Of a stretch of DNA of 64,000 nucleotides, positions 1 through 64,000 are shown piece after piece. Below the pieces are notes generated by a model that searched no databases, was not told where the DNA came from, and saw nothing but the letters and a program-made list of their open reading frames with translations. Position numbers and translations under genes: made by a program. This DNA is from Terriglobia bacterium (GTDB lineage: Bacteria; Acidobacteriota; Vicinamibacteria; Vicinamibacterales; CAVVIG01): positions 1 through 64,000 of the forward strand of contig JAIQFX010000001.1 in NCBI GenBank assembly GCA_020073005.1. The letters are read 5' to 3'. Position 1 is the stretch's first letter; each line of letters begins with the position of its first letter.

Positions 1-702
1 GTTCAGCCGCTGGATGATCGGATCGTCGCTCGGATCCTGGAGATGCGCGACGGGCCCGAGCGGCGTCACTTGCTGGTAGTTCGGATCCGGCGGATCGGCG
101 GCGATGCCGCCGTAATGAGCGATGATGTCGAGCTCTGTCGCTTTGCGCAGTTCACTCGGATCGCGGAGGCCGAGAGCCGCGAGGGCCTGCGCTTTGACAT
201 AGTCCATGCCTTCATCGATCGCGGTAGAGACGGCGCAGGCGAATGGGCCCGAGGCGAAGCACTCAAGGGCTGACATGACCTGCTCCATGAATTCCTGAAT
301 GTCCTCGCCCGTCTTGATGAGGGTCCAGACGTTGGCCATATCGTGCGCCTGGAGTTTGACCGCGGCGATCGCCGCGTTTGGGAGAATCGGAGTGGGACCC
401 GAAGGAATCACGACCTGAAAGGCGGGATAGAAGAACTGGTCGACCCCGGCGTCGAATTTGCCGTCCTGACAATTGTCGAACACCACCCCGTACGTGCCAG
501 TTCCGAGAAAGCCGGACGGCGCGGTGTAGGCGATCGTCTCGTCACCAAGGCCGCCGCCGCCGAACGTGAACGCCGTATTGGGTGTTCCCGCGGCGTTGAA
601 CCCTTGCGCGTAGACGCGCGTCGAGAAGAGCAGCACCGCCATCAGCGCCGAGAGGCCCACGAGGGCCAGCACACGGGCGCGGCGACGGATCGATGAAGTC
701 AT
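1..702 (-). CDS. secreted protein of unknown function, 3' end outside window
   Basis: The reading frame is open from an ATG at 702 to the window edge (234 codons, no stop), so the C-terminus is missing. The N-terminus is a classical signal peptide: several arginines, then a hydrophobic stretch (LALVGLSALMAVLLF) ending near VYAQG. The mature part has a glycine-rich segment (FGGGGLGDE) and a piece reading VVFDNCQDGKFDAGVDQFF, followed by helical sequence with Cys in LECFASGPFACAV. I recognise no family. An in-frame ATG at 711 would add MRA; no strong ribosome site separates the two. It is probably exported and may be cotranscribed with the pentapeptide-repeat gene just upstream on the same strand. 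Confidence 0.7.
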   Translation of the reverse strand, partial: MTSSIRRRARVLALVGLSALMAVLLFSTRVYAQGFNAAGTPNTAFTFGGGGLGDETIAYTAPSGFLGTGTYGVVFDNCQDGKFDAGVDQFFYPAFQVVIPSGPTPILPNAAIAAVKLQAHDMANVWTLIKTGEDIQEFMEQVMSALECFASGPFACAVSTAIDEGMDYVKAQALAALGLRDPSELRKATELDIIAHYGGIAADPPDPNYQQVTPLGPVAHLQDPSDDPIIQRLN

Positions 703-733
703 GGCTCTCATTGGGTGGCTCATTGACTGCGAG

Positions 734-1114
734 TTAGTTGCAGGGGCCGGGTTTGCCGTTCGGGCACGTCGTCCGTGCGTCTGTCTTGGCGCCGCCGAGT
801 ACCGCGCCGACCGCGCCGGTCAGATCCACCATCTCGAGATTGGCGCCGTCCAGCATCGCACCGGTCAAGTCCGCGCCACGCAGGCTCCCGCCGTAGAAAT
901 TCGCGTTCGCCAGATTCGCGTTGACGAGCTTGGCGTTGGGTGCCTGGACGGCCGCGAGGTTCGCATTGGACAGATCGCAGCCGACGCAGTCATGCGTCTT
1001 CCGGAAGTTCGCGACGTGATCGGGATTGGCGGCACTCGCGTGGCGCAGCGCGATCAAGGCGAACACGCCGCACAACACACCACTCCATCGAACGTGCCTA
1101 TGGCGATTTTTCAT
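734..1114 (-). CDS. exported pentapeptide-repeat protein
   Basis: The 126-residue protein has an N-terminal signal peptide (about residues 1-28, ending HASA-A) and then a run of A(N/D)LXX pentapeptides: CDLSNANLAAV, ANLANANF, LRGADLTGAMLDGANLEMVDL. The run gives about ten coils of a right-handed beta-helix. The entry motif HDCVGCDL, with two cysteines, is common at the start of exported pentapeptide proteins. A further Cys pair lies at the C-terminus. No enzymatic motif is present, so the role is unknown. It is followed on the same strand by the truncated secreted gene. Confidence 0.8.
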   Translation of the reverse strand: MKNRHRHVRWSGVLCGVFALIALRHASAANPDHVANFRKTHDCVGCDLSNANLAAVQAPNAKLVNANLANANFYGGSLRGADLTGAMLDGANLEMVDLTGAVGAVLGGAKTDARTTCPNGKPGPCN

Positions 1115-1278
1115 TTGGGACCTCTAGGACTACGCGGAGCTGCCTGGGGAGGCGGCGTCATCATCAACGCAACGGTGAGCAGAGTCAAACAAAAATTGCG
1201 CGCGATGACGGAATGAGGAATCGGATAACGCTGCCGTAGTTTCTCCCGCAAACGATCCGCCGCAGGTACACTGTCGGC

Positions 1279-1914
1279 GTGAAACGCACGCTCACACTCA
1301 TTGCGTCGGTCGCGGGCGCGATCATCGCGTCGAAGATTCTGCTCGAAAACGTGCTCGGCATCCGCCTCGAGCCGCTGCTCGAGCGCTGGATCGTGCACGC
1401 CGGCGGCGGGAGCGCGGCCACGATCATCGCGCTGCTCGCCGCGGATCTTTTTCTTCCCATCCCGTCGAGCCTGATCATGGTGTTGAGTGGCGTCGCGTTC
1501 GGCGTCGTGTGGGGCGCGCTTCTCTCGCTCGTGGGATCGGTCGGCGGCGAATGGCTGGGCTTCGAGCTGGTGCGCCACTACGGACGGCGCGCCTCGGCGA
1601 GAATCGTCGGCGACGTGGAAATCGATCGCCTGTCGCGCGTCTTCGCGCGGCACGGCGCCGCCGCCGTGGCCGTCACGCGCGCGCTGCCGGTCGTGATGGA
1701 AACGATGAGCGTGGTCGCCGGGCTCTCGACCATGACGCGCCGCGTGTTCCTGGTCGCGTCGCTGCTCGGCACCGCGCCAATCGTCTTCGTCTACGCGTAC
1801 GCCGGAGCCGTGTCGCGCCAGACCGGCAGCCTCGTGCCGGCGGTTGTGATGCTCGTCGCGGTCGCCGCGCTGGGGTGGGTGGTGTACAAGGCGAAGATGG
1901 AAACCGAAAACTGA
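1279..1914 (+). CDS. DedA/VTT-domain membrane protein
   Basis: The 211-residue membrane protein begins at a GTG. It has a long hydrophobic N-terminus, then the SNARE-associated/VTT (DedA) core: LFLPIPSSLIMVLSGVAFG, a glycine-rich turn (GSVGGEWLGFELVRHYGRR) and RALPVVMETMSVVAGLSTM, ending in two more membrane helices. The arginine-proline pair followed by an acidic residue matches the conserved DedA signature. Members act as lipid flippases or proton-dependent membrane homeostasis proteins; the substrate cannot be told here. Its stop codon lies inside a heptamer repeat array shared with the convergent regulator gene. Confidence 0.75.
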   Translation: MKRTLTLIASVAGAIIASKILLENVLGIRLEPLLERWIVHAGGGSAATIIALLAADLFLPIPSSLIMVLSGVAFGVVWGALLSLVGSVGGEWLGFELVRHYGRRASARIVGDVEIDRLSRVFARHGAAAVAVTRALPVVMETMSVVAGLSTMTRRVFLVASLLGTAPIVFVYAYAGAVSRQTGSLVPAVVMLVAVAALGWVVYKAKMETEN

Positions 1915-1980
1915 AAAGAGAAAACTGAGAACCGGAAGCCGTCTCTACTTTTCAGTTTTCACTTTTCTGTTTTCACTTTA
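1906..1980. repeat. 7-base tandem array between convergent genes
   Basis: The left half reads GAAAACT, GAAAAGA, GAAAACT, then GAGAACC (1906-1933). The right half (1948-1980), read on the minus strand, repeats GTGAAAA/CAGAAAA/CTGAAAA with the same 7-base step. The halves are largely complementary, so a transcript from either side can fold into a long hairpin. Both flanking stop codons (TGA at 1912 and TAA at 1978-1980, minus) lie within the repeat units. It is likely a two-way terminator. Confidence 0.75.
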
Positions 1981-3306
1981 CTCGTCCGCCGGCATCTTCT
2001 TCCGCAGCGTCGCGCGATTCACGCCGAGAATTTCCGCCGCCTTCACCTGATTGCCGTTCGTGATCGTCAGCGCCTCGCTCACGAGCGTCGTCTCGACGAG
2101 GTCCACCACGTCGTGATAGACGGACACGGACGCCGGCGATTGCACCAGGCGATCGTGCAGCGCCGTGCGCACCGCGCGGCCCAGCGCCGAATCGACGTCG
2201 GGCCGGCCCGGAAACCGGCTGTCGCTCAGGCTCTCGCCGAGATCGTCCATCGAGATGACGTCGCTGCGCGCGACGATGCACGCGCGCTTGATCACGCGCT
2301 CCAGCTCGCCGACGTTCCCGGGCCACGGATGATCCTGGAAGCGGCGGGCGACCTGATCGTCGACGCCGCGGATCGCGCGGTCGAGCTCCTCGTTGCACAG
2401 CTGAACGAAGTAGCGCACGAGAAGCGGGATGTCGGGACGGCGCTCCCTCAGCGGCGGCACGTGGATCGTGATGATGGCGAGTTCGTCGTAAAGCTCCCGG
2501 CTGAACCGGCCCGCGGCCACCTCTCCCGCGAGATCCTGCTCCGTCGTCGCCAGCACGCGGGACGTCAGGCGCGGCCCGCTCCCCTTCGAGCGGCTCGCCG
2601 CGAGCGCGTGCGCGATCTTGGCCTGCAGCGGCGCGCTCAGACGCTCCACGTGCGTCAGCTCGAGGGTGCCCGCGCCCGGCCGGAACAACGCCGTGTCCAG
2701 ATCCGCCGGCGACACCGAGCCGCTGTCGATCCGGACGCACCCGCGGTCGCGGCGCGCGCTGCTGTCGTGCACCGTGGCCACGATCAGGTGCTTCCCCGTG
2801 CCCCGCTCGCCGACGACCAGCGCCGGCACGCTGTTGGTCGCCAGCCGGCCGATCATCTTGTAGACGTCGAGCATGGCCGGCGTCTCGCCGATGAGACTGA
2901 TCGCGGGCGCCTCCTTGTCCAGCGCCGCGGCCGTCTCGCTGACGCGCTGGGACGCGAGCGCCTTGCTGATGACGGCGCGCAGCTCGTCGAGGTCCAGCGG
3001 CTTGGTGATGTAGTCGAACGCGCCCGCGCGAATCGCGTCGATCGACGTCTGGCTGGTGCCGTACGCCGTCATGATGACGACGCAGAGGCCGGGGAACCGG
3101 GACCGCAGCTGCTCGAGCGCCTGCAACCCGTCGACGCCCGGCATCCGCACGTCCATCATCACGAGATCGGGGCGGCGCTCGTCGACGAGGCGGATCGCCT
3201 CCTGCGCGCTGCTGGCCAGCCGGCACTCGTGGCCTTCGTAGGACAGGAAATGTTGAAACGCCGTCGCGATCGACTGATCGTCGTCGACGACGAGAATGTC
3301 AGCCAC
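1978..3306 (-). CDS. NtrC-family response regulator with degenerate AAA+ domain
   Basis: The chosen start is GTG at 3306 (VADILVVDDD), which gives 442 residues and overlaps the end of the kinase gene by 8 bases. The receiver domain (1-120) is intact: D8/D9, phospho-acceptor D52, T80, K102. The AAA+ region (about 135-345) is not. Walker A is GERGTGKH (166-173). The sequence passes from ALF (206-208) straight to RPGAGTLELTHV, so the GAFTGA loop that contacts sigma-54 is missing and the Walker B DE is replaced. The Fis-type helix-turn-helix (NGNQVKAAEILGVNRATLRKK, about 417-437) is complete. It therefore probably binds DNA and responds to phosphorylation but does not remodel sigma-54 holoenzyme, as known for Rhodobacter capsulatus NtrC. 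The partner is the adjacent kinase. Confidence 0.85.
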   Translation of the reverse strand: MADILVVDDDQSIATAFQHFLSYEGHECRLASSAQEAIRLVDERRPDLVMMDVRMPGVDGLQALEQLRSRFPGLCVVIMTAYGTSQTSIDAIRAGAFDYITKPLDLDELRAVISKALASQRVSETAAALDKEAPAISLIGETPAMLDVYKMIGRLATNSVPALVVGERGTGKHLIVATVHDSSARRDRGCVRIDSGSVSPADLDTALFRPGAGTLELTHVERLSAPLQAKIAHALAASRSKGSGPRLTSRVLATTEQDLAGEVAAGRFSRELYDELAIITIHVPPLRERRPDIPLLVRYFVQLCNEELDRAIRGVDDQVARRFQDHPWPGNVGELERVIKRACIVARSDVISMDDLGESLSDSRFPGRPDVDSALGRAVRTALHDRLVQSPASVSVYHDVVDLVETTLVSEALTITNGNQVKAAEILGVNRATLRKKMPADE

Positions 3307-4708
3307 GGGTGACCTCGGCGATCGGCAGCCAGAGCGACGCGCGCGTCCCGCGAGGGTGGCGCGGCGCCAGCTCGACACGCCCGCCGTGGCTCTCGACGAC
3401 GGCCTTCGCGTTCACGAGGCCGAGGCCGACGCCGTCCCGCTTCGTGGACACGAAGGGATCGAACACGCGATCGAGAATGCCGGGATCCACGCCGATCCCA
3501 TCGTCGCACACGTCGAGCTCGATGGTCGATCCGCGATCGGCCCGGCTCGTGGCGACAATCAGCGTGCCCCCGGTCGGCATCGCGTCCGCGGCATTGTTGA
3601 TGATGTTCAACAACGCCTGTTTGAGCCGGTCCGAATCCAGGGGAATGTCTGGCAGACCCTCGGCGAGGCGCGTGTCGACCTCGACCTTGCGATACGCCAG
3701 ATGCGGCCGAAGTTGCTCGAGCACGTCCTGGACCACCACGTTCAGCGACGCCGGCCGCCGGTTCAATTCGCCCGGCCGGGCGAGCTCCAGGAGATCGCGG
3801 ATCACCGACTCGACCTGCACGATATCGCGGAGGATCGCGTCGATCATCTCGTGGTTCCGGTCGTCGGCGCCGGCGGCGCCCCCTCCGCGCTGCGCGCGGA
3901 GGAGCTGCGTCTGCATTTTGATCGACGAGAGCGGGTTGCGGATGTCGTGCGCGACGCGCGCGGCGAGCAGCCCGGCCAGCCCGAGTTTTTCCGAGCGCAC
4001 GAGCGCTTCACGCGAGCGGTCGAGCCGGTCGAGCATGTCGTTGAACGCGGTCCCGAGGCGGCCGACCTCGTCGCCGCCCACCGGCGCCCGGCCGTGCACC
4101 TCGCCGCCCGAGACGTCGCGCGTGAAACGGACGAGCGCGTCGAGCGGCGCCGTCACCCTGCGCGCCACGAGCTGGCCGACGATCACCATGACGAGCAGGC
4201 TGATGACCGTGGCGACGAGCACGGTGCGGGTGACCGCGCTCGTCGCGGCCATCAGCTCGGTCGTATCCGCGACGATCGCGACGACCGTCTGCGACCGGCC
4301 CACGACGGCGCGGTACGCGGCGTCGCAGGGCACGCCCGCGCAATCGAGATGCCGCACGACGGGACGCGCCGCGGTGTCTTCCGTGAATTGACGCGCGAGG
4401 ATCGGCTGGATGACCGCGGACGCGCGCGGGCCGGCGGCCGTCGACGCGAGGATGGTGCCGTCCGGCGCGAAGGTGACGACATCGGCGCCGGTAATCGCCT
4501 TGACGCTGCCGATGATCGCCGGGTTGAGCGCGAAGTTGCTCTGGCTGACCAGCGCCGCCGCGTTGAGAATCTGCGTCTCGACGCGCGCCTGGAGCGTCCG
4601 CGTGATGACCGACAGCACGACGTACGCCGTACCGGACGTGGCGACCAGCGCGACCAGCGCGAAGGGGATGACGATCCGGTGATGCAGCCGCAGACGTCCC
4701 GGCATCAT
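3299..4708 (-). CDS. membrane sensor histidine kinase (NtrB-like)
   Basis: The 469-residue protein has transmembrane helices at about 12-33 and 160-182 bracketing a periplasmic sensor domain of about 125 residues with two cysteines (LDCAGVPCD). HAMP follows at about 182-235. The HisKA motif is ARVAHDIRNPLSSIK, with H254 as phosphorylation site. The ATPase domain has an N box (NIINNAADAM), G1 (DDGIGVDPG) and G2 (GVGLGLVNAKAVVESHGG). It should phosphorylate the overlapping downstream regulator. The ligand is unknown. It starts 4 bases after the stop of the multi-pass membrane protein gene, which suggests one transcript and possibly a joint sensing role. Confidence 0.88.
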   Translation of the reverse strand: MMPGRLRLHHRIVIPFALVALVATSGTAYVVLSVITRTLQARVETQILNAAALVSQSNFALNPAIIGSVKAITGADVVTFAPDGTILASTAAGPRASAVIQPILARQFTEDTAARPVVRHLDCAGVPCDAAYRAVVGRSQTVVAIVADTTELMAATSAVTRTVLVATVISLLVMVIVGQLVARRVTAPLDALVRFTRDVSGGEVHGRAPVGGDEVGRLGTAFNDMLDRLDRSREALVRSEKLGLAGLLAARVAHDIRNPLSSIKMQTQLLRAQRGGGAAGADDRNHEMIDAILRDIVQVESVIRDLLELARPGELNRRPASLNVVVQDVLEQLRPHLAYRKVEVDTRLAEGLPDIPLDSDRLKQALLNIINNAADAMPTGGTLIVATSRADRGSTIELDVCDDGIGVDPGILDRVFDPFVSTKRDGVGLGLVNAKAVVESHGGRVELAPRHPRGTRASLWLPIAEVTRG

Positions 4709-4712
4709 CGCG

Positions 4713-6029
4713 TCAGAAACCGACGACGTGGTGGGCGTAGGCCTCGTAGATCGCGCGGCTCGTGGCGGCGAACTCGCCCGTCACGGGCGCCAGCCCCGGC
4801 GCGTCGACGACGGCGCGGTGCTTGTTCACGATCTGCGACAGGCCGGTCCCCAGGTACTTGCTCTCCCCTTCGTAGAGATGCGCCGCGTGCTGCAGGCCGG
4901 CCTGCGAGCGCTCGAAGGCGCCGCTCATCCGCTCGAGCACCGGCGCGCGATCGAAATTGAACGCCACGTACGCGCGCAGGTCATCGAGCAGCGCGGCGAG
5001 CGGGTCGTCGTCTTTCAGCGTGGCGCGCGCGGCGGCCGCTGTCGCGTCGGCGTCTTCGCGCATCCGGCGCGCGTCGGCCACGCGCGCGAGGCCCGCCGCC
5101 CGGTAGTCCGGCAGCAGTTCCTGATGGCGCAGGAACAGCGCGTTGTGGAAGTCGTACGTGTAGTTGCGATCGAGGATGTGGTACCCGGCGAGCAATCGAT
5201 CCAGCGTGCGCGCGTACGCGGTCAGCGCCGCCGCGACCGCGTCCGGCGAGGCCGGCGGAGCCGCCGCTCGCGCCGGCACGGGACCGCGATCGAGATGGTA
5301 GTTGCTCGCCTGCTGACTCGGATCCATGAAGAAGCTCGGGCTGCCCTGATACGCGCCCGGCGCGTTCTTGTACGCCGCGTAGGTGCCGCCGGACACCGCG
5401 AGGCCCACGAGCAGCACGGCGAGCGCGAACCGCTCGCCGCGGAGCCGGCGCGCCGCCTGATCCGTGTCGCCGGCGCCGCCCCACGCGTCGTACGCGAGCA
5501 CGCCGGCAATCATGATCACCAGCGTCACGATCATCAGCGTGCCGAGGAACGCGTACGCGAGCCAGATCTCCGCCGTGAGGAGCGCCGCCGAGACGCGCAG
5601 CTTCGCCGCGCGGCCCAGGGTGCGCCGCGTCTTCTCCATGCCGTACCGCAGCGTCATGACGATGACGGCGACCGGCATCGCGAAGATCGCGGCGAGCAGC
5701 ACGTGGCACACGACCCGCATCGGAGTGATCGACAGGTTGTCGATGATCTGATCGCCCTGCGTGATGATCGGGTACAGCAGCCAGGCGAACGCCAGCGGCA
5801 GCGACGCGGCGAGCTGCCGGCTGCGATAGAGATAAATGCCGGCGACGAAAATGAACGCGAGGCCGACAACGCTGATGAACTCGCCCTGATCGATCAGGTA
5901 GTGCGCCTTGAGATCGGTCTCGGCGACGGCGAGCGCGAGAATCGTCAGCGCCAGCACGCCCGTGCTGACGAGGAGCCAGGCCGGCGGGCGTGACGCGACG
6001 CGAATCTCCGGGCCGACCGTCGACGTCAT
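4713..6029 (-). CDS. six-helix membrane protein with C-terminal soluble domain, unknown
   Basis: The start is ATG at 6029, which shares ATGA with the stop of the methyltransferase gene; this gives 438 residues. Six membrane helices are visible at about 18-36, 50-68, 73-92, 105-130, 153-178 and 201-218. A roughly 220-residue hydrophilic, mostly helical domain follows (residues 219-438), containing YHILDRNYTYDFHNALFLR. I recognise no family. Its position between an O-methyltransferase and a sensor kinase, with almost no spacing, suggests a single operon. A role in presenting a signal to the kinase is possible but speculative. Confidence 0.7.
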   Translation of the reverse strand: MTSTVGPEIRVASRPPAWLLVSTGVLALTILALAVAETDLKAHYLIDQGEFISVVGLAFIFVAGIYLYRSRQLAASLPLAFAWLLYPIITQGDQIIDNLSITPMRVVCHVLLAAIFAMPVAVIVMTLRYGMEKTRRTLGRAAKLRVSAALLTAEIWLAYAFLGTLMIVTLVIMIAGVLAYDAWGGAGDTDQAARRLRGERFALAVLLVGLAVSGGTYAAYKNAPGAYQGSPSFFMDPSQQASNYHLDRGPVPARAAAPPASPDAVAAALTAYARTLDRLLAGYHILDRNYTYDFHNALFLRHQELLPDYRAAGLARVADARRMREDADATAAAARATLKDDDPLAALLDDLRAYVAFNFDRAPVLERMSGAFERSQAGLQHAAHLYEGESKYLGTGLSQIVNKHRAVVDAPGLAPVTGEFAATSRAIYEAYAHHVVGF

Positions 6030-7039
6030 CGTTTCGTTCCGAGGACGAGCGTGTGCGGATTGGGCTTCGGCAGCTCGTTCGTCTGCACGTCGACGAAGCC
6101 GACCTCGCCCATCCAGCGGGCCATCTCGGTTCTGGCGTGCGCCGATCCTTCGGCGCTCGTCAGCATCATGTTCAGCGCGAAGTAGACGGCAAACGGCGGC
6201 GTGGTCTTGCCGTCGTCGTCGAAGAAGACGTCGCTGACGATCACGAGGCCGCCGGGGTCGAGCGCGGCGTGCGCCTTGCGGAGCAGCAGCCGGCACGAGT
6301 CCGGCGTTTCGCGGTGCATCATTCCGGACAGCAGCGCGAGGTCGTAGCCCGAGCCGAACGGCGTCTTCAGGTAATCGCCCGGCATCAGCGTCACGCGATC
6401 GGCGTAGCCGCTCGCGTCCACGAGCTCGCGCGTCACGTCGAGCACGCCGGGCACGTCGAGCACGGTCGCGGTCAGGCCGGGCGTCTGCTCCACCATGCAC
6501 ACCGAGTACGTGCCCGGCCCGCCGCCGACGTCGAGCAGACGGCGCCGGCCCTTCACGTCGATCAGATGCGGCAGCACCGAGCCGATCCCGCGCGCCCGCT
6601 CGTGCATCGCGTACACGAAGGCGCGCGTCTTGTCCTTGTCGTCGCCGAGAATCGTCTCCGGCGGCATCGGCGGACGGCCGGATCGCACGAGCGACGCGAG
6701 ATCGCCCCACGCGGGATACAGATCCTCCGCGTACTTGAACCCGTTCGCGCTGTACGCCGGGCGTCCTTTGACGAGAAACGCGTCGACGACGGGCGTGTTC
6801 CGGTATCCGCCGTTCTCGCGCGACAGCAGTCCTTCGGCGGCGCACGCTTCAAGAAGCAGACGCATCGGCTCCGTTTGCGCGCCGCAGCGCGCCGCGACGT
6901 CGCCGGCGCCGAGCGGTCCGTTCGCGAGCGTCGTGAAGACGTCGAGCTCGGCGGCGGCGAACAGCACCGCGGACGATCGGTACGCGAGCGCGAGCTGCAT
7001 CAGCAGCGCGGGATTCGGAGGACGCGGCGCCTCGGTCAT
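6026..7039 (-). CDS. SAM-dependent O-methyltransferase (two-domain class)
   Basis: The 337-residue enzyme has an N-terminal winged-helix dimerisation domain (about 15-95) and a Rossmann methyltransferase domain. The SAM motif is LLDVGGGPGTYSV (168-180) and acidic residue motif LDVPGVLD follows. The MMHRETPD segment sits where O-methyltransferases of the acetylserotonin/hydroxyneurosporene/BchU group place the catalytic His. The substrate is probably a small aromatic or hydroxylated compound and cannot be named. It heads the minus-strand operon with the membrane protein, kinase and regulator. A TAGAAT hexamer (7085-7090, minus) about 45 bases upstream of the start may be its -10 element, but no good -35 accompanies it. 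Confidence 0.82.
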   Translation of the reverse strand: MTEAPRPPNPALLMQLALAYRSSAVLFAAAELDVFTTLANGPLGAGDVAARCGAQTEPMRLLLEACAAEGLLSRENGGYRNTPVVDAFLVKGRPAYSANGFKYAEDLYPAWGDLASLVRSGRPPMPPETILGDDKDKTRAFVYAMHERARGIGSVLPHLIDVKGRRRLLDVGGGPGTYSVCMVEQTPGLTATVLDVPGVLDVTRELVDASGYADRVTLMPGDYLKTPFGSGYDLALLSGMMHRETPDSCRLLLRKAHAALDPGGLVIVSDVFFDDDGKTTPPFAVYFALNMMLTSAEGSAHARTEMARWMGEVGFVDVQTNELPKPNPHTLVLGTKR

Positions 7040-7167
7040 TCGGTCTCCATACGCGCGGAAAAAACGTGGAAAAGAAAGGGTCAGATTCTAGCATGCGGAC
7101 GCGCCGCGCCTCGTTGCCTGCGTGGGAGCTTTCGGCTAGAGTGAGTGGCTGCTTCGCGGTCGTATCG

Positions 7168-7866
7168 ATGACACCTTCACCAACGATGCTCCTGCTGTCA
7201 GTGGTGCGCGCGCGCGCGGGCGACGCCGCGGCTGACTGGGCCGGGCGCGCGGCGGCGACCGAGAGCGTCGACGCGTTCTGCAACGCCTACACCGCGGCGC
7301 CGAAACACGTCGGCCGCGCGCCGCTTGCCCTGGCTGAGTCGGAGCTGAGCCACCTGATGGCGGCGGCGCCCGACCTGCGCTGCGACCGGTGGACCGTGGA
7401 CGATGCCGCGCGCGCCGTGCTGCTGCTCTCGGCCGCGCAGCGTAACGATGCCAAAGGGGCCGAGGCGTTCGTCCGCCTCGCCATCGAATGCTACGAGCGC
7501 GGCGACGCGCGCGAACAGCAGAGCTGGCTGCGCGCCATCAGCCTGCTGCCCCAGCCCGATCGCTTCACGGCCGTGGCCGTCGACGCCTGCCGCACGAACA
7601 TCATCCCGCTGTTCGAAGCGATCGCGTGCGAGAACCCGTATCCCGCGCGCCATTTTCCCGAGCGCCAGTTCAACCAGCTCGTGCTCAAGGCGCTGTTCAA
7701 CTCGATCGCGCTCGCGCGCGTGGTCGGCCTCTCGACGCGCGTGAACCCCGATCTCTCGCGCATGGCCCGCGACTACGCGGCCGAGCGGCGGGCGGCCGCG
7801 CGGCCGGTGCCGTCCGATATCGCGATGGCGATGATCGATGACGCGAGGCAGGAGCTCACCCGATGA
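7168..7866 (+). CDS. eboA: EboA-domain protein of the Ebo metabolite-traffic cluster
   Basis: The ATG at 7168 gives 232 residues; the frame is open further upstream but would then crowd the divergent promoter region. The conserved EboA core is clear: ACRTNIIPLFEAIACENPYP followed by FPERQFNQLVLKALF and LARVVGL. EboA has no known enzymatic activity. In cyanobacteria the ebo genes are needed to move the scytonemin precursor to the periplasm. The stop overlaps the start of eboB (ATGA), so the two are translationally coupled. The identification rests on the conserved core and on the five other ebo homologues that follow. Confidence 0.88.
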   Translation: MTPSPTMLLLSVVRARAGDAAADWAGRAAATESVDAFCNAYTAAPKHVGRAPLALAESELSHLMAAAPDLRCDRWTVDDAARAVLLLSAAQRNDAKGAEAFVRLAIECYERGDAREQQSWLRAISLLPQPDRFTAVAVDACRTNIIPLFEAIACENPYPARHFPERQFNQLVLKALFNSIALARVVGLSTRVNPDLSRMARDYAAERRAAARPVPSDIAMAMIDDARQELTR

Positions 7867-8741
7867 GGATCTTCGATCCGCACATTCACATGACGTCGCG
7901 CACCACCGACGACTACGAGGCCATGGCCGCGGCCGGCATCGTCGCGATCGTCGAACCGGCGTTCTGGCTCGGGCAGCCGCGCACGACCGTCGGCAGCTTC
8001 GTCGACTACTTCAACAGCCTCGTGGGCTGGGAGCGCTTCCGCGCGTCGCAGTTCGGCATCCGCCATTTCTGCACGATGGGCCTCAACCCCAAGGAGTCGA
8101 ACAACCCGCGGCTCACCGACGAAGTGCTGGCGCTGCTGCCGCGCTTTCTCGACAAGGACGGCGTGGTCGCGATCGGCGAGATCGGCTTCGACGATCAGAC
8201 CGACGCGGAGGAGCGATCGTTTGCGCGGCAGGTGGAGCTCGCGCGCGACTTCAACCTGCCGGTGCTGATCCACACGCCGCACCGCGACAAGAAGCAGGGC
8301 ACGATCCGATCGATCGAAGTCATCCGGTCCGTCGGGTTCCCGGAGGAGCGCGTCCTCATCGATCACAACAACGAGGAGACGCTGCCCATCGTGCTCGCGA
8401 GCCGGTGCTGGGCGGGCCACACGATCTACCCGAACACGAAAATGGACGAGCAGCGCATGGCCGCGCTGGTCCAGAAATACGGCAGCGACCGCATCGTCGT
8501 GAACAGCGCCGCCGACTGGGGCATCAGCGATCCGCTGAAGGTGCCGAAGACCATCGCCGTGATGCGCGCGCACGGCGTTCCCGACGCGACGATTCAGAAG
8601 ATCGTGTGGGACAACCCGGTCGCGTTCTTCGCGCAGAGCGGACGCCTCGACCTCACCGATATCGACACTTGCGCCGCCGTCGATCGCTCGCAGAAGTTCG
8701 AAACGAACTCCGTGCTGCGCGGAGAACAGGTCGGTCGTTAG
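7863..8741 (+). CDS. eboB: TatD-like metal-dependent hydrolase EboB
   Basis: The 292-residue TIM-barrel protein of the TatD family carries the full metal-ligand set: HIH near the N-terminus (FDPHIHM), GEIGFD, LIHTPH, the IDHNNEE segment and a late Asp in NSAADWG. TatD enzymes are nucleases or amidohydrolases; the reaction of the Ebo version is not established. It is coupled to eboA by a 4-base overlap. Its TAG stop lies in the first unit of an 11-unit heptamer array that fills the gap to eboF. Confidence 0.88.
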   Translation: MRIFDPHIHMTSRTTDDYEAMAAAGIVAIVEPAFWLGQPRTTVGSFVDYFNSLVGWERFRASQFGIRHFCTMGLNPKESNNPRLTDEVLALLPRFLDKDGVVAIGEIGFDDQTDAEERSFARQVELARDFNLPVLIHTPHRDKKQGTIRSIEVIRSVGFPEERVLIDHNNEETLPIVLASRCWAGHTIYPNTKMDEQRMAALVQKYGSDRIVVNSAADWGISDPLKVPKTIAVMRAHGVPDATIQKIVWDNPVAFFAQSGRLDLTDIDTCAAVDRSQKFETNSVLRGEQVGR

Positions 8742-8813
8742 TCGTTCGTCGTTAGTCGTTCGTCGTTAGTCGTTCGTCGTTAGTCACCAGTCACCAGCCA
8801 CCAGCCACCAACG
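8737..8813. repeat. 11-unit heptamer tandem array between eboB and eboF
   Basis: GTTAGTC and GTTCGTC alternate for seven units (8737-8785), then ACCAGTC, ACCAGCC twice, and ACCAACG (8786-8813). Every unit is exactly 7 bases. The eboB stop codon is in unit 1 and the first base of the eboF GTG start is the last base of unit 11, so the whole gap is made of this array. Confidence 0.9.
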
Positions 8814-10201
8814 TGCACCCCACAGCCGTCCTCAACGTCGTCGGTCTGACGCCGGCGCTGCTCGGCGACGACACGCCTCATCTGAATGCGCTCGCGCGCG
8901 ATGGTGCGTCAGCGCCGATCCGGGCCATCACGCCGGCCGTGACGTGCTCCGCACAGGCGACGTTTCTCACCGGCACCCTTCCCCGCGAGCACGGCATCGT
9001 CGGCAACGGCTGGTACTTCCGCGACCGTGCGCAGGTCGCGTTCTGGCAGCAGGCCAATCAGCTCGTCGGCGGCGAGAAGGTGTGGGACGCGGCGCGGCGC
9101 CGCGACTCCGCCTGCACGTGCGCGCAGATGTTCTGGTGGTTCAACATGTACAGCTCGGCCGACTGGTCGGTGACGCCGCGGCCGATCTATCCGGCCGACG
9201 GCCGGAAGATCCCCGACATCTACAGTCACCCGGCCGGACTGAAAGATCGTCTGACCGCCGAGATCGGCGCGTTTCCGTTTTTCAATTTCTGGGGACCGAC
9301 CGCCGACATTCGATCGAGCAAATGGATCGCCGAGGCGTCGCTGCGCGTCGACGAGTGGATGTCGCCGTCGCTCCTGCTCGTCTACCTGCCGCACCTCGAC
9401 TACACCCTGCAGCGGCTGGGGCCAGACGATGCGCGGATCCGCGCCGACGTGCGCGCGATTGATGAAGTATGCGGCAGACTCATCGCGACGCTGCGCGCGC
9501 GCGGACACCGCATCCTCGTGCTGTCGGAGTACGGACTCACGGCGGTGCGGCAACCGGTCCACATCAATCGCGTCCTGCGCGAGGCCGGCCTCCTGGCGGT
9601 GCGCGACGAACTGGGACTGGAGATGCTCGACGCGGGCGCGAGCGAAGCGTTCGCCGTCGCCGATCATCAGGTCGCGCACGTCTACGTCCGCAACGCGGAG
9701 CGGATCACCGCCGTCAGACTGCTGCTCGAACGGCTGCCCGGCGTCGAAGCTGTGCTCGATCGCCGCGAGCAGGCGGCGCCGGGCCTCGATCACGAGCGAT
9801 CGGGTGAGCTCGTCGCGATCGCCTCGGCGGACAGCTGGTTCACGTACTACTACTGGCTGGACGATCGCGTCGCGCCGGACTTCGCGCGGACCGTCGATAT
9901 CCATCGCAAGCCCGGCTACGATCCGGCGGAGCTCTTCGTCGATCCGGCGCTGATGGTTCCGCAGCTGACGATCGCGCTGACGCTCGCGAAGAAAGCGCTC
10001 GGCTTCCGCTATCTGATGAACGTGATCCCGCTCGACGCCACGCTCGTGCGCGGCTCGCACGGGCGCGTCACGGACCGGCTCGAGGATGGACCGCTGGTCA
10101 TTTCATCGGAGCGCGGCGCCGTGCGCGGTCCTGTCGAGTCCACGGCGATCCGCGATCTGATGCTGTCGCACCTGTTCGACGGCCAGCCCAGGTCCGCCTG
10201 A
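8813..10201 (+). CDS. eboF: alkaline-phosphatase-superfamily protein EboF
   Basis: The 462-residue protein starts at a GTG. It belongs to the nucleotide pyrophosphatase/phosphodiesterase branch of the alkaline phosphatase superfamily. Visible features are the nucleophile segment PAVTCSAQATFLTGTLP with EHGIVGNGWYFRD, a metal site in LPHLDYTLQRLGPD, and SEYG where most relatives have SDHG, plus late HQVAHVY. The first metal Asp usually seen near the N-terminus is not obvious (NVVGLTPALLG). This may be normal for the Ebo subfamily or signal altered chemistry. The C-terminus (PRSA) runs into a REP-like palindrome pair. Confidence 0.82.
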   Translation: MHPTAVLNVVGLTPALLGDDTPHLNALARDGASAPIRAITPAVTCSAQATFLTGTLPREHGIVGNGWYFRDRAQVAFWQQANQLVGGEKVWDAARRRDSACTCAQMFWWFNMYSSADWSVTPRPIYPADGRKIPDIYSHPAGLKDRLTAEIGAFPFFNFWGPTADIRSSKWIAEASLRVDEWMSPSLLLVYLPHLDYTLQRLGPDDARIRADVRAIDEVCGRLIATLRARGHRILVLSEYGLTAVRQPVHINRVLREAGLLAVRDELGLEMLDAGASEAFAVADHQVAHVYVRNAERITAVRLLLERLPGVEAVLDRREQAAPGLDHERSGELVAIASADSWFTYYYWLDDRVAPDFARTVDIHRKPGYDPAELFVDPALMVPQLTIALTLAKKALGFRYLMNVIPLDATLVRGSHGRVTDRLEDGPLVISSERGAVRGPVESTAIRDLMLSHLFDGQPRSA

Positions 10202-10241
10202 AGGCGGACACCACGTACGTGGAGTCCGGCTTCAGCCGGAC
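10192..10241. repeat. REP/BIME-like palindrome pair at the eboF/eboC junction
   Basis: Two 18-bp palindromes, GTCCGCCTGAAGGCGGAC (10192-10209) and GTCCGGCTTCAGCCGGAC (10224-10241), are joined tail to tail through CCACGTACGTGG (10211-10222). The eboF stop lies inside the first and the eboC stop (minus strand) directly follows the second. It probably ends transcription from both sides. Confidence 0.85.
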
Positions 10242-10949
10242 TCACGTTCCCGGGACGACTCGTTGCAGCAGCAGCGTCAGCACGAAACCCGCGGCCGCGA
10301 CAATCGACAACCCGCCGCCGCCGTTCGCCAGAATCACGCCCGCGTCGAGCAGCGAGATGCCGGCAATCAGAAGCGGGATCAGCCAGCCTGCGCGCGGTCC
10401 CGCTTTCTTCGCCACGAAGGTCAGCGCCACCACGTACACGGTGACCAGGATCGCCGCCGTCGCGAGCGGCGGAGCAAACGTCGCCGCGGCGGCGGCACCC
10501 GCCACGCAGTAGACCAACCCGCGGCATGCGCCCATGACGAGCGGGCCGAGCGGATCGCGCTTGTGGCGCCAGTTGTAATAAAGGATGGCCGCCGTCAGCG
10601 CCAGCGCCCAGAGTCCCGTCGCGGACGATTCCGTGAGCGCGAGCCAGAGATCACCCGCGGCGAGCAGGGCGAACCCGATGCCGAAGGCCTCGGCCCGCGA
10701 CACGTCGCCGGCGGGCAGCGGCCGATCGGGCCTGCGCGCGGCGTCGGACGCGTAGTCGAACGCGTCGTTCAGGAACATGCCGGCGGTGTACAGCACCGAC
10801 ACGGCGACCGAGACGGCGGCGACTTCACGCCACGCGACTGTGCCGTGCGCGGCGACTGTTCCCGCGAGGACGTTGCTCCACACCGTCGGGAGATTCGAGA
10901 TCCGCGACAGCAGCAGGTACGCGCGCCACTTCGGACGGCGCGCCGTCAC
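10242..10949 (-). CDS. eboC: UbiA-like prenyltransferase-related protein EboC
   Basis: The start GTG at 10949 overlaps the eboE stop (GTGA) and gives 235 residues. This UbiA-superfamily membrane protein begins AYLLLSRISNLPTVWSNVLAG. It has the first Asp-rich motif NDAFDYASD (NDxxDxxxD) and RPDRPLPAGDVS, followed by about six more hydrophobic segments. It is shorter than ordinary UbiA enzymes (about 290) and I see no clear second Asp-rich motif, as expected for the EboC subfamily. Its substrate is unknown. It is the last gene of the minus-strand ebo arm. Confidence 0.87.
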   Translation of the reverse strand: MTARRPKWRAYLLLSRISNLPTVWSNVLAGTVAAHGTVAWREVAAVSVAVSVLYTAGMFLNDAFDYASDAARRPDRPLPAGDVSRAEAFGIGFALLAAGDLWLALTESSATGLWALALTAAILYYNWRHKRDPLGPLVMGACRGLVYCVAGAAAAATFAPPLATAAILVTVYVVALTFVAKKAGPRAGWLIPLLIAGISLLDAGVILANGGGGLSIVAAAGFVLTLLLQRVVPGT

Positions 10950-12151
10950 GACTCGAGCGTGGTCCGCGCCCATGTCAGCTCGCGCGCAATCGCCGTGCAG
11001 ACGTCGCTCGTCCGGTGTTCGGGCGGCAGGACGTCCCACGTGTAGGTTTCCACTTCGAGGTAGGGACAGATGTCGTCGCGCTTGAGCAGATCGAGCAGCG
11101 ACGCGAGATAGGGCTGCGTCGTCTCGAACGTGTCGACGATGCGGAGGAAGATCGGCACGTGAAAGTGCACGCGCCACTCGCGCGCGCCTGGCGAGCGTGA
11201 CGTTGCTTCAAGGGCGTCGAGCGCCTCAGGCAGATCGGTGTACTTCGCGAACCCGCCGGCGTTGCGCTCGACGACCTGGTGCAGATACGTGTCCTCGGCG
11301 AACGGCGTGAGCGCGCTGGCGAGCGACGCGCTGTCGCGATCGGCCAGCCGCAGCGCGGAGCTGACCTGCACTTTGCAGACGCGCACGCCGGCCCGGCGCA
11401 GCGCGGCGATCGCGCCGGCCGGATCCTCGAACTCCACGGCCATGTGACACGCGTCGAGGCAGACGCCGACATGACGGCGCACCTCGTCCTCGGTCAGCGC
11501 GACGCCGACCTCGCGCGCGACACGCTGAATGCGGTCGCCGTCGAACAGCGATCGCTCGAAAAACGAAACGGCGTCGGCGACCGTTTCCAGCAGGCACGCG
11601 GGCTCCGGTTCGAGCGCGAGCGTGATCGTCGTGCCCGTGCGCCGGCGCAGCGACGCCAGGTGCGCCGCGTGACGCAGGATGTTCGACGCGATCGCGTCCT
11701 CGTCGCCGGCCGACCTGACGTCGCTCCGGAATGCGCCGGGCACGGTGCTCACGCTGCCGACGATGTCGTCGCGGCCCTTCAGCAGCGCGGCGAGCACACG
11801 CGCGAGCCGGTTGCTGTACTCGAGCCGCGCCGGATCGCGCCAGTCGGGCAGGTACACGCGCTCCTTCACGCGCTGGCCGTGGAACGCGCCGTACGGGAAT
11901 CCGTTGATCGTGGGCACGTAGTAGCCGCCCGCGGCCAGAAATTCCTGAAACGCCGCGAGCGTCGCGGGCGTTTCGAGCGCGACGGCGGCGGCGGCCGAGA
12001 GCCGCAGGCCGATCGCGAACGGGCCGTCGAAGTTCATCAGCGCGCGGACGCGCGGGAGCGACGTCCGCAGCACGTCGCTGACGTCCTGCCACGATTCGCC
12101 GGGATGGATGTTGGAGCAGTACGTGAGGTGAAACCGGCCCGCGACGATCAT
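10946..12151 (-). CDS. eboE: metabolite traffic protein EboE (sugar-phosphate isomerase-like TIM barrel)
   Basis: The start is ATG at 12151 (MIVAGRFHLTYCSNIHPGES), overlapping the eboD stop by ATGA; 401 residues. It is an AP-endonuclease-2/xylose-isomerase-like TIM barrel. Typical EboE features are CSNIHPGESW near the N-terminus, TINGFPYGAFHG, LALEPEPACLLET, CLDACHMAVEFED and the final LEVETYTWDVLP. His, Glu and Asp residues in these segments form the expected metal site. The reaction is not known. Confidence 0.88.
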   Translation of the reverse strand: MIVAGRFHLTYCSNIHPGESWQDVSDVLRTSLPRVRALMNFDGPFAIGLRLSAAAAVALETPATLAAFQEFLAAGGYYVPTINGFPYGAFHGQRVKERVYLPDWRDPARLEYSNRLARVLAALLKGRDDIVGSVSTVPGAFRSDVRSAGDEDAIASNILRHAAHLASLRRRTGTTITLALEPEPACLLETVADAVSFFERSLFDGDRIQRVAREVGVALTEDEVRRHVGVCLDACHMAVEFEDPAGAIAALRRAGVRVCKVQVSSALRLADRDSASLASALTPFAEDTYLHQVVERNAGGFAKYTDLPEALDALEATSRSPGAREWRVHFHVPIFLRIVDTFETTQPYLASLLDLLKRDDICPYLEVETYTWDVLPPEHRTSDVCTAIARELTWARTTLES

Positions 12152-13347
12152 CGACCGCGGGCGGCCACGTGGTGCGAGCCGGATCCGCGTCGAGCCGCGC
12201 GAGACGCGAGCTCGTCCATCGCCGCGCGCACGACCGACTCGTCCATCGCCGTCACTTCGAACCCGTTGCCGATGTCGCGCAGCATGGTGACGTGCAGCTC
12301 GCCGCCCAGATGCTCGCGGAACTCGCGCAGGCCCGTGAGGAGCGCGAGCCCGCCCGTCGTGTCGCGATCGGCCATCGCATCGTCCCACAGCTTGAAGCCG
12401 ATCGCCTCGAGCAGGCTGAGAATGCGCTCCGCGCACGCGCGGCTCAGGAAACCCATCCGGACCGAGTACACGAGATCGAGCGCCATGCCGATGGCGACGG
12501 CTTCTCCGTGACGCAGCCGGTGCGCCGTCAGCGATTCGAGCTTGTGCGCCGCCCAGTGGCCGAAGTCGAGCGGCCGCGCGCTGCCGAGCTCGAACGGATC
12601 GCCGTTGCCGCAGATGTGCGCGAGGTGCAGCTCGGCCGAGCGCCGGATGAGCGTCGCGAGGACGTCGCCATCGCCGTCGACGATGCGGCCGGCTTCCTGC
12701 TCGAGATACGCGAAGAACGCCGGGTCGCGCAGCAGCGACACCTTGACGGCCTCGACGACGCCGCCAATCACGTCGCGGTGCTCGAGCGATTCCAGGAACC
12801 GCACGTCGTTGATGACCGCGAACGGCGGGACGAACGTGCCGATGAAGTTCTTCTTGCCGAAGAGATTCACGCCGTTCTTGACGGCGATGCCCGAGTCGCC
12901 CTGCGACAGCACCGTCGTCGGGAGGCGGACGACGCGCACGCTGCGATGCGCGATGGCGCCCGCAAACGACGCCATGTCCAGCACCGCGCCGCCGCCGATG
13001 ACGACGAGAAACGACTGGCGGTCCAGTCCCACTTCGTTAATCCGCTGCAGGAGCGCGAAGGGATGCGTGAGGTCGTTCTTGACCGCTTCTCCGCCCGGCA
13101 CGAACACGATCGGCCCGGCGAACTCCAGCGAGGCGGGATACGCGCCGAAGTACGACTCGATTTCCGCCGGCAGCGTCGGATGCGCGGCGGCCACGTGCTG
13201 GTCGATGACGATCAGGACCCGGTGCCGGCGGTCGGGCTCGAGCCGGCGGATCGCGTCGACGAACACGCGGTTCTCCACTGCGAACGCGTCCCACGTGAAA
13301 TGCACGGGGAATTGAAAGGGCACCGAAAAAGTGTGAAGGGGCTCCAT
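12148..13347 (-). CDS. eboD: 3-dehydroquinate-synthase-like protein EboD
   Basis: The 399-residue protein is of the dehydroquinate synthase family: NAD-binding loop VVIGGGAVLDMASFAGA, VRLPTTVLSQGDSGIAVKNG, RPLDFGHWAAHKLE and HGEAVAIGMALD, with the metal-binding Glu/His residues in the expected positions. It is not likely to be the shikimate-pathway AroB because it sits in the ebo cluster and carries the divergent FTWDAFAVEN N-terminus seen in such relatives. It is the first gene of the minus-strand arm and feeds into eboE by a 4-base overlap. Confidence 0.85.
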   Translation of the reverse strand: MEPLHTFSVPFQFPVHFTWDAFAVENRVFVDAIRRLEPDRRHRVLIVIDQHVAAAHPTLPAEIESYFGAYPASLEFAGPIVFVPGGEAVKNDLTHPFALLQRINEVGLDRQSFLVVIGGGAVLDMASFAGAIAHRSVRVVRLPTTVLSQGDSGIAVKNGVNLFGKKNFIGTFVPPFAVINDVRFLESLEHRDVIGGVVEAVKVSLLRDPAFFAYLEQEAGRIVDGDGDVLATLIRRSAELHLAHICGNGDPFELGSARPLDFGHWAAHKLESLTAHRLRHGEAVAIGMALDLVYSVRMGFLSRACAERILSLLEAIGFKLWDDAMADRDTTGGLALLTGLREFREHLGGELHVTMLRDIGNGFEVTAMDESVVRAAMDELASRAARRGSGSHHVAARGR

Positions 13348-13385
13348 TCGGGCCGTTCACTATGTCACACCGAATGCGCGCTTTT

Positions 13386-14048
13386 CTAGTGGCCACGGGT
13401 CAGGAAACGACGGCCGTCGAGAGCCCAGCCACCGGCGAGTACCAGACGAATCGCCTCCGGATACAAACGGTGTTCTTCGACCAGGATACGGGCAGATAGC
13501 GTGTCGACGGTGTCGCCCTCGAGCACCGGGACGGTGGCCTGCAGCACGATCGGGCCGTCATCGAGCTGAGAGGTGACGAGGTGCACGGTGGCGCCCGTCA
13601 CGCGGACGCCGTGGTCCAGCGCCTGCCGCTGCGCGTCCAGCCCGCGGAACGACGGCAGCAGCGACGGATGGATGTTGAGGATGCGCTGCGGAAACGCGTC
13701 GAGCAGCGGCGCGCCGACCAGCCGCATGAACCCGGCGAGACAGACGAGCGTCACGCGGCGGGCGTTGAGCGCATCCACGATCGCGCGGTCGTACGCGTCG
13801 CGATCCGGAGAGTCCTTCGGGTTGATGAACAGCGCCTCGATGCCCGCGTCACGCGCGCGCGTCAGACCCTGCGCGCCCGCGCGATTCGAGATGACGACGG
13901 CGATCGTCGCGTCGAGCGTTCCGGCCGCGATGGCGTCGATGATCGATTGGAGATTCGATCCGCGCCCGGAAATGAGGACGGCGATGCGGGGACGGGAGTC
14001 GGTACGTACAGTACGATCCGACTCCCGTCCCCGCTGGTCGTTGGTCAT
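13386..14048 (-). CDS. purN: phosphoribosylglycinamide formyltransferase PurN with repeat-encoded N-terminus
   Basis: PurN transfers the formyl group of 10-formyl-THF to GAR, the third step of purine synthesis. The catalytic set is present: VLISGRGSNLQSII, NRAGAQGLTRA, LAGFMRL, the NIHPSLLPSFRG loop with Asn/His, and HLVTSQLDDGPI with the catalytic Asp. The 220-residue protein starts at ATG 14048. Residues 6-21 (RGRESDRTVRTDSRPR) are encoded entirely by a copy of the GGGGACGGGAGTCGG palindrome. PurN normally begins directly with the beta-strand IVVLIS; here no start codon lies between the repeat and RIAVLIS, so translation must pass through the repeat. The gene is cut off from purM by an antisense transposase gene. 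Confidence 0.92.
   Translation of the reverse strand: MTNDQRGRESDRTVRTDSRPRIAVLISGRGSNLQSIIDAIAAGTLDATIAVVISNRAGAQGLTRARDAGIEALFINPKDSPDRDAYDRAIVDALNARRVTLVCLAGFMRLVGAPLLDAFPQRILNIHPSLLPSFRGLDAQRQALDHGVRVTGATVHLVTSQLDDGPIVLQATVPVLEGDTVDTLSARILVEEHRLYPEAIRLVLAGGWALDGRRFLTRGH
13988..14032. repeat. family-1 palindrome in purN 5' end
   Basis: A 15-bp arm GGGGACGGGAGTCGG (13988-14002), a 15-base loop and the exact inverted arm (14018-14032) total 45 bp, a multiple of three. It is read in frame as purN residues 6-21 and lies about 60 bases from the RAYT start. Confidence 0.92.
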
Positions 14049-14090
14049 GGCACCTGCCTTGCGTCTCGGCCCACGCAGCCCAACCTAGTC

Positions 14091-14648
14091 ATGCCTCGAC
14101 GCGCGCGCCATTATTCGCCAAATGTCGTCTATCACGTTCTCAATCGAGGAGTTCGACGACTGACTCTCTTTGAAGACCCGTCCGAGTACGCAGAATTCGA
14201 ACAGACGATGTGGCAAGCATTGCAGCGCGTGCCGATTCGATTGTTGGCATATTGTGCCATGCCGAATCACTGGCACTTGATCGTCTGGCCGAAGGCAGTG
14301 AACGATCTCCCTCGCTTCATGCACTGGCTGACTTGTACGCATGCTCAACGCTGGCACGCACGTCGACGTACGAGCGGAACGGGTTATGTCTACCAAGGGC
14401 GATACAAAGCAATTCCAATTCAGTCCGAGGACGGGGTTCTTCGCGCATGCCGATACGTCGAGCGGAACGCCTTGAAGGCCGGACTCGTCGAGCACGCCGA
14501 GGATTGGCGCTGGTCGAGTCTGTGGAGACGCTGCAATTTCTGCGATGCGACAATGCTAGACGCCTGGCCAATCCCGATTCCTGAGGATTGGCTCAGCCAC
14601 GTCAACGCTCCCGCGGCTGGAGATCGACTCCCGTCCCCACGTACCTGA
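14091..14648 (+). CDS. REP-associated tyrosine transposase (RAYT, Y1/HUH family)
   Basis: The 185-residue protein starts MPRRARHYSPNVVYHVLNRG, the standard opening of the REP-associated transposase group. It has the HUH metal motif MPNHWHLIVWP (H60, H62) and YVYQGRYKAIPI. The segment RYVERNALKAGLV contains the probable catalytic Tyr (Y122), followed by WRWSSLW. Relatives nick single-stranded REP hairpins and are thought to spread REP sequences. It lies antisense between purM and purN, and its 3' end overlaps purM by 47 bases. Palindrome arms of one family flank it on both sides, the arrangement of known RAYT/REP units. The reading frame is complete and looks intact. Confidence 0.9.
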   Translation: MPRRARHYSPNVVYHVLNRGVRRLTLFEDPSEYAEFEQTMWQALQRVPIRLLAYCAMPNHWHLIVWPKAVNDLPRFMHWLTCTHAQRWHARRRTSGTGYVYQGRYKAIPIQSEDGVLRACRYVERNALKAGLVEHAEDWRWSSLWRRCNFCDATMLDAWPIPIPEDWLSHVNAPAAGDRLPSPRT

Positions 14649-15666
14649 CTCCCGTCCCCTCCACGACCCGGCCGAGACGCACGGCGGGTTCGCCAGCGGC
14701 GGCGAGGTCGGCCAGAAGACGATCGGCGTCGCGCGCGGCGCACGCCGCGATCATGCCGATGCCCATGTTGAACGCGCGAAACATCTCGTCGGTCGCGATC
14801 CCGCCCTTCTGCTGCAGCAGGCGGAACAGCGGCGGTACTTTCCACGCGCCACGATCGATTTCCGCCGCGCATCCGGCCGGAAAGATGCGCGGCAGATTTT
14901 CTGTGATGCCGCCGCCCGTGATGTGCGCGAGACCCTTGAGGACGCCGCGCGGGAGAAAGGGCCGCACGACCGGCAGATACGATCGATGCGTCGCCAGCAG
15001 CGCCTCGCCCAGCGTCGTGCCCAGCTCGGCGACCTTCATCTCGGGCGTCCACCCGGCGACGTCGAAGAACACGCGCCGCGCGAGCGAGTAGCCGTTGGTG
15101 TGCAGTCCGCTCGACGCCAACCCAATCAGCACATCGCCCGGAACGATCGCACGGCCGTCGATCAGTTTCGGCCGATCGACGACGCCAACGATGAAACCGG
15201 CGATGTCGTACTCGCCGTCGGCGTAGAAGCCGGGCATCTCCGCGGTCTCGCCGCCGATGAGCGCGCAGCCATTCTCACGGCACCCGCGCGCGACGCCCGT
15301 GACCACCTGCTCGGCCACGGCGGGCGACAGGCGGCCGGTCGCAAGATAGTCGAGAAAGAACAGCGGCTCGGCGCCCTGGACGAGGATGTCGTTGACGCAG
15401 TGATTGACGAGATCGGCGCCGACCGTGTCGTGGCGGCCCGTCATGAACGCGACCTTGAGCTTGGTGCCGACGCCGTCCGCGCTCGACACGAGCACGGGCT
15501 CCTGATAACGATCGCGATCGAGCTTGAAGAGGCCGCCGAACGAGCCGATCTCGGAGAGCACGCCGGGCGTGAACGTGCCGCGCGCGAGCGACTTGATGCG
15601 CCGGACGGTTTCGTTGCCGGCGTCGATGTCGACGCCCGACTGGCGGTAATCCATCGTCATGGACAT
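14602..15666 (-). CDS. purM: phosphoribosylformylglycinamidine cyclo-ligase PurM
   Basis: PurM closes the imidazole ring, turning FGAM plus ATP into AIR. The 354-residue protein has the family landmarks: SADGVGTKLKVAF, HCVNDILVQGAEPLFFLDY, CALIGGETAEMPGFY, LASSGLHTNGYSLAR and GLAHITGGGITENLPR. Its start is 4 bases from the purF stop. The C-terminus is unusual: residues about 336-348 (GTGVRYVGTGVD) are encoded by two direct copies of the family-1 repeat arm, and the last bases overlap the antisense transposase gene. Confidence 0.95.
   Translation of the reverse strand: MSMTMDYRQSGVDIDAGNETVRRIKSLARGTFTPGVLSEIGSFGGLFKLDRDRYQEPVLVSSADGVGTKLKVAFMTGRHDTVGADLVNHCVNDILVQGAEPLFFLDYLATGRLSPAVAEQVVTGVARGCRENGCALIGGETAEMPGFYADGEYDIAGFIVGVVDRPKLIDGRAIVPGDVLIGLASSGLHTNGYSLARRVFFDVAGWTPEMKVAELGTTLGEALLATHRSYLPVVRPFLPRGVLKGLAHITGGGITENLPRIFPAGCAAEIDRGAWKVPPLFRLLQQKGGIATDEMFRAFNMGIGMIAACAARDADRLLADLAAAGEPAVRLGRVVEGTGVRYVGTGVDLQPRER
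14625..14659. repeat. two direct family-1 arms in purM 3' end
   Basis: CGACTCCCGTCCCC (14625-14638) and TGACTCCCGTCCCC (14646-14659) are direct copies of the right arm of the palindrome family. They overlap both the end of purM and the end of the transposase gene. Confidence 0.85.
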
Positions 15667-15669
15667 CTC

Positions 15670-17097
15670 TTACCGGGGAACGGCGGGCGCGGTCTTGTCG
15701 AGCTTCAGCGCCAGCTGGAGGTAGCCGGCCTCGTCGCGCGGAACCTGGACCGGATACTCGCCGGTGTAACACGAGCGGCAGTACGAGGTGCGCTGTGTCC
15801 CGACGGCGCTCAGCAGTCCTTCCAGGCTCAGGTACGCGACGCTGTCCGCGCCGAGGAACGATCGGATCTCTTCGATCGTGTGCGTCGCGGCGATCAATTC
15901 CTGCTTGCGCGGCGTGTCGACGCCGTAGAAACACGGCGAGATTGTCGGCGGACAGCTGATGCGCACGTGCACCTGCTTCGCGCCCGCCGCGCGCACCATC
16001 TTGACGATCTTCTGGCTCGTCGTGCCGCGGACGATCGAGTCGTCGACGAGGATCACGCGCTTGCCGTCCAGCACGCTCCGGACCGGATTCAGCTTCACCT
16101 TGACGCCGAAGTGACGGATCGACGCCTGCGGCTGAATGAACGTCCGGCCGACGTAGTGATTGCGGATCAGCCCCATCCGCAGCGGCACGTGCGATTCCTC
16201 CGCGAAGCCCATCGCGGCGCAGACGCCCGAGTCCGGCACCGGCACGACGACGTCGGCGGCCACCGGCTGCTCGCGCGCGAGGAAGCGGCCGAGATCCGTG
16301 CGCACCTCGTTCACGCTGCGGCCGAACACGTAGCTGTCGGGCCGCGCGAAGTACACGTGCTCGAAGATGCAGTGCGCGAGCGTCGCCGGCGGAAACGGTT
16401 TGACCGAACGGAGGCCGTCGGCCGAAATGATCAGCACTTCGCCCGGCTCGACGTCCCGCACGTAGGTCGCGCCGATCAGATCCATGGCGCAGGTTTCCGA
16501 CGCGATCACCCACGCATCGTCCATGCGGCCGAGGGCGAGCGGGCGGAAGCCGTGCGGATCTCGGACCGCGACGAGACGATCCTTCGTCACCACGGCGAGC
16601 GAGAACGCGCCCTGGATTTGCGTCACCGCTTCGACGAGCGCGTCCTCGACGTGCCGCGCCTTCGACTTCGCGTACAGGTGCAGGATGACTTCCGTGTCGC
16701 TGTTCGACTGGAAGATCGATCCCTGCCGCACGAGATCGTCGCGCAGCTCGCGCGCGTTCACGATGTTGCCGTTGTGGCAGACGCCGACTTGTCCGTGCGT
16801 GCAGTCGATCACGATCGGCTGCGCGTTCAGGAGCTTGCTCTCGCCGGCCGTCGAATAGCGCACGTGGCCGATCGCGAGCGAGCCCGGCAGCGACGCCAGC
16901 GTCTGGCCATCGAAGACGTCCGCGACGTAGCCCATTGCCCGGGAAATGCGCACGCGCTCGCCGTCCGACGCGGCAATGCCCGCGCTTTCCTGCCCGCGAT
17001 GCTGCAGCGCGTACAGACCGAGGTACGTCATGTTGGCGGCCTCGGGGTGACCGAAGATGCCGAAGACGCCGCACTCGTCCTTGAATTTATCGGGCAT
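15670..17097 (-). CDS. purF: amidophosphoribosyltransferase PurF
   Basis: PurF makes phosphoribosylamine from PRPP and glutamine, the first committed purine step. From ATG 17097 the protein has 475 residues. It begins MPDKFKDECGVFGIFG, a short propeptide before the catalytic Cys as in the B. subtilis-type enzyme. Glutaminase residues follow (ALQHRGQESAGI, HVRYSTAG, HNGNIVN). The PRPP-binding motif is VILVDDSIVRGTTS. Cysteines suited to the Fe-S cluster of this class occur in the C-terminal half (ISCPPTISPCFYG, SYCRSCYTGEYP). The spacing to purL is 2 bases. Confidence 0.95.
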   Translation of the reverse strand: MPDKFKDECGVFGIFGHPEAANMTYLGLYALQHRGQESAGIAASDGERVRISRAMGYVADVFDGQTLASLPGSLAIGHVRYSTAGESKLLNAQPIVIDCTHGQVGVCHNGNIVNARELRDDLVRQGSIFQSNSDTEVILHLYAKSKARHVEDALVEAVTQIQGAFSLAVVTKDRLVAVRDPHGFRPLALGRMDDAWVIASETCAMDLIGATYVRDVEPGEVLIISADGLRSVKPFPPATLAHCIFEHVYFARPDSYVFGRSVNEVRTDLGRFLAREQPVAADVVVPVPDSGVCAAMGFAEESHVPLRMGLIRNHYVGRTFIQPQASIRHFGVKVKLNPVRSVLDGKRVILVDDSIVRGTTSQKIVKMVRAAGAKQVHVRISCPPTISPCFYGVDTPRKQELIAATHTIEEIRSFLGADSVAYLSLEGLLSAVGTQRTSYCRSCYTGEYPVQVPRDEAGYLQLALKLDKTAPAVPR

Positions 17098-17099
17098 GT

Positions 17100-19352
<2,253 letters not shown>

Positions 19353-19367
19353 GATGCGTCGGCTCGC

Positions 19368-20105
19368 CTAAGAGGCTCGCCCTGCACTCTGCGGTTGCAG
19401 CGCGAGGCTTTCAGCCGAGCGAAGACTCGCGAGCACCGATTCGAAAATCACGCGGCCGTCGACGCCGCCGAGCAGCACCTCGCACGCGCGCTCTGGGTGC
19501 GGCATCATCCCGACGACGTTGCGCCGCTCGTTGCAGACGGCGGCGATCGCATTCACGGAGCCGTTCGGATTCCAGTCGTCGTTCAACACGCCGTTCGGAT
19601 CCGTGTAGCGCAGCACGACCTGCCGGTTCGCCTCGATCTGCTTCAGCATCTCGGCGGGCGCGAAGTAGTTGCCTTCGCCGTGGCCGATCGGAATGCGCAG
19701 GACTTGTCCCGCGCGCGCCTTGCCGGTGAACGGCGTGTCGGTCTGTTCGACGCGCAGGTGCACGTGCTCGCAGCGGTACTTCAGGCCGCGATTGCGCAGC
19801 ATCGCGCCGGGCAGCAATCCCGACTCGAGCAGAATCTGGAATCCGTTGCAGATGCCGAGCACGGGACCGCCGCGCTCGGCGAACGCGCGCACCGGACCCA
19901 TGATCGGCGAGAAGCGCGCCATCGCGCCGGTGCGCAGGTAGTCGCCGTGCGCGAAGCCGCCGGGCAGGATCAGGACGTCGGCGCCTTTCAGTTCGGTGTC
20001 CTTGTGCCAGAGGTACTCCGCCTCCTGGCCGAACACGTCCCTCGCGGCGTGATACGCGTCCTCGTCGCAGTTGCTGCCGGGAAAAACGATTACGCCAAAT
20101 CTCAT
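19368..20105 (-). CDS. purQ: FGAM synthase glutaminase subunit PurQ
   Basis: The 245-residue class I glutamine amidotransferase supplies ammonia to PurL. The motifs are [29 protein letters not shown], the nucleophile Cys in [13 protein letters not shown], and the His/Glu pair in [11 protein letters not shown]. It starts 2 bases after the purS stop and lies 15 bases before purL. The last fifteen or so residues after [10 protein letters not shown] are poorly conserved. Confidence 0.95.
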
Positions 20106-20107
20106 GG

Positions 20108-20347
20108 CTATTCCACTTCGATGCGATAGCTCTCGATGACGGGATTCGCGAGCACCTTGTCGGCGACCTCGGCCGCGAGCGCGCGCGCCGTGGCCGTCTC
20201 GGTCGTCGCGAGGTCGAGCTCGAAGTACTTGCCCTGCCGGACGTCCTCCACGTTCTGGTAGCCGAGCGAGTGCAGCGCCTCGGCGATCGTCCTGCCCTGC
20301 GGATCGAACACCGACGGTTTGAGCGTGACGAACACTCTGGCGCGCAT
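20108..20347 (-). CDS. purS: FGAM synthase subunit PurS
   Basis: This 79-residue protein begins [20 protein letters not shown] and contains [17 protein letters not shown], the standard PurS signature. PurS bridges PurQ and PurL in the three-part FGAM synthase. Its presence agrees with the short PurL. It lies 4 bases after purB. Confidence 0.95.
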
Positions 20348-20351
20348 GCGG

Positions 20352-21658
<1,307 letters not shown>

Positions 21659-21662
<4 letters not shown>

Positions 21663-22930
21663 TCCAAATCCAGCCGCTCCCTCGGAATCTGCAATCCGTT
21701 CACGTTGCCGAGCACCGTCGCCGCCAGCGAATCGTTCTTGAACAAGTCCGCCGCCACGCGCTGCACGTCGCCGGCCGTGACCTTCTCGATGCCGCTCAGC
21801 GTTTCGTCGAGGCCGAACTGGCGATCGAAATAGATTTCCTGCCGGGCCAGGTGCGACATGCGGCTCGCGGTGTTCTCGAGGCTCAGCATGAGGCTGCCCT
21901 TCAGATGATCCTTCGAGCGCTGCAGCTCGGCGTCCGGCACCGGCGCCTGCTTGACGTTGCGCAGCTCCTCGACGACGAGATCGAGCACTTCGCCGACGGC
22001 TTCGTTCGAACAGCCGGCGTAGATCGTGAACGAGCCCGCGTCGCGGTACGCGCTCAGGCCGCTGAAGACCGCGTACGCCAGCCCGCGCTTCTCGCGCACG
22101 TTCTGGAACAGCCGCGAGCTCATCGAGCCGCCGAGCAGCGTGTTCAGCACGTAGCTCGAGTACCGATCGTCGTGATTCTGGGGATAGCTGCTGACGCCGA
22201 CGCACAGGTGGCTCTGCTCGAGCTCCTTGTTGCGGACGAGAATCTTCGGCACCACACGGGGCGCTTCATCCGCGGCCGGCGGGCTCGGCGTCGTCAGCGA
22301 TCCGAACTTCTCGGCGACCAGATCGCGCACGCGCGCGTGCTCGAGATTGCCGACCGCCGACACGATCAGGTTCTTCGCCGTGTAGACGCCGCGGAAGTAA
22401 TCGCGCAGCAGCTCGGCGCTGAACGACTCGACGGTCTCCTTCGTGCCGAGGATGGGACGGCCGAGCGGATGATTTTCCCAGAAACCCTGCGTGAACAGCT
22501 CGTGGACGAGATCGTCCGGCGTGTCCTCGACCATCTTGATTTCTTCGACGACGACTTTTTTCTCGCGCGCGACGTCGTCCGCGCTGAACGCGGGGTTGCG
22601 CACGATGTCGGAGAGGATGTCGATCGCGAGCGGCAGATGCTCGTCGAGCACCTTGATGTAGTAGCTCGCGTACTCCTTCGCGGTGAACGCGTCGAGCTGG
22701 CCGCCGATCGAATCGATCGCCTGCGCGATGTCCTCGGCCGTGCGGCTCGCCGTGCCCTTGAAGAGCATGTGCTCGACGAAGTGGGCGATGCCGCCGCGCT
22801 CGGCGGATTCGTGCCGCGAGCCGCGCGTGAGCCAGACGCCGATGCTGATCGAGCGCACCTGCGTCATCCGCTCGGTCAGAATGCGGAGGCCGTTATCGAG
22901 AACGTCTCTGACGATGGGTGCGTCCGACAC
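21659..22930 (-). CDS. M16-family zinc peptidase
   Basis: The 423-residue protein starts at GTG 22930. It has the inverted zinc motif HFVEH (H50, E53, H54) in GGIAHFVEHMLFKGT, and the domain typical of PqqL/YmxG/mitochondrial-processing-peptidase beta relatives (SAVGNLEHARVRDLVAEKFG, VREKRGLAYAVFSGLSAYRDAGSFTIYAG). It heads the purine operon and overlaps purB, an arrangement that gives no clear functional link. It is probably a cytoplasmic or periplasm-associated oligopeptidase; no signal peptide is visible. Confidence 0.88.
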
Positions 22931-22990
22931 GGTGGACCCTTATGCTACCATCGAAACTTACCCCTCCGCTGAGATTACGGAAGAGCTAAA

Positions 22991-24067
22991 GTGGCGACGC
23001 CTGCGCGATCCGACCTCGCCGAACTGGAACGATCCGCGCTCGAGACCGCGCTCGACGCTCGCGGACACCGGCGTTTTCACGCCCGCCAGATTTTCCGCTG
23101 GCTGTACCGCCGCGGCGTCACCGACGTCGAGGCGATGACGGATCTGTCGCGCGATCTGCGCGCGGCGCTCGCCCGCGACTTCACCATCACGACGCCGGAG
23201 CTCGCGCATCGCGAGACATCGTCCGACGGCACGGAGAAGTTTCTTCTCCGCCTGGCCGACGGCCGGCAGATCGAGTCGGTGTTCATCCCGGACACGCCGT
23301 CGATGACGTTCTGCATCTCGACGCAGGTGGGCTGCGCGATGGCGTGCGCCTTCTGTCTGACCGGCAAGATGGGGCTCGTCCGCAATCTGACGGCGGGCGA
23401 GATCGTCGGGCAGGTCCGCGTGCTCGCCGGCGCGCTCGGCATGCGCGAGAAGGCGTTCAACATCGTCCTGATGGGCATGGGCGAGCCGCTCCACAACTAC
23501 GACGAGACGATGAAGGCGCTGCGCATCCTGACGGACGAATATGGATTCGCGATGCCGCCGCGGCGCATCACGCTCTCGACCGTCGGTCTGCTGCCGGCGC
23601 TCGAGCGGCTCGCGAAAGAGCCGGTGATGCCGAACCTGGCGATCTCGCTCCACGCGCCGACCGAGGCGTTGCGCGCGCAGCTGGTCCCGCTCAATCAGAA
23701 ATACAGCGTCGCGGACATCATCGCCGCCTGCCAGCGCTTTCCGCTCCGCAAGCGCAGCCGCATCACGTTCGAGTACGTCCTGCTCGCCGGCGTGAACGAC
23801 TCGCCGGACGACGCCCGTCGGCTCGCGAAACTGCTGACCGGCGTGAAGTCGAAAGTGAATCTGATCCCGCTCAATGCCGCGCCCGGCATTCCCTTCGAGC
23901 GGCCGACGGACATCGCCGTCGATCGCTTCGCGAAGATTCTCGCGGACCGCGGCGTGACCGTGTCGGTACGGAAGAGCCGCGGGCGCGACATTCGCGCGGC
24001 CTGCGGTCAGTTGATCGTCGAAGGCCAGAAGAAGTCAGCCGGCCAGCAGCTCGCCGTGCTGATGTGA
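22991..24067 (+). CDS. rlmN: dual-specificity 23S rRNA/tRNA adenine C2-methyltransferase RlmN
   Basis: This radical-SAM enzyme methylates A2503 of 23S rRNA and A37 of some tRNAs. The 358-residue protein starts at GTG, with GGAAG upstream as ribosome site. It has the iron-sulfur motif CAMACAFC (C115, C119, C122), GMGEPLHNYDE, ITLSTVGL, NLAISLHAPTE and the second catalytic Cys in RGRDIRAACGQL. It is divergent from the M16 gene. Its 3' end overlaps mtaB on the opposite strand by 33 bases. Confidence 0.95.
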   Translation: MATPARSDLAELERSALETALDARGHRRFHARQIFRWLYRRGVTDVEAMTDLSRDLRAALARDFTITTPELAHRETSSDGTEKFLLRLADGRQIESVFIPDTPSMTFCISTQVGCAMACAFCLTGKMGLVRNLTAGEIVGQVRVLAGALGMREKAFNIVLMGMGEPLHNYDETMKALRILTDEYGFAMPPRRITLSTVGLLPALERLAKEPVMPNLAISLHAPTEALRAQLVPLNQKYSVADIIAACQRFPLRKRSRITFEYVLLAGVNDSPDDARRLAKLLTGVKSKVNLIPLNAAPGIPFERPTDIAVDRFAKILADRGVTVSVRKSRGRDIRAACGQLIVEGQKKSAGQQLAVLM

Positions 24068-25339
24068 CGTCACGCGGACCCGGACCCAAACGTTTCTTGA
24101 GTGGCCGCGCGGAATGCGCAGCTTGAGATAGTTCCCCGTCACGACGAGCGATCCGTCCTCGAGCGTAAGCGCAGGATGAATCGTTCCTACCTGCGAATCG
24201 TGAAAACGATCCGTGAGGCGACGGCCGATCTCGCGCACGCGGCGCCCGCGCTCGCGCACGACAGTGCCGGGGGCCTTTCCTTTCATCGATGAGGCCGCCG
24301 TGCCCGGGCGGTCCGAGTACGGAAACACGTGGATATGCGTGAGCGGCGAGCGCTCGAGGTACGACGCCAGCAGCTCGAAATCCTCGTCGGTCTCGCCGGG
24401 AAATCCAACGATGACGTCGGACCCGATCGACGCATGCGGCATGCGCGCGCGAATGCCGTCCACGAGTGAGGCGTAGTACTCGATGGTGTACGGCCGGCGC
24501 ATGGCCGCGAGGATGCGTTCGCTCGCGTGCTGCAGCGGCAGATGAAAGTGCGGTGCGAAGCGATCCGAAGCCGCGACAAGATCAACGATCTCGTTCGAGC
24601 AGTCCATGGGCTCGAGCGCGCTGATGCGAAAAAGGAGACGCTCGCCTGAAAGGCTCGCGCGACGAAGATCGAGCGCGCCCAGGAGCTCGATGAGCGACGA
24701 ACGCGGCGACAGGTCGCGGCCGTACGAGCCGAGGTGGACGCCCGTCAACGCGATTTCCTTGAAGCCGGCCGCGACGATCCGATCGACTTCGCGCAGCAGC
24801 TCGCCAAGCGGAGCGCTGCGCGGCGTCCCCCGCGTCGACGGGATGATGCAGTAGCTGCACGCCTCCGCGCAGCCGGTCTGCACGCGCAGCGTGAACGCCG
24901 TCCGTCCCGCGACGCCAGGCTCGATCGACGAGCCGCATGGCCCGTCGCCGATCGAGCCAGACGTGGCGTCCGCCTTCAGGCGGACCGACTCGTCGTCCGG
25001 CTGAAGCCGGACCCCACGGATCAGGGGAATCAGCTGCGGCTTGTCGTCGTTCGGCACGACGCGGACGACGTTGGGCAGCGCCGCCACTTCATCGGGACGC
25101 CGGGTCGCGTAGCAGCCGGTGACAACGATCTGCGCCGACGGATTGTCGCGCGCGATGCGACGGATCGTCTGCCGCGCGCCCTGATCCGACGTCGCCGTCA
25201 CCGAACACGTGTTCACGATGACGAGATCCGCCGCGTCCGGCGCGACCGCTCGCGCGCCTTCAGCCAGCAGCGCCTCTTCGAAGCCGAGCGAGTCAGCCTG
25301 GTTGACGCGGCACCCGAACGTCACAACCGCGTACTTCAC
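24035..25339 (-). CDS. mtaB: tRNA t6A37 methylthiotransferase MtaB with in-frame REP-like insertion
   Basis: This radical-SAM methylthiotransferase adds the 2-methylthio group to t6A37 of tRNA. The GTG at 25339 starts VKYAVVTFGCRVNQADS, matching the family N-terminus. An ATG at 25381 would add 14 residues encoded by an octamer array and is less likely. The N-terminal cluster Cys residues are in FGCRVNQ, VNTCSVT and VTGCYA; the radical-SAM motif is CAEACSYC; TRAM-like C-terminus. Residues 108-126 (GVRLQPDDESVRLKADAT) are the translation of a two-palindrome REP-like element in the linker between the two cluster domains. It is downstream of purD on the same strand. Confidence 0.88.
   Translation of the reverse strand: MKYAVVTFGCRVNQADSLGFEEALLAEGARAVAPDAADLVIVNTCSVTATSDQGARQTIRRIARDNPSAQIVVTGCYATRRPDEVAALPNVVRVVPNDDKPQLIPLIRGVRLQPDDESVRLKADATSGSIGDGPCGSSIEPGVAGRTAFTLRVQTGCAEACSYCIIPSTRGTPRSAPLGELLREVDRIVAAGFKEIALTGVHLGSYGRDLSPRSSLIELLGALDLRRASLSGERLLFRISALEPMDCSNEIVDLVAASDRFAPHFHLPLQHASERILAAMRRPYTIEYYASLVDGIRARMPHASIGSDVIVGFPGETDEDFELLASYLERSPLTHIHVFPYSDRPGTAASSMKGKAPGTVVRERGRRVREIGRRLTDRFHDSQVGTIHPALTLEDGSLVVTGNYLKLRIPRGHSRNVWVRVRVTSHQHGELLAG
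24962..25018. repeat. family-2 REP/BIME-like pair inside mtaB
   Basis: GTCCGCCTTCAGGCGGAC (24968-24985) and GTCCGGCTGAAGCCGGAC (24995-25012) lie head to head, with outer tails CGTGG and CCACG. The 57 bp (19 codons) are in frame with mtaB. Confidence 0.9.
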
Positions 25340-25340
25340 T

Positions 25341-25420
25341 TGAGGATGTGGGGATGTGAGGATGTGAGGAGTTGAAGGCATTCGCAGATTCTCAAATCCT
25401 CAGATTCTCGAATCCTCAGA
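25341..25420. repeat. 8-base tandem array between purD and mtaB
   Basis: Ten consecutive octamers in one register: TGAGGATG, TGGGGATG, TGAGGATG, TGAGGAGT, TGAAGGCA, TTCGCAGA, TTCTCAAA, TCCTCAGA, TTCTCGAA, TCCTCAGA. The purD stop codon (minus strand, 25400-25402) lies inside, so the last purD residues (TSEDSRI) are repeat-encoded. Confidence 0.8.
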
Positions 25421-26701
25421 TGTACCGGCGCGAAGGGCTTGTCTTCCGATATCGCGCCGGTATTGCATTCCGTCGAACGAGATCTTCCGCACGCCGGCGT
25501 ACGCGCGCGCGATGGACTGGGTGAAGTCGGCGCCACGGCCCACGACGGTCAACACGCGGCCACCGGCCGTGACAATCTGACCATCGCGACGTGACGTGCC
25601 CGCGTGATAGACCGACACGCCCTCGAGCGCGTCCGCCGCATCGAGACCGGCGATCGGCCGGCCCGATTCCGACGACTCCGGATACCCGCGCGACGCCAGC
25701 ACGACGCCGGTCAGCCGGTCGCGGCCGAGTCGCACGATCGACTGCCGCAGCGCGCCGGTCGCGCCGGCGACCAGCAGCGGCAACAGCGGCTCGTCGATGA
25801 GCGGCAACACGACCTGCGCTTCAGGATCGCCAAGCCGGACGTTGAACTCGATCACTTTCGGGCCGGACGGCGTCAGCATGAGTCCGGCGTAGAGAAACCC
25901 GCTGAAGGGACAGCCCTCGGCCGCCATGCCGGCGATCACGGGCTCGACGATCTCGCGCATGACGCGCGCCTCGAGGGCGGCGTCGAGGAGCGGACTCGGC
26001 GCGAACGCGCCCATGCCGCCCGTATTCGGGCCCCGGTCATCGTCGAAGATCCGCTTGTGGTCCTGAGCCGAGCCGATCGGCACGGCCATGTGGCCGTCGC
26101 ACACGAGAAAGAACGACACTTCCGGCCCCGTCAGACATTCTTCGATGACGAGGCAGTCGCCGGCCGCGCCGAACTTATGCTCGGCCATCGCGGCCACCAG
26201 CGCGGCTTCGGCCGCGTCGCGACTCTCGGCGATGACGACGCCCTTCCCCGCCGCGAGACCGTCGGCCTTGAGCACGACCGGCAGACCGAACGCTCCGCCG
26301 CGCAAAACAGCGAGGCCTTCATCGAGCGACCGACAGGTATGAAAGCGCGCGGTCGGCACGCCGTGCCGCGCCATGAAGGCTTTCGCGAACGCCTTGCTCG
26401 ACTCCAGGCGCGCGGCGGCAGCAGTCGGACCGAACAGTAACCGGCCTTCGGCCGCGAACCGATCCGCGACGCCGAGGCTCAATGGAAGCTCCGGGCCGAC
26501 GATGGTGAAGTCAATTTGCTCGCGATCGGCGAGCGCCAGAAGCGCGTCGACGTCGCCGACATTGGCGGGAATCGTGCGCGCCAGGCGTGAAATACCAGGA
26601 TTTCCGGGCGCGGCGACCAGTTCCCCGACGTCGCGGTCGGCGGCGAGACGTGCAACGATCGCGTGCTCGCGCGCGCCGCTTCCGATGACCAGAACTCTCA
26701 T
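25400..26701 (-). CDS. purD: phosphoribosylamine-glycine ligase PurD
   Basis: PurD joins phosphoribosylamine and glycine with ATP (second purine step). The 433-residue ATP-grasp enzyme has VLVIGSGAREHAI, GPELPLSLGVADRF, FGPTAAAARLESSKAFAKAFM, VLKADGLAAGKGV, EECLTGPEVSFF, GPNTGGMGAF and FNVRLGDPEAQVVLP. It is separate from the main purine operon and divergent from rpsU. The C-terminal residues are supplied by an octamer repeat. Confidence 0.96.
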   Translation of the reverse strand: MRVLVIGSGAREHAIVARLAADRDVGELVAAPGNPGISRLARTIPANVGDVDALLALADREQIDFTIVGPELPLSLGVADRFAAEGRLLFGPTAAAARLESSKAFAKAFMARHGVPTARFHTCRSLDEGLAVLRGGAFGLPVVLKADGLAAGKGVVIAESRDAAEAALVAAMAEHKFGAAGDCLVIEECLTGPEVSFFLVCDGHMAVPIGSAQDHKRIFDDDRGPNTGGMGAFAPSPLLDAALEARVMREIVEPVIAGMAAEGCPFSGFLYAGLMLTPSGPKVIEFNVRLGDPEAQVVLPLIDEPLLPLLVAGATGALRQSIVRLGRDRLTGVVLASRGYPESSESGRPIAGLDAADALEGVSVYHAGTSRRDGQIVTAGGRVLTVVGRGADFTQSIARAYAGVRKISFDGMQYRRDIGRQALRAGTSEDSRI

Positions 26702-26766
26702 TGTGCGAGCGGCTTAGGGCGTGCAACCTCGCCGCGCACGCGCGCAGCGCGATCGGGACTATTTCG

Positions 26767-26795
26767 TTGACCTTGAAAGGGATTGCGCCTAGAAT
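26767..26795 (+). promoter_or_regulatory. sigma-70-type promoter of rpsU
   Basis: TTGACC (26767-26772), a 17-base spacer and TAGAAT (26790-26795) lie about 90 bases upstream of the rpsU start. This is the best-matched housekeeping promoter I can find in the window. A ribosome site AAGGGGG follows near 26870. Confidence 0.7.
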
Positions 26796-26886
26796 CCGCG
26801 CTTACTCGTGCTAGCCTAACATATTTGGGACATATGGCTGGTCGTGAGTAGAGTCATTTGCCACCCGCGAAGGGGGTGTTTTACGC

Positions 26887-27084
26887 GTGGCTGAAGTCAA
26901 GATCCAGGAGGGCGAGTCCATTGAGAGCGCTCTCCGCCGGTTCAAGCGGAAGGTGCAGCAAGAAGACATCATCAAGGACATCAAGAAGCACTCCTTCTAT
27001 CTGAAACCCGGTGACAAGCGAAGGGCCAAGCAGGCGCTTGCCCGCAAACGGAATCGGAAGAAGCTCCGACGCGAAGAGAGTTAG
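26887..27084 (+). CDS. rpsU: ribosomal protein bS21
   Basis: This 65-residue basic protein contains VKIQEGESIESALRRFKRKV and ends in a lysine/arginine-rich helix, as expected for the small-subunit protein S21, which helps select mRNA start sites. The start is GTG with a strong Shine-Dalgarno (AAGGGGGTG) and a good promoter upstream. A zinc-ribbon gene follows 23 bases later. Confidence 0.96.
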   Translation: MAEVKIQEGESIESALRRFKRKVQQEDIIKDIKKHSFYLKPGDKRRAKQALARKRNRKKLRREES

Positions 27085-27107
27085 CTCGACCGACGAGGTA
27101 GCGACCG

Positions 27108-27416
27108 ATGGAGTTCCAAGACAGGATCCTCAGGTGCGTGGACTGCGGCGCGGAGTTCGTATGGACGGCGGGCGAACAGCAGTTTTTCGCCGACAAGAAC
27201 TTCAAGAACGAACCGAAGCGGTGCAAAGCCTGTAAGGGCAAGCGCGCCTCGCGTCCCGCGGGCGCGGGGATGTCCCGCGAACGGGTCGAAACCGTAACCA
27301 CGTGCTCTGCCTGTGGCAAGGAGACGACGGTGCCCTTCAAGCCGACGCAGGGGCGCCCCGTGTTCTGCAAGGAATGCTTCCAGTCCCGGAAGTTCGCCGG
27401 GGCTGGAGGCGTTTAA
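27108..27416 (+). CDS. double zinc-ribbon protein
   Basis: The 102-residue protein has two zinc-ribbon halves: CVDCGAEFVWTAGEQQFFADK with CKACKGKR, and CSACGKETTVPFKPTQGRPVFCKECF. These match the zinc-binding zf-trcl and CxxC/x17-family domains, often linked to nucleic-acid binding. No catalytic domain is present. It is between rpsU and a STAS gene, probably on the rpsU transcript. Confidence 0.85.
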   Translation: MEFQDRILRCVDCGAEFVWTAGEQQFFADKNFKNEPKRCKACKGKRASRPAGAGMSRERVETVTTCSACGKETTVPFKPTQGRPVFCKECFQSRKFAGAGGV

Positions 27417-27446
27417 CATTTTCTTTCAGGCGTCTGGAGCGTTTTC

Positions 27447-27800
27447 ATGCAGATCCAGGAACGGATGTCCGGCGACGTCGTGGTGCTCGACCTGAAGGGC
27501 AAGATCACCCTGGGCGAGGGCGACGAGTTGCTCAAGGACAAGGTGAACAGTCTCGTCAACCAGGGCCACAAGAAGATCGTGCTGAACCTGGCCGATGTGC
27601 CGTACATCGACAGCGCGGGGCTCGGCGAAGTGGTCCGCACGTACACCACCGTGAGCCGCCAGGGCGGCAGCCTCAAACTGCTGAACCTGACCAAGCGGAT
27701 CACCGATCTGCTGTCGATCACGAAGCTGCTGACCGTATTCGAGACGTTCGACTCGGAAAACGAGGCGGTCCGGAGTTTTTCGGCATCGGCCAAGGTCTAG
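27447..27800 (+). CDS. STAS-domain anti-sigma factor antagonist
   Basis: This 117-residue single STAS domain has the signature ADVPYIDSAGLGEVVRTY with the phosphorylatable Ser at about 56. SpoIIAA-type proteins bind an anti-sigma kinase when not phosphorylated. No partner kinase or sigma factor lies in the window. It precedes the UbiA-family gene by 17 bases. Confidence 0.88.
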   Translation: MQIQERMSGDVVVLDLKGKITLGEGDELLKDKVNSLVNQGHKKIVLNLADVPYIDSAGLGEVVRTYTTVSRQGGSLKLLNLTKRITDLLSITKLLTVFETFDSENEAVRSFSASAKV

Positions 27801-27817
27801 CCCGTCACCCGCGCTAG

Positions 27818-28762
27818 ATGGCGCGCAGCCCTTCATCTTCAGTCGGAGCCTCCGGCGCGTCGGTCGTCGACGCGCCGGGACGTTTCCTTCCCGTGCACCT
27901 GCTCCTCGCGCTGCGTCCGGGTCAGTGGACGAAGAACCTGCTGGTGTTCGCCGGCGTGCTCTTCGGCCGGCGGCTCCTCGACGCGGGGGCGGTCCTCGAC
28001 TCCGTTGCCGCGTTCGCGATCTTCTGCGGGCTGTCGGGCGTGGCCTATCTCGTCAACGACATCGCGGACCGCGACGGCGATCGCGAGCATCCGGCCAAGG
28101 CGTCGCGGGCGATTGCTTCGGGCGCGCTGCCGGTGCCGACGGCTGTCGCCGCGGCGGTCGTGATCGGCGGCGGCGCGCTTGCCGGCGCGCTGGCGATGTC
28201 TCGCGAGCTGGCCGCGGTCGCCGCGGTCTATCTCACGCTGCAGCTTTTGTACTCCGGTCTGCTGAAGCACGTAGTGATTCTGGACGTGCTGACGATCGCC
28301 GTGGGATTCGTCCTGCGGGCGGTGGCGGGGGCCGTGGCGGTGAACGTCGAAATCAGCCACTGGCTGCTCGTCTGCACGATTCTGCTGGCGCTCTTCATTG
28401 CGCTGGCCAAGCGGCGGCACGAAATCGTGCTCCTCGCGGACGGCGCCGCCGGTCACCGGCCGATCCTCGGCGAGTACAGCGCGTACTTGCTGGACCAGAT
28501 GATCGGCGTCGTCACGGCGTCCACGCTGATCGCGTACATCTTCTACACGATCAGCCCCGAGACGCAGGCGAAATTCGGCACGGTCTGGCTCGGGCTGACG
28601 ATCCCGTTTCCGTTGTACGGGATTTTTCGCTACCTGTATCTCGTGCACCGGCGCGACGGTGGAGGGAGCCCGGCCGATCTGCTCCTGAACGACCGTCCGC
28701 TTCTGGCGTGCGTGGCGCTGTGGGCGCTCGCCGTCGCCGTGATCCTGTACTGGCCGGGATGA
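27818..28762 (+). CDS. UbiA-family prenyl-phosphate phosphoribosyltransferase (DPPR-synthase-like)
   Basis: The 314-residue polytopic membrane protein has LALRPGQWTKNLLVFAG near residue 30-47, the signature of decaprenyl-phosphate phosphoribosyltransferases. The Asp-rich motif is NDIADRDGDREHPAK (from N80), followed by SRAIASGALP and a second polar site around KRRHEIVLLAD. Such enzymes transfer phosphoribose from PRPP to a lipid carrier as a precursor for arabinose/ribose-containing glycans. Its position at the head of five glycosyltransferase genes supports a surface-glycan role. The exact lipid is not known. Confidence 0.82.
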   Translation: MARSPSSSVGASGASVVDAPGRFLPVHLLLALRPGQWTKNLLVFAGVLFGRRLLDAGAVLDSVAAFAIFCGLSGVAYLVNDIADRDGDREHPAKASRAIASGALPVPTAVAAAVVIGGGALAGALAMSRELAAVAAVYLTLQLLYSGLLKHVVILDVLTIAVGFVLRAVAGAVAVNVEISHWLLVCTILLALFIALAKRRHEIVLLADGAAGHRPILGEYSAYLLDQMIGVVTASTLIAYIFYTISPETQAKFGTVWLGLTIPFPLYGIFRYLYLVHRRDGGGSPADLLLNDRPLLACVALWALAVAVILYWPG

Positions 28763-28768
28763 TATTCA

Positions 28769-28874
28769 AGCTCCCAGCTATCAGCTGTCAGCTCTCGGCT
28801 GACAACGCGCTCCTGTCAGCGGTCAACGTGTGCCACACTGAGAGCCGATAGCTGAAAGCTGAGAGCCGAAGGCT
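28769..28874. repeat. 7-base tandem array downstream of the UbiA-family gene
   Basis: AGCTCCC, AGCTATC, AGCTGTC, AGCTCTC, GGCTGAC and further degenerate heptamers stay in register to 28831. A second block GAGAGCC, GATAGCT, GAAAGCT, GAGAGCC, GAAGGCT runs at 28840-28874. The two blocks are partly complementary. It begins 6 bases after the stop codon and ends 5 bases before the next ATG. Confidence 0.8.
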
Positions 28875-28879
28875 TCCTT

Positions 28880-29866
28880 ATGCCCGATTTCAACGTTCGC
28901 TCCGACTCCGTGAACGTCGAGCGCGTCATGGAGCAGATTCGCGCCCGCATTCGCGAGAAGCGCGGCGTCGACTACACCGAGCAGCAGATTCAGGAGCTCG
29001 CCAACGTGAAGCTCGAGAAGATTCTCGACCCGCGCGGCATCCGATCGGATCTTCTGGAACAGTTCCTGAAGATGCAGCCCGCGACCCAGCCGCCCGAAGT
29101 CACGGCGGAGGCGATACGGACGTCGAAGCTGTTCGACTCCCACCGCGCCCCGATCCGGTTCGTCCGGCGGCTGCTGCGGCCGATCCTGAAGCTGTTCATC
29201 AACCCCGCGCCGCTCGTGCAGGTGCTGCAGGGCGGGACGCGCGATCCGCTGTTCTTCGAGCTGATTCACAACCTGGTCGTGGAAACGACGCGGCTCGGGA
29301 TCGAAGTGAAGAACCTCAAGATGAAAGTGGAATCGCTGACAGGCCGGCTCGAGTTCAACGAGCGGCGTGCGCGCGCGCTCGAGAGCGTCGTCGTGTACAA
29401 GCCGAGCGATGAACCGGTCGCGCCGCCACCGGCCCCGCGACCGTCGCCGGCGCCCGCGCGAAGCGACTACTACCGCCCGCCGGCGCAGACGTTCAACAGC
29501 GGCGCGTCGTCGCAGGCAGCGAGCGGCGCCGCGCCATCAGGCGGTGCGCCAGTCTCGATCGGCGATCGCGCCCCGCAAGCGGGCGGCGCGCCGTTCGTCC
29601 AGGGAGAAGGTCCGGGCCAGCGGAGCCGGCGGCGACGCCGACGCCGCGGACGCCGCAGCGGCGGCGGCGCGCCGGGTGGTCCGTCCGGCCAGCCGTCCGG
29701 ATTCGGAGGCGGCCAGACGAATCAGACGAATCTCTCAGGCGCGGATACGGCGCCGGCGCCCGATGCGCCGCGAGCCGATCCCGCCGCCGAGCCCGCGTCC
29801 GAGCCGCGGCCGCAGGAGCCCGCGACAGATTCCGGATCAAGCGGGCACGAGCCAGATTCTCAGTGA
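28880..29866 (+). CDS. unknown protein with helical N-terminus and basic, disordered C-terminus
   Basis: In this 328-residue protein, residues 1-170 are helical and charged (VMEQIRARIREKRGVDYTEQ, then FVRRLLRPILKLFINPAPLV and a possible coiled coil LKMKVESLTGRLEFNERRARALE). Residues 175-328 are low-complexity Pro/Ala/Gly, with an eight-arginine run in SRRRRRRRGRRSGGG and an acidic tail. I recognise no family. It overlaps the GT2 gene (GTGA), so it belongs to the glycan operon. The N-terminal part resembles leaders found beside glycan-assembly genes in related bacteria, which is only a weak hint of function. Confidence 0.7.
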   Translation: MPDFNVRSDSVNVERVMEQIRARIREKRGVDYTEQQIQELANVKLEKILDPRGIRSDLLEQFLKMQPATQPPEVTAEAIRTSKLFDSHRAPIRFVRRLLRPILKLFINPAPLVQVLQGGTRDPLFFELIHNLVVETTRLGIEVKNLKMKVESLTGRLEFNERRARALESVVVYKPSDEPVAPPPAPRPSPAPARSDYYRPPAQTFNSGASSQAASGAAPSGGAPVSIGDRAPQAGGAPFVQGEGPGQRSRRRRRRRGRRSGGGAPGGPSGQPSGFGGGQTNQTNLSGADTAPAPDAPRADPAAEPASEPRPQEPATDSGSSGHEPDSQ

Positions 29867-31356
29867 CCGACGAGACCCCGGCCGTCTGTGTCATCGTCCT
29901 GAGCTGGAACGGCGGCGCGGTGTTGAAGGAATGCCTCGCGTCGCTGCGCGCGCAGAGCCAGTCCGCGCGCGTGATCGTCGTCGACAACGGATCCGCCGAC
30001 GGCAGCCAGGACCTCGTGCGGCGAGAGTTCCCCGAGATGACGCTGATCGAGAACGGCCGCAACCTCGGATTCGGCGAGGGCAACAACGTCGGCATCCGCG
30101 CGGCGATGGACACCGGCGCCAAGTACGTCGCGCTGCTGAATCAGGACGCCCGCGCCGATCGGGAATGGGTCGCGGCGCTCGTGCGCGCCGCCGAGACCGA
30201 CGCCACGATCGGCGCCGTCGCATCGCGCCTCGTGCTGCACAGCCACCGGACGCTGCTCAACGGCGCCGGCGTCGTCATGAACCTCAGCGGCTGCGCGTGG
30301 GATCGCGGCTTCGCGCGCGCCGACGGCCCGCAGTGGCGCGAGCCGTGCGAAGTGCTCGGCGCCACGGGAGGCGCGGTGCTGTATCGGACCGACGCGCTTC
30401 GCCGCGCGGGTCTCTTCGACGCGGCGTACTTCGCGTACTTCGAGGACGTCGACCTCAGCGTGCGTCTCTGGGACGCCGGCTACCGCATCGTCTACGCGCC
30501 TGACGCGGTGACGACGCACCGATTCTCGTTCACCCTCGGCGACGAATCGTTCGGCAAGATCCTGCTCATCCAGAGCAACCGCTGGCGGTTCATCCTCAAA
30601 CATTTTTCCCTCGGGCGCTTCAGACATCCGAAGAGCCTGCTCGTCGTCGACAAGCATTTCGCCCGCAACCGCCTGCGCATGGGACTCCGCGGAGTCCGGC
30701 TGTGGCTGCGCGTCTACGCGCGCGTCCTCGCCGCCCTGCCGGACGTGCTTCGCTACCGGCTTCAGCATCGGACGACGAAGGAGCGCCGCGCGCGGTGGTG
30801 GCGCTTCGTCGTCAACGCGGTCGGCTTTCCCGATGTGTTCATGCCCGCGCTCGATTACGACCTGATGGAAAGCGCGGCGGATGCGTGGTCCGATCGCGCG
30901 ATCATGGGCGTCAACGACACGGCGCTCGGCCAGGGATGGTATCCGCTCGTGCGGCCGGTGCCGACGACGTTCGCCGAGCCGGAAGGACCGGCGCTGCGCG
31001 ACTTCGGATCGTCGGCGACGTGTTTTCTGCGCGTGGCCGCGCCGGGACCGCACGTCGTGCAGGTGCACGTGACGCAGCGTCCGGAATCGACACAGGCGCG
31101 CGAGATTCAGGTGATCTGCAACGGTCGGGATCTCGGCCACGCGGAGGTCAGCGCCGAGCATCGAGGGTGGCGCACGGTGCAGTTCCCGGTGACGCTCGCC
31201 TCCGACACCGCGACCGTCGAGCTTCGCGTCGAGCGCCCGCTGCTTCGTGAGGAATCGGGCGCCCAGGTCGATTACGGCGTCCGGGTCAACGAAGTCAGCG
31301 TGCTGGCGTCCGATTCCCCGCTGCTGCGCCGCACGCGCGTGGCCACGTCACGCTGA
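29863..31356 (+). CDS. family 2 glycosyltransferase with C-terminal beta domain
   Basis: The 497-residue protein begins at GTG. The GT-A fold is seen in VIVLSWNGGAVLKECLASL, VDNGSADGSQ, the Asp-containing NQDARADREWV and YFEDVDLSVRLWDAGY, which resemble rhamnosyltransferases of the WbbL type. Residues beyond about 345 form a separate domain that looks like a beta-sandwich. Substrate unknown; probably adds a sugar to a lipid-linked glycan at the inner membrane. Confidence 0.87.
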   Translation: MTDETPAVCVIVLSWNGGAVLKECLASLRAQSQSARVIVVDNGSADGSQDLVRREFPEMTLIENGRNLGFGEGNNVGIRAAMDTGAKYVALLNQDARADREWVAALVRAAETDATIGAVASRLVLHSHRTLLNGAGVVMNLSGCAWDRGFARADGPQWREPCEVLGATGGAVLYRTDALRRAGLFDAAYFAYFEDVDLSVRLWDAGYRIVYAPDAVTTHRFSFTLGDESFGKILLIQSNRWRFILKHFSLGRFRHPKSLLVVDKHFARNRLRMGLRGVRLWLRVYARVLAALPDVLRYRLQHRTTKERRARWWRFVVNAVGFPDVFMPALDYDLMESAADAWSDRAIMGVNDTALGQGWYPLVRPVPTTFAEPEGPALRDFGSSATCFLRVAAPGPHVVQVHVTQRPESTQAREIQVICNGRDLGHAEVSAEHRGWRTVQFPVTLASDTATVELRVERPLLREESGAQVDYGVRVNEVSVLASDSPLLRRTRVATSR

Positions 31357-31374
31357 CGCGATCAGGGCTCGCTG

Positions 31375-33771
31375 GTGGCGTCCATCCTGTACATCATCCA
31401 TCGCTTCTGGCCCTATCAGGGCGGATCCGAGCGGTACTTCTTTGAGATCGCGAAACGCACGGCGGCGGCAGGCCATACGGTCACGGTGGCCACGACCGAC
31501 GCGTGGGACGCGGGCCATCTGCACTTCCGCCGGCGCAAGCGGATCGAGCCGCTCGTCGAGCGCGTCGACGGGATCACGATTCGGCGCTTTCGCGTCCGGC
31601 ACTTCTACTACCAGCAGCGGATTCTGCCGCGTCTCTCGCGACTGATCCCGACGCGGTATCCGCTCTTCGACGAGCCGCACCTTCTGATCCCGGGCCTGCA
31701 CTGGTGGCTGCACACGACGCGCGAGCGGTTCGATCTCGTGCACGCCGGCGTCTTCCCGCACGCGCCGCTCATGGCGGCGGGCGCGCGCTACTGCCGCCGG
31801 CACGGCGTGCCGCTCGTCTGCCAGCCGATGCTCAACCCGGGCGAGCCCTATCGCGCGATGAGCAATCCGCAGTTCACGAGCCCGAAGTTGCTCGCGCTGC
31901 TCGAGCCGGCCGCCGCCATCCTGACCAACACGTCGTACGAGAACGACGTGTTGATCGAGAAAGGCATTCCCGCGGACAAGATCACGGTCGCCAGCCCGGC
32001 GGTCAATCCGGCGGACGTGATGGGCGGCGACGGCGCGGCGTTTCGCGCGGCGCACGGCATCACGGGACCGATGGTCTTGCAGGTGTCGACGCAGACGCAC
32101 GACAAGGGGTCGTGGCACACGATCGACGCGATGCAGCGGCTACGCGTGCGGCAGCCGAACGCGACGTGCGTGTTCATCGGATCGGTCGAGCTGGACTTCG
32201 TCAAGTTTCTCGACGCCCAGCCGCCGGCGGTGCGAAAGCAGATCAAGCTGCTCGACTACGTCACCGAGCAGGAGAAGAAGGACGCGATGGCCGCGTGCGA
32301 CGTCTTCGTCATGCCGTCGCGCGCGGATTCCTTCGGCATCGCGTATCTCGAGGCGTGGCTCTACGGCAAGCCGGTCATCGGCTGTTTCGGCGGCGGCGTC
32401 CCTCGCGTGATCGACGAAGGCCGCGACGGATTGCTCGTGCCGTTCGGCGACTCGCACATGCTGGCCGAGTACATCGACGGCCTGTTCGAGGATCGCGCCA
32501 CGGCGGCGGCGATGGGCGCGCGCGGCCGTGAGAAAGTCCTGGCGCGGTACCGGTGGGAAGACACCGACGCGGTCGTGCAGGCGGTGTACCGGCGGTGCCT
32601 GAATCGCGGCGAGCCGGCCGCGGGGGCGGCACGCCCGCTGCGCATCGGCATCGACATCAGCCGGACGATCGGCGAGTCGACCGGCGTCGGCAGCTACGCG
32701 GCGAGTCTCGTCAACGCGCTCGCGGAGATCGATCGGACGAGCGAGTACCTGCTCTATCCGTACTTCTGGGAGTGCTTCCCGCCGGCGTTTCGCAGCGCGC
32801 GCGCGCCGTCGCCATCCAACTTTCGCGTGTGGACGCAGGACGCATCGCTGGACAAGGTCCGCCGGCGCTGGCTCGCGCAGCCGCCCGACGCCGCAGCCGG
32901 CAACGTCGACGTCGTCCACAGTACGGCGTACACCACGCCGGCATTCAGCCACGCGCGGCTCGTCGTCACGGTGCACGACCTCAGTTTCATCACGCACCCG
33001 CAGTTCCACACCGAGGCCAATCGATCGTTCTGCGTGCGCGAAACCGGGCGCGCCGCCAAGCTGGCCGCGATGGTGATCGTGCCGTCACAGGTTACGAAAC
33101 AGGATCTGCAGCGGCACTTTGGCGTGCCCGACGATCGCATCGCCGTGATCCCCGAGGCCGCCGCGGCCGAGTTCCGCCCTGTCGACGATGCGAGCGAGAT
33201 TCGCGCGGTGCTGAAGAAGCACCGGATCGACGGCGACTACCTGCTGTTCGTGGGCAGCATCGAGCCTCGCAAGAATCTGACCGGGCTGCTGCGGGCGGCG
33301 TCGGGCTGGCTGCGGGCCGCTCCGGCGCGGCAACTGGTCGTCGCCGGACCGTCGGGCTGGCTGAACGACGACGTCAATCGGCTCGTGGACGAGCTCGACA
33401 TCCGCGATCGCGTGCACTTCCTGGGCTACGTCGACCGCGAGGATCTGCGCGCGCTGTACGCCGGCGCGCGGGCGTTCATCTATCCGTCCTTCCACGAGGG
33501 CTTCGGCCTTCCGGTGCTCGAGGCCATGGCGTGCGGCGCGCCGGTGATCGCGTCCACGGCGCCGGCGATTGAAGAAATCGCGGCGGGCGCCGCGCGGCTC
33601 GTCGCGCCCGACCGCGTCGACGATCTCCGTAAGGCGATTGAAGAGGTCGCGAACGACGACGGCGAGCGCGCGAGGCTGCGCACGCTCGGCCTCGAACGCG
33701 CCGCGCGCTACAGCTGGCGCGAGACGGCGCGACAGACGCTCGAGGTCTATCGGAGGGCGGCGCGGTCATGA
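31375..33771 (+). CDS. tandem fusion of two GT-B (family 4-like) glycosyltransferases
   Basis: The 798-residue protein starts at GTG. Module 1 (about 1-410) starts ILYIIHRFWPYQGGSERYFFE and has MPSRADSFGIAYLEAWLYGKPV. Module 2 (about 421-798) restarts with RIGIDISRTIGESTGVGSYA and has VGSIEPRKNLTGLL and YPSFHEGFGLPVLEAMACGAPV. Each half has the EX7E-type nucleotide-sugar site of GT4 enzymes, so both may be active. The fusion implies two successive transfers by one chain. It overlaps the next glycosyltransferase gene by ATGA. Confidence 0.88.
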   Translation: MASILYIIHRFWPYQGGSERYFFEIAKRTAAAGHTVTVATTDAWDAGHLHFRRRKRIEPLVERVDGITIRRFRVRHFYYQQRILPRLSRLIPTRYPLFDEPHLLIPGLHWWLHTTRERFDLVHAGVFPHAPLMAAGARYCRRHGVPLVCQPMLNPGEPYRAMSNPQFTSPKLLALLEPAAAILTNTSYENDVLIEKGIPADKITVASPAVNPADVMGGDGAAFRAAHGITGPMVLQVSTQTHDKGSWHTIDAMQRLRVRQPNATCVFIGSVELDFVKFLDAQPPAVRKQIKLLDYVTEQEKKDAMAACDVFVMPSRADSFGIAYLEAWLYGKPVIGCFGGGVPRVIDEGRDGLLVPFGDSHMLAEYIDGLFEDRATAAAMGARGREKVLARYRWEDTDAVVQAVYRRCLNRGEPAAGAARPLRIGIDISRTIGESTGVGSYAASLVNALAEIDRTSEYLLYPYFWECFPPAFRSARAPSPSNFRVWTQDASLDKVRRRWLAQPPDAAAGNVDVVHSTAYTTPAFSHARLVVTVHDLSFITHPQFHTEANRSFCVRETGRAAKLAAMVIVPSQVTKQDLQRHFGVPDDRIAVIPEAAAAEFRPVDDASEIRAVLKKHRIDGDYLLFVGSIEPRKNLTGLLRAASGWLRAAPARQLVVAGPSGWLNDDVNRLVDELDIRDRVHFLGYVDREDLRALYAGARAFIYPSFHEGFGLPVLEAMACGAPVIASTAPAIEEIAAGAARLVAPDRVDDLRKAIEEVANDDGERARLRTLGLERAARYSWRETARQTLEVYRRAARS

Positions 33772-34964
33772 TCCCCGTCCATCAGGTCCTTGCGACGCTC
33801 GGCTACGGTGACGCCATCGGCCACGAGGTCCTGGGCATCCGGCGCATCCTGCGATCGGCCGGCTACGAGTCGGACATCTTCGTCGAAACGGCCGACCCGC
33901 GGCTCGAATCGACGACGCGCGACTACCACGAGCTTCGCGACGTCAGCCGCGCCGACCAGCTGCTCCTGCATCATTTTTCGATCGGCTCGAAGGCGTCGCG
34001 CACGGCGTTCGCACTGCCCGACCGGATGGCGCTCATCTATCACAACATCACGCCCGCCCGGTACTTCGCCGGGTTCAACGAGACGCTGGCGCGCCAGTGC
34101 TACTTCGGCCGCCGCGAGCTGCGCGCGTACGCCACGCGGTGCGACCTCGCGCTCGGCGACTCGATGTACAACAAGGAAGAACTGGATCGGCTCGGATTCC
34201 GCCGCACGGACGTCCTCCCGGTGGTGCCGGACTTCTCGCACCTGGATTCCGAGCCCAACACGATGCTCGCGCGGCAGTTCGACGACGACTGGACGAACAT
34301 CCTCTTCGTGGGCCGCGTGGTGCCGAACAAGAAGATCGACGATCTCGTCCGGTTCTTCCACGCCTACCAGCGCGAGTTCAACCCGCGCTCGCGTCTCCTG
34401 ATTGTCGGGTCGCAGATCGGGTTCGACCGCTACATGACGGCGCTGCATCATCTGATCGCCGCCCTCGGCGTGTCGCACGTGCATTTCATCGGTCAGGTGT
34501 CCGACGAGGAGCTCGTCGCGTTCTATGACGTCGCCGATCTGTTTCTGTGCGCGAGCGAGCACGAAGGCTTCTGCGTGCCGTTGCTCGAAGCGTTCTACAC
34601 GGAAGTGCCGGTGGTCGCCTTCGCCGCCGCGGCGGTTCCGGCGACGATGGACGGAGCGGGCATCCTGTACAACAGCAAGGATCCGCTGGCAGTCGCGGCG
34701 CTGATGGATGGCGTCGTCTCGGACGCCGCGCTGCAGGATCGGATCGTCGACGGCCAGCTGGCGGCCGTCGATCGCCTGCGCGCGAAGGATTTCGCGGGCA
34801 TGCTGCTCGGCTTCGTGCGCGACGTCCTGTCGCGGCCGCGAGCGACGCCGCCGCACGTGGTCCCCGACTTCTGGCAGCAGTTCGACGCCACGGAAGCGCT
34901 CGAAGAGCTGCGGTTCGACCGGCCGGCGATCTACAGCGCGTTACCGCCGGAGCCGCGCCGATGA
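33768..34964 (+). CDS. GT4-type glycosyltransferase, paralogue A
   Basis: The 398-residue GT-B protein has VHQVLATLGYGDAIGHEVLG, HHFSIGSKASRTAF, IYHNITPARYF, LALGDSMYNKEELDRLGF, ILFVGRVVPNKKIDDLV and the donor-site segment SEHEGFCVPLLEAF. It shares all these landmarks with the next gene, so the two arose by duplication. It is coupled on both sides by 4-base overlaps. Donor and acceptor are unknown. Confidence 0.87.
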   Translation: MIPVHQVLATLGYGDAIGHEVLGIRRILRSAGYESDIFVETADPRLESTTRDYHELRDVSRADQLLLHHFSIGSKASRTAFALPDRMALIYHNITPARYFAGFNETLARQCYFGRRELRAYATRCDLALGDSMYNKEELDRLGFRRTDVLPVVPDFSHLDSEPNTMLARQFDDDWTNILFVGRVVPNKKIDDLVRFFHAYQREFNPRSRLLIVGSQIGFDRYMTALHHLIAALGVSHVHFIGQVSDEELVAFYDVADLFLCASEHEGFCVPLLEAFYTEVPVVAFAAAAVPATMDGAGILYNSKDPLAVAALMDGVVSDAALQDRIVDGQLAAVDRLRAKDFAGMLLGFVRDVLSRPRATPPHVVPDFWQQFDATEALEELRFDRPAIYSALPPEPRR

Positions 34965-36031
34965 TCGTCAACCAGTGGGTTCCGGCGGCGCACAAGGGCG
35001 ACGCGGTCGGCGACAGCGCGCGGCGCGTCCGCGATCTGCTGCGCGCGCTCGGCCACGAGTCCGACCTGTACGCGCTCACGATCGACGACGACCTGCGCGA
35101 CGACGTCCGGCCGTTCGGCCACGCGTCCGCGACGCGCGGCGACGTGACGATCTTCCACTACGCGATCCCATCGGTGATGACCGAGGCGTTCGCCTCGCTC
35201 ACCTCGCGCCGGGTGCTGCAGTACCACAACGTCACGCCGGCCGCGTACTTCGCGCCGTGGGATCCGTCGATCTTCCGCCTGACCGCCTTCGCCAGGCGCG
35301 AGCTGGCCACGCTGGCCGGACGCGTCGATCTGGCGCTCGGCGACTCCGAGTACAACCGGCGGGAGCTCGTGACGCTCGGCTTCGACGCGGACCTGACCGG
35401 CGTGTTCCCGATCGCCATCGATACGGCGCGCGTGACGCGGCGCGTCCACCGACCGGCGCTCGAGCGGATCCTCGACGACGGGCTGGTGAACTTTCTGTTC
35501 GTGGGCCGGATCGCGCCGAACAAGAAGATCGAGGATCACATCAAGCTGGCCGAGTGGTATCGCCGCTACGTGGACCGCGAGTTCCGCTGCATCTTCGTCG
35601 GCCGGTTCGACGTCGTCCCGCGGTATTATTCGATGATTCGGTCCCTGATCGCGGCCTACGACGTCCCCGAAGGCCGCCACGTGTTCACCGGGCCGGTCCC
35701 CGACGAGGAACTCGCCATCTACTACCAGCGCGCGGCCGTCTACATCTCACTCAGCGAACACGAGGGCTTCTGCGTGCCGCTGCTCGAAGCCATGGCGGCC
35801 GACGTGCCCGTGCTCGCGTACGCGGCCGCCGCGGTCCCTGACACGCTCGGCGGCGCCGGCGTGCAGTTCGCGCCGAAGGATCTCGAGCAGGCGGCCGAGC
35901 TGCTGAAGGCGCTCACGTACGACGACGATCTCCGCCGCGACGTGATCGCCGGACAGCGGCGCCGGCTGGCCGACTTCGGCGACGCGCGCATCACGCGCGA
36001 GCTCGCGTCCCTGGTGCACAGGCTCTCGTGA
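34961..36031 (+). CDS. GT4-type glycosyltransferase, paralogue B
   Basis: Starting at ATG 34961 (MIVNQWVPAAHKGDAVGDSA) the protein has 356 residues. Landmarks parallel paralogue A: FHYAIPSVMTEAF, QYHNVTPAAYF, LALGDSEYNRRELVTLGF, FLFVGRIAPNKKIEDHIK and LSEHEGFCVPLLEAMA. It lacks the roughly 35-residue C-terminal extension of paralogue A. The start overlaps the preceding stop, and the stop overlaps the next start (GTGA). Confidence 0.87.
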   Translation: MIVNQWVPAAHKGDAVGDSARRVRDLLRALGHESDLYALTIDDDLRDDVRPFGHASATRGDVTIFHYAIPSVMTEAFASLTSRRVLQYHNVTPAAYFAPWDPSIFRLTAFARRELATLAGRVDLALGDSEYNRRELVTLGFDADLTGVFPIAIDTARVTRRVHRPALERILDDGLVNFLFVGRIAPNKKIEDHIKLAEWYRRYVDREFRCIFVGRFDVVPRYYSMIRSLIAAYDVPEGRHVFTGPVPDEELAIYYQRAAVYISLSEHEGFCVPLLEAMAADVPVLAYAAAAVPDTLGGAGVQFAPKDLEQAAELLKALTYDDDLRRDVIAGQRRRLADFGDARITRELASLVHRLS

Positions 36032-37326
36032 GAATCGCGTTCATCATTCAACGCTACGGCGCCGAAGTGCTGGGCGGATCCGAGCATCTGTGCCGCCTCG
36101 TCGCCGAGCGTCTGGCCGCGACGCACGACGTCGACGTCCTGACGACGTGCGCGCGCGACTACATCACGTGGACGAACGAATACCCGGAAGGCGCCGACCG
36201 GATCCGCGGCGTCACGGTGCGGCGGTTCGCCAACGTCGCGACGCGCGACATCGACGCGTTCAACGAATACTCCGACTGGATCTACAACAACCCGCACAGC
36301 CGCGATGACGAGATCGAGTGGCTGAAGAAGCAGGGGCCGTGGTGCCCCAGCCTGATCGACTATCTGCGCCGGCAGCATCAGCAGTATCAGGTCCTGATCT
36401 TCTTCACCTACCTGTACGCGCCGACGGTGCTCGGCCTGGAGGTCGCGCCCGCGAAAAGCGTCCTGGTCTCGACGGCGCACGACGAGCCGGCGATCCGGCT
36501 GGAGATCTACAAGGCCGTGTTCAAGAAGCCGGCGGCGCTCTGCTACCTGACGGAGAGCGAGGCCGCGTTCGTGCAGGAGCAGTTCCCCGAGCGATCCTCG
36601 AACGAGGAGGTCATCGGCGTCGGCGTCGACCTTCCGCAAAGCCAGCCGTACCCGCGGACGCCGTCGCGCCCGGACGACGAGACGGATCAGAGCGGAAGCG
36701 AGCCCCCTGGCCCCGCCACCAGCGAAGACGACGACGGCGAAGCGCGCGCGTATCCGTCGCACCTGCTCGCCCGCGGGGCGATCTTCCGGCGCCGGCACCG
36801 CCTCTACGGACCGATCCTCCTCTACGGCGGCCGGATCGATCCGGGCAAGGGCTGCGAGGAGCTGATTCACTATTTCAGCGAATACGTGAAGGAAGGCGGC
36901 GAGGCGACGCTCGCGCTGATGGGCGTGAAGCTGATGTCGCTGCCGGAAGAGCCGTTCATCCGCTTCGCCGGCCTGCTTTCGGATCGCGAGCGGCTGCAGG
37001 CGCTCGAAGCCGCGACGGTGGTCTCCTGTCCGTCGCCGTTCGAGAGCCTCTCGCTGCTCGCGCTGGAGGCGCTGTCGGTCGGCACGCCGATTCTCGCCAA
37101 CGCGCGCAGTGCGGTGCTCGTCGAGCACTGCGTCCGCAGCAACGGCGGCCTGTACTACGCCGACCGCGACGAGTTCGTCGAATGCCTCAAGCTGCTCATC
37201 CGCGACGAGCGCCTGCGCGCGGCCCTCGGGCGCAACGGACGCGAGTACGTGCGGAAGAACTACCGGTGGGACGTCGTGCTGGGCAAGTACGAGCGGCTGT
37301 TCGCGAAGATCCGCGGCGCGAGATAG
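36028..37326 (+). CDS. GT4-type glycosyltransferase
   Basis: The 432-residue GT-B protein starts at GTG (MRIAFIIQRYGAEVLGGSEH). It carries an acidic, low-complexity insertion around residues 213-240 (RPDDETDQSGSEPPGPATS) between its two domains. Catalytic-type features: YGGRIDPGKGCEELI and CPSPFESLSLLALEALSVGTP. It is the last gene of the glycan run. It converges on the sigma-54 regulator gene across a REP-like palindrome. Confidence 0.85.
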   Translation: MRIAFIIQRYGAEVLGGSEHLCRLVAERLAATHDVDVLTTCARDYITWTNEYPEGADRIRGVTVRRFANVATRDIDAFNEYSDWIYNNPHSRDDEIEWLKKQGPWCPSLIDYLRRQHQQYQVLIFFTYLYAPTVLGLEVAPAKSVLVSTAHDEPAIRLEIYKAVFKKPAALCYLTESEAAFVQEQFPERSSNEEVIGVGVDLPQSQPYPRTPSRPDDETDQSGSEPPGPATSEDDDGEARAYPSHLLARGAIFRRRHRLYGPILLYGGRIDPGKGCEELIHYFSEYVKEGGEATLALMGVKLMSLPEEPFIRFAGLLSDRERLQALEAATVVSCPSPFESLSLLALEALSVGTPILANARSAVLVEHCVRSNGGLYYADRDEFVECLKLLIRDERLRAALGRNGREYVRKNYRWDVVLGKYERLFAKIRGAR

Positions 37327-37333
37327 TCGTCGG

Positions 37334-37357
37334 GTCCGGCTGAAGCCGGACGCCACG
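37334..37357. repeat. single family-2 REP-like unit between convergent genes
   Basis: GTCCGGCTGAAGCCGGAC (37334-37351), one base, then CCACG. It lies between the stops of the glycosyltransferase (plus) and the sigma-54 regulator (minus). It is a likely hairpin in both transcripts. Confidence 0.85.
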
Positions 37358-37370
37358 GATCTGATTCCCG

Positions 37371-38894
37371 CTACTCGTCGTCGAGCGCTGTCGGCGGCGC
37401 GAGCGGAGCCGGCGCCGCTCCCACGAGAGAGTTGTCCGGCGCGTCCGAGCCGGCCGGCGCCGCCGCCGATCGAGCCGCGGGATCGCCGCCGTTCATGTTC
37501 CGCTTCCGCCGCGGACGGATCTCGTACCGCTTGATCATCTCGTTCAGGGTCGTCGGCTTGATGTGCAGCAGCTCGGCCGCGCGCTTCTGCACGCCGCCCG
37601 CCGCTTCGAGCGTCGACTCGATCAGCCGCTTCTCGAAGTCCGTGATCACTTCCTTGAACGAGATCCCCTCGGGCGGCACGATGAACTGCGGCATCTGGAA
37701 GTTCGGCGCCTTCCGCACGTGTTCCGGAATCAGCTCGATGCCGATGCCCGGGCCGGTGCTCAGCACGACGGCGCGCTCGATGACGTTCTCGAGCTCGCGC
37801 ACGTTGCCCGGCCAGTCGTACTCGGTCAGCAGATCGAGCGCCTCCGGCGTCAGCTCGAGTCCGGACTTGCGGTTCTCCTCGCCGTACTTCTCCAGGAAGT
37901 GATGGACGAGGAGCGGGATGTCGTCCTTGCGGTCGCGCAGCGGCGGCAGCTGAATCGAGATGACGTGCAGCCGGTAGAAGAGATCCTCGCGGAACTTCCC
38001 TTCCTCCATCATCTGCCGCAGGTCGACGTTGGTCGCCGCGATGATCCGCACGTCGACCTTGATCGTCTCCATGCCGCCCAGGCGCATGAAGTCGCGCTCC
38101 TGGATGACGCGCAGCAGCTTGGCTTGCGTCTCGAGCGGGACGTTTCCGATTTCGTCGAAGAAGATGCTGCCCTTGTCGGCGAGATCGAACATCCCCTTCT
38201 TCGGATAGACCGCGCCGGTGAACGCGCCCTTGACGTGGCCGAAGAGCGTCGACTCGAGCAGGTCCGGCGGCAGATTGCCGGAATTCACCGTCACGAACGC
38301 CTTGTCCGACCGCGACGAGTTCGCGTGGATCGCGCGCGCGACGAGCTCCTTGCCGGTGCCGCTCTCGCCCTGAATCAGGATCGTCGATCGGCTGGGCGCG
38401 GCCTGGATGATGAGGTCGAACACCTGCCGCATGCGCGGGCTGCGGCCGATGATGTTCGCGAACTTGTGGTACCGCTCCTGGATGTTCTGCCGCAGGTTGC
38501 GGTTCTCGTGGACCAGCCGCCGGCGCTCCATCGCGTTGCGCACGACGACGAGGACTTCGTCGTTCTTGAACGGCTTGGTGATGTAGTCGAACGCGCCGGC
38601 CTTCATCGCCGAGATCGCGCTCTCGACCGAGGCGTAGGCGGTGATGATGATGACGGCGAGATCCTCGTCGATCCGCTTCAGCTCGTCGAGCGTGGCGATG
38701 CCGTCGAGCCCGGGCATCATGATGTCCACGATCGCGGCGTCGAACGGCAGCGCCCGCGCCATCTCGAGCCCTTCCGCGCCGGACGCCGCCAGGCGCACGT
38801 CGTAGCCTTCGCGCGTCAGCAGCGTCTCGAGAATCTCGCGCATGATCTCTTCGTCGTCGACGACGAGAATCGTGCCGTTCCGTGATGTGCCCAT
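37371..38894 (-). CDS. sigma-54-dependent response regulator (NtrC family), intact
   Basis: The 507-residue protein has a receiver domain with D57 and K107. The AAA+ domain has Walker A GESGTGKE (176-183), the sigma-54 contact loop GAFTGA (223-228), Walker B GSIFFDEIG and FREDLFYRLHVI. The C-terminal Fis-type helix-turn-helix (GGVQKRAAELLHIKPTTLNEMIKRY) is followed by a low-complexity tail. It should activate sigma-54 promoters after phosphorylation by the kinase encoded 4 bases upstream. This is the PilR/ZraR-like class; targets are not identifiable here. Confidence 0.93.
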   Translation of the reverse strand: MGTSRNGTILVVDDEEIMREILETLLTREGYDVRLAASGAEGLEMARALPFDAAIVDIMMPGLDGIATLDELKRIDEDLAVIIITAYASVESAISAMKAGAFDYITKPFKNDEVLVVVRNAMERRRLVHENRNLRQNIQERYHKFANIIGRSPRMRQVFDLIIQAAPSRSTILIQGESGTGKELVARAIHANSSRSDKAFVTVNSGNLPPDLLESTLFGHVKGAFTGAVYPKKGMFDLADKGSIFFDEIGNVPLETQAKLLRVIQERDFMRLGGMETIKVDVRIIAATNVDLRQMMEEGKFREDLFYRLHVISIQLPPLRDRKDDIPLLVHHFLEKYGEENRKSGLELTPEALDLLTEYDWPGNVRELENVIERAVVLSTGPGIGIELIPEHVRKAPNFQMPQFIVPPEGISFKEVITDFEKRLIESTLEAAGGVQKRAAELLHIKPTTLNEMIKRYEIRPRRKRNMNGGDPAARSAAAPAGSDAPDNSLVGAAPAPLAPPTALDDE

Positions 38895-38898
38895 AGGT

Positions 38899-41865
38899 TT
38901 ACCGGGCCCTGGCGCTTTGTGCCTCGGCGGGCGCCAGCGGCAGCGTCAGCGTGAACCGCGTGCCCTGACCGACGGCGCTGTCGCAATGAATCGATCCTTC
39001 GTGCTCGCGCATGATGCCGTACGTGATCGAGAGGCCGAGACCGGTGCCCCGGCCGATGGCTTTCGTCGTGAAGAACGGATCGTAGATGCGCGCGAGCTGA
39101 TCGGAGGGAATGCCGGATCCGGTGTCCGCGATCTCGGCGACCACGGCGTCGTCCTCGATCCGCGTCGACACCGACAGCCAGCCGCCGCTCGGCATCGCGT
39201 CGCGGGCGTTGAGGAACAGATTCAGGAAGACCTGCTGCAACTGGTGCTCGATGCCGAGCACCAGCGCCTGCCCCGGCGTCAGCTCGCGGCGGACCTTGAT
39301 GCTGCCGACTTCGAACTGGTGCTCGAGCAGCGAGAAGACGTCGGTGATCACCGCGTTGAGATCGACGTCGATGCGCTCGTTGCTCGACGTCCCCGGCCGC
39401 GACAGGTTCAGCAGGCCGTTGACGATCTTCGCGGCGCGGAACGTCTGACGCTCGATCTTCTCGAGCAGCGGCGTCCTGGGATCGGCGGGATCCGCGCCCT
39501 CGAGCAGCATCTGCGTGTAGCTCGAGATGCCCGTCAGCGGCGTGTTCACTTCATGCGCGACGCCGGCCGCGAGCAGACCGATGGACGCCATCTTCTCCGA
39601 GATCTGGAGCTGTTCTTCCATCCGCACCTGATCGGTGATGTCCTCGATCAGCAGCAGCGTGCCCAGCACTTCGTCGTCGCTGGCGGAATTCTGCAGCGGC
39701 ACTTCCGTCGCGTTCACCAGCAGGCGCGATGTGTCGGCCGACGGCGCGGAGAGCGGCACGCGATGGAGCGTGGCGCCGTACGGATGCTCGAGACGCGCGG
39801 CGCGCAGGGCCTCGACGAACGGCGCGTCGAAGACGTCGCCGAGACGCTTGCCCACGGCCGCTTCGCGCGCGACACCGTAGAAGCTCTCGAGGGCGCGATT
39901 CCAGCGAACGATCCGCTCATCCGCGTCGAACACGGCGAGCCCGTCGTCGAGGGACTCGAGGATGTTCTCGTTGAACTCGCGCATGCGGCCGACTTCCTCG
40001 GCCTTCAGGTGCAGCTGGCGGAACAGCCGTCCGTTCTCGATGGCCGTCGCCACCTGGCCGGCCACGGCCGTCAGCAGCGCGAGGTCCTCGCTGTTGAACG
40101 GCTCGTCGGTTTCCTTGCGGCCCAGCGCGAGCACGGCAATCGCGTGGCCCTCGAACACGCAGGGCACGAAGTAGAAGATCCCCGCGTCGCGCCAGAACTC
40201 GACTTCCTCGGCCGCGTAGCGGGCGCCCGCGATCGGATCGTCGAGCGCGACCGTGTGACCGGCGTCGAGCCGCGGCATCAGCGACGACGCGCGCGAGAGG
40301 CGCGGCACGGGCTGGGCGAACCCGTAATCGCCGAGCGAGCTGAAGTGGCCCTTCCGGTCGTCGTCACCCGGCGCCAGCATCAGCGCCATGCGATCGACGA
40401 CCAGCGTCTCGACGATGCGGGCGACGAGCCGCTGGCTGAGGCGCACGACGTCGAGGTCGCTGTTCAAGTCGCGCGCGAAGGCGACGAGCGCGCGCCGGTA
40501 GTCGTACCGGTCGCGGTAGAACACGCGGTCCAGCGCGTTCTGCAGCGCGTCTTTGACCGGTTTCAGCAGAAGGACGATGACGGCCGTCGCCAGCAGCGCG
40601 ACGATCCAGTTGTGCGGGTCCTGATCGTCGGCGAACACGAAGCCGACGGCTTTCCGCATCGCAAAGTAGAGCGTGACGCTGGCGGCCAGGAACGTCGCGT
40701 ACACCAGGCCGTGCTTGATGATCACTTCGACGTCGCGCAGGCGGTACCGCACGATGGCGCAGGCGAACGCGAGCGGGACAAGACCAAGCGGAATCGCCGT
40801 CAGCTGCAGCGCGAGCGGCGGATCGACGCCGAGCGCCCACGGCAGCGCGTAGAACACGGCGAAGGGCCCGACGCCGAGCGCCGTGCCCCACGCGATCCAA
40901 CGCAGCTGGCGCCGCGCCGTCACGGACGTGATCTGCTGGAAGGCGCGCACCAGGATCACCAGGGCCGCGACCGCGCACACGAAGAGGTACACCGGCTCGA
41001 GACGGTCCAGCGTCTGGATCACGCGCGAGAACATCGGACCGGACATCGTCCCCTGCGATCCGCGCACGATCGCGATCACGCGCGCCGCGCCGAGTCCGAG
41101 CGCCGGCAGGTACATCCACAGCGCGAGCCGCTCGGTGGTCGACGGCCGCTCGGGGAAGACGATCGTGAAATGCAGGAGGAGCGGCGGGAGCAGCGCACAC
41201 GCGATCGCGTCGCCCCAGTAGAACGCCCAGTCGAGCCGATCGAACGGACCGCTGAACGAGAACGTGAAGACGCCGAAGAACGCGACGCACAGCCAGAAGA
41301 AATGCAGCGTCGCCTGATCGCGCGGGCGCCGCAGACGGACCGAGGCGCCGACGAGCAGCGTGAAGAGCCCGACCGCGGCCAGCACGAAGTACATCTGACT
41401 GCCGCGCGGGGACGCGGCCAGCGAGACATCGAGCGCCTGCTGCGTGCCGAGGCGGAGCACGGAGTACGTGAGCCGGGTGCCCGCCTGGCTCTGATGCTGG
41501 TACTCGATCACGTCCGCGCGCGTCTGCACCGGCACGCCGTTGACCGCCACCAGCACGTCGCCGCGCTGCAGTCCGGCGGCCGCGGCGGCGGAGCCGGACG
41601 CGATCTCGACGGCCGTCACACCTTCGGGCCGCGCGTCCCAGTGCACGCCGTCTTCGACTTCGTGCCACCGCGAGTACAGGGCGATGTTCGCGAGGCCCAG
41701 CGTGAGGAGCGCCAGGGCCACCGCGACGGCGAAGACAGATCGTCCCCAGACGAGCCAGCGGCTCTCGATCGGCTCGGGTGTCAGTTCGTAATCGAGCATG
41801 GGGAACGAGGCCGTATCGACCTCACGCGTCGACACTTCGCCGGCCGTTTGCGTAGCAAGGCTCAT
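38899..41865 (-). CDS. multi-domain sensor histidine kinase with PDZ, GAF and PAS domains
   Basis: The 988-residue protein has one membrane helix (about 41-63), a PDZ domain (about 80-150: GLQRGDVLVAVNGVPVQTRADV), about eight further membrane helices (158-434), a GAF domain (about 465-615), a PAS domain (about 630-745) and a HisKA/HATPase core with H771 in GVAHEVNTPLTGISSY. N and G boxes are seen in NLFLNARDAMPSGGW, DTGSGI and GRGTGLGLSITYGIM. The topology suggests that the PDZ faces the periplasm, where it may bind peptide ends. It is paired with the adjacent sigma-54 regulator. Confidence 0.9.
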   Translation of the reverse strand: MSLATQTAGEVSTREVDTASFPMLDYELTPEPIESRWLVWGRSVFAVAVALALLTLGLANIALYSRWHEVEDGVHWDARPEGVTAVEIASGSAAAAAGLQRGDVLVAVNGVPVQTRADVIEYQHQSQAGTRLTYSVLRLGTQQALDVSLAASPRGSQMYFVLAAVGLFTLLVGASVRLRRPRDQATLHFFWLCVAFFGVFTFSFSGPFDRLDWAFYWGDAIACALLPPLLLHFTIVFPERPSTTERLALWMYLPALGLGAARVIAIVRGSQGTMSGPMFSRVIQTLDRLEPVYLFVCAVAALVILVRAFQQITSVTARRQLRWIAWGTALGVGPFAVFYALPWALGVDPPLALQLTAIPLGLVPLAFACAIVRYRLRDVEVIIKHGLVYATFLAASVTLYFAMRKAVGFVFADDQDPHNWIVALLATAVIVLLLKPVKDALQNALDRVFYRDRYDYRRALVAFARDLNSDLDVVRLSQRLVARIVETLVVDRMALMLAPGDDDRKGHFSSLGDYGFAQPVPRLSRASSLMPRLDAGHTVALDDPIAGARYAAEEVEFWRDAGIFYFVPCVFEGHAIAVLALGRKETDEPFNSEDLALLTAVAGQVATAIENGRLFRQLHLKAEEVGRMREFNENILESLDDGLAVFDADERIVRWNRALESFYGVAREAAVGKRLGDVFDAPFVEALRAARLEHPYGATLHRVPLSAPSADTSRLLVNATEVPLQNSASDDEVLGTLLLIEDITDQVRMEEQLQISEKMASIGLLAAGVAHEVNTPLTGISSYTQMLLEGADPADPRTPLLEKIERQTFRAAKIVNGLLNLSRPGTSSNERIDVDLNAVITDVFSLLEHQFEVGSIKVRRELTPGQALVLGIEHQLQQVFLNLFLNARDAMPSGGWLSVSTRIEDDAVVAEIADTGSGIPSDQLARIYDPFFTTKAIGRGTGLGLSITYGIMREHEGSIHCDSAVGQGTRFTLTLPLAPAEAQSARAR

Positions 41866-42016
41866 ACCCTGAATTCGATCCCGTGACGCATATCTAACTT
41901 ACTGCGAGTATTGCACTTACCATACACGAATAACACGAAAAACCGCGCAGGCTCCAACGAAGCGGAGCAAGTCTTCGGCATTATGGATCGTGGTGCGTGG
42001 GCGGTCGGAATCCGCG

Positions 42017-43954
42017 TCAGAACTTGAGCGTCAATCCGCCGACGATGCGCTTGGGGGGACGGACGACGAGCAGCTCGTCGTAGACCGATTGGTCGAAGGA
42101 CGTGTCGCGGAAGAAATTGCGGACCGCGACCAGCGCCTCCCACTTGGCGTTGCTGAAATCCATGAAGGGCAGGGACTGGCGCACCTGCACGTCGAAGCGC
42201 GAGTCGAGCGCCGGCCGCTCGCCCGTCTGTCCGGCGCGCGCGATGGACGCCGCGGTCCCCGGATTGGCGAACGCGTTGCTCACGCGATACAGGACGATGA
42301 CGTGCGTCGACGTTTCCGGCACGTCGGTTTCGATCGACGTCGAGACGTCGTGAATGCGCTCCGGCTCCGTTCGGATGGCCGACGGCGCGTACAGCAGCAT
42401 GTACGCCAGATCGTCGGTGGGGCTCACGTGCGCCCGCGCCACCGAGTACTCGACCGATCCGCGGATGCGGCCCGCCAGCGCCGCGCGAAGACCCGCGCTC
42501 ATGCCGGAGGCGTTGACGTCACCGGCGTTGCCCAGAAGGTAGTTGCCGACGGCCGGCGCGCCGGGAAGATCGAGACCGAACAGCGTGACGAGCTGATCGG
42601 CGACGTGCTGGTGGAACGCGCGCACCGACACGGTCGTCGACGCGATGTCGCGCTCGACCTCCAGCTCCATGTGGTTCGAGTGCTCGGCCGCGAGCGGCTG
42701 CCCGGCGACGAGCGACGAGAAGGTGCGCTGCGGCGGCAGCCAGATGCCACGGTCCAGGCGCGGCATGAATTCTTCGGCGCCGGGGGCGACGGCGCGGCGC
42801 GAGAAGGTCGCGCTGACGCGGAGGTGATCGAGCGGCGCCACCGTGAGCGACGCGCGCGGACTCAGCAGATTCTGGCCCTCGAGGTAGTCGTAGCGCGCGT
42901 AGCTGCCGCCGTAGGTCAGCGTGATCGCGGGCGTCAGCGCGAACGTGTCGAAGGCGTAGACCGCGCCCGCGTTCCGGCTGCCGTCCGCGGCGCTCTGCGT
43001 CATCGGCTGGAAGCTGCCGCCGTCATAGCGCTGCGCGCTGTAGGACCACCCGAGGTCGTAGAGATGCCGCGCGGGCGCGCGCGTCGTGTATTCGCCGGCG
43101 ACGATCCACGACGCGATGTCGCCCTGCGTGAGCGCCGCGCGCACGGTCCAGTCCGCGTGCTCGCCGACCGGCGCGCCGAGCGCGAGATACGCGATGCTGT
43201 GCGAGAAATTCTCGGCCGTGAGCAGCTGCTGCGGCGTGTCGAACGGGCCCGTCGTCAGCAGGTTGACCTGGCCGGAGAACGGCGTGCCTTCGAAGAAGTT
43301 GGTCGCGATCCGCGCAGGCGATTCGACCGCGCGCGCCAGCGCGTTCGACGGATTGAAGCCCGTCGCGTCGTGCGGCGTGTCGTCGGCCAGAAGCTCGGCC
43401 GGAATCGTCGCGTCTTTCAGGATGCTGCGGCGCGCGTGGCGCAGCCGCCAGGCGATCTCACCGTGATCGTCGGCGCCGTCGGTGTCGGTGCCCGCGGGCG
43501 CGTCCGCCGGCTGAGCGGACGCCGGGGTTCCGCCGAGGCCGGCCGTCGCGACCGGGTACGAGGCCGTGCCCGTGCCGGCAGCGCGGCGCAGCGCGATGGA
43601 CGATGACGCGCGCGTGCTCGGGTGGACATCCACCAGCTGCCCGCGCGACGCGACGAAGCCCATGGAGTGCGCTCGAACGAGATACGAGCCGGGCGACAGC
43701 GGATGCAGTTCGAAGCGGCCGCTGCGATCGGTGACGGCGAACCGGCTCACCGATCCGAGCGCGGAAACCATCGCGCCGGCGATCGGCAGCCCCTGCTCGT
43801 CGCGCACCTGCCCCTGAATCGATCCGGGCGCGAGCGACGCCAGCCGCATCACGGGCTGCGTCGACAACGAGGGCTGCGCCGCCGCGACGGCCGGAAGGCA
43901 GAGAAGCGACAGACCGACGATCGCCGTCGACGCCGTCATGGCCGTGCTTCTCAT
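42017..43954 (-). CDS. TonB-dependent-receptor-like outer membrane protein
   Basis: The 645-residue protein has a signal peptide (about 1-26) and a carboxypeptidase-regulatory-like beta domain (about 46-112: IQGQVRDEQGLPIAGAMVSA, DRSGRFELHPLSPGSYLV). The remainder looks like a beta-barrel with alternating residues, ending in the aromatic GGLTLKF expected of an outer-membrane protein. I see no clear plug domain or TonB box, and the barrel is short, so it may be a receptor-like or fibre-like member of the OmpA-related TonB receptors common in Acidobacteriota. It lies downstream of a secreted-protein gene on the same strand. Confidence 0.78.
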   Translation of the reverse strand: MRSTAMTASTAIVGLSLLCLPAVAAAQPSLSTQPVMRLASLAPGSIQGQVRDEQGLPIAGAMVSALGSVSRFAVTDRSGRFELHPLSPGSYLVRAHSMGFVASRGQLVDVHPSTRASSSIALRRAAGTGTASYPVATAGLGGTPASAQPADAPAGTDTDGADDHGEIAWRLRHARRSILKDATIPAELLADDTPHDATGFNPSNALARAVESPARIATNFFEGTPFSGQVNLLTTGPFDTPQQLLTAENFSHSIAYLALGAPVGEHADWTVRAALTQGDIASWIVAGEYTTRAPARHLYDLGWSYSAQRYDGGSFQPMTQSAADGSRNAGAVYAFDTFALTPAITLTYGGSYARYDYLEGQNLLSPRASLTVAPLDHLRVSATFSRRAVAPGAEEFMPRLDRGIWLPPQRTFSSLVAGQPLAAEHSNHMELEVERDIASTTVSVRAFHQHVADQLVTLFGLDLPGAPAVGNYLLGNAGDVNASGMSAGLRAALAGRIRGSVEYSVARAHVSPTDDLAYMLLYAPSAIRTEPERIHDVSTSIETDVPETSTHVIVLYRVSNAFANPGTAASIARAGQTGERPALDSRFDVQVRQSLPFMDFSNAKWEALVAVRNFFRDTSFDQSVYDELLVVRPPKRIVGGLTLKF

Positions 43955-44006
43955 ATCAAGTCCTCATCCCAGGGCGCTGCCGTTCGCGCGGATACCCTGG
44001 CCTGCG

Positions 44007-45089
44007 CTACGAACCGCTGACGGAGAAATTCACGTCTCTGGTCAGCGTCTTGTTCGCGATCTTGTCGGTGACCTTGATCTCGAGCCGGTATTGCCCTTCG
44101 GGGAACGACGCCAGCGGCACGGCCTGTCCCGTCTGCAGCTGATGGCCCGCAGCCAGATCGAACTGCGGCGGGAGCGTCTGCGCGTTCAGAGTCTGCGGAT
44201 TCGTCTTGTTGAAGAACTTCTCCCCCGCCTTGCACGGCTCGCCCGCCTTCGGCTCGCTGCCGGCCGCCGCCTGGCAGAAGTTGTATTCCACCATCACGTC
44301 GGGCTTGTTCGCGCTGTCGACCTTCGGGTTGTAGATGAGCATGAAGGTGGACAGCTCGGACTTCTTGGTGAACTTCGTGTCGAATGCGGGAAGGATTTCC
44401 ATCGCGCCGAGCGCGTACGGCCGATCCGCCTGCTGCTGCGGCGTCAGCGGCGCGGGCAACGGATCGATGCGCGAGGCGATGATGACGCTGCTGGTCGCGA
44501 GGTCGCCGTTCCAGAAGTCCGGCACCACCACGGTCTGCTTCATGAAGGACGCCTTCTGCGGCGGCGCGTTCTTGGGCGGCTTCTCCTGGGTCGGCTCCTT
44601 CGCGATGACGAACACGTCGTAGGTGCCCGCGGAGACGGTGAACGAGCGCGAAATGCGCATCGGATTCTGGCCCGCGGCCACCGGAACGAAGCTGATGTCC
44701 TCGTAGGCGTAATCGGGCTTCTTCTTGTTGTCCTTCTTGTCGTCCTTCTTCTGACCCGCGGCGGGCGCCGCTTCGGCCGCGCTCCTCGCCACGACGCGCC
44801 AGTAGAACGCCACGGTGCCGCCGGTGATCTTCGACGGGTCGATCGACACGGTGAACGGGACGTACTGCTTGTTCCCCTGAGCCTTCAGCGCGTCCTCACG
44901 GACCCACGCGAGCGCGAGGTCACCCGGCGCCGGCTGCCCGGCCGCGATCTCGTCGACCAGCTTGACGACGTTCTGGATTTCCTTCTTCTGCGCTTCGTCC
45001 TGTTTCTTGTCTTTCTGCGCGAACAGGCCCGTGGACGCCGAAACGACGAGCGCCACGGCCATAGCGAGTGCGGGACGCCGATACTTCAT
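44007..45089 (-). CDS. secreted protein of unknown function
   Basis: The start is placed at ATG 45089 (MKYRRPALAMAVALVVSAST) because this begins a clean signal peptide and lies about 35 bases after a good promoter; 360 residues. The mature part has a lysine-rich stretch (QKKDDKKDNKKKPDY) and several beta-rich segments with motifs such as SFTVSAGTYDVFVIAKEP and FPEGQYRLEIKVTDKIANKTL. The ending looks like a Ig-like module seen in GWxTD-type proteins. No enzyme motif is visible. It is probably periplasmic. Confidence 0.72.
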   Translation of the reverse strand: MKYRRPALAMAVALVVSASTGLFAQKDKKQDEAQKKEIQNVVKLVDEIAAGQPAPGDLALAWVREDALKAQGNKQYVPFTVSIDPSKITGGTVAFYWRVVARSAAEAAPAAGQKKDDKKDNKKKPDYAYEDISFVPVAAGQNPMRISRSFTVSAGTYDVFVIAKEPTQEKPPKNAPPQKASFMKQTVVVPDFWNGDLATSSVIIASRIDPLPAPLTPQQQADRPYALGAMEILPAFDTKFTKKSELSTFMLIYNPKVDSANKPDVMVEYNFCQAAAGSEPKAGEPCKAGEKFFNKTNPQTLNAQTLPPQFDLAAGHQLQTGQAVPLASFPEGQYRLEIKVTDKIANKTLTRDVNFSVSGS

Positions 45090-45130
45090 AAAGCCCAGTC
45101 TCCCCAGAATGAAGAAGTGTGGAATGGACA

Positions 45131-45160
45131 ATAATAGGCGTCCACTCGCAGTCAAGTCAA
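45131..45160 (-). promoter_or_regulatory. sigma-70-type promoter of the secreted-protein gene
   Basis: On the minus strand TTGACT (45155-45160) and TATTAT (45131-45136) are separated by 18 bases, about 40 bases before the chosen ATG at 45089. Confidence 0.6.
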
Positions 45161-45228
45161 ACCCTTCTGCGATCAGCACTTCAGGCGGGTTTAGGCGTCC
45201 TTCCGACGTGCTACTCTAGTTCCCCCCG

Positions 45229-46518
45229 ATGTTGGCGCTGCTCGACGACAGCCTCGTGATCGTGCTGGCCGGCGGTGCCGGCGAACGCCTGTATCCGCTC
45301 ACGAAGGAACGCGCCAAGCCGGCCGTCTACTTCGGCGGCCCGTACCGCATCATCGACTTCGCGCTCAGCAACTGCATCAACTCGGGCCTGCGGCGCATCT
45401 TCATCGCCACGCAGTACAAATCGCTCTCGCTCAACCGCCACATCCGGATGGGCTGGAACATCGTCTCGGAGGAGCTCGGCGAGTTCGTCGAGATTCTGCC
45501 GCCGCAGAAGCGCGTCAGCGAACACTGGTACCAGGGCACGGCCGACGCGGTGTACCAGAACCTCTACTCGATCATGCGCGAGAGCCCGCGTCACCTGATC
45601 GTGCTGTCGGGCGACCACGTGTACAAGATGGACTATTCGCGCATGCTGCGGTTCCATCTGGACCATGCGGCCGCCGTGACGCTCGCCACGATCGAAGTGT
45701 CGATCGCCGACGCCAACCGGTTCGGCGTGATCGCGGTCGACGAGACGGAACGCGTCACGGGATTCCAGGAGAAGCCGAACGCGCCGAGCGCGGTGCCGGG
45801 CGCGCCGGACCTCGCGCTGGCCTCGATGGGCGTGTACATCTTCGACACCGAGGTTCTCGTCCGCGCGCTCGAAGCCGACGCCAACCAGCCGACGACGCAC
45901 GATTTCGGGAAGGACATCATCCCGACGCTGATCCACCAGGTGCCCGTCTACGCGTACCGGTTCTACGACGAGAACAAGAAGGCGTCCAAGTACTGGCGCG
46001 ACATCGGCACGCTGGACGCCTACTTCGAAGCCAACATGGATCTCTGTCACGTGAATCCGGAGTTCAACCTGTACGATCCGGAGTGGCCGCTGCGGACGTA
46101 CCAGCCGCAGGCGCCGCCCGCGAAGTTCGTCTTCGCGGAGGCGGGCGCGCGATGCGGACAGGCGCTCGACTCAGTCATCTCGCCGGGCTGCATCGTGTCG
46201 GGCAGCAGCATCTACGGCAGCGTCCTCTGCCCGAACGTGCGCGTGCACAGCTTCTGTCACATCGAGCAGTCGATTCTGATGCCGGGCGTGCGCGTCGGAC
46301 GCCACGCGCGCATGCGCCGCGCGATCATCGACCGCGACGTGCTCATTCCGCGCGGCGCGCTCATCGGCTACGACGAGGCCGAGGATCGCCGCCGCCACAC
46401 CGTCACGGACTCGGGCGTCGTCGTCGTCACGACGGATGATGAGCCGCTGATCGGGAAGTTGAGCGACGAAGCGCTGAGGTTCGAGGCGGAAGCAGACCGC
46501 AGGGGCGGAGGAGGCTGA
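45229..46518 (+). CDS. glgC: glucose-1-phosphate adenylyltransferase GlgC
   Basis: GlgC makes ADP-glucose for glycogen. The 429-residue protein has VLAGGAGERLYPLTKERAKPAVYFGG, RIIDFALSNCINSGLRRI, EHWYQGTADAVYQN, SGDHVYKMDY, FQEKPNAP, SMGVYIFD, and the regulatory C-terminal beta-helix ending in IIDRDVLIPRGALIGYD. Enzymes of this class are controlled by glycolytic intermediates, which fits the neighbouring eno and gpmA genes. A heptamer array separates it from eno. Confidence 0.94.
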   Translation: MLALLDDSLVIVLAGGAGERLYPLTKERAKPAVYFGGPYRIIDFALSNCINSGLRRIFIATQYKSLSLNRHIRMGWNIVSEELGEFVEILPPQKRVSEHWYQGTADAVYQNLYSIMRESPRHLIVLSGDHVYKMDYSRMLRFHLDHAAAVTLATIEVSIADANRFGVIAVDETERVTGFQEKPNAPSAVPGAPDLALASMGVYIFDTEVLVRALEADANQPTTHDFGKDIIPTLIHQVPVYAYRFYDENKKASKYWRDIGTLDAYFEANMDLCHVNPEFNLYDPEWPLRTYQPQAPPAKFVFAEAGARCGQALDSVISPGCIVSGSSIYGSVLCPNVRVHSFCHIEQSILMPGVRVGRHARMRRAIIDRDVLIPRGALIGYDEAEDRRRHTVTDSGVVVVTTDDEPLIGKLSDEALRFEAEADRRGGGG

Positions 46519-46531
46519 AACGGAAACTTGA

Positions 46532-47920
<1,389 letters not shown>

Positions 47921-47922
<2 letters not shown>

Positions 47923-47952
47923 CCAGATAACCAGATGACTCGATGATCAGAT
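47921..47952. repeat. 8-base array spanning the eno stop and gpmA start
   Basis: Octamers GACCAGAT, AACCAGAT, GACTCGAT, GATCAGAT follow in register. The eno stop overlaps the first unit and the gpmA ATG (47943) falls across units three and four. Confidence 0.65.
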
Positions 47953-48689
47953 TAGTCCTTTTGCGCCACGGCGAAAGCACCTGGAATCAGGAGAACCGTT
48001 TCACTGGCTGGACCGACGTCGATTTGTCCGAGCGCGGCCGCGCCGAAGCGCTCGAGGCCGGCCGGCTGCTGCGTGAAGGCGGGTACGTGTTCGACATCGC
48101 GTACACCTCGGTGCTGAAGCGCGCGATTCGCACGCTGTGGACGACGCTGGACGTGCTCGACTTGATGTGGATTCCGGTGATCAACAGCTGGCGCCTGAAC
48201 GAGCGCCACTACGGCGCGCTGCAGGGACTGAACAAGGCGGAGACCGCCGCGAAGCACGGCGAGGCGCAGACCAAGATCTGGCGCCGGAGTTACGACATCC
48301 CGCCGCCGCCGCTGACGCCGGACGACGAGCGCCATCCGTCGCGCGATCCGCGGTACGCCGCGCTGAGCGCCGCCGATCTTCCGCTCACCGAATCGCTCAA
48401 AGACACCGTCGCGCGGTTTCTGCCGTACTGGCACGGCACGATCGCGCCGGCGATCGCGTCGGGCCAGCGCGTCCTGATTGCCGCGCACGGCAACAGCCTG
48501 CGCGCGCTCGTGAAGTACCTCGACGAGGTGTCGGAAGCCGACATCGTGGAGCTGAATATTCCGACAGGCATCCCGCTCGTCTACGAGCTCGATCAGCGAC
48601 TGAAGCCGATCCGCCACTACTACCTCGGCGATCCGGCCGCAGCCGCCGCGGCCGCCGCGCGCGTCGCCGCGCAGGCGGCAAAGAAGTAA
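47943..48689 (+). CDS. gpmA: 2,3-bisphosphoglycerate-dependent phosphoglycerate mutase GpmA
   Basis: GpmA interconverts 3- and 2-phosphoglycerate, the step next to enolase. The 248-residue protein has [18 protein letters not shown] with the phospho-His, [24 protein letters not shown], and [14 protein letters not shown] with the second His. The C-terminus is an alanine-rich tail. It is cotranscribed with eno. Its stop codon is in the first unit of a heptamer array. Confidence 0.95.
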
Positions 48690-48794
48690 GAAGTAAGAAG
48701 TAAGAAGGCAGAAGGTAGAAGGAAAAAGGCCGGTCCGCGATCGCTCGCGAGCCGGCCTCTGAACTTCTGCCTTCTTACTTCTTACTTCTTACTT
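48684..48794. terminator. heptamer-built long inverted repeat between convergent genes
   Basis: The left arm is AAGTAAG three times then AAGGCAG and AAG (48684-48714). The right arm (48764-48794) is its perfect 31-base inverse complement. Inside lies a second imperfect palindrome of 30 bases starting GGCCGG and ending CCGGCC (48728-48757). Both flanking stop codons are in the arms. The structure should end transcription in both directions. Confidence 0.85.
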
Positions 48795-49095
48795 ACTCAA
48801 CTGGCTCCGCCGTTTCGTCGGCGGCGATCCTCAGCGATCGGAGGAACCGCCGATCGTTGGCCGTCACTTCGAAATTCCGGCGGGGCTGCACGACGCGCGC
48901 GGGCGCCGCGACTTTCGTCATCGCGGTCGACTGCGAGCGGCTCACGAACCCGACGACGGCTTCGAGCGTGACTTTCATCTCGAACCCGGCCGCGCGGGCT
49001 TTCTCACGGCACGCTTCCACTTGAGGATTTTCCGCGACCGCGCCGGCAATCGCGTCGGCCAGCTCTCGTGCGAACCGGTTCACGACGTCGTCCAT
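48793..49095 (-). CDS. small protein of unknown function
   Basis: The 100-residue protein begins MDDVVNRFARELADAIAGAV and continues with an amphipathic helix ending CREKARAAGFEMKVTLEAVVGF. It has a basic C-terminal half (RNFEVTANDRRFLRSLRIAADE). I recognise no family. It is supported by its position, codon pattern and the shared terminator with gpmA. Confidence 0.6.
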   Translation of the reverse strand: MDDVVNRFARELADAIAGAVAENPQVEACREKARAAGFEMKVTLEAVVGFVSRSQSTAMTKVAAPARVVQPRRNFEVTANDRRFLRSLRIAADETAEPVE

Positions 49096-49240
49096 CTGTG
49101 CTGCCCTCCCTACGCCGCCGGGCCGGGTCCGGCGCGCTTCCCGATCAATCCTGACTACACCATGGCGGTGAACAGTGACCGGGGGCGTGAAGATTCATGT
49201 GTCGGAAAGACCTTGTAGGTGAATCGAGTGTAAGCGCGAG

Positions 49241-50854
<1,614 letters not shown>

Positions 50855-50881
50855 GTACGAGGAGCCGAGGGCAAAGGGCTG

Positions 50882-51889
50882 ATGGCTGACGAGCCGCTGC
50901 TGCGCGTCGAAAATCTGACGACCGTCTTCGACCTGCCGGGCGGCGCGGTCCCCGCCGTCGACGACATCAGCTTCGAGATCCGCGCGGGCGAGACGCTCGG
51001 GCTGGTCGGCGAGTCAGGCAGCGGCAAATCCGTGACCGCCCTGTCGATCATGCGGCTCGTGCAGCCGCCGGGCCGCGTCGCTGGCGGCCGCCTCCTGTTC
51101 AAGGGCCGCGATCTCTCGACGCTCGACGAACGGGACATGCGTCGCGTGCGCGGCGCCGACATCGCGCTGATCTTTCAGGAGCCGATGACCGCGCTGAATC
51201 CGGTGTTCAGGATCGGCGATCAGATTGCCGAGACGCTGCGGGTCCACGGCCGCGCATCGCGCGCGGAAGCCGCCGCGAAGGCCGTGGAGCTGCTCGACGC
51301 GGTCCGCATTCCCGACGCCGCGGCGCGCGTGCGCGACTATCCGCATCAGTTGTCCGGCGGCATGCGCCAGCGCGTGCTGATTGCCATGGCGCTCGCCTGC
51401 CAGCCCGCGCTGGTCATCGCCGACGAGCCGACCACCGCGCTCGACGTGACGATCCAGGCCGAGATTCTCGACCTGCTGCGCGACATGAAAGCGCGGTTCC
51501 GTCTGTCACTGCTGCTGATCACGCACGACCTCGGCGTCATCGCCGAAACGGCCGACCGCGTCGCGGTCATGTACGCGGGACGCATCGTCGAGACCGGGCC
51601 CGTCCGCGCGCTGTTTCAGAACCCAAGCCATCCGTACACGCGCGGATTGCTCGCGTCGATTCCCGGCGGGGCGCCGGGGCACCGACTGAAAGCGATTGAG
51701 GGATCCGTGCCGCGACTTGGCGCGCTGCCCTCCGGGTGCGCCTTCGGCCCGCGCTGTCCGGATCGCTTCGACCTGTGCGCGACGGCGCCGCCGCCCGACT
51801 ATCCAGTAGGCGCCGACCATACGGCGAAGTGTTATCTCTACGCTCCGCACTCCGCACTCCGCACTCCGCACTCAAATGCCTCTCGTTGA
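50882..51889 (+). CDS. Opp/Dpp-type ABC transporter ATPase (OppD-like)
   Basis: The 335-residue ATPase has Walker A GESGSGKS, signature [15 protein letters not shown], Walker [13 protein letters not shown] and the C-terminal oligopeptide-transporter domain with the cysteine segment [15 protein letters not shown]. It would power import of peptides or nickel-like substrates, but no permease or binding-protein gene is adjacent. The last 15 residues ([15 protein letters not shown]) are encoded by a heptamer repeat that replaces the usual ending. It overlaps the next gene. Confidence 0.88.
51844..51873. repeat. TCCGCAC heptamer array in the 3' end of the OppD-like gene
   Basis: TCCGCAC four times in direct tandem (51844-51871), just before the overlapping start of the OppF-like gene. 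It is translated as part of the OppD-like C-terminus. Confidence 0.85.
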
Positions 51890-52754
51890 CGTCTCGCATC
51901 TCGTGAAGCATTTCGTGCGCGACGCGGGCCTCTTCCGCGCGGGCACGCGCGTCGCCGCCGTCGACGATGTGAGCTTCAGCATCCACGAAGGCGAGACGTT
52001 CGGGCTCGTGGGCGAATCCGGCAGCGGCAAGACGACGACCGGGCGCTGCATGCTGCGGCTCATCGAGCCGACGTCAGGCGACGTGCGGTTTCGCGGCGAG
52101 AACGTGCTCGGGTTCTCGAAGAGCCGGCTGCGCGAAGCGCGGCGCGAGATGCAGATCGTTTTCCAGGATCCGTACTCGTCGCTCAATCCGCGGATGCGCG
52201 CGCGCGTCATCGTCGAGGAACCGCTGGTGATCCACAAGCTGGGCGACCGCGCGGCCCGGCGCGCGCGCGTCGCTGAGTTGTTCCAGCTGGTCGGGCTCGA
52301 CCGGTCGCATCTCGATCGGTTTCCGCATGAGTTCAGCGGCGGACAGCGGCAGCGCATCGGATTGGCGCGCGCGCTCGCGCTGAATCCGTCGTTTCTGATT
52401 CTCGACGAGCCGGTGTCGGCGCTGGACGTGTCGGTTCAGGCGCAGGTCGTGAACCTGCTGATGGATCTGCAGCAGCGGTTGAAGCTCACGTACCTGTTCA
52501 TCGCGCACGATCTGCGGCTCGTGGAACACATCTGCGGCCGCATCGCCGTGATGTATCTCGGGAAGATTGTCGAAATGGGGCCGGCTGCGGCGATCTTCGC
52601 CGCGCCGCAGCACCCGTACACGCGGGCGCTGCTGTCGGCGATTCCGGTGCCCGATCCGGACGCGCCACGCCATCGTTTGATGTTGGATCCCGCGTCAGTA
52701 AATCGTGAGGCCGCGCTGAGGGAAGTGGCCGCCGGACACTGGGCGGCGGTATGA
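51876..52754 (+). CDS. Opp/Dpp-type ABC transporter ATPase (OppF-like)
   Basis: The 292-residue partner ATPase has Walker [10 protein letters not shown], signature [15 protein letters not shown], Walker [13 protein letters not shown] and the end of the Opp C-terminal motif ([16 protein letters not shown]). With the overlapping OppD-like protein it should form the ATPase heterodimer of a peptide transporter. Its stop begins a 10-unit heptamer array. Confidence 0.9.
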
Positions 52755-52821
52755 AACTGAAAAGCGAAAAGTGAAAACTGAAAACTCCTGACTTCTTAGC
52801 TTTCAGTTCTCACTTTTCAGT
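52752..52821. repeat. 10-unit heptamer array between convergent ATPase genes
   Basis: TGAAACT, GAAAAGC, GAAAAGT, GAAAACT twice, CCTGACT, TCTTAGC, TTTCAGT, TCTCACT, TTTCAGT follow in one register over 70 bases. The right half is roughly the inverse complement of the left half. It joins the OppF stop to the LolD/MacB-type stop (52823-52825). Confidence 0.9.
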
Positions 52822-52822
52822 T

Positions 52823-53509
52823 TCAAGCAGCCCGACGCACGTCGTCTTCGACCTTGCCGTCCCTGATGTGAATTGTGCGGTGGGCGAAGGCAGCGACGTC
52901 GGCTTCGTGCGTCACGAGGACGATCGTGTTGCCGGCGGCGTGCAGGCGCTCGAAGAGCGCCATGATTTCGGCGCCTGTCTTCGAATCGAGATTTCCGGTC
53001 GGCTCGTCCGCCAGAAGAATCGAGGGGTTGTTGACGAGGGCGCGGGCCACCGCGACGCGCTGGCGCTGTCCGCCTGACAGCTCGTTCGGCCGGTGCATCA
53101 TGCGCTCGCCGAGTTCCACCTTCTGAAGCGCCGCCTTCGCGCGCTCCTGACGATCCTTCGTGGGCACGCCGGCGTAGACCAGCGGCAGCTCGACGTTGTG
53201 CAGGGCCGTCGCGCGCGGCAGCAGATTGAAGGTCTGAAAGACGAATCCGATTTCCTCGTTGCGGATGCGCGCCAGCTCGTTGTCGTTCATCTGACTCACC
53301 TGCTTGCCGTTCAGCAGGTACGAACCCTTCGAGGGCGTGTCCAGGCATCCAATCAGGTTCATCAGGGTGGATTTGCCGGAGCCGGACGGGCCCATGATGG
53401 CGACGTATTCGCCGCGCTCGATCTGCAGCGACACGCCGCGCAGGGCATGGATTTCTTCCGTGCCCATCACGTAGGTTTTCCAGAGATCGACGGTTTCTAT
53501 GAGTGCCAT
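52823..53509 (-). CDS. LolD/MacB-type ABC transporter ATPase
   Basis: The 228-residue ATPase has Walker [11 protein letters not shown]-loop [21 protein letters not shown], signature [15 protein letters not shown], Walker [14 protein letters not shown] and H-loop [10 protein letters not shown]. This sequence pattern is that of the lipoprotein/macrolide export family. No FtsX-like permease is adjacent, so its partner must lie elsewhere. Confidence 0.92.
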
Positions 53510-53558
53510 AAGCTTTTAGACTCTGACGAGTGTATAGCAGCCGGCGTTCCGGATTCGG

Positions 53559-54389
53559 TCAGGTGCCGCTCTTGAGCCGGGCGATCAGCGTTTTCGCGAA
53601 GTCGGGCGCGTCGAGCGGCATGTGCGCGTCCCACACGCGCGCGTCGACGGGAATCACCGTCACCTTCAGGTTTCGCTGCTTGCGGCGCTGCTCGGCGATC
53701 GCTTTGGCCAGCTCGCCCGCCGCGGCGAGCGACGTGCCCATGAGGAAGACGCAGATGTCTTCATTCGCCGGCGCGCCCCACTGTCCCGCCCCCTTCCACG
53801 CGTCGGCCACGGCGTCCGCGTCGACGACGGAAACAAACCGGCCCAGCAGACGCGGATGCTTGCTGCGCGAGAACATCTTGCTCTTGGGGACGAGCGCGAT
53901 GTCGAAGCCGCGCAGCGGCGCCGACGTGAAGTCGCCGCCCACCGCCTCGAGCGCCTGACTGAACCGGTTCATCGTCGCCTTGCGCACGAACTCGTCGCGC
54001 GAGGCGCGTTCCTGCTTGTACTGCCCGCCTTTCGGCTGCGGAGGCGCCTCCGGCGGCGGCGGTGGCGGCGGGGCGGTGGCGCTCGGCGCAGCGGGCCGGG
54101 GTGCGCCCGACGCCGGCGCCGCGGCTGCCGCTGGCGGAGGCGGAGGCGCGCCAGCTTCCACCGCGCGCGCGCGATCGTATTCGGCGCGCCGGCCCTCGTC
54201 GGAGAGCACGCGGTACGCTTCGGTCAGCTCGGCGGCCCGGTCGGCCGCCATGTCCTGGAATTCCTTGCCGAGATGCTGAACCTTGTCGGGATGGTAGCGC
54301 GCGATCTGCACGCGGAATGCCCGCTTCACCTCGTCGGCGGGCGCCGTGGGAGGAATCTCGAGGAGCTGGTAGTAGTCCTTCAGCGCCAC
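53559..54389 (-). CDS. J-domain protein with unknown C-terminal domain
   Basis: The 276-residue protein starts at GTG 54389. The N-terminal J domain (about 1-72: DYYQLLEIPPTAPADEVKRA, HPDKVQHLG, LTEAYRVLSDEGRRAEYD) has the HPD motif needed to stimulate DnaK. A Pro/Ala-rich linker (80-120) is followed by a 150-residue domain beginning YKQERASRDEFVRKATMNRF that I do not recognise. It follows the PilB gene without a gap, so a role in pilus or secretion assembly is possible. Confidence 0.85.
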   Translation of the reverse strand: MALKDYYQLLEIPPTAPADEVKRAFRVQIARYHPDKVQHLGKEFQDMAADRAAELTEAYRVLSDEGRRAEYDRARAVEAGAPPPPPAAAAAPASGAPRPAAPSATAPPPPPPPEAPPQPKGGQYKQERASRDEFVRKATMNRFSQALEAVGGDFTSAPLRGFDIALVPKSKMFSRSKHPRLLGRFVSVVDADAVADAWKGAGQWGAPANEDICVFLMGTSLAAAGELAKAIAEQRRKQRNLKVTVIPVDARVWDAHMPLDAPDFAKTLIARLKSGT

Positions 54390-56405
54390 CTACTTCTTGA
54401 ACTCCGCGACGTTGGCGGCCGGCAGCTCGCGCCGGCCTTCGTGCACTTCGCGATCGCGAAGCCGCTTGGGAAGACGCCGCGGTTCCGAGGCGCTGCGCGC
54501 GCAATACGGACAGAAATTCCAGCCGGGCTGCATCGACCGTCCGCAGTGCGGGCACCCGCCGCTCAACCGCTTGCCGCATTGCGGGCACGCGAGAAAATCG
54601 ACGCCGACGGCCGCGCCGCATCCGGAGCACAGCGTGCGCATCTCGCGGACTTCGGTGACGACGCGCAGCAGCTCTTCCGGCGTCGTGACGCCGGCCTTGA
54701 CCTTGGCGAGGCCGTCTTCGCCGAGACTGATCATCCCGCTCGCGACGGCGACGTCGCGCAGTTGATCCTCGGTCGCTTTCGCCGCAATCAGCCGGCGCAG
54801 TTTGTCGGTGACGCGCATCACCTCGTAGATCCCGACGCGTCCCCGGTACCCGGTGTGATTGCATTGATCGCAGCCGACCGACTTGTAGAAGACGATCGAC
54901 GCGGCGTCGGCTTCGGCGATGTTCAACGCGCGCAGCGTGTCGGGCGGCGGCGTGTACTGCCGCCGGCAGTGGACGCAGAGCCGGCGCACGAGGCGCTGCG
55001 CGATGACGCCGACCAGCGCCGACGCGATGACGAACGGCTCGGCGCCGATGTCGCTCAAGCGCGTCACGACCGACGGCGCGTTGTCCGTGTGCAGCGTCGA
55101 CAGCACGAGGTGGCCCGTCTGCGCGGCCTGCAGCGCGATCTTCGCCGTTTCCGCGTCGCGGATTTCGCCGAGCAGAATGACGTCGGGATCCTGCCGCAGA
55201 ATCGACCGCAGCGCGCTCGCGAACGTGAGCTTGATCTTCTCGTTGATCTGCGTCTGATTCACGCCCGGGATCTGGTACTCGACCGGATCCTCGATCGTGA
55301 TGATGTTGGTCTTCTCCGACTGCACCGCCTTCAGCGCCGAGCTCAGCGTCGTCGTCTTGCCGCTGCCCGTCGGGCCGACGACGAGAATCATCCCGTGCTG
55401 GTGCCGGAGGAACCCGCGCACTTCCTCGAGCGACGCCGCCGACATCCCGATCTCCTCGAGGGCCGGCACGCCTTTGCGGTGATCGAGCAACCGCATCACG
55501 ACTTTCTCGCCGAACAGCGTGCGCAGCGTCGATACGCGGAAGTCGATTTCGGTGCCGTCGTCGGCCGTCGAGCGGAGCCGTCCGTCCTGCGGCAGCCGCT
55601 TCTCGGCGATGTCCATCCCCGCCATGATTTTCAGCCGCGCGATCAGCCCCTCGTGAACCCACTTCGGCAGGTCCATCACTTCCTTCAGCAGGCCGTCGAG
55701 GCGGTGGCGGATGAGCACGCCTTTTTCCATCGGCTCGACGTGGACGTCGCTGGCTTTGCTCTTGATCGCGCTCTTCACGACGAGATCGACGAGGTCGATG
55801 ATCGGCGCCGCTTCGCTCCGCTCCTTCAACCCCGCGACCGGTTCGAAGACCTCTTCCTCGTGGCGCCGGGCGAGCGCCGTCTCGCTGATGGGCTCGGAGC
55901 CTCCGCGCGTCCGGCCCGGCGGCGGCGCGGTGACCGCCAGTTCGCCGCCCGCCTGTGAACTGCCGCGGACGATGAGCGCCTTGTCGGGATAGCCGGTCTG
56001 AATCGCATCCACGATGTCGCCGCGCGTGGCGACCACCTGTTTGATGCGGTAGCCGGTCTGGAACTCGAGGTCCTGGACCAGACTGAACAGCAGCGGATCC
56101 GACATCGCCACGGTCAGCAGGTTCTTCTCGAGCCCGATGGCCACGCACACGCGCTTGAGCGCGACTTCCTTGGGAATCAGGATGACGGCGGACGAGTCCG
56201 GCGGATTCTCGGCGAGATTGACGTAGGGGAACCCGAGCTGAAACGCGAGGGCCTTGGCGATCTGCTTCTCGGTCGCCAGGTTCATGCGTACGAGCACGAC
56301 CCCAAGGCGCTCCCCGGTGCGCTTGTGCTCCGTGAGTGCGTTCTGGAGATCGTCCTCAGTGATAAGGCCTGCTTGAATCAGGCACTCACCGATTTTCTTA
56401 CGCAC
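54390..56405 (-). CDS. PilB/GspE-type assembly ATPase with C-terminal zinc ribbons
   Basis: This 671-residue ATPase drives type IV pilus or type II secretion assembly. N-terminal GSPII_E domain (about 1-140). The core has Walker A GPTGSGKTTT (344-353), Asp box VEYQIPGVNQTQIN, Walker B DPDVILLGEIRDAETA and His box. The zinc finger CVHC...CDQC is typical of the family. Unusually, two further zinc-ribbon halves follow near residues 590-645 (LCSGCGAAVGVDFLACPQCG, GGCPHCGRSMQPGWNFCPYC), and the chain is about 100 residues longer than usual. It starts at GTG. Confidence 0.9.
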   Translation of the reverse strand: MRKKIGECLIQAGLITEDDLQNALTEHKRTGERLGVVLVRMNLATEKQIAKALAFQLGFPYVNLAENPPDSSAVILIPKEVALKRVCVAIGLEKNLLTVAMSDPLLFSLVQDLEFQTGYRIKQVVATRGDIVDAIQTGYPDKALIVRGSSQAGGELAVTAPPPGRTRGGSEPISETALARRHEEEVFEPVAGLKERSEAAPIIDLVDLVVKSAIKSKASDVHVEPMEKGVLIRHRLDGLLKEVMDLPKWVHEGLIARLKIMAGMDIAEKRLPQDGRLRSTADDGTEIDFRVSTLRTLFGEKVVMRLLDHRKGVPALEEIGMSAASLEEVRGFLRHQHGMILVVGPTGSGKTTTLSSALKAVQSEKTNIITIEDPVEYQIPGVNQTQINEKIKLTFASALRSILRQDPDVILLGEIRDAETAKIALQAAQTGHLVLSTLHTDNAPSVVTRLSDIGAEPFVIASALVGVIAQRLVRRLCVHCRRQYTPPPDTLRALNIAEADAASIVFYKSVGCDQCNHTGYRGRVGIYEVMRVTDKLRRLIAAKATEDQLRDVAVASGMISLGEDGLAKVKAGVTTPEELLRVVTEVREMRTLCSGCGAAVGVDFLACPQCGKRLSGGCPHCGRSMQPGWNFCPYCARSASEPRRLPKRLRDREVHEGRRELPAANVAEFKK

Positions 56406-56564
56406 CGCGGGTCCTCAGAGCTGAATCAGCAGGGAATACAGAACGGTCGATTGTACGAACCGGTTCCCGGTCGATCAACATCAAAGCGGTGTGCAGTTTC
56501 GAAAACGTCAGCGGACACACCATATTACGTAGTCGCTTCCTCCCAACACACCATAACATGTGCG

Positions 56565-58154
56565 TTAGCGGACACTTGCGCCCAAGGTCAAACGCCTCAA
56601 ACGGCCGTTTCCGTCCCGCAGCAGGACGGACGCCGGCTCGATTTCCACGACCCTCGCGCCACGCACGTCGTCGCCAACGCCCACGATGTGACCGTCGACG
56701 ATCGCCAGCCGGCGCTCCGCCGAATACAGAATCGTGCCCAGATCGGCGTCGAACCGCTCAGTCGTCTCCCGTGCGTCGCGTGGAGGAAGCGGAGGCGGCG
56801 ACGCGACGCGGGGCGCGAACGCCGCGGCGGGGGCGGTCCGTGGCGGCTGCGAAGCGCTCGTCAGCAACGTCGGGCGCGGGAGCGGTACCGCGGGTTCGGA
56901 GCGCACGATGGGCGGCGATGACGGCGGCAATTCACGTACGCGCGCCGGCGGTTCCAGCGGCGGCGGCGGGTCCGGCGCGCGCCGCGCGACCGGCGGGACG
57001 ACCGGGGATGACCGCACCGGCGTCGCCTGCGGCGCGGGAAGGACCGGCCGCTGTGCCGGCGTCGCTGTCGCGGTCCGGCCAGCGAACGTGGCGGTGCGCG
57101 CGATCGGCGCCGATGCGGTCGACTGCCACCACGTGCTCGCGGCGACACGCCAGCCGATTCCCCATCCGGCGGCCATGCCCGCGACGACCGCGGCGCGCGA
57201 GAGGGCGACCCGCGACCTGCGCCGATGTTGCGCGCGCATCAGGTTGAGCGGGGCCGGCCAGTCCGACGCCGCGGCCCACGCCAGCCGAAGTTCGGCGACG
57301 CGATCCTGGAAATCGACGCCGCCCTCGGGCGGCCGCGTGGCGTCGATGCCAAGGAGAGAGTCCAGCGGCTCGACCTCGAGATCGAGCCGCTCCATGAGCG
57401 GGACCGTCATGCTGCGCAGTTCGGACAGGCCGCTCGCGATGCAGACCTGCCGCACCGACGCGGTCGATCCGCCGGCGTCGTGGAAGAACTCCGCCAGCTC
57501 GTCCGCGAGCCGCGACGCGATGTCCTCGCGGCGCCGCGGCTGCCGACCGCCGAGTCCGTCGACATAGCCCCACTGCAGCGCGCGAGTCACCATCAACGCG
57601 CCGTCCTTGATCAGCGCGATGGACGTGACGGTTTCATCGAGCGCCACGAACGCCTCGATGCTCCCCGGCTCCGATCGGCCACGCCGCGAGCGCATCAGCG
57701 CGCTCAGCGCGATCGCCGGCGTCATCACGGTGCGCGCGCGGATCCTCGCGTCGACGAGCGGCTGCATCGCGGACCGGACGGCCGACGCGGACGCGAGCGC
57801 CACGACAACCGGCCGCCGCTTCGCATCGCGCGGGGGTCCGGCCGGCGCGATGTCGACCAGCATGCCGCGCGTCGGCACGCCCGCCGCCGTGAGCGCGGCC
57901 ATGGCTTCGGCGCGCATCGCCTCGTACGATCCGGGCCGCACGATCACCTGCCGATGCTCGCTCGCGGCGCCCCAAACCACGACCGCCGCGCGGTAGCTGC
58001 GGAACGACCGCAACGCGGCCGTCGTCTGCGGTCCCGACGGCGCCAGGACGGCAAACGATCGCACGCGTGTGTCGCGGCGCCAGGCGGGGCCCGACTCCAC
58101 CTCGACAACGCGGCACGCGGCCGGCGACAACTCGATTCCGATTCGTCTGAACAT
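56565..58154 (-). CDS. PilM-like protein with Pro-rich linker and C-terminal PulC-like domain
   Basis: From ATG 58154 the protein has 529 residues (a TTG at 58172 is an alternative, preceded by GGGAG). The N-terminal region (about 1-300) looks like a divergent actin-fold PilM/EpsL-type protein (FRRIGIELSPAACRVVEVE, AFVALDETVTSIALIKDG, ICIASGLSELRSMTV). A single membrane helix (about 315-330), a long Pro-rich linker and a small domain RLAIVDGHIVGVGDDVRGAR follow. The last domain resembles GspB/PulC-type modules. It is on the same strand as pilB and fits a type IV pilus or type II secretion inner-membrane platform. Confidence 0.72.
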   Translation of the reverse strand: MFRRIGIELSPAACRVVEVESGPAWRRDTRVRSFAVLAPSGPQTTAALRSFRSYRAAVVVWGAASEHRQVIVRPGSYEAMRAEAMAALTAAGVPTRGMLVDIAPAGPPRDAKRRPVVVALASASAVRSAMQPLVDARIRARTVMTPAIALSALMRSRRGRSEPGSIEAFVALDETVTSIALIKDGALMVTRALQWGYVDGLGGRQPRRREDIASRLADELAEFFHDAGGSTASVRQVCIASGLSELRSMTVPLMERLDLEVEPLDSLLGIDATRPPEGGVDFQDRVAELRLAWAAASDWPAPLNLMRAQHRRRSRVALSRAAVVAGMAAGWGIGWRVAASTWWQSTASAPIARTATFAGRTATATPAQRPVLPAPQATPVRSSPVVPPVARRAPDPPPPLEPPARVRELPPSSPPIVRSEPAVPLPRPTLLTSASQPPRTAPAAAFAPRVASPPPLPPRDARETTERFDADLGTILYSAERRLAIVDGHIVGVGDDVRGARVVEIEPASVLLRDGNGRLRRLTLGASVR

Positions 58155-58341
58155 GACCGACTGGGGGGACAAGGGCTCCCGTCTTTATGTCGGTTCGAGC
58201 GCCCGGACTCGGTAGTCGCGACTGTTCTCCATCGCGCACGATTGCGCGTCGCTGCACAGGCGGTTCTGCACGCGGCCGGGGTCGAGGTCATGGCGGGCCG
58301 GGCGCCGCGCGACTTGCGTCCATGCAGCGATTGGGGCGAAC

Positions 58342-59369
58342 ATGCTGCATCCGGACATGAGCAGCAACGACACGGTGTTTGCCGGAGAGACGGGCCCGAG
58401 TATCCAGGCGGATTTGCGCCTCCAGATCTCGACCGTTCTCACCGAGCGCGCCGACGTCATCACCGCCGACACGGTCTCGATCTTCCCGTTCAGCGGCACC
58501 GACTCGCTCGACCCGGACTACTGCCGCCATGTCGGACAGCTCCTGGTCCAGCTGCTCGCGATCGCGGTCCGTGACGCCCGGCTGGATCCGCGCAGCGGCT
58601 TCGTCACCGATCTGCATCGCGTCATCCTCGAGCGCGTGCTCCCGATGGAACGGCTCTTCACGCTGGCCTACCTCGGCGAACGCACGGCGCTCGACGAGCT
58701 GGCGCTCGACGAAACCATCGGCGCCACCAGCGAGCCGTGGCCGCTCGTCGCGCAGCTCGTGCGCCGCGGCTCGTTCGATCTGCTTGGCGCGTACGCCGAG
58801 CGCGCGCAGATGGAGCCGGCCGAGGCCGCGGTCATCGACCGCCTGACCACGCTGCACACGCGCGTGATGCTCGACGCCGTGATGGCCAAGGAATTCGAGC
58901 GCGCCGGACGGTTCGGGACGCCGATTTCCCTGATCCTCTTCGACATCGATCGCCTGTCCGCGCTGAATCAGGAGCACGGGTACGGCGTGGGCGACCGCGT
59001 GCTCGAGCGTCTCGGGATTCTGATGCGGCAGTACTTCCGCAACCACGACTGGGTGGCGCGCCACTCGGAAGATTCGATTGCGGTGCTGCTGACGCGGACG
59101 GAGGCGGCCAACGCCAACGCGCTCGCCGAGCGCGTGCGCGCGACCGTCGAGGAACGGATGGGCTTCACCGACCACCGGACCGATCAGCCGGTGATCGTCA
59201 CGGTCAGCGCGGCCGTGGTGAACGTCCAGGTCGCCGTCGGCGACGTGATCGATCCCGATCGCGTGCTGGCCGAGGCCGAAGCGGCGGTCGAGCGCGCGAA
59301 GAAGAATGGCCGCAACCGCGTCGAGCACGTCGACAACTTCCTGGCGGGCCGTGAAGGTCCCGCGGACGC

Positions 59370-59373
<4 letters not shown>
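58342..59373 (+). CDS. GGDEF-fold protein with degenerate active site and intact I-site
   Basis: The 343-residue protein has an N-terminal helical region (1-170) without membrane segments and a GGDEF-type domain (about 178-335): [24 protein letters not shown] and [11 protein letters not shown]. The catalytic GGDEF motif is replaced by SEDSI (242-246), so diguanylate cyclase activity is unlikely. The inhibitory RxxD motif (RNHD, 233-236) is kept, so it may bind c-di-GMP as a receptor. It is convergent with acs and both stops share a CTAG. Confidence 0.85.
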
Positions 59374-61334
<1,961 letters not shown>

Positions 61335-61350
61335 GCGGCCGATTGTACAG

Positions 61351-61392
61351 GGGGACGGGAGTCGGAGGCAGCGTCAGCCGACTCCCGTCCCC
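61351..61392. repeat. family-1 palindrome at the TPR-gene 3' end, upstream of acs
   Basis: 15-bp arm GGGGACGGGAGTCGG (61351-61365), 12-base loop, inverted arm (61378-61392). The TPR gene stop (61374-61376, minus strand) lies in the loop, so its last residues (RGTGVG) are repeat-encoded; acs starts 17 bases away. Confidence 0.92.
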
Positions 61393-62612
61393 CTCTCGAG
61401 CGCGGAGAGCCGGGCGCGCACCTGGGCGGCGAGGTCCCCGTTCGCGACGGCCCCGAACCGCAGGAAGGCCTGGTAGTGCTCGATGGCCGTCGCGGCGTCG
61501 CCGCCCTCGTCGGCCAGCACCGCCAGGTTGTAGTGCGAGCCCGCGCTGCGCGGATCGATCGTCAACGCGCGTCTCAGCAGATCGCGCGCGTCGGCGAGCC
61601 GGCCGCCCGATTTCTGCACCAGCGCGAGGTTGACGAGCGATTCGACGTTGCGCGGATCGGCGGCCAGCGCGACACGGAATTCCGCCGCGGCGCCCGCCGG
61701 CTGATTGCCCCGCATGAGCGCGACGCCGAGATTGTTGTGCGCTTTCACCGATCGCGGATCGATCGCAATCGCCCGCTGAAACTGCCGCACCGCATCGTCG
61801 AGCTGATTGCGATCCGCATACAACAGCCCGAGGTTGTTGTGCACTTCGGCGCTGCCGTCGTTCTGCTCGAGCAGCTTGCGATATTGCGCGAGCGCGTTGT
61901 CGAAGTCGCCGATGCGCTGGTAGTACAGCGCGAGCCCGAAGTGATCTTCCGGAGGCGGCACGACCGCGGGCGCCGGCGCAGGCTCGGCGGGCGCTTCCAC
62001 CGCCGGCTGCGTACGACCGGGAGCCGTCGCCCGCGGCGTCGGAGGCGCCGGCCGGGCGACGGCCGCGCGTCCGGGTGGTGCTGGGCGTTCCGTCGCGGCG
62101 GGCGGCTGCGCGCGCTCGGGCGCCGCGGGCGGCGCTTGCGCCTGTGGCGCCGGCGTTGCCGGAGTCGTCAGACGCGGCGCGACGCCACCGGAAGGCGCGG
62201 CGGGCATGGTTTCGCTCAAACGCGGAGCGACGAGCGGCTCCGTCGGCGCAGGTGATGCGGGGCTCTCCGCTCGTCCCCGCGCCGCGACGGGCGGCGTCCG
62301 CGATGGCTGTGGCGCGGAAGGCGTCCCGCGCGCGGCGGACGGCGTCGAAACAGGCGGACGCGGCGCGCTCGCGGGACCAGGCGACGTCGGCGGGGCCAGC
62401 CAGATGATCAGCAGCGACAAGCCGACGAAGCCCACGGCGACCGCGCCGGTCCCGTACACGAGGAGCGTCTTGAGCGTCGGACGACTGGACCGGTGGCGGC
62501 GCGGATATCCGAGCGTCGCCAGCACCGAATCGGCGCGCGAGGTCCGGCCGGATTCACCCGGCTCGTCCCCGTCGGCCGACTTGCGCCGGAGCGCATCCAG
62601 AATCAGACTCAC
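61374..62612 (-). CDS. membrane-anchored TPR protein (GspB-like N-terminus)
   Basis: The 412-residue protein begins MSLILDALRRKSADGDEP, the opening typical of GspB/ExeB-like partners of ExeA ATPases. A membrane helix follows (about 50-72: LLVYGTGAVAVGFVGLSLLI), then a long Pro/Ala-rich linker. About five TPR repeats (VHNNLGLLYADRNQLDDAVRQ, KAHNNLGVALMRGNQPAGAA, SLVNLALVQKSGGRLADA) occupy the C-terminal half. It overlaps the ExeA-like gene (ATGA). The C-terminus is supplied by a palindromic repeat. Confidence 0.85.
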   Translation of the reverse strand: MSLILDALRRKSADGDEPGESGRTSRADSVLATLGYPRRHRSSRPTLKTLLVYGTGAVAVGFVGLSLLIIWLAPPTSPGPASAPRPPVSTPSAARGTPSAPQPSRTPPVAARGRAESPASPAPTEPLVAPRLSETMPAAPSGGVAPRLTTPATPAPQAQAPPAAPERAQPPAATERPAPPGRAAVARPAPPTPRATAPGRTQPAVEAPAEPAPAPAVVPPPEDHFGLALYYQRIGDFDNALAQYRKLLEQNDGSAEVHNNLGLLYADRNQLDDAVRQFQRAIAIDPRSVKAHNNLGVALMRGNQPAGAAAEFRVALAADPRNVESLVNLALVQKSGGRLADARDLLRRALTIDPRSAGSHYNLAVLADEGGDAATAIEHYQAFLRFGAVANGDLAAQVRARLSALERGTGVG

Positions 62613-64000
62613 GGCTCCAGTCCCGATCGCTGCGCGCCAGTCTCGGGCTCCGGCGACGGTGCCGGGATGGTCCCCGTGGCGAATCCGGAGGTGACGATGC
62701 GCGCGTCGCTCGAGGGCACGGCGGTCTTGAGGCGAGCGGCATCGCCGAGCGCCTGCGTGGAATCCGCGTAGGCGCCCGCGAGCACGCGGCGCCAGCGGCC
62801 CTGCGATCCGAGATTCACATCAGCATAGAACACACGGAAGCCGGCCGCTTCGAGCCAATCCGTCAGCGCGCGCACATCACCGGCGGACGAAGATTCGGCA
62901 ATCGGATACGAGCCGACGAGAATCGTGAGGGCCGCGTCGGCGGGCAGCGTGCGATCCACGCCCGGCTGCGCGTGCGGCGGCGTGACATCCCGCGCTGGAG
63001 TCTCGGCACGCGCGGGCATGGACGCGGCCTGCGCGACGCCGGCGAAGCGCTGATAGACGTACGCCGTCGCGCCAACGGCGAGCGCCGACGACACCATCAT
63101 GCCGGCCAGCGCCGCGGCGACCGGCGCGGGACGCTTCAGCCGGGTCAGACGCGCGAGGGCTGAAGCCGCCGCGGGCGCCGGCAGATCCAGACTCTCGGCC
63201 GCGCGCATGATCATCTCGGGGGTGATCTGCGTGGCATGCGCCGAAAATCCCGCGAGCAGCGCGCGATCGCAGATCAGATTGATCAAACGGGGAATGCCGC
63301 CGGAGAGCCGGTGCACGCGGGTCAGCGCGTCGGCGGTGAAGCTGACCGACGCGGCGCCGCCGGCAATCGCCAGCCGGTGCGCGACGTAGGCCGCCACGGC
63401 CTCGCGATCCAGCGGCTTCAGCTCGTAGCGGATCGACACGCGCTGGTCGAGCTGGCGCAGATTCGGCGAACGCAGCTGGCTCTGCAGCTCGAGCTGGCCG
63501 ACCAGAATGATCTGCAGCAGTTTCTCCTTGTCCGTCTCGAGATTCGAGAGGATGCGGATCTGCTCCAACACCGGAAGCGGCAGGTTCTGCGCTTCGTCGA
63601 TGATCAACACCGCGCTCGCCTTGAGCGGGATGAGTCCCAGCAAAAAGTCGTAGAGCGTGTCGACGAGCTCCTGCTTGCTCACGCGCGCGAGCCGGCCGGC
63701 TTTGATCTCCTCGCGCGAGATCACGCCGAAGTCCTGGAGGATGCGCTTGAGCAGATCCTCTTCGGTGAGGAATGGATTCAGCACGAGCGCCGTGAACGTA
63801 TTGCGATCGATCTGCTCGAGCAGCGCGCGGCACAGCGTCGTCTTGCCGGTCCCGATGTCGCCCGTGACGACGATGAAGCCTTCGCGCCGGCGGATGGCGT
63901 ACTGCAGCAGATCGAACGCGTTGCCGTGCGATTGGCCGCGATAGAGAAATTTCGGATCGGGCGTCAGGCTGAACGGCTTTTCCGCGAACCCGTAATAGCG
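62609..64000 (-). CDS. ExeA-like AAA+ ATPase with C-terminal SPOR domain, 5' end outside window
   Basis: The frame is open from the window edge (463 residues seen; only a few N-terminal residues are missing, as it begins YYGFAEKPFSLTPDPKFLYR). Walker A is GDIGTGKTT, Walker B is LIIDEAQNLP, and GGIPRLINLICDRALLA is typical of the ExeA/GspA family, which helps assemble secretin or pili at the peptidoglycan. A membrane helix near 285-305 is followed by a SPOR-type domain (TILVGSYPIAESSSAGDVRA, GRWRRVLAGAYADSTQA), which binds denuded peptidoglycan. The next gene is coupled by a 4-base overlap. Confidence 0.9.
   Translation of the reverse strand, partial: RYYGFAEKPFSLTPDPKFLYRGQSHGNAFDLLQYAIRRREGFIVVTGDIGTGKTTLCRALLEQIDRNTFTALVLNPFLTEEDLLKRILQDFGVISREEIKAGRLARVSKQELVDTLYDFLLGLIPLKASAVLIIDEAQNLPLPVLEQIRILSNLETDKEKLLQIILVGQLELQSQLRSPNLRQLDQRVSIRYELKPLDREAVAAYVAHRLAIAGGAASVSFTADALTRVHRLSGGIPRLINLICDRALLAGFSAHATQITPEMIMRAAESLDLPAPAAASALARLTRLKRPAPVAAALAGMMVSSALAVGATAYVYQRFAGVAQAASMPARAETPARDVTPPHAQPGVDRTLPADAALTILVGSYPIAESSSAGDVRALTDWLEAAGFRVFYADVNLGSQGRWRRVLAGAYADSTQALGDAARLKTAVPSSDARIVTSGFATGTIPAPSPEPETGAQRSGLEP

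Follow-up and report, generated by a model that had tools for sequence, protein, structure and literature searches.

How a purine-synthesis enzyme came to take its start codon and first residues from repetitive DNA is the question raised by purN (GAR transformylase; 13386 to 14048, minus strand, 220 aa). Read from the minus strand, the protein is MTNDQ-RGRESDRTVRTDSRP-RIAVLISGRGSN, and its family fold runs from residue 21, where the matches to Pfam Formyl_trans_N and NCBIfam TIGR00639 both start. A 45-bp family-1 palindrome lies in the purN frame at exactly 13988 to 14032 (minus strand) and encodes PurN residues 6 to 21, from the last two bases of codon 6 to the first base of codon 21; with flanks included, its inverted arms measure 24 nt and show 92% complementarity. 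The ATG at 14046 to 14048 (minus strand), on the side of the palindrome that faces the element, is the sole ATG, GTG, or TTG in frame, and the nearest upstream stop lies 13 codons before it. An earlier note on this DNA had proposed a repeat-derived PurN N-terminus with no start codon after the repeat, and both points were borne out; the leader is probably translated from the repeat. Judging from sequence, we consider it likely (roughly 0.8) that a RAYT mini-transposon at the purM/purN overlap replaced the purN start with its own ATG, that this type of capture recurs at the junction, and that PurN became dependent on the element.

Between purM and purN, and divergent from the latter, we found an intact RAYT (Y1_Tnp transposase) gene (14091 to 14648, plus strand, 185 aa). 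Its product carries the Y1_Tnp domain (PF01797, 2.6e-11, 44.1 bits, cut-off 23) and matches the NCBIfam equivalog NF047646 with an E value of 6e-19 and 68.4 bits, against a cut-off of 80 bits. Both histidines of the HUH motif (H60 and H62) and Y122 are invariant in the RAYT alignment, Y122 being the presumptive catalytic tyrosine. No second strong RAYT match of this type was found in the genome, the next best having 34% identity. Arms of the dispersed family-1 repeat flank the gene on both sides, and the RAYT C-terminus (RLPSPRT) is itself encoded by repeat. On the purM side, the left element end of this genome (G000) is irregular, with two direct family-1 arms (14625 to 14659, minus strand) and no clean terminal inverted repeat (TIR). 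We read the element as a RAYT with palindromic end repeats that has lodged between two genes of purine synthesis in an acidobacterium from soil. Its insertion seems to have rewritten the PurM C-terminus too: the TIGR00878 match on PurM (purM, 14602 to 15666, minus strand) covers residues 5 to 336, and the last 18 residues (337 to 354) form an extra tail, much of which is encoded by the repeats. Ahead of the purN ATG, the stretch GCAAGGCAGGTGCC (14049 to 14062, minus strand) contains a Shine-Dalgarno-like AAGG and, by eye, resembles the presumably functional GCAA-N6-8-TGCC motif, which most of the purN-linked elements have beside the start of their RAYT (also by eye). Just upstream of the ATG, positions 14052 to 14071 form a 20-nt inverted repeat (90%) with 14670 to 14689 in the purM coding sequence, as if the new purN 5′ region had been copied, in inverted form, from this purM stretch.

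The junction is empty in two relatives of the same genus, G022 and G023, where purN starts at a GTG overlapping the purM TGA (GTGA) and the proteins begin VKPRIAVLIS and VNRRIAVLIS, respectively. No RAYT match was found in either genome at E ≤ 1e-25. This agrees with the earlier suggestion that an insertion had cost purN its original start; the agent, however, would be the whole RAYT element of ~0.65 kb and not a single palindrome. The clean junction of G022 and G023 could possibly have arisen via precise excision. At the PurN N-terminus, the relatives had either no leader or a different palindrome, and we saw none among them that shared the leader yet lacked a palindrome. Family-1 repeats were fewer in the genomes without a RAYT match, the 14-nt form of the arm occurring 88 times in G000, 15 times in G022, and 14 times in G023, the assemblies of the latter two being less complete.

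We searched 162 genomes of the order, many of them fragmented assemblies. Named relatives are mostly Acidobacteria MAGs, some from Vicinamibacterales. A RAYT adjoined purN in 22 of the 132 genomes with a purN match, in divergent orientation in all and mostly no more than ~150 nt from the conserved motif of purN; because several genomes are fragmented MAGs, a missing RAYT can be an assembly gap. TIRs bound most of the purN-linked elements, with the right TIR serving as PurN N-terminal code, whereas none was detected in four f11 g46 elements (G068, G069, G070, and G072). One example is G095, purM TACGTG[TAATGGGGTCGGGAGTCAT...ATGACTCCCGACCCCATTA]ACCGCC, in which the TAA is the purM stop and the ATG is the PurN start. 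The repeat-encoded PurN N-termini include MTPDPINRRLG (G095 and G111), MTPDPFFGRRIG (G089), and MGSDPSRRIA (G037). On the opposite side, the left end of the element contains, or completes, the stop codon of the gene upstream in G016, G075, G080, G095, and G111; by eye, the gene upstream of the element looks unlike purM in G075, G080, and three f11 genomes.

Repeat leaders were also present at purN in two genomes with no detected RAYT (G014 and G020), that of G020 resembling the leader of its sister G021 (ATGACAGTGCC..GGGGTACG.CCCC). In G015 (L008), a RAYT C-terminal remnant was seen by eye next to purN, which has a repeat leader there; this is possibly a decaying element. Capture was not confined to purN, since in G110 a RAYT that groups with the elements of G089, G095, and G111 supplies the start of meaB (MTSDPII...). 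A RAYT also adjoins the start of a thiO-like oxidase gene in G032 (L295, by eye) and that of an AMP-binding enzyme (PF00501) in G065 (L281), where the ATG lies inside the repeat; these may be further start captures.

The trees of the RAYTs and of their hosts suggest that RAYT elements captured the purN start more than once in related bacteria. A single ancient insertion at purN, inherited vertically and lost precisely again and again in most lineages, is the best placed of the alternatives and would fit the clustering of the purN-linked label on the RAYT tree (5 changes versus a shuffled mean of 16.6). However, a single clade of purN-linked RAYTs was rejected (AU p = 0.001), the presence of a RAYT at purN required 10 changes on the host PurN tree, at least 3 of them on well supported branches, and the GTGA overlap of G022 and G023 is clean, so that we regard this history as unlikely.

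If PurN translation began past the repeat, at a non-standard codon, the repeat would be a mere 5′-untranslated hairpin, which appeared much less probable still. ATC and ATT codons do come after the repeat, and many REPs at the 5′ ends of ORFs are argued to be untranslated in Di Nocera 2013 (PMC3733652). Against this, G000 has no ATG, GTG, or TTG after the repeat, a Shine-Dalgarno-like AAGG stands ahead of the ATG, and all 22 purN-linked genomes have an in-frame start between the RAYT and the PurN fold with the frame open from that start into the fold; in the other two frames, only some of the genomes have an open path to a start. Most of the 22 lack any start after the repeat; in G034, G066, G094, and G102, such a start is present or a clear repeat could not be detected. 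The least probable account, which we strongly disfavor, is a lone REP palindrome inserted at the purN start beside a coincidental RAYT: lone repeats are common in the genome (28 of 48 sites in frame inside genes) and G014 and G020 have leaders without a detected RAYT, but the repeats here flank the RAYT on both sides, and a RAYT occupies exactly this place in one orientation in 22 genomes, mostly with its terminal repeat as the leader.

The earlier note expected a strong hairpin over the purN start region, which we did not find: the 17-bp stem in the purN mRNA (131-nt fold, −70.3 kcal/mol, z = −4.6) starts near +14, counted from the A of the AUG, so that the hairpin does not cover the start codon but follows shortly downstream of it. 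In the AlphaFold2 model of PurN, residues 1 to 20 have low pLDDT (45 and 66 for the two ten-residue blocks) and residues 21 to 100 have pLDDT of 97 to 98. The leader is therefore predicted to be disordered rather than a new structured part of PurN.

In the capture that we propose, a RAYT mini-transposon whose palindromic ends are inverted would have inserted at the overlapping stop-start of purM and purN (TGA/GTG), with loss of the original purN start. The end of the element would then provide the ATG from which PurN translation proceeds in frame via the terminal repeat into the enzyme, and PurM would read into the opposite end and terminate there. An overlapping gene pair could survive such an insertion because the element ends have no stop in the needed frame but offer usable start codons and, at the outer edge, stop codons, and the same properties would account for the recurrence at purM/purN. 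We infer that insertion, and not recombination, created each case. Host PurN may depend on the element's end, since deleting that end would cost PurN its start, and the repeat leader could therefore outlast the transposase. We can only tentatively extend this to RAYT ends being portable stop-start cassettes at gene junctions, which would tie purN (or meaB) to the element and be kept after transposase decay. Such a route would be a concrete way for a transposase to become locked in next to a metabolic gene even if the host gains nothing from it. The genomes also offer a natural series at one operon junction: site empty, element present, and element gone with the leader kept.

The element resembles the RAYT/REPtron systems with REPs and REPINs of Pseudomonas and E. 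coli in having a Y1 HUH transposase between palindromic repeats and one cognate gene with ~50 dispersed repeat sites, and its RAYT may cleave the cognate family-1 arm. It differs in that the repeats are not kept out of genes and that the end repeat is the purN start. TIRYT/TIRtron elements, described in PMC3733652 and including an Acidobacteria group, likewise have a RAYT-like transposase with longer TIRs that are often GGGG-led. TIRs occur in most purN-linked relatives, some with GGGGTCAG; G000, without a clean TIR, has an arm of its own (GGGGACGG) that does not match GGGGWSAS. Among intragenic REPs, the palindromic elements of Rickettsia and others also place in-frame palindromes that yield peptides in housekeeping proteins, some of them N-terminal; here, however, the repeats go with an identifiable transposase and have created a new start where two genes meet. 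In GTAG REPs (PMC3733652), the repeat end gives the neighboring ORF a stop codon (TAG), whereas here a single element ends one gene and starts the following one. PMC3733652 reports that REPs can lie inside ORFs and provide stop codons, and that Acidobacteria have RAYT relatives flanked by TIRs; in the sections read, no link of TIRYT/TIRtron to purN or to a start codon was found. Intragenic REPs are thus already known, and we found neither repeated RAYT capture of the purM/purN stop-start nor a paper joining purN and a tyrosine transposase in the literature searched, which mostly excluded subscription journals.

The 13-nt family-1 arm GGGGACGGGAGTC is found 105 times across the genome (5.86 Mb), while a reversed control gives 0, so the palindrome is not a chance occurrence; 10 exact arms lie in the window, the 64,000-nt stretch analysed. 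Among the family-1 sites read from stretches of the genome (the C171 site at 74325 to 74367 was left out), with coding frames assigned by a codon-usage score trained for this analysis, 28 of 48 were in frame and open inside coding sequence, compared with 64% of random windows. Intragenic placement is thus as expected from random placement, and family-1 is not predominantly extragenic, as REPs are held to be. These so-called extragenic palindromes therefore occur in coding sequence at chance frequency and add peptides to enolase, PurL, LeuS, GyrA, and other proteins, which bears on gene-start annotation.

At the same protein positions, the relatives carried either the same arms around a loop that has diverged, a different palindrome, or some short, unrelated sequence. 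The in-frame family-1 palindrome in enolase (47006 to 47047, plus strand) is common to G022, with identical arms and a diverged loop, and absent from G023. The shared intragenic repeats (47006 to 47047/L261 and L054/L248) have arms identical between species and diverged loops; loop identity by eye was 8/12 in enolase and 9/15 in LeuS, for comparison with a fourfold-site identity of 0.67 to 0.83. This pattern suggests that the arms are maintained. We dropped the idea that the loop is captured host DNA, the loops at shared sites looking homologous, though diverged, by eye. Where G000 has family-1 repeats in purL (in frame, 18147 to 18188, minus strand) and at the helicase sites, G022 and G023 have other palindromes (L243, L253, L268, and L270), such as GCGGGCC..GGCCCGC. 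Repeats thus seem to have colonised these protein loops more than once. An intergenic family-1 palindrome at 61351 to 61392 gives its upstream ORF a stop codon.
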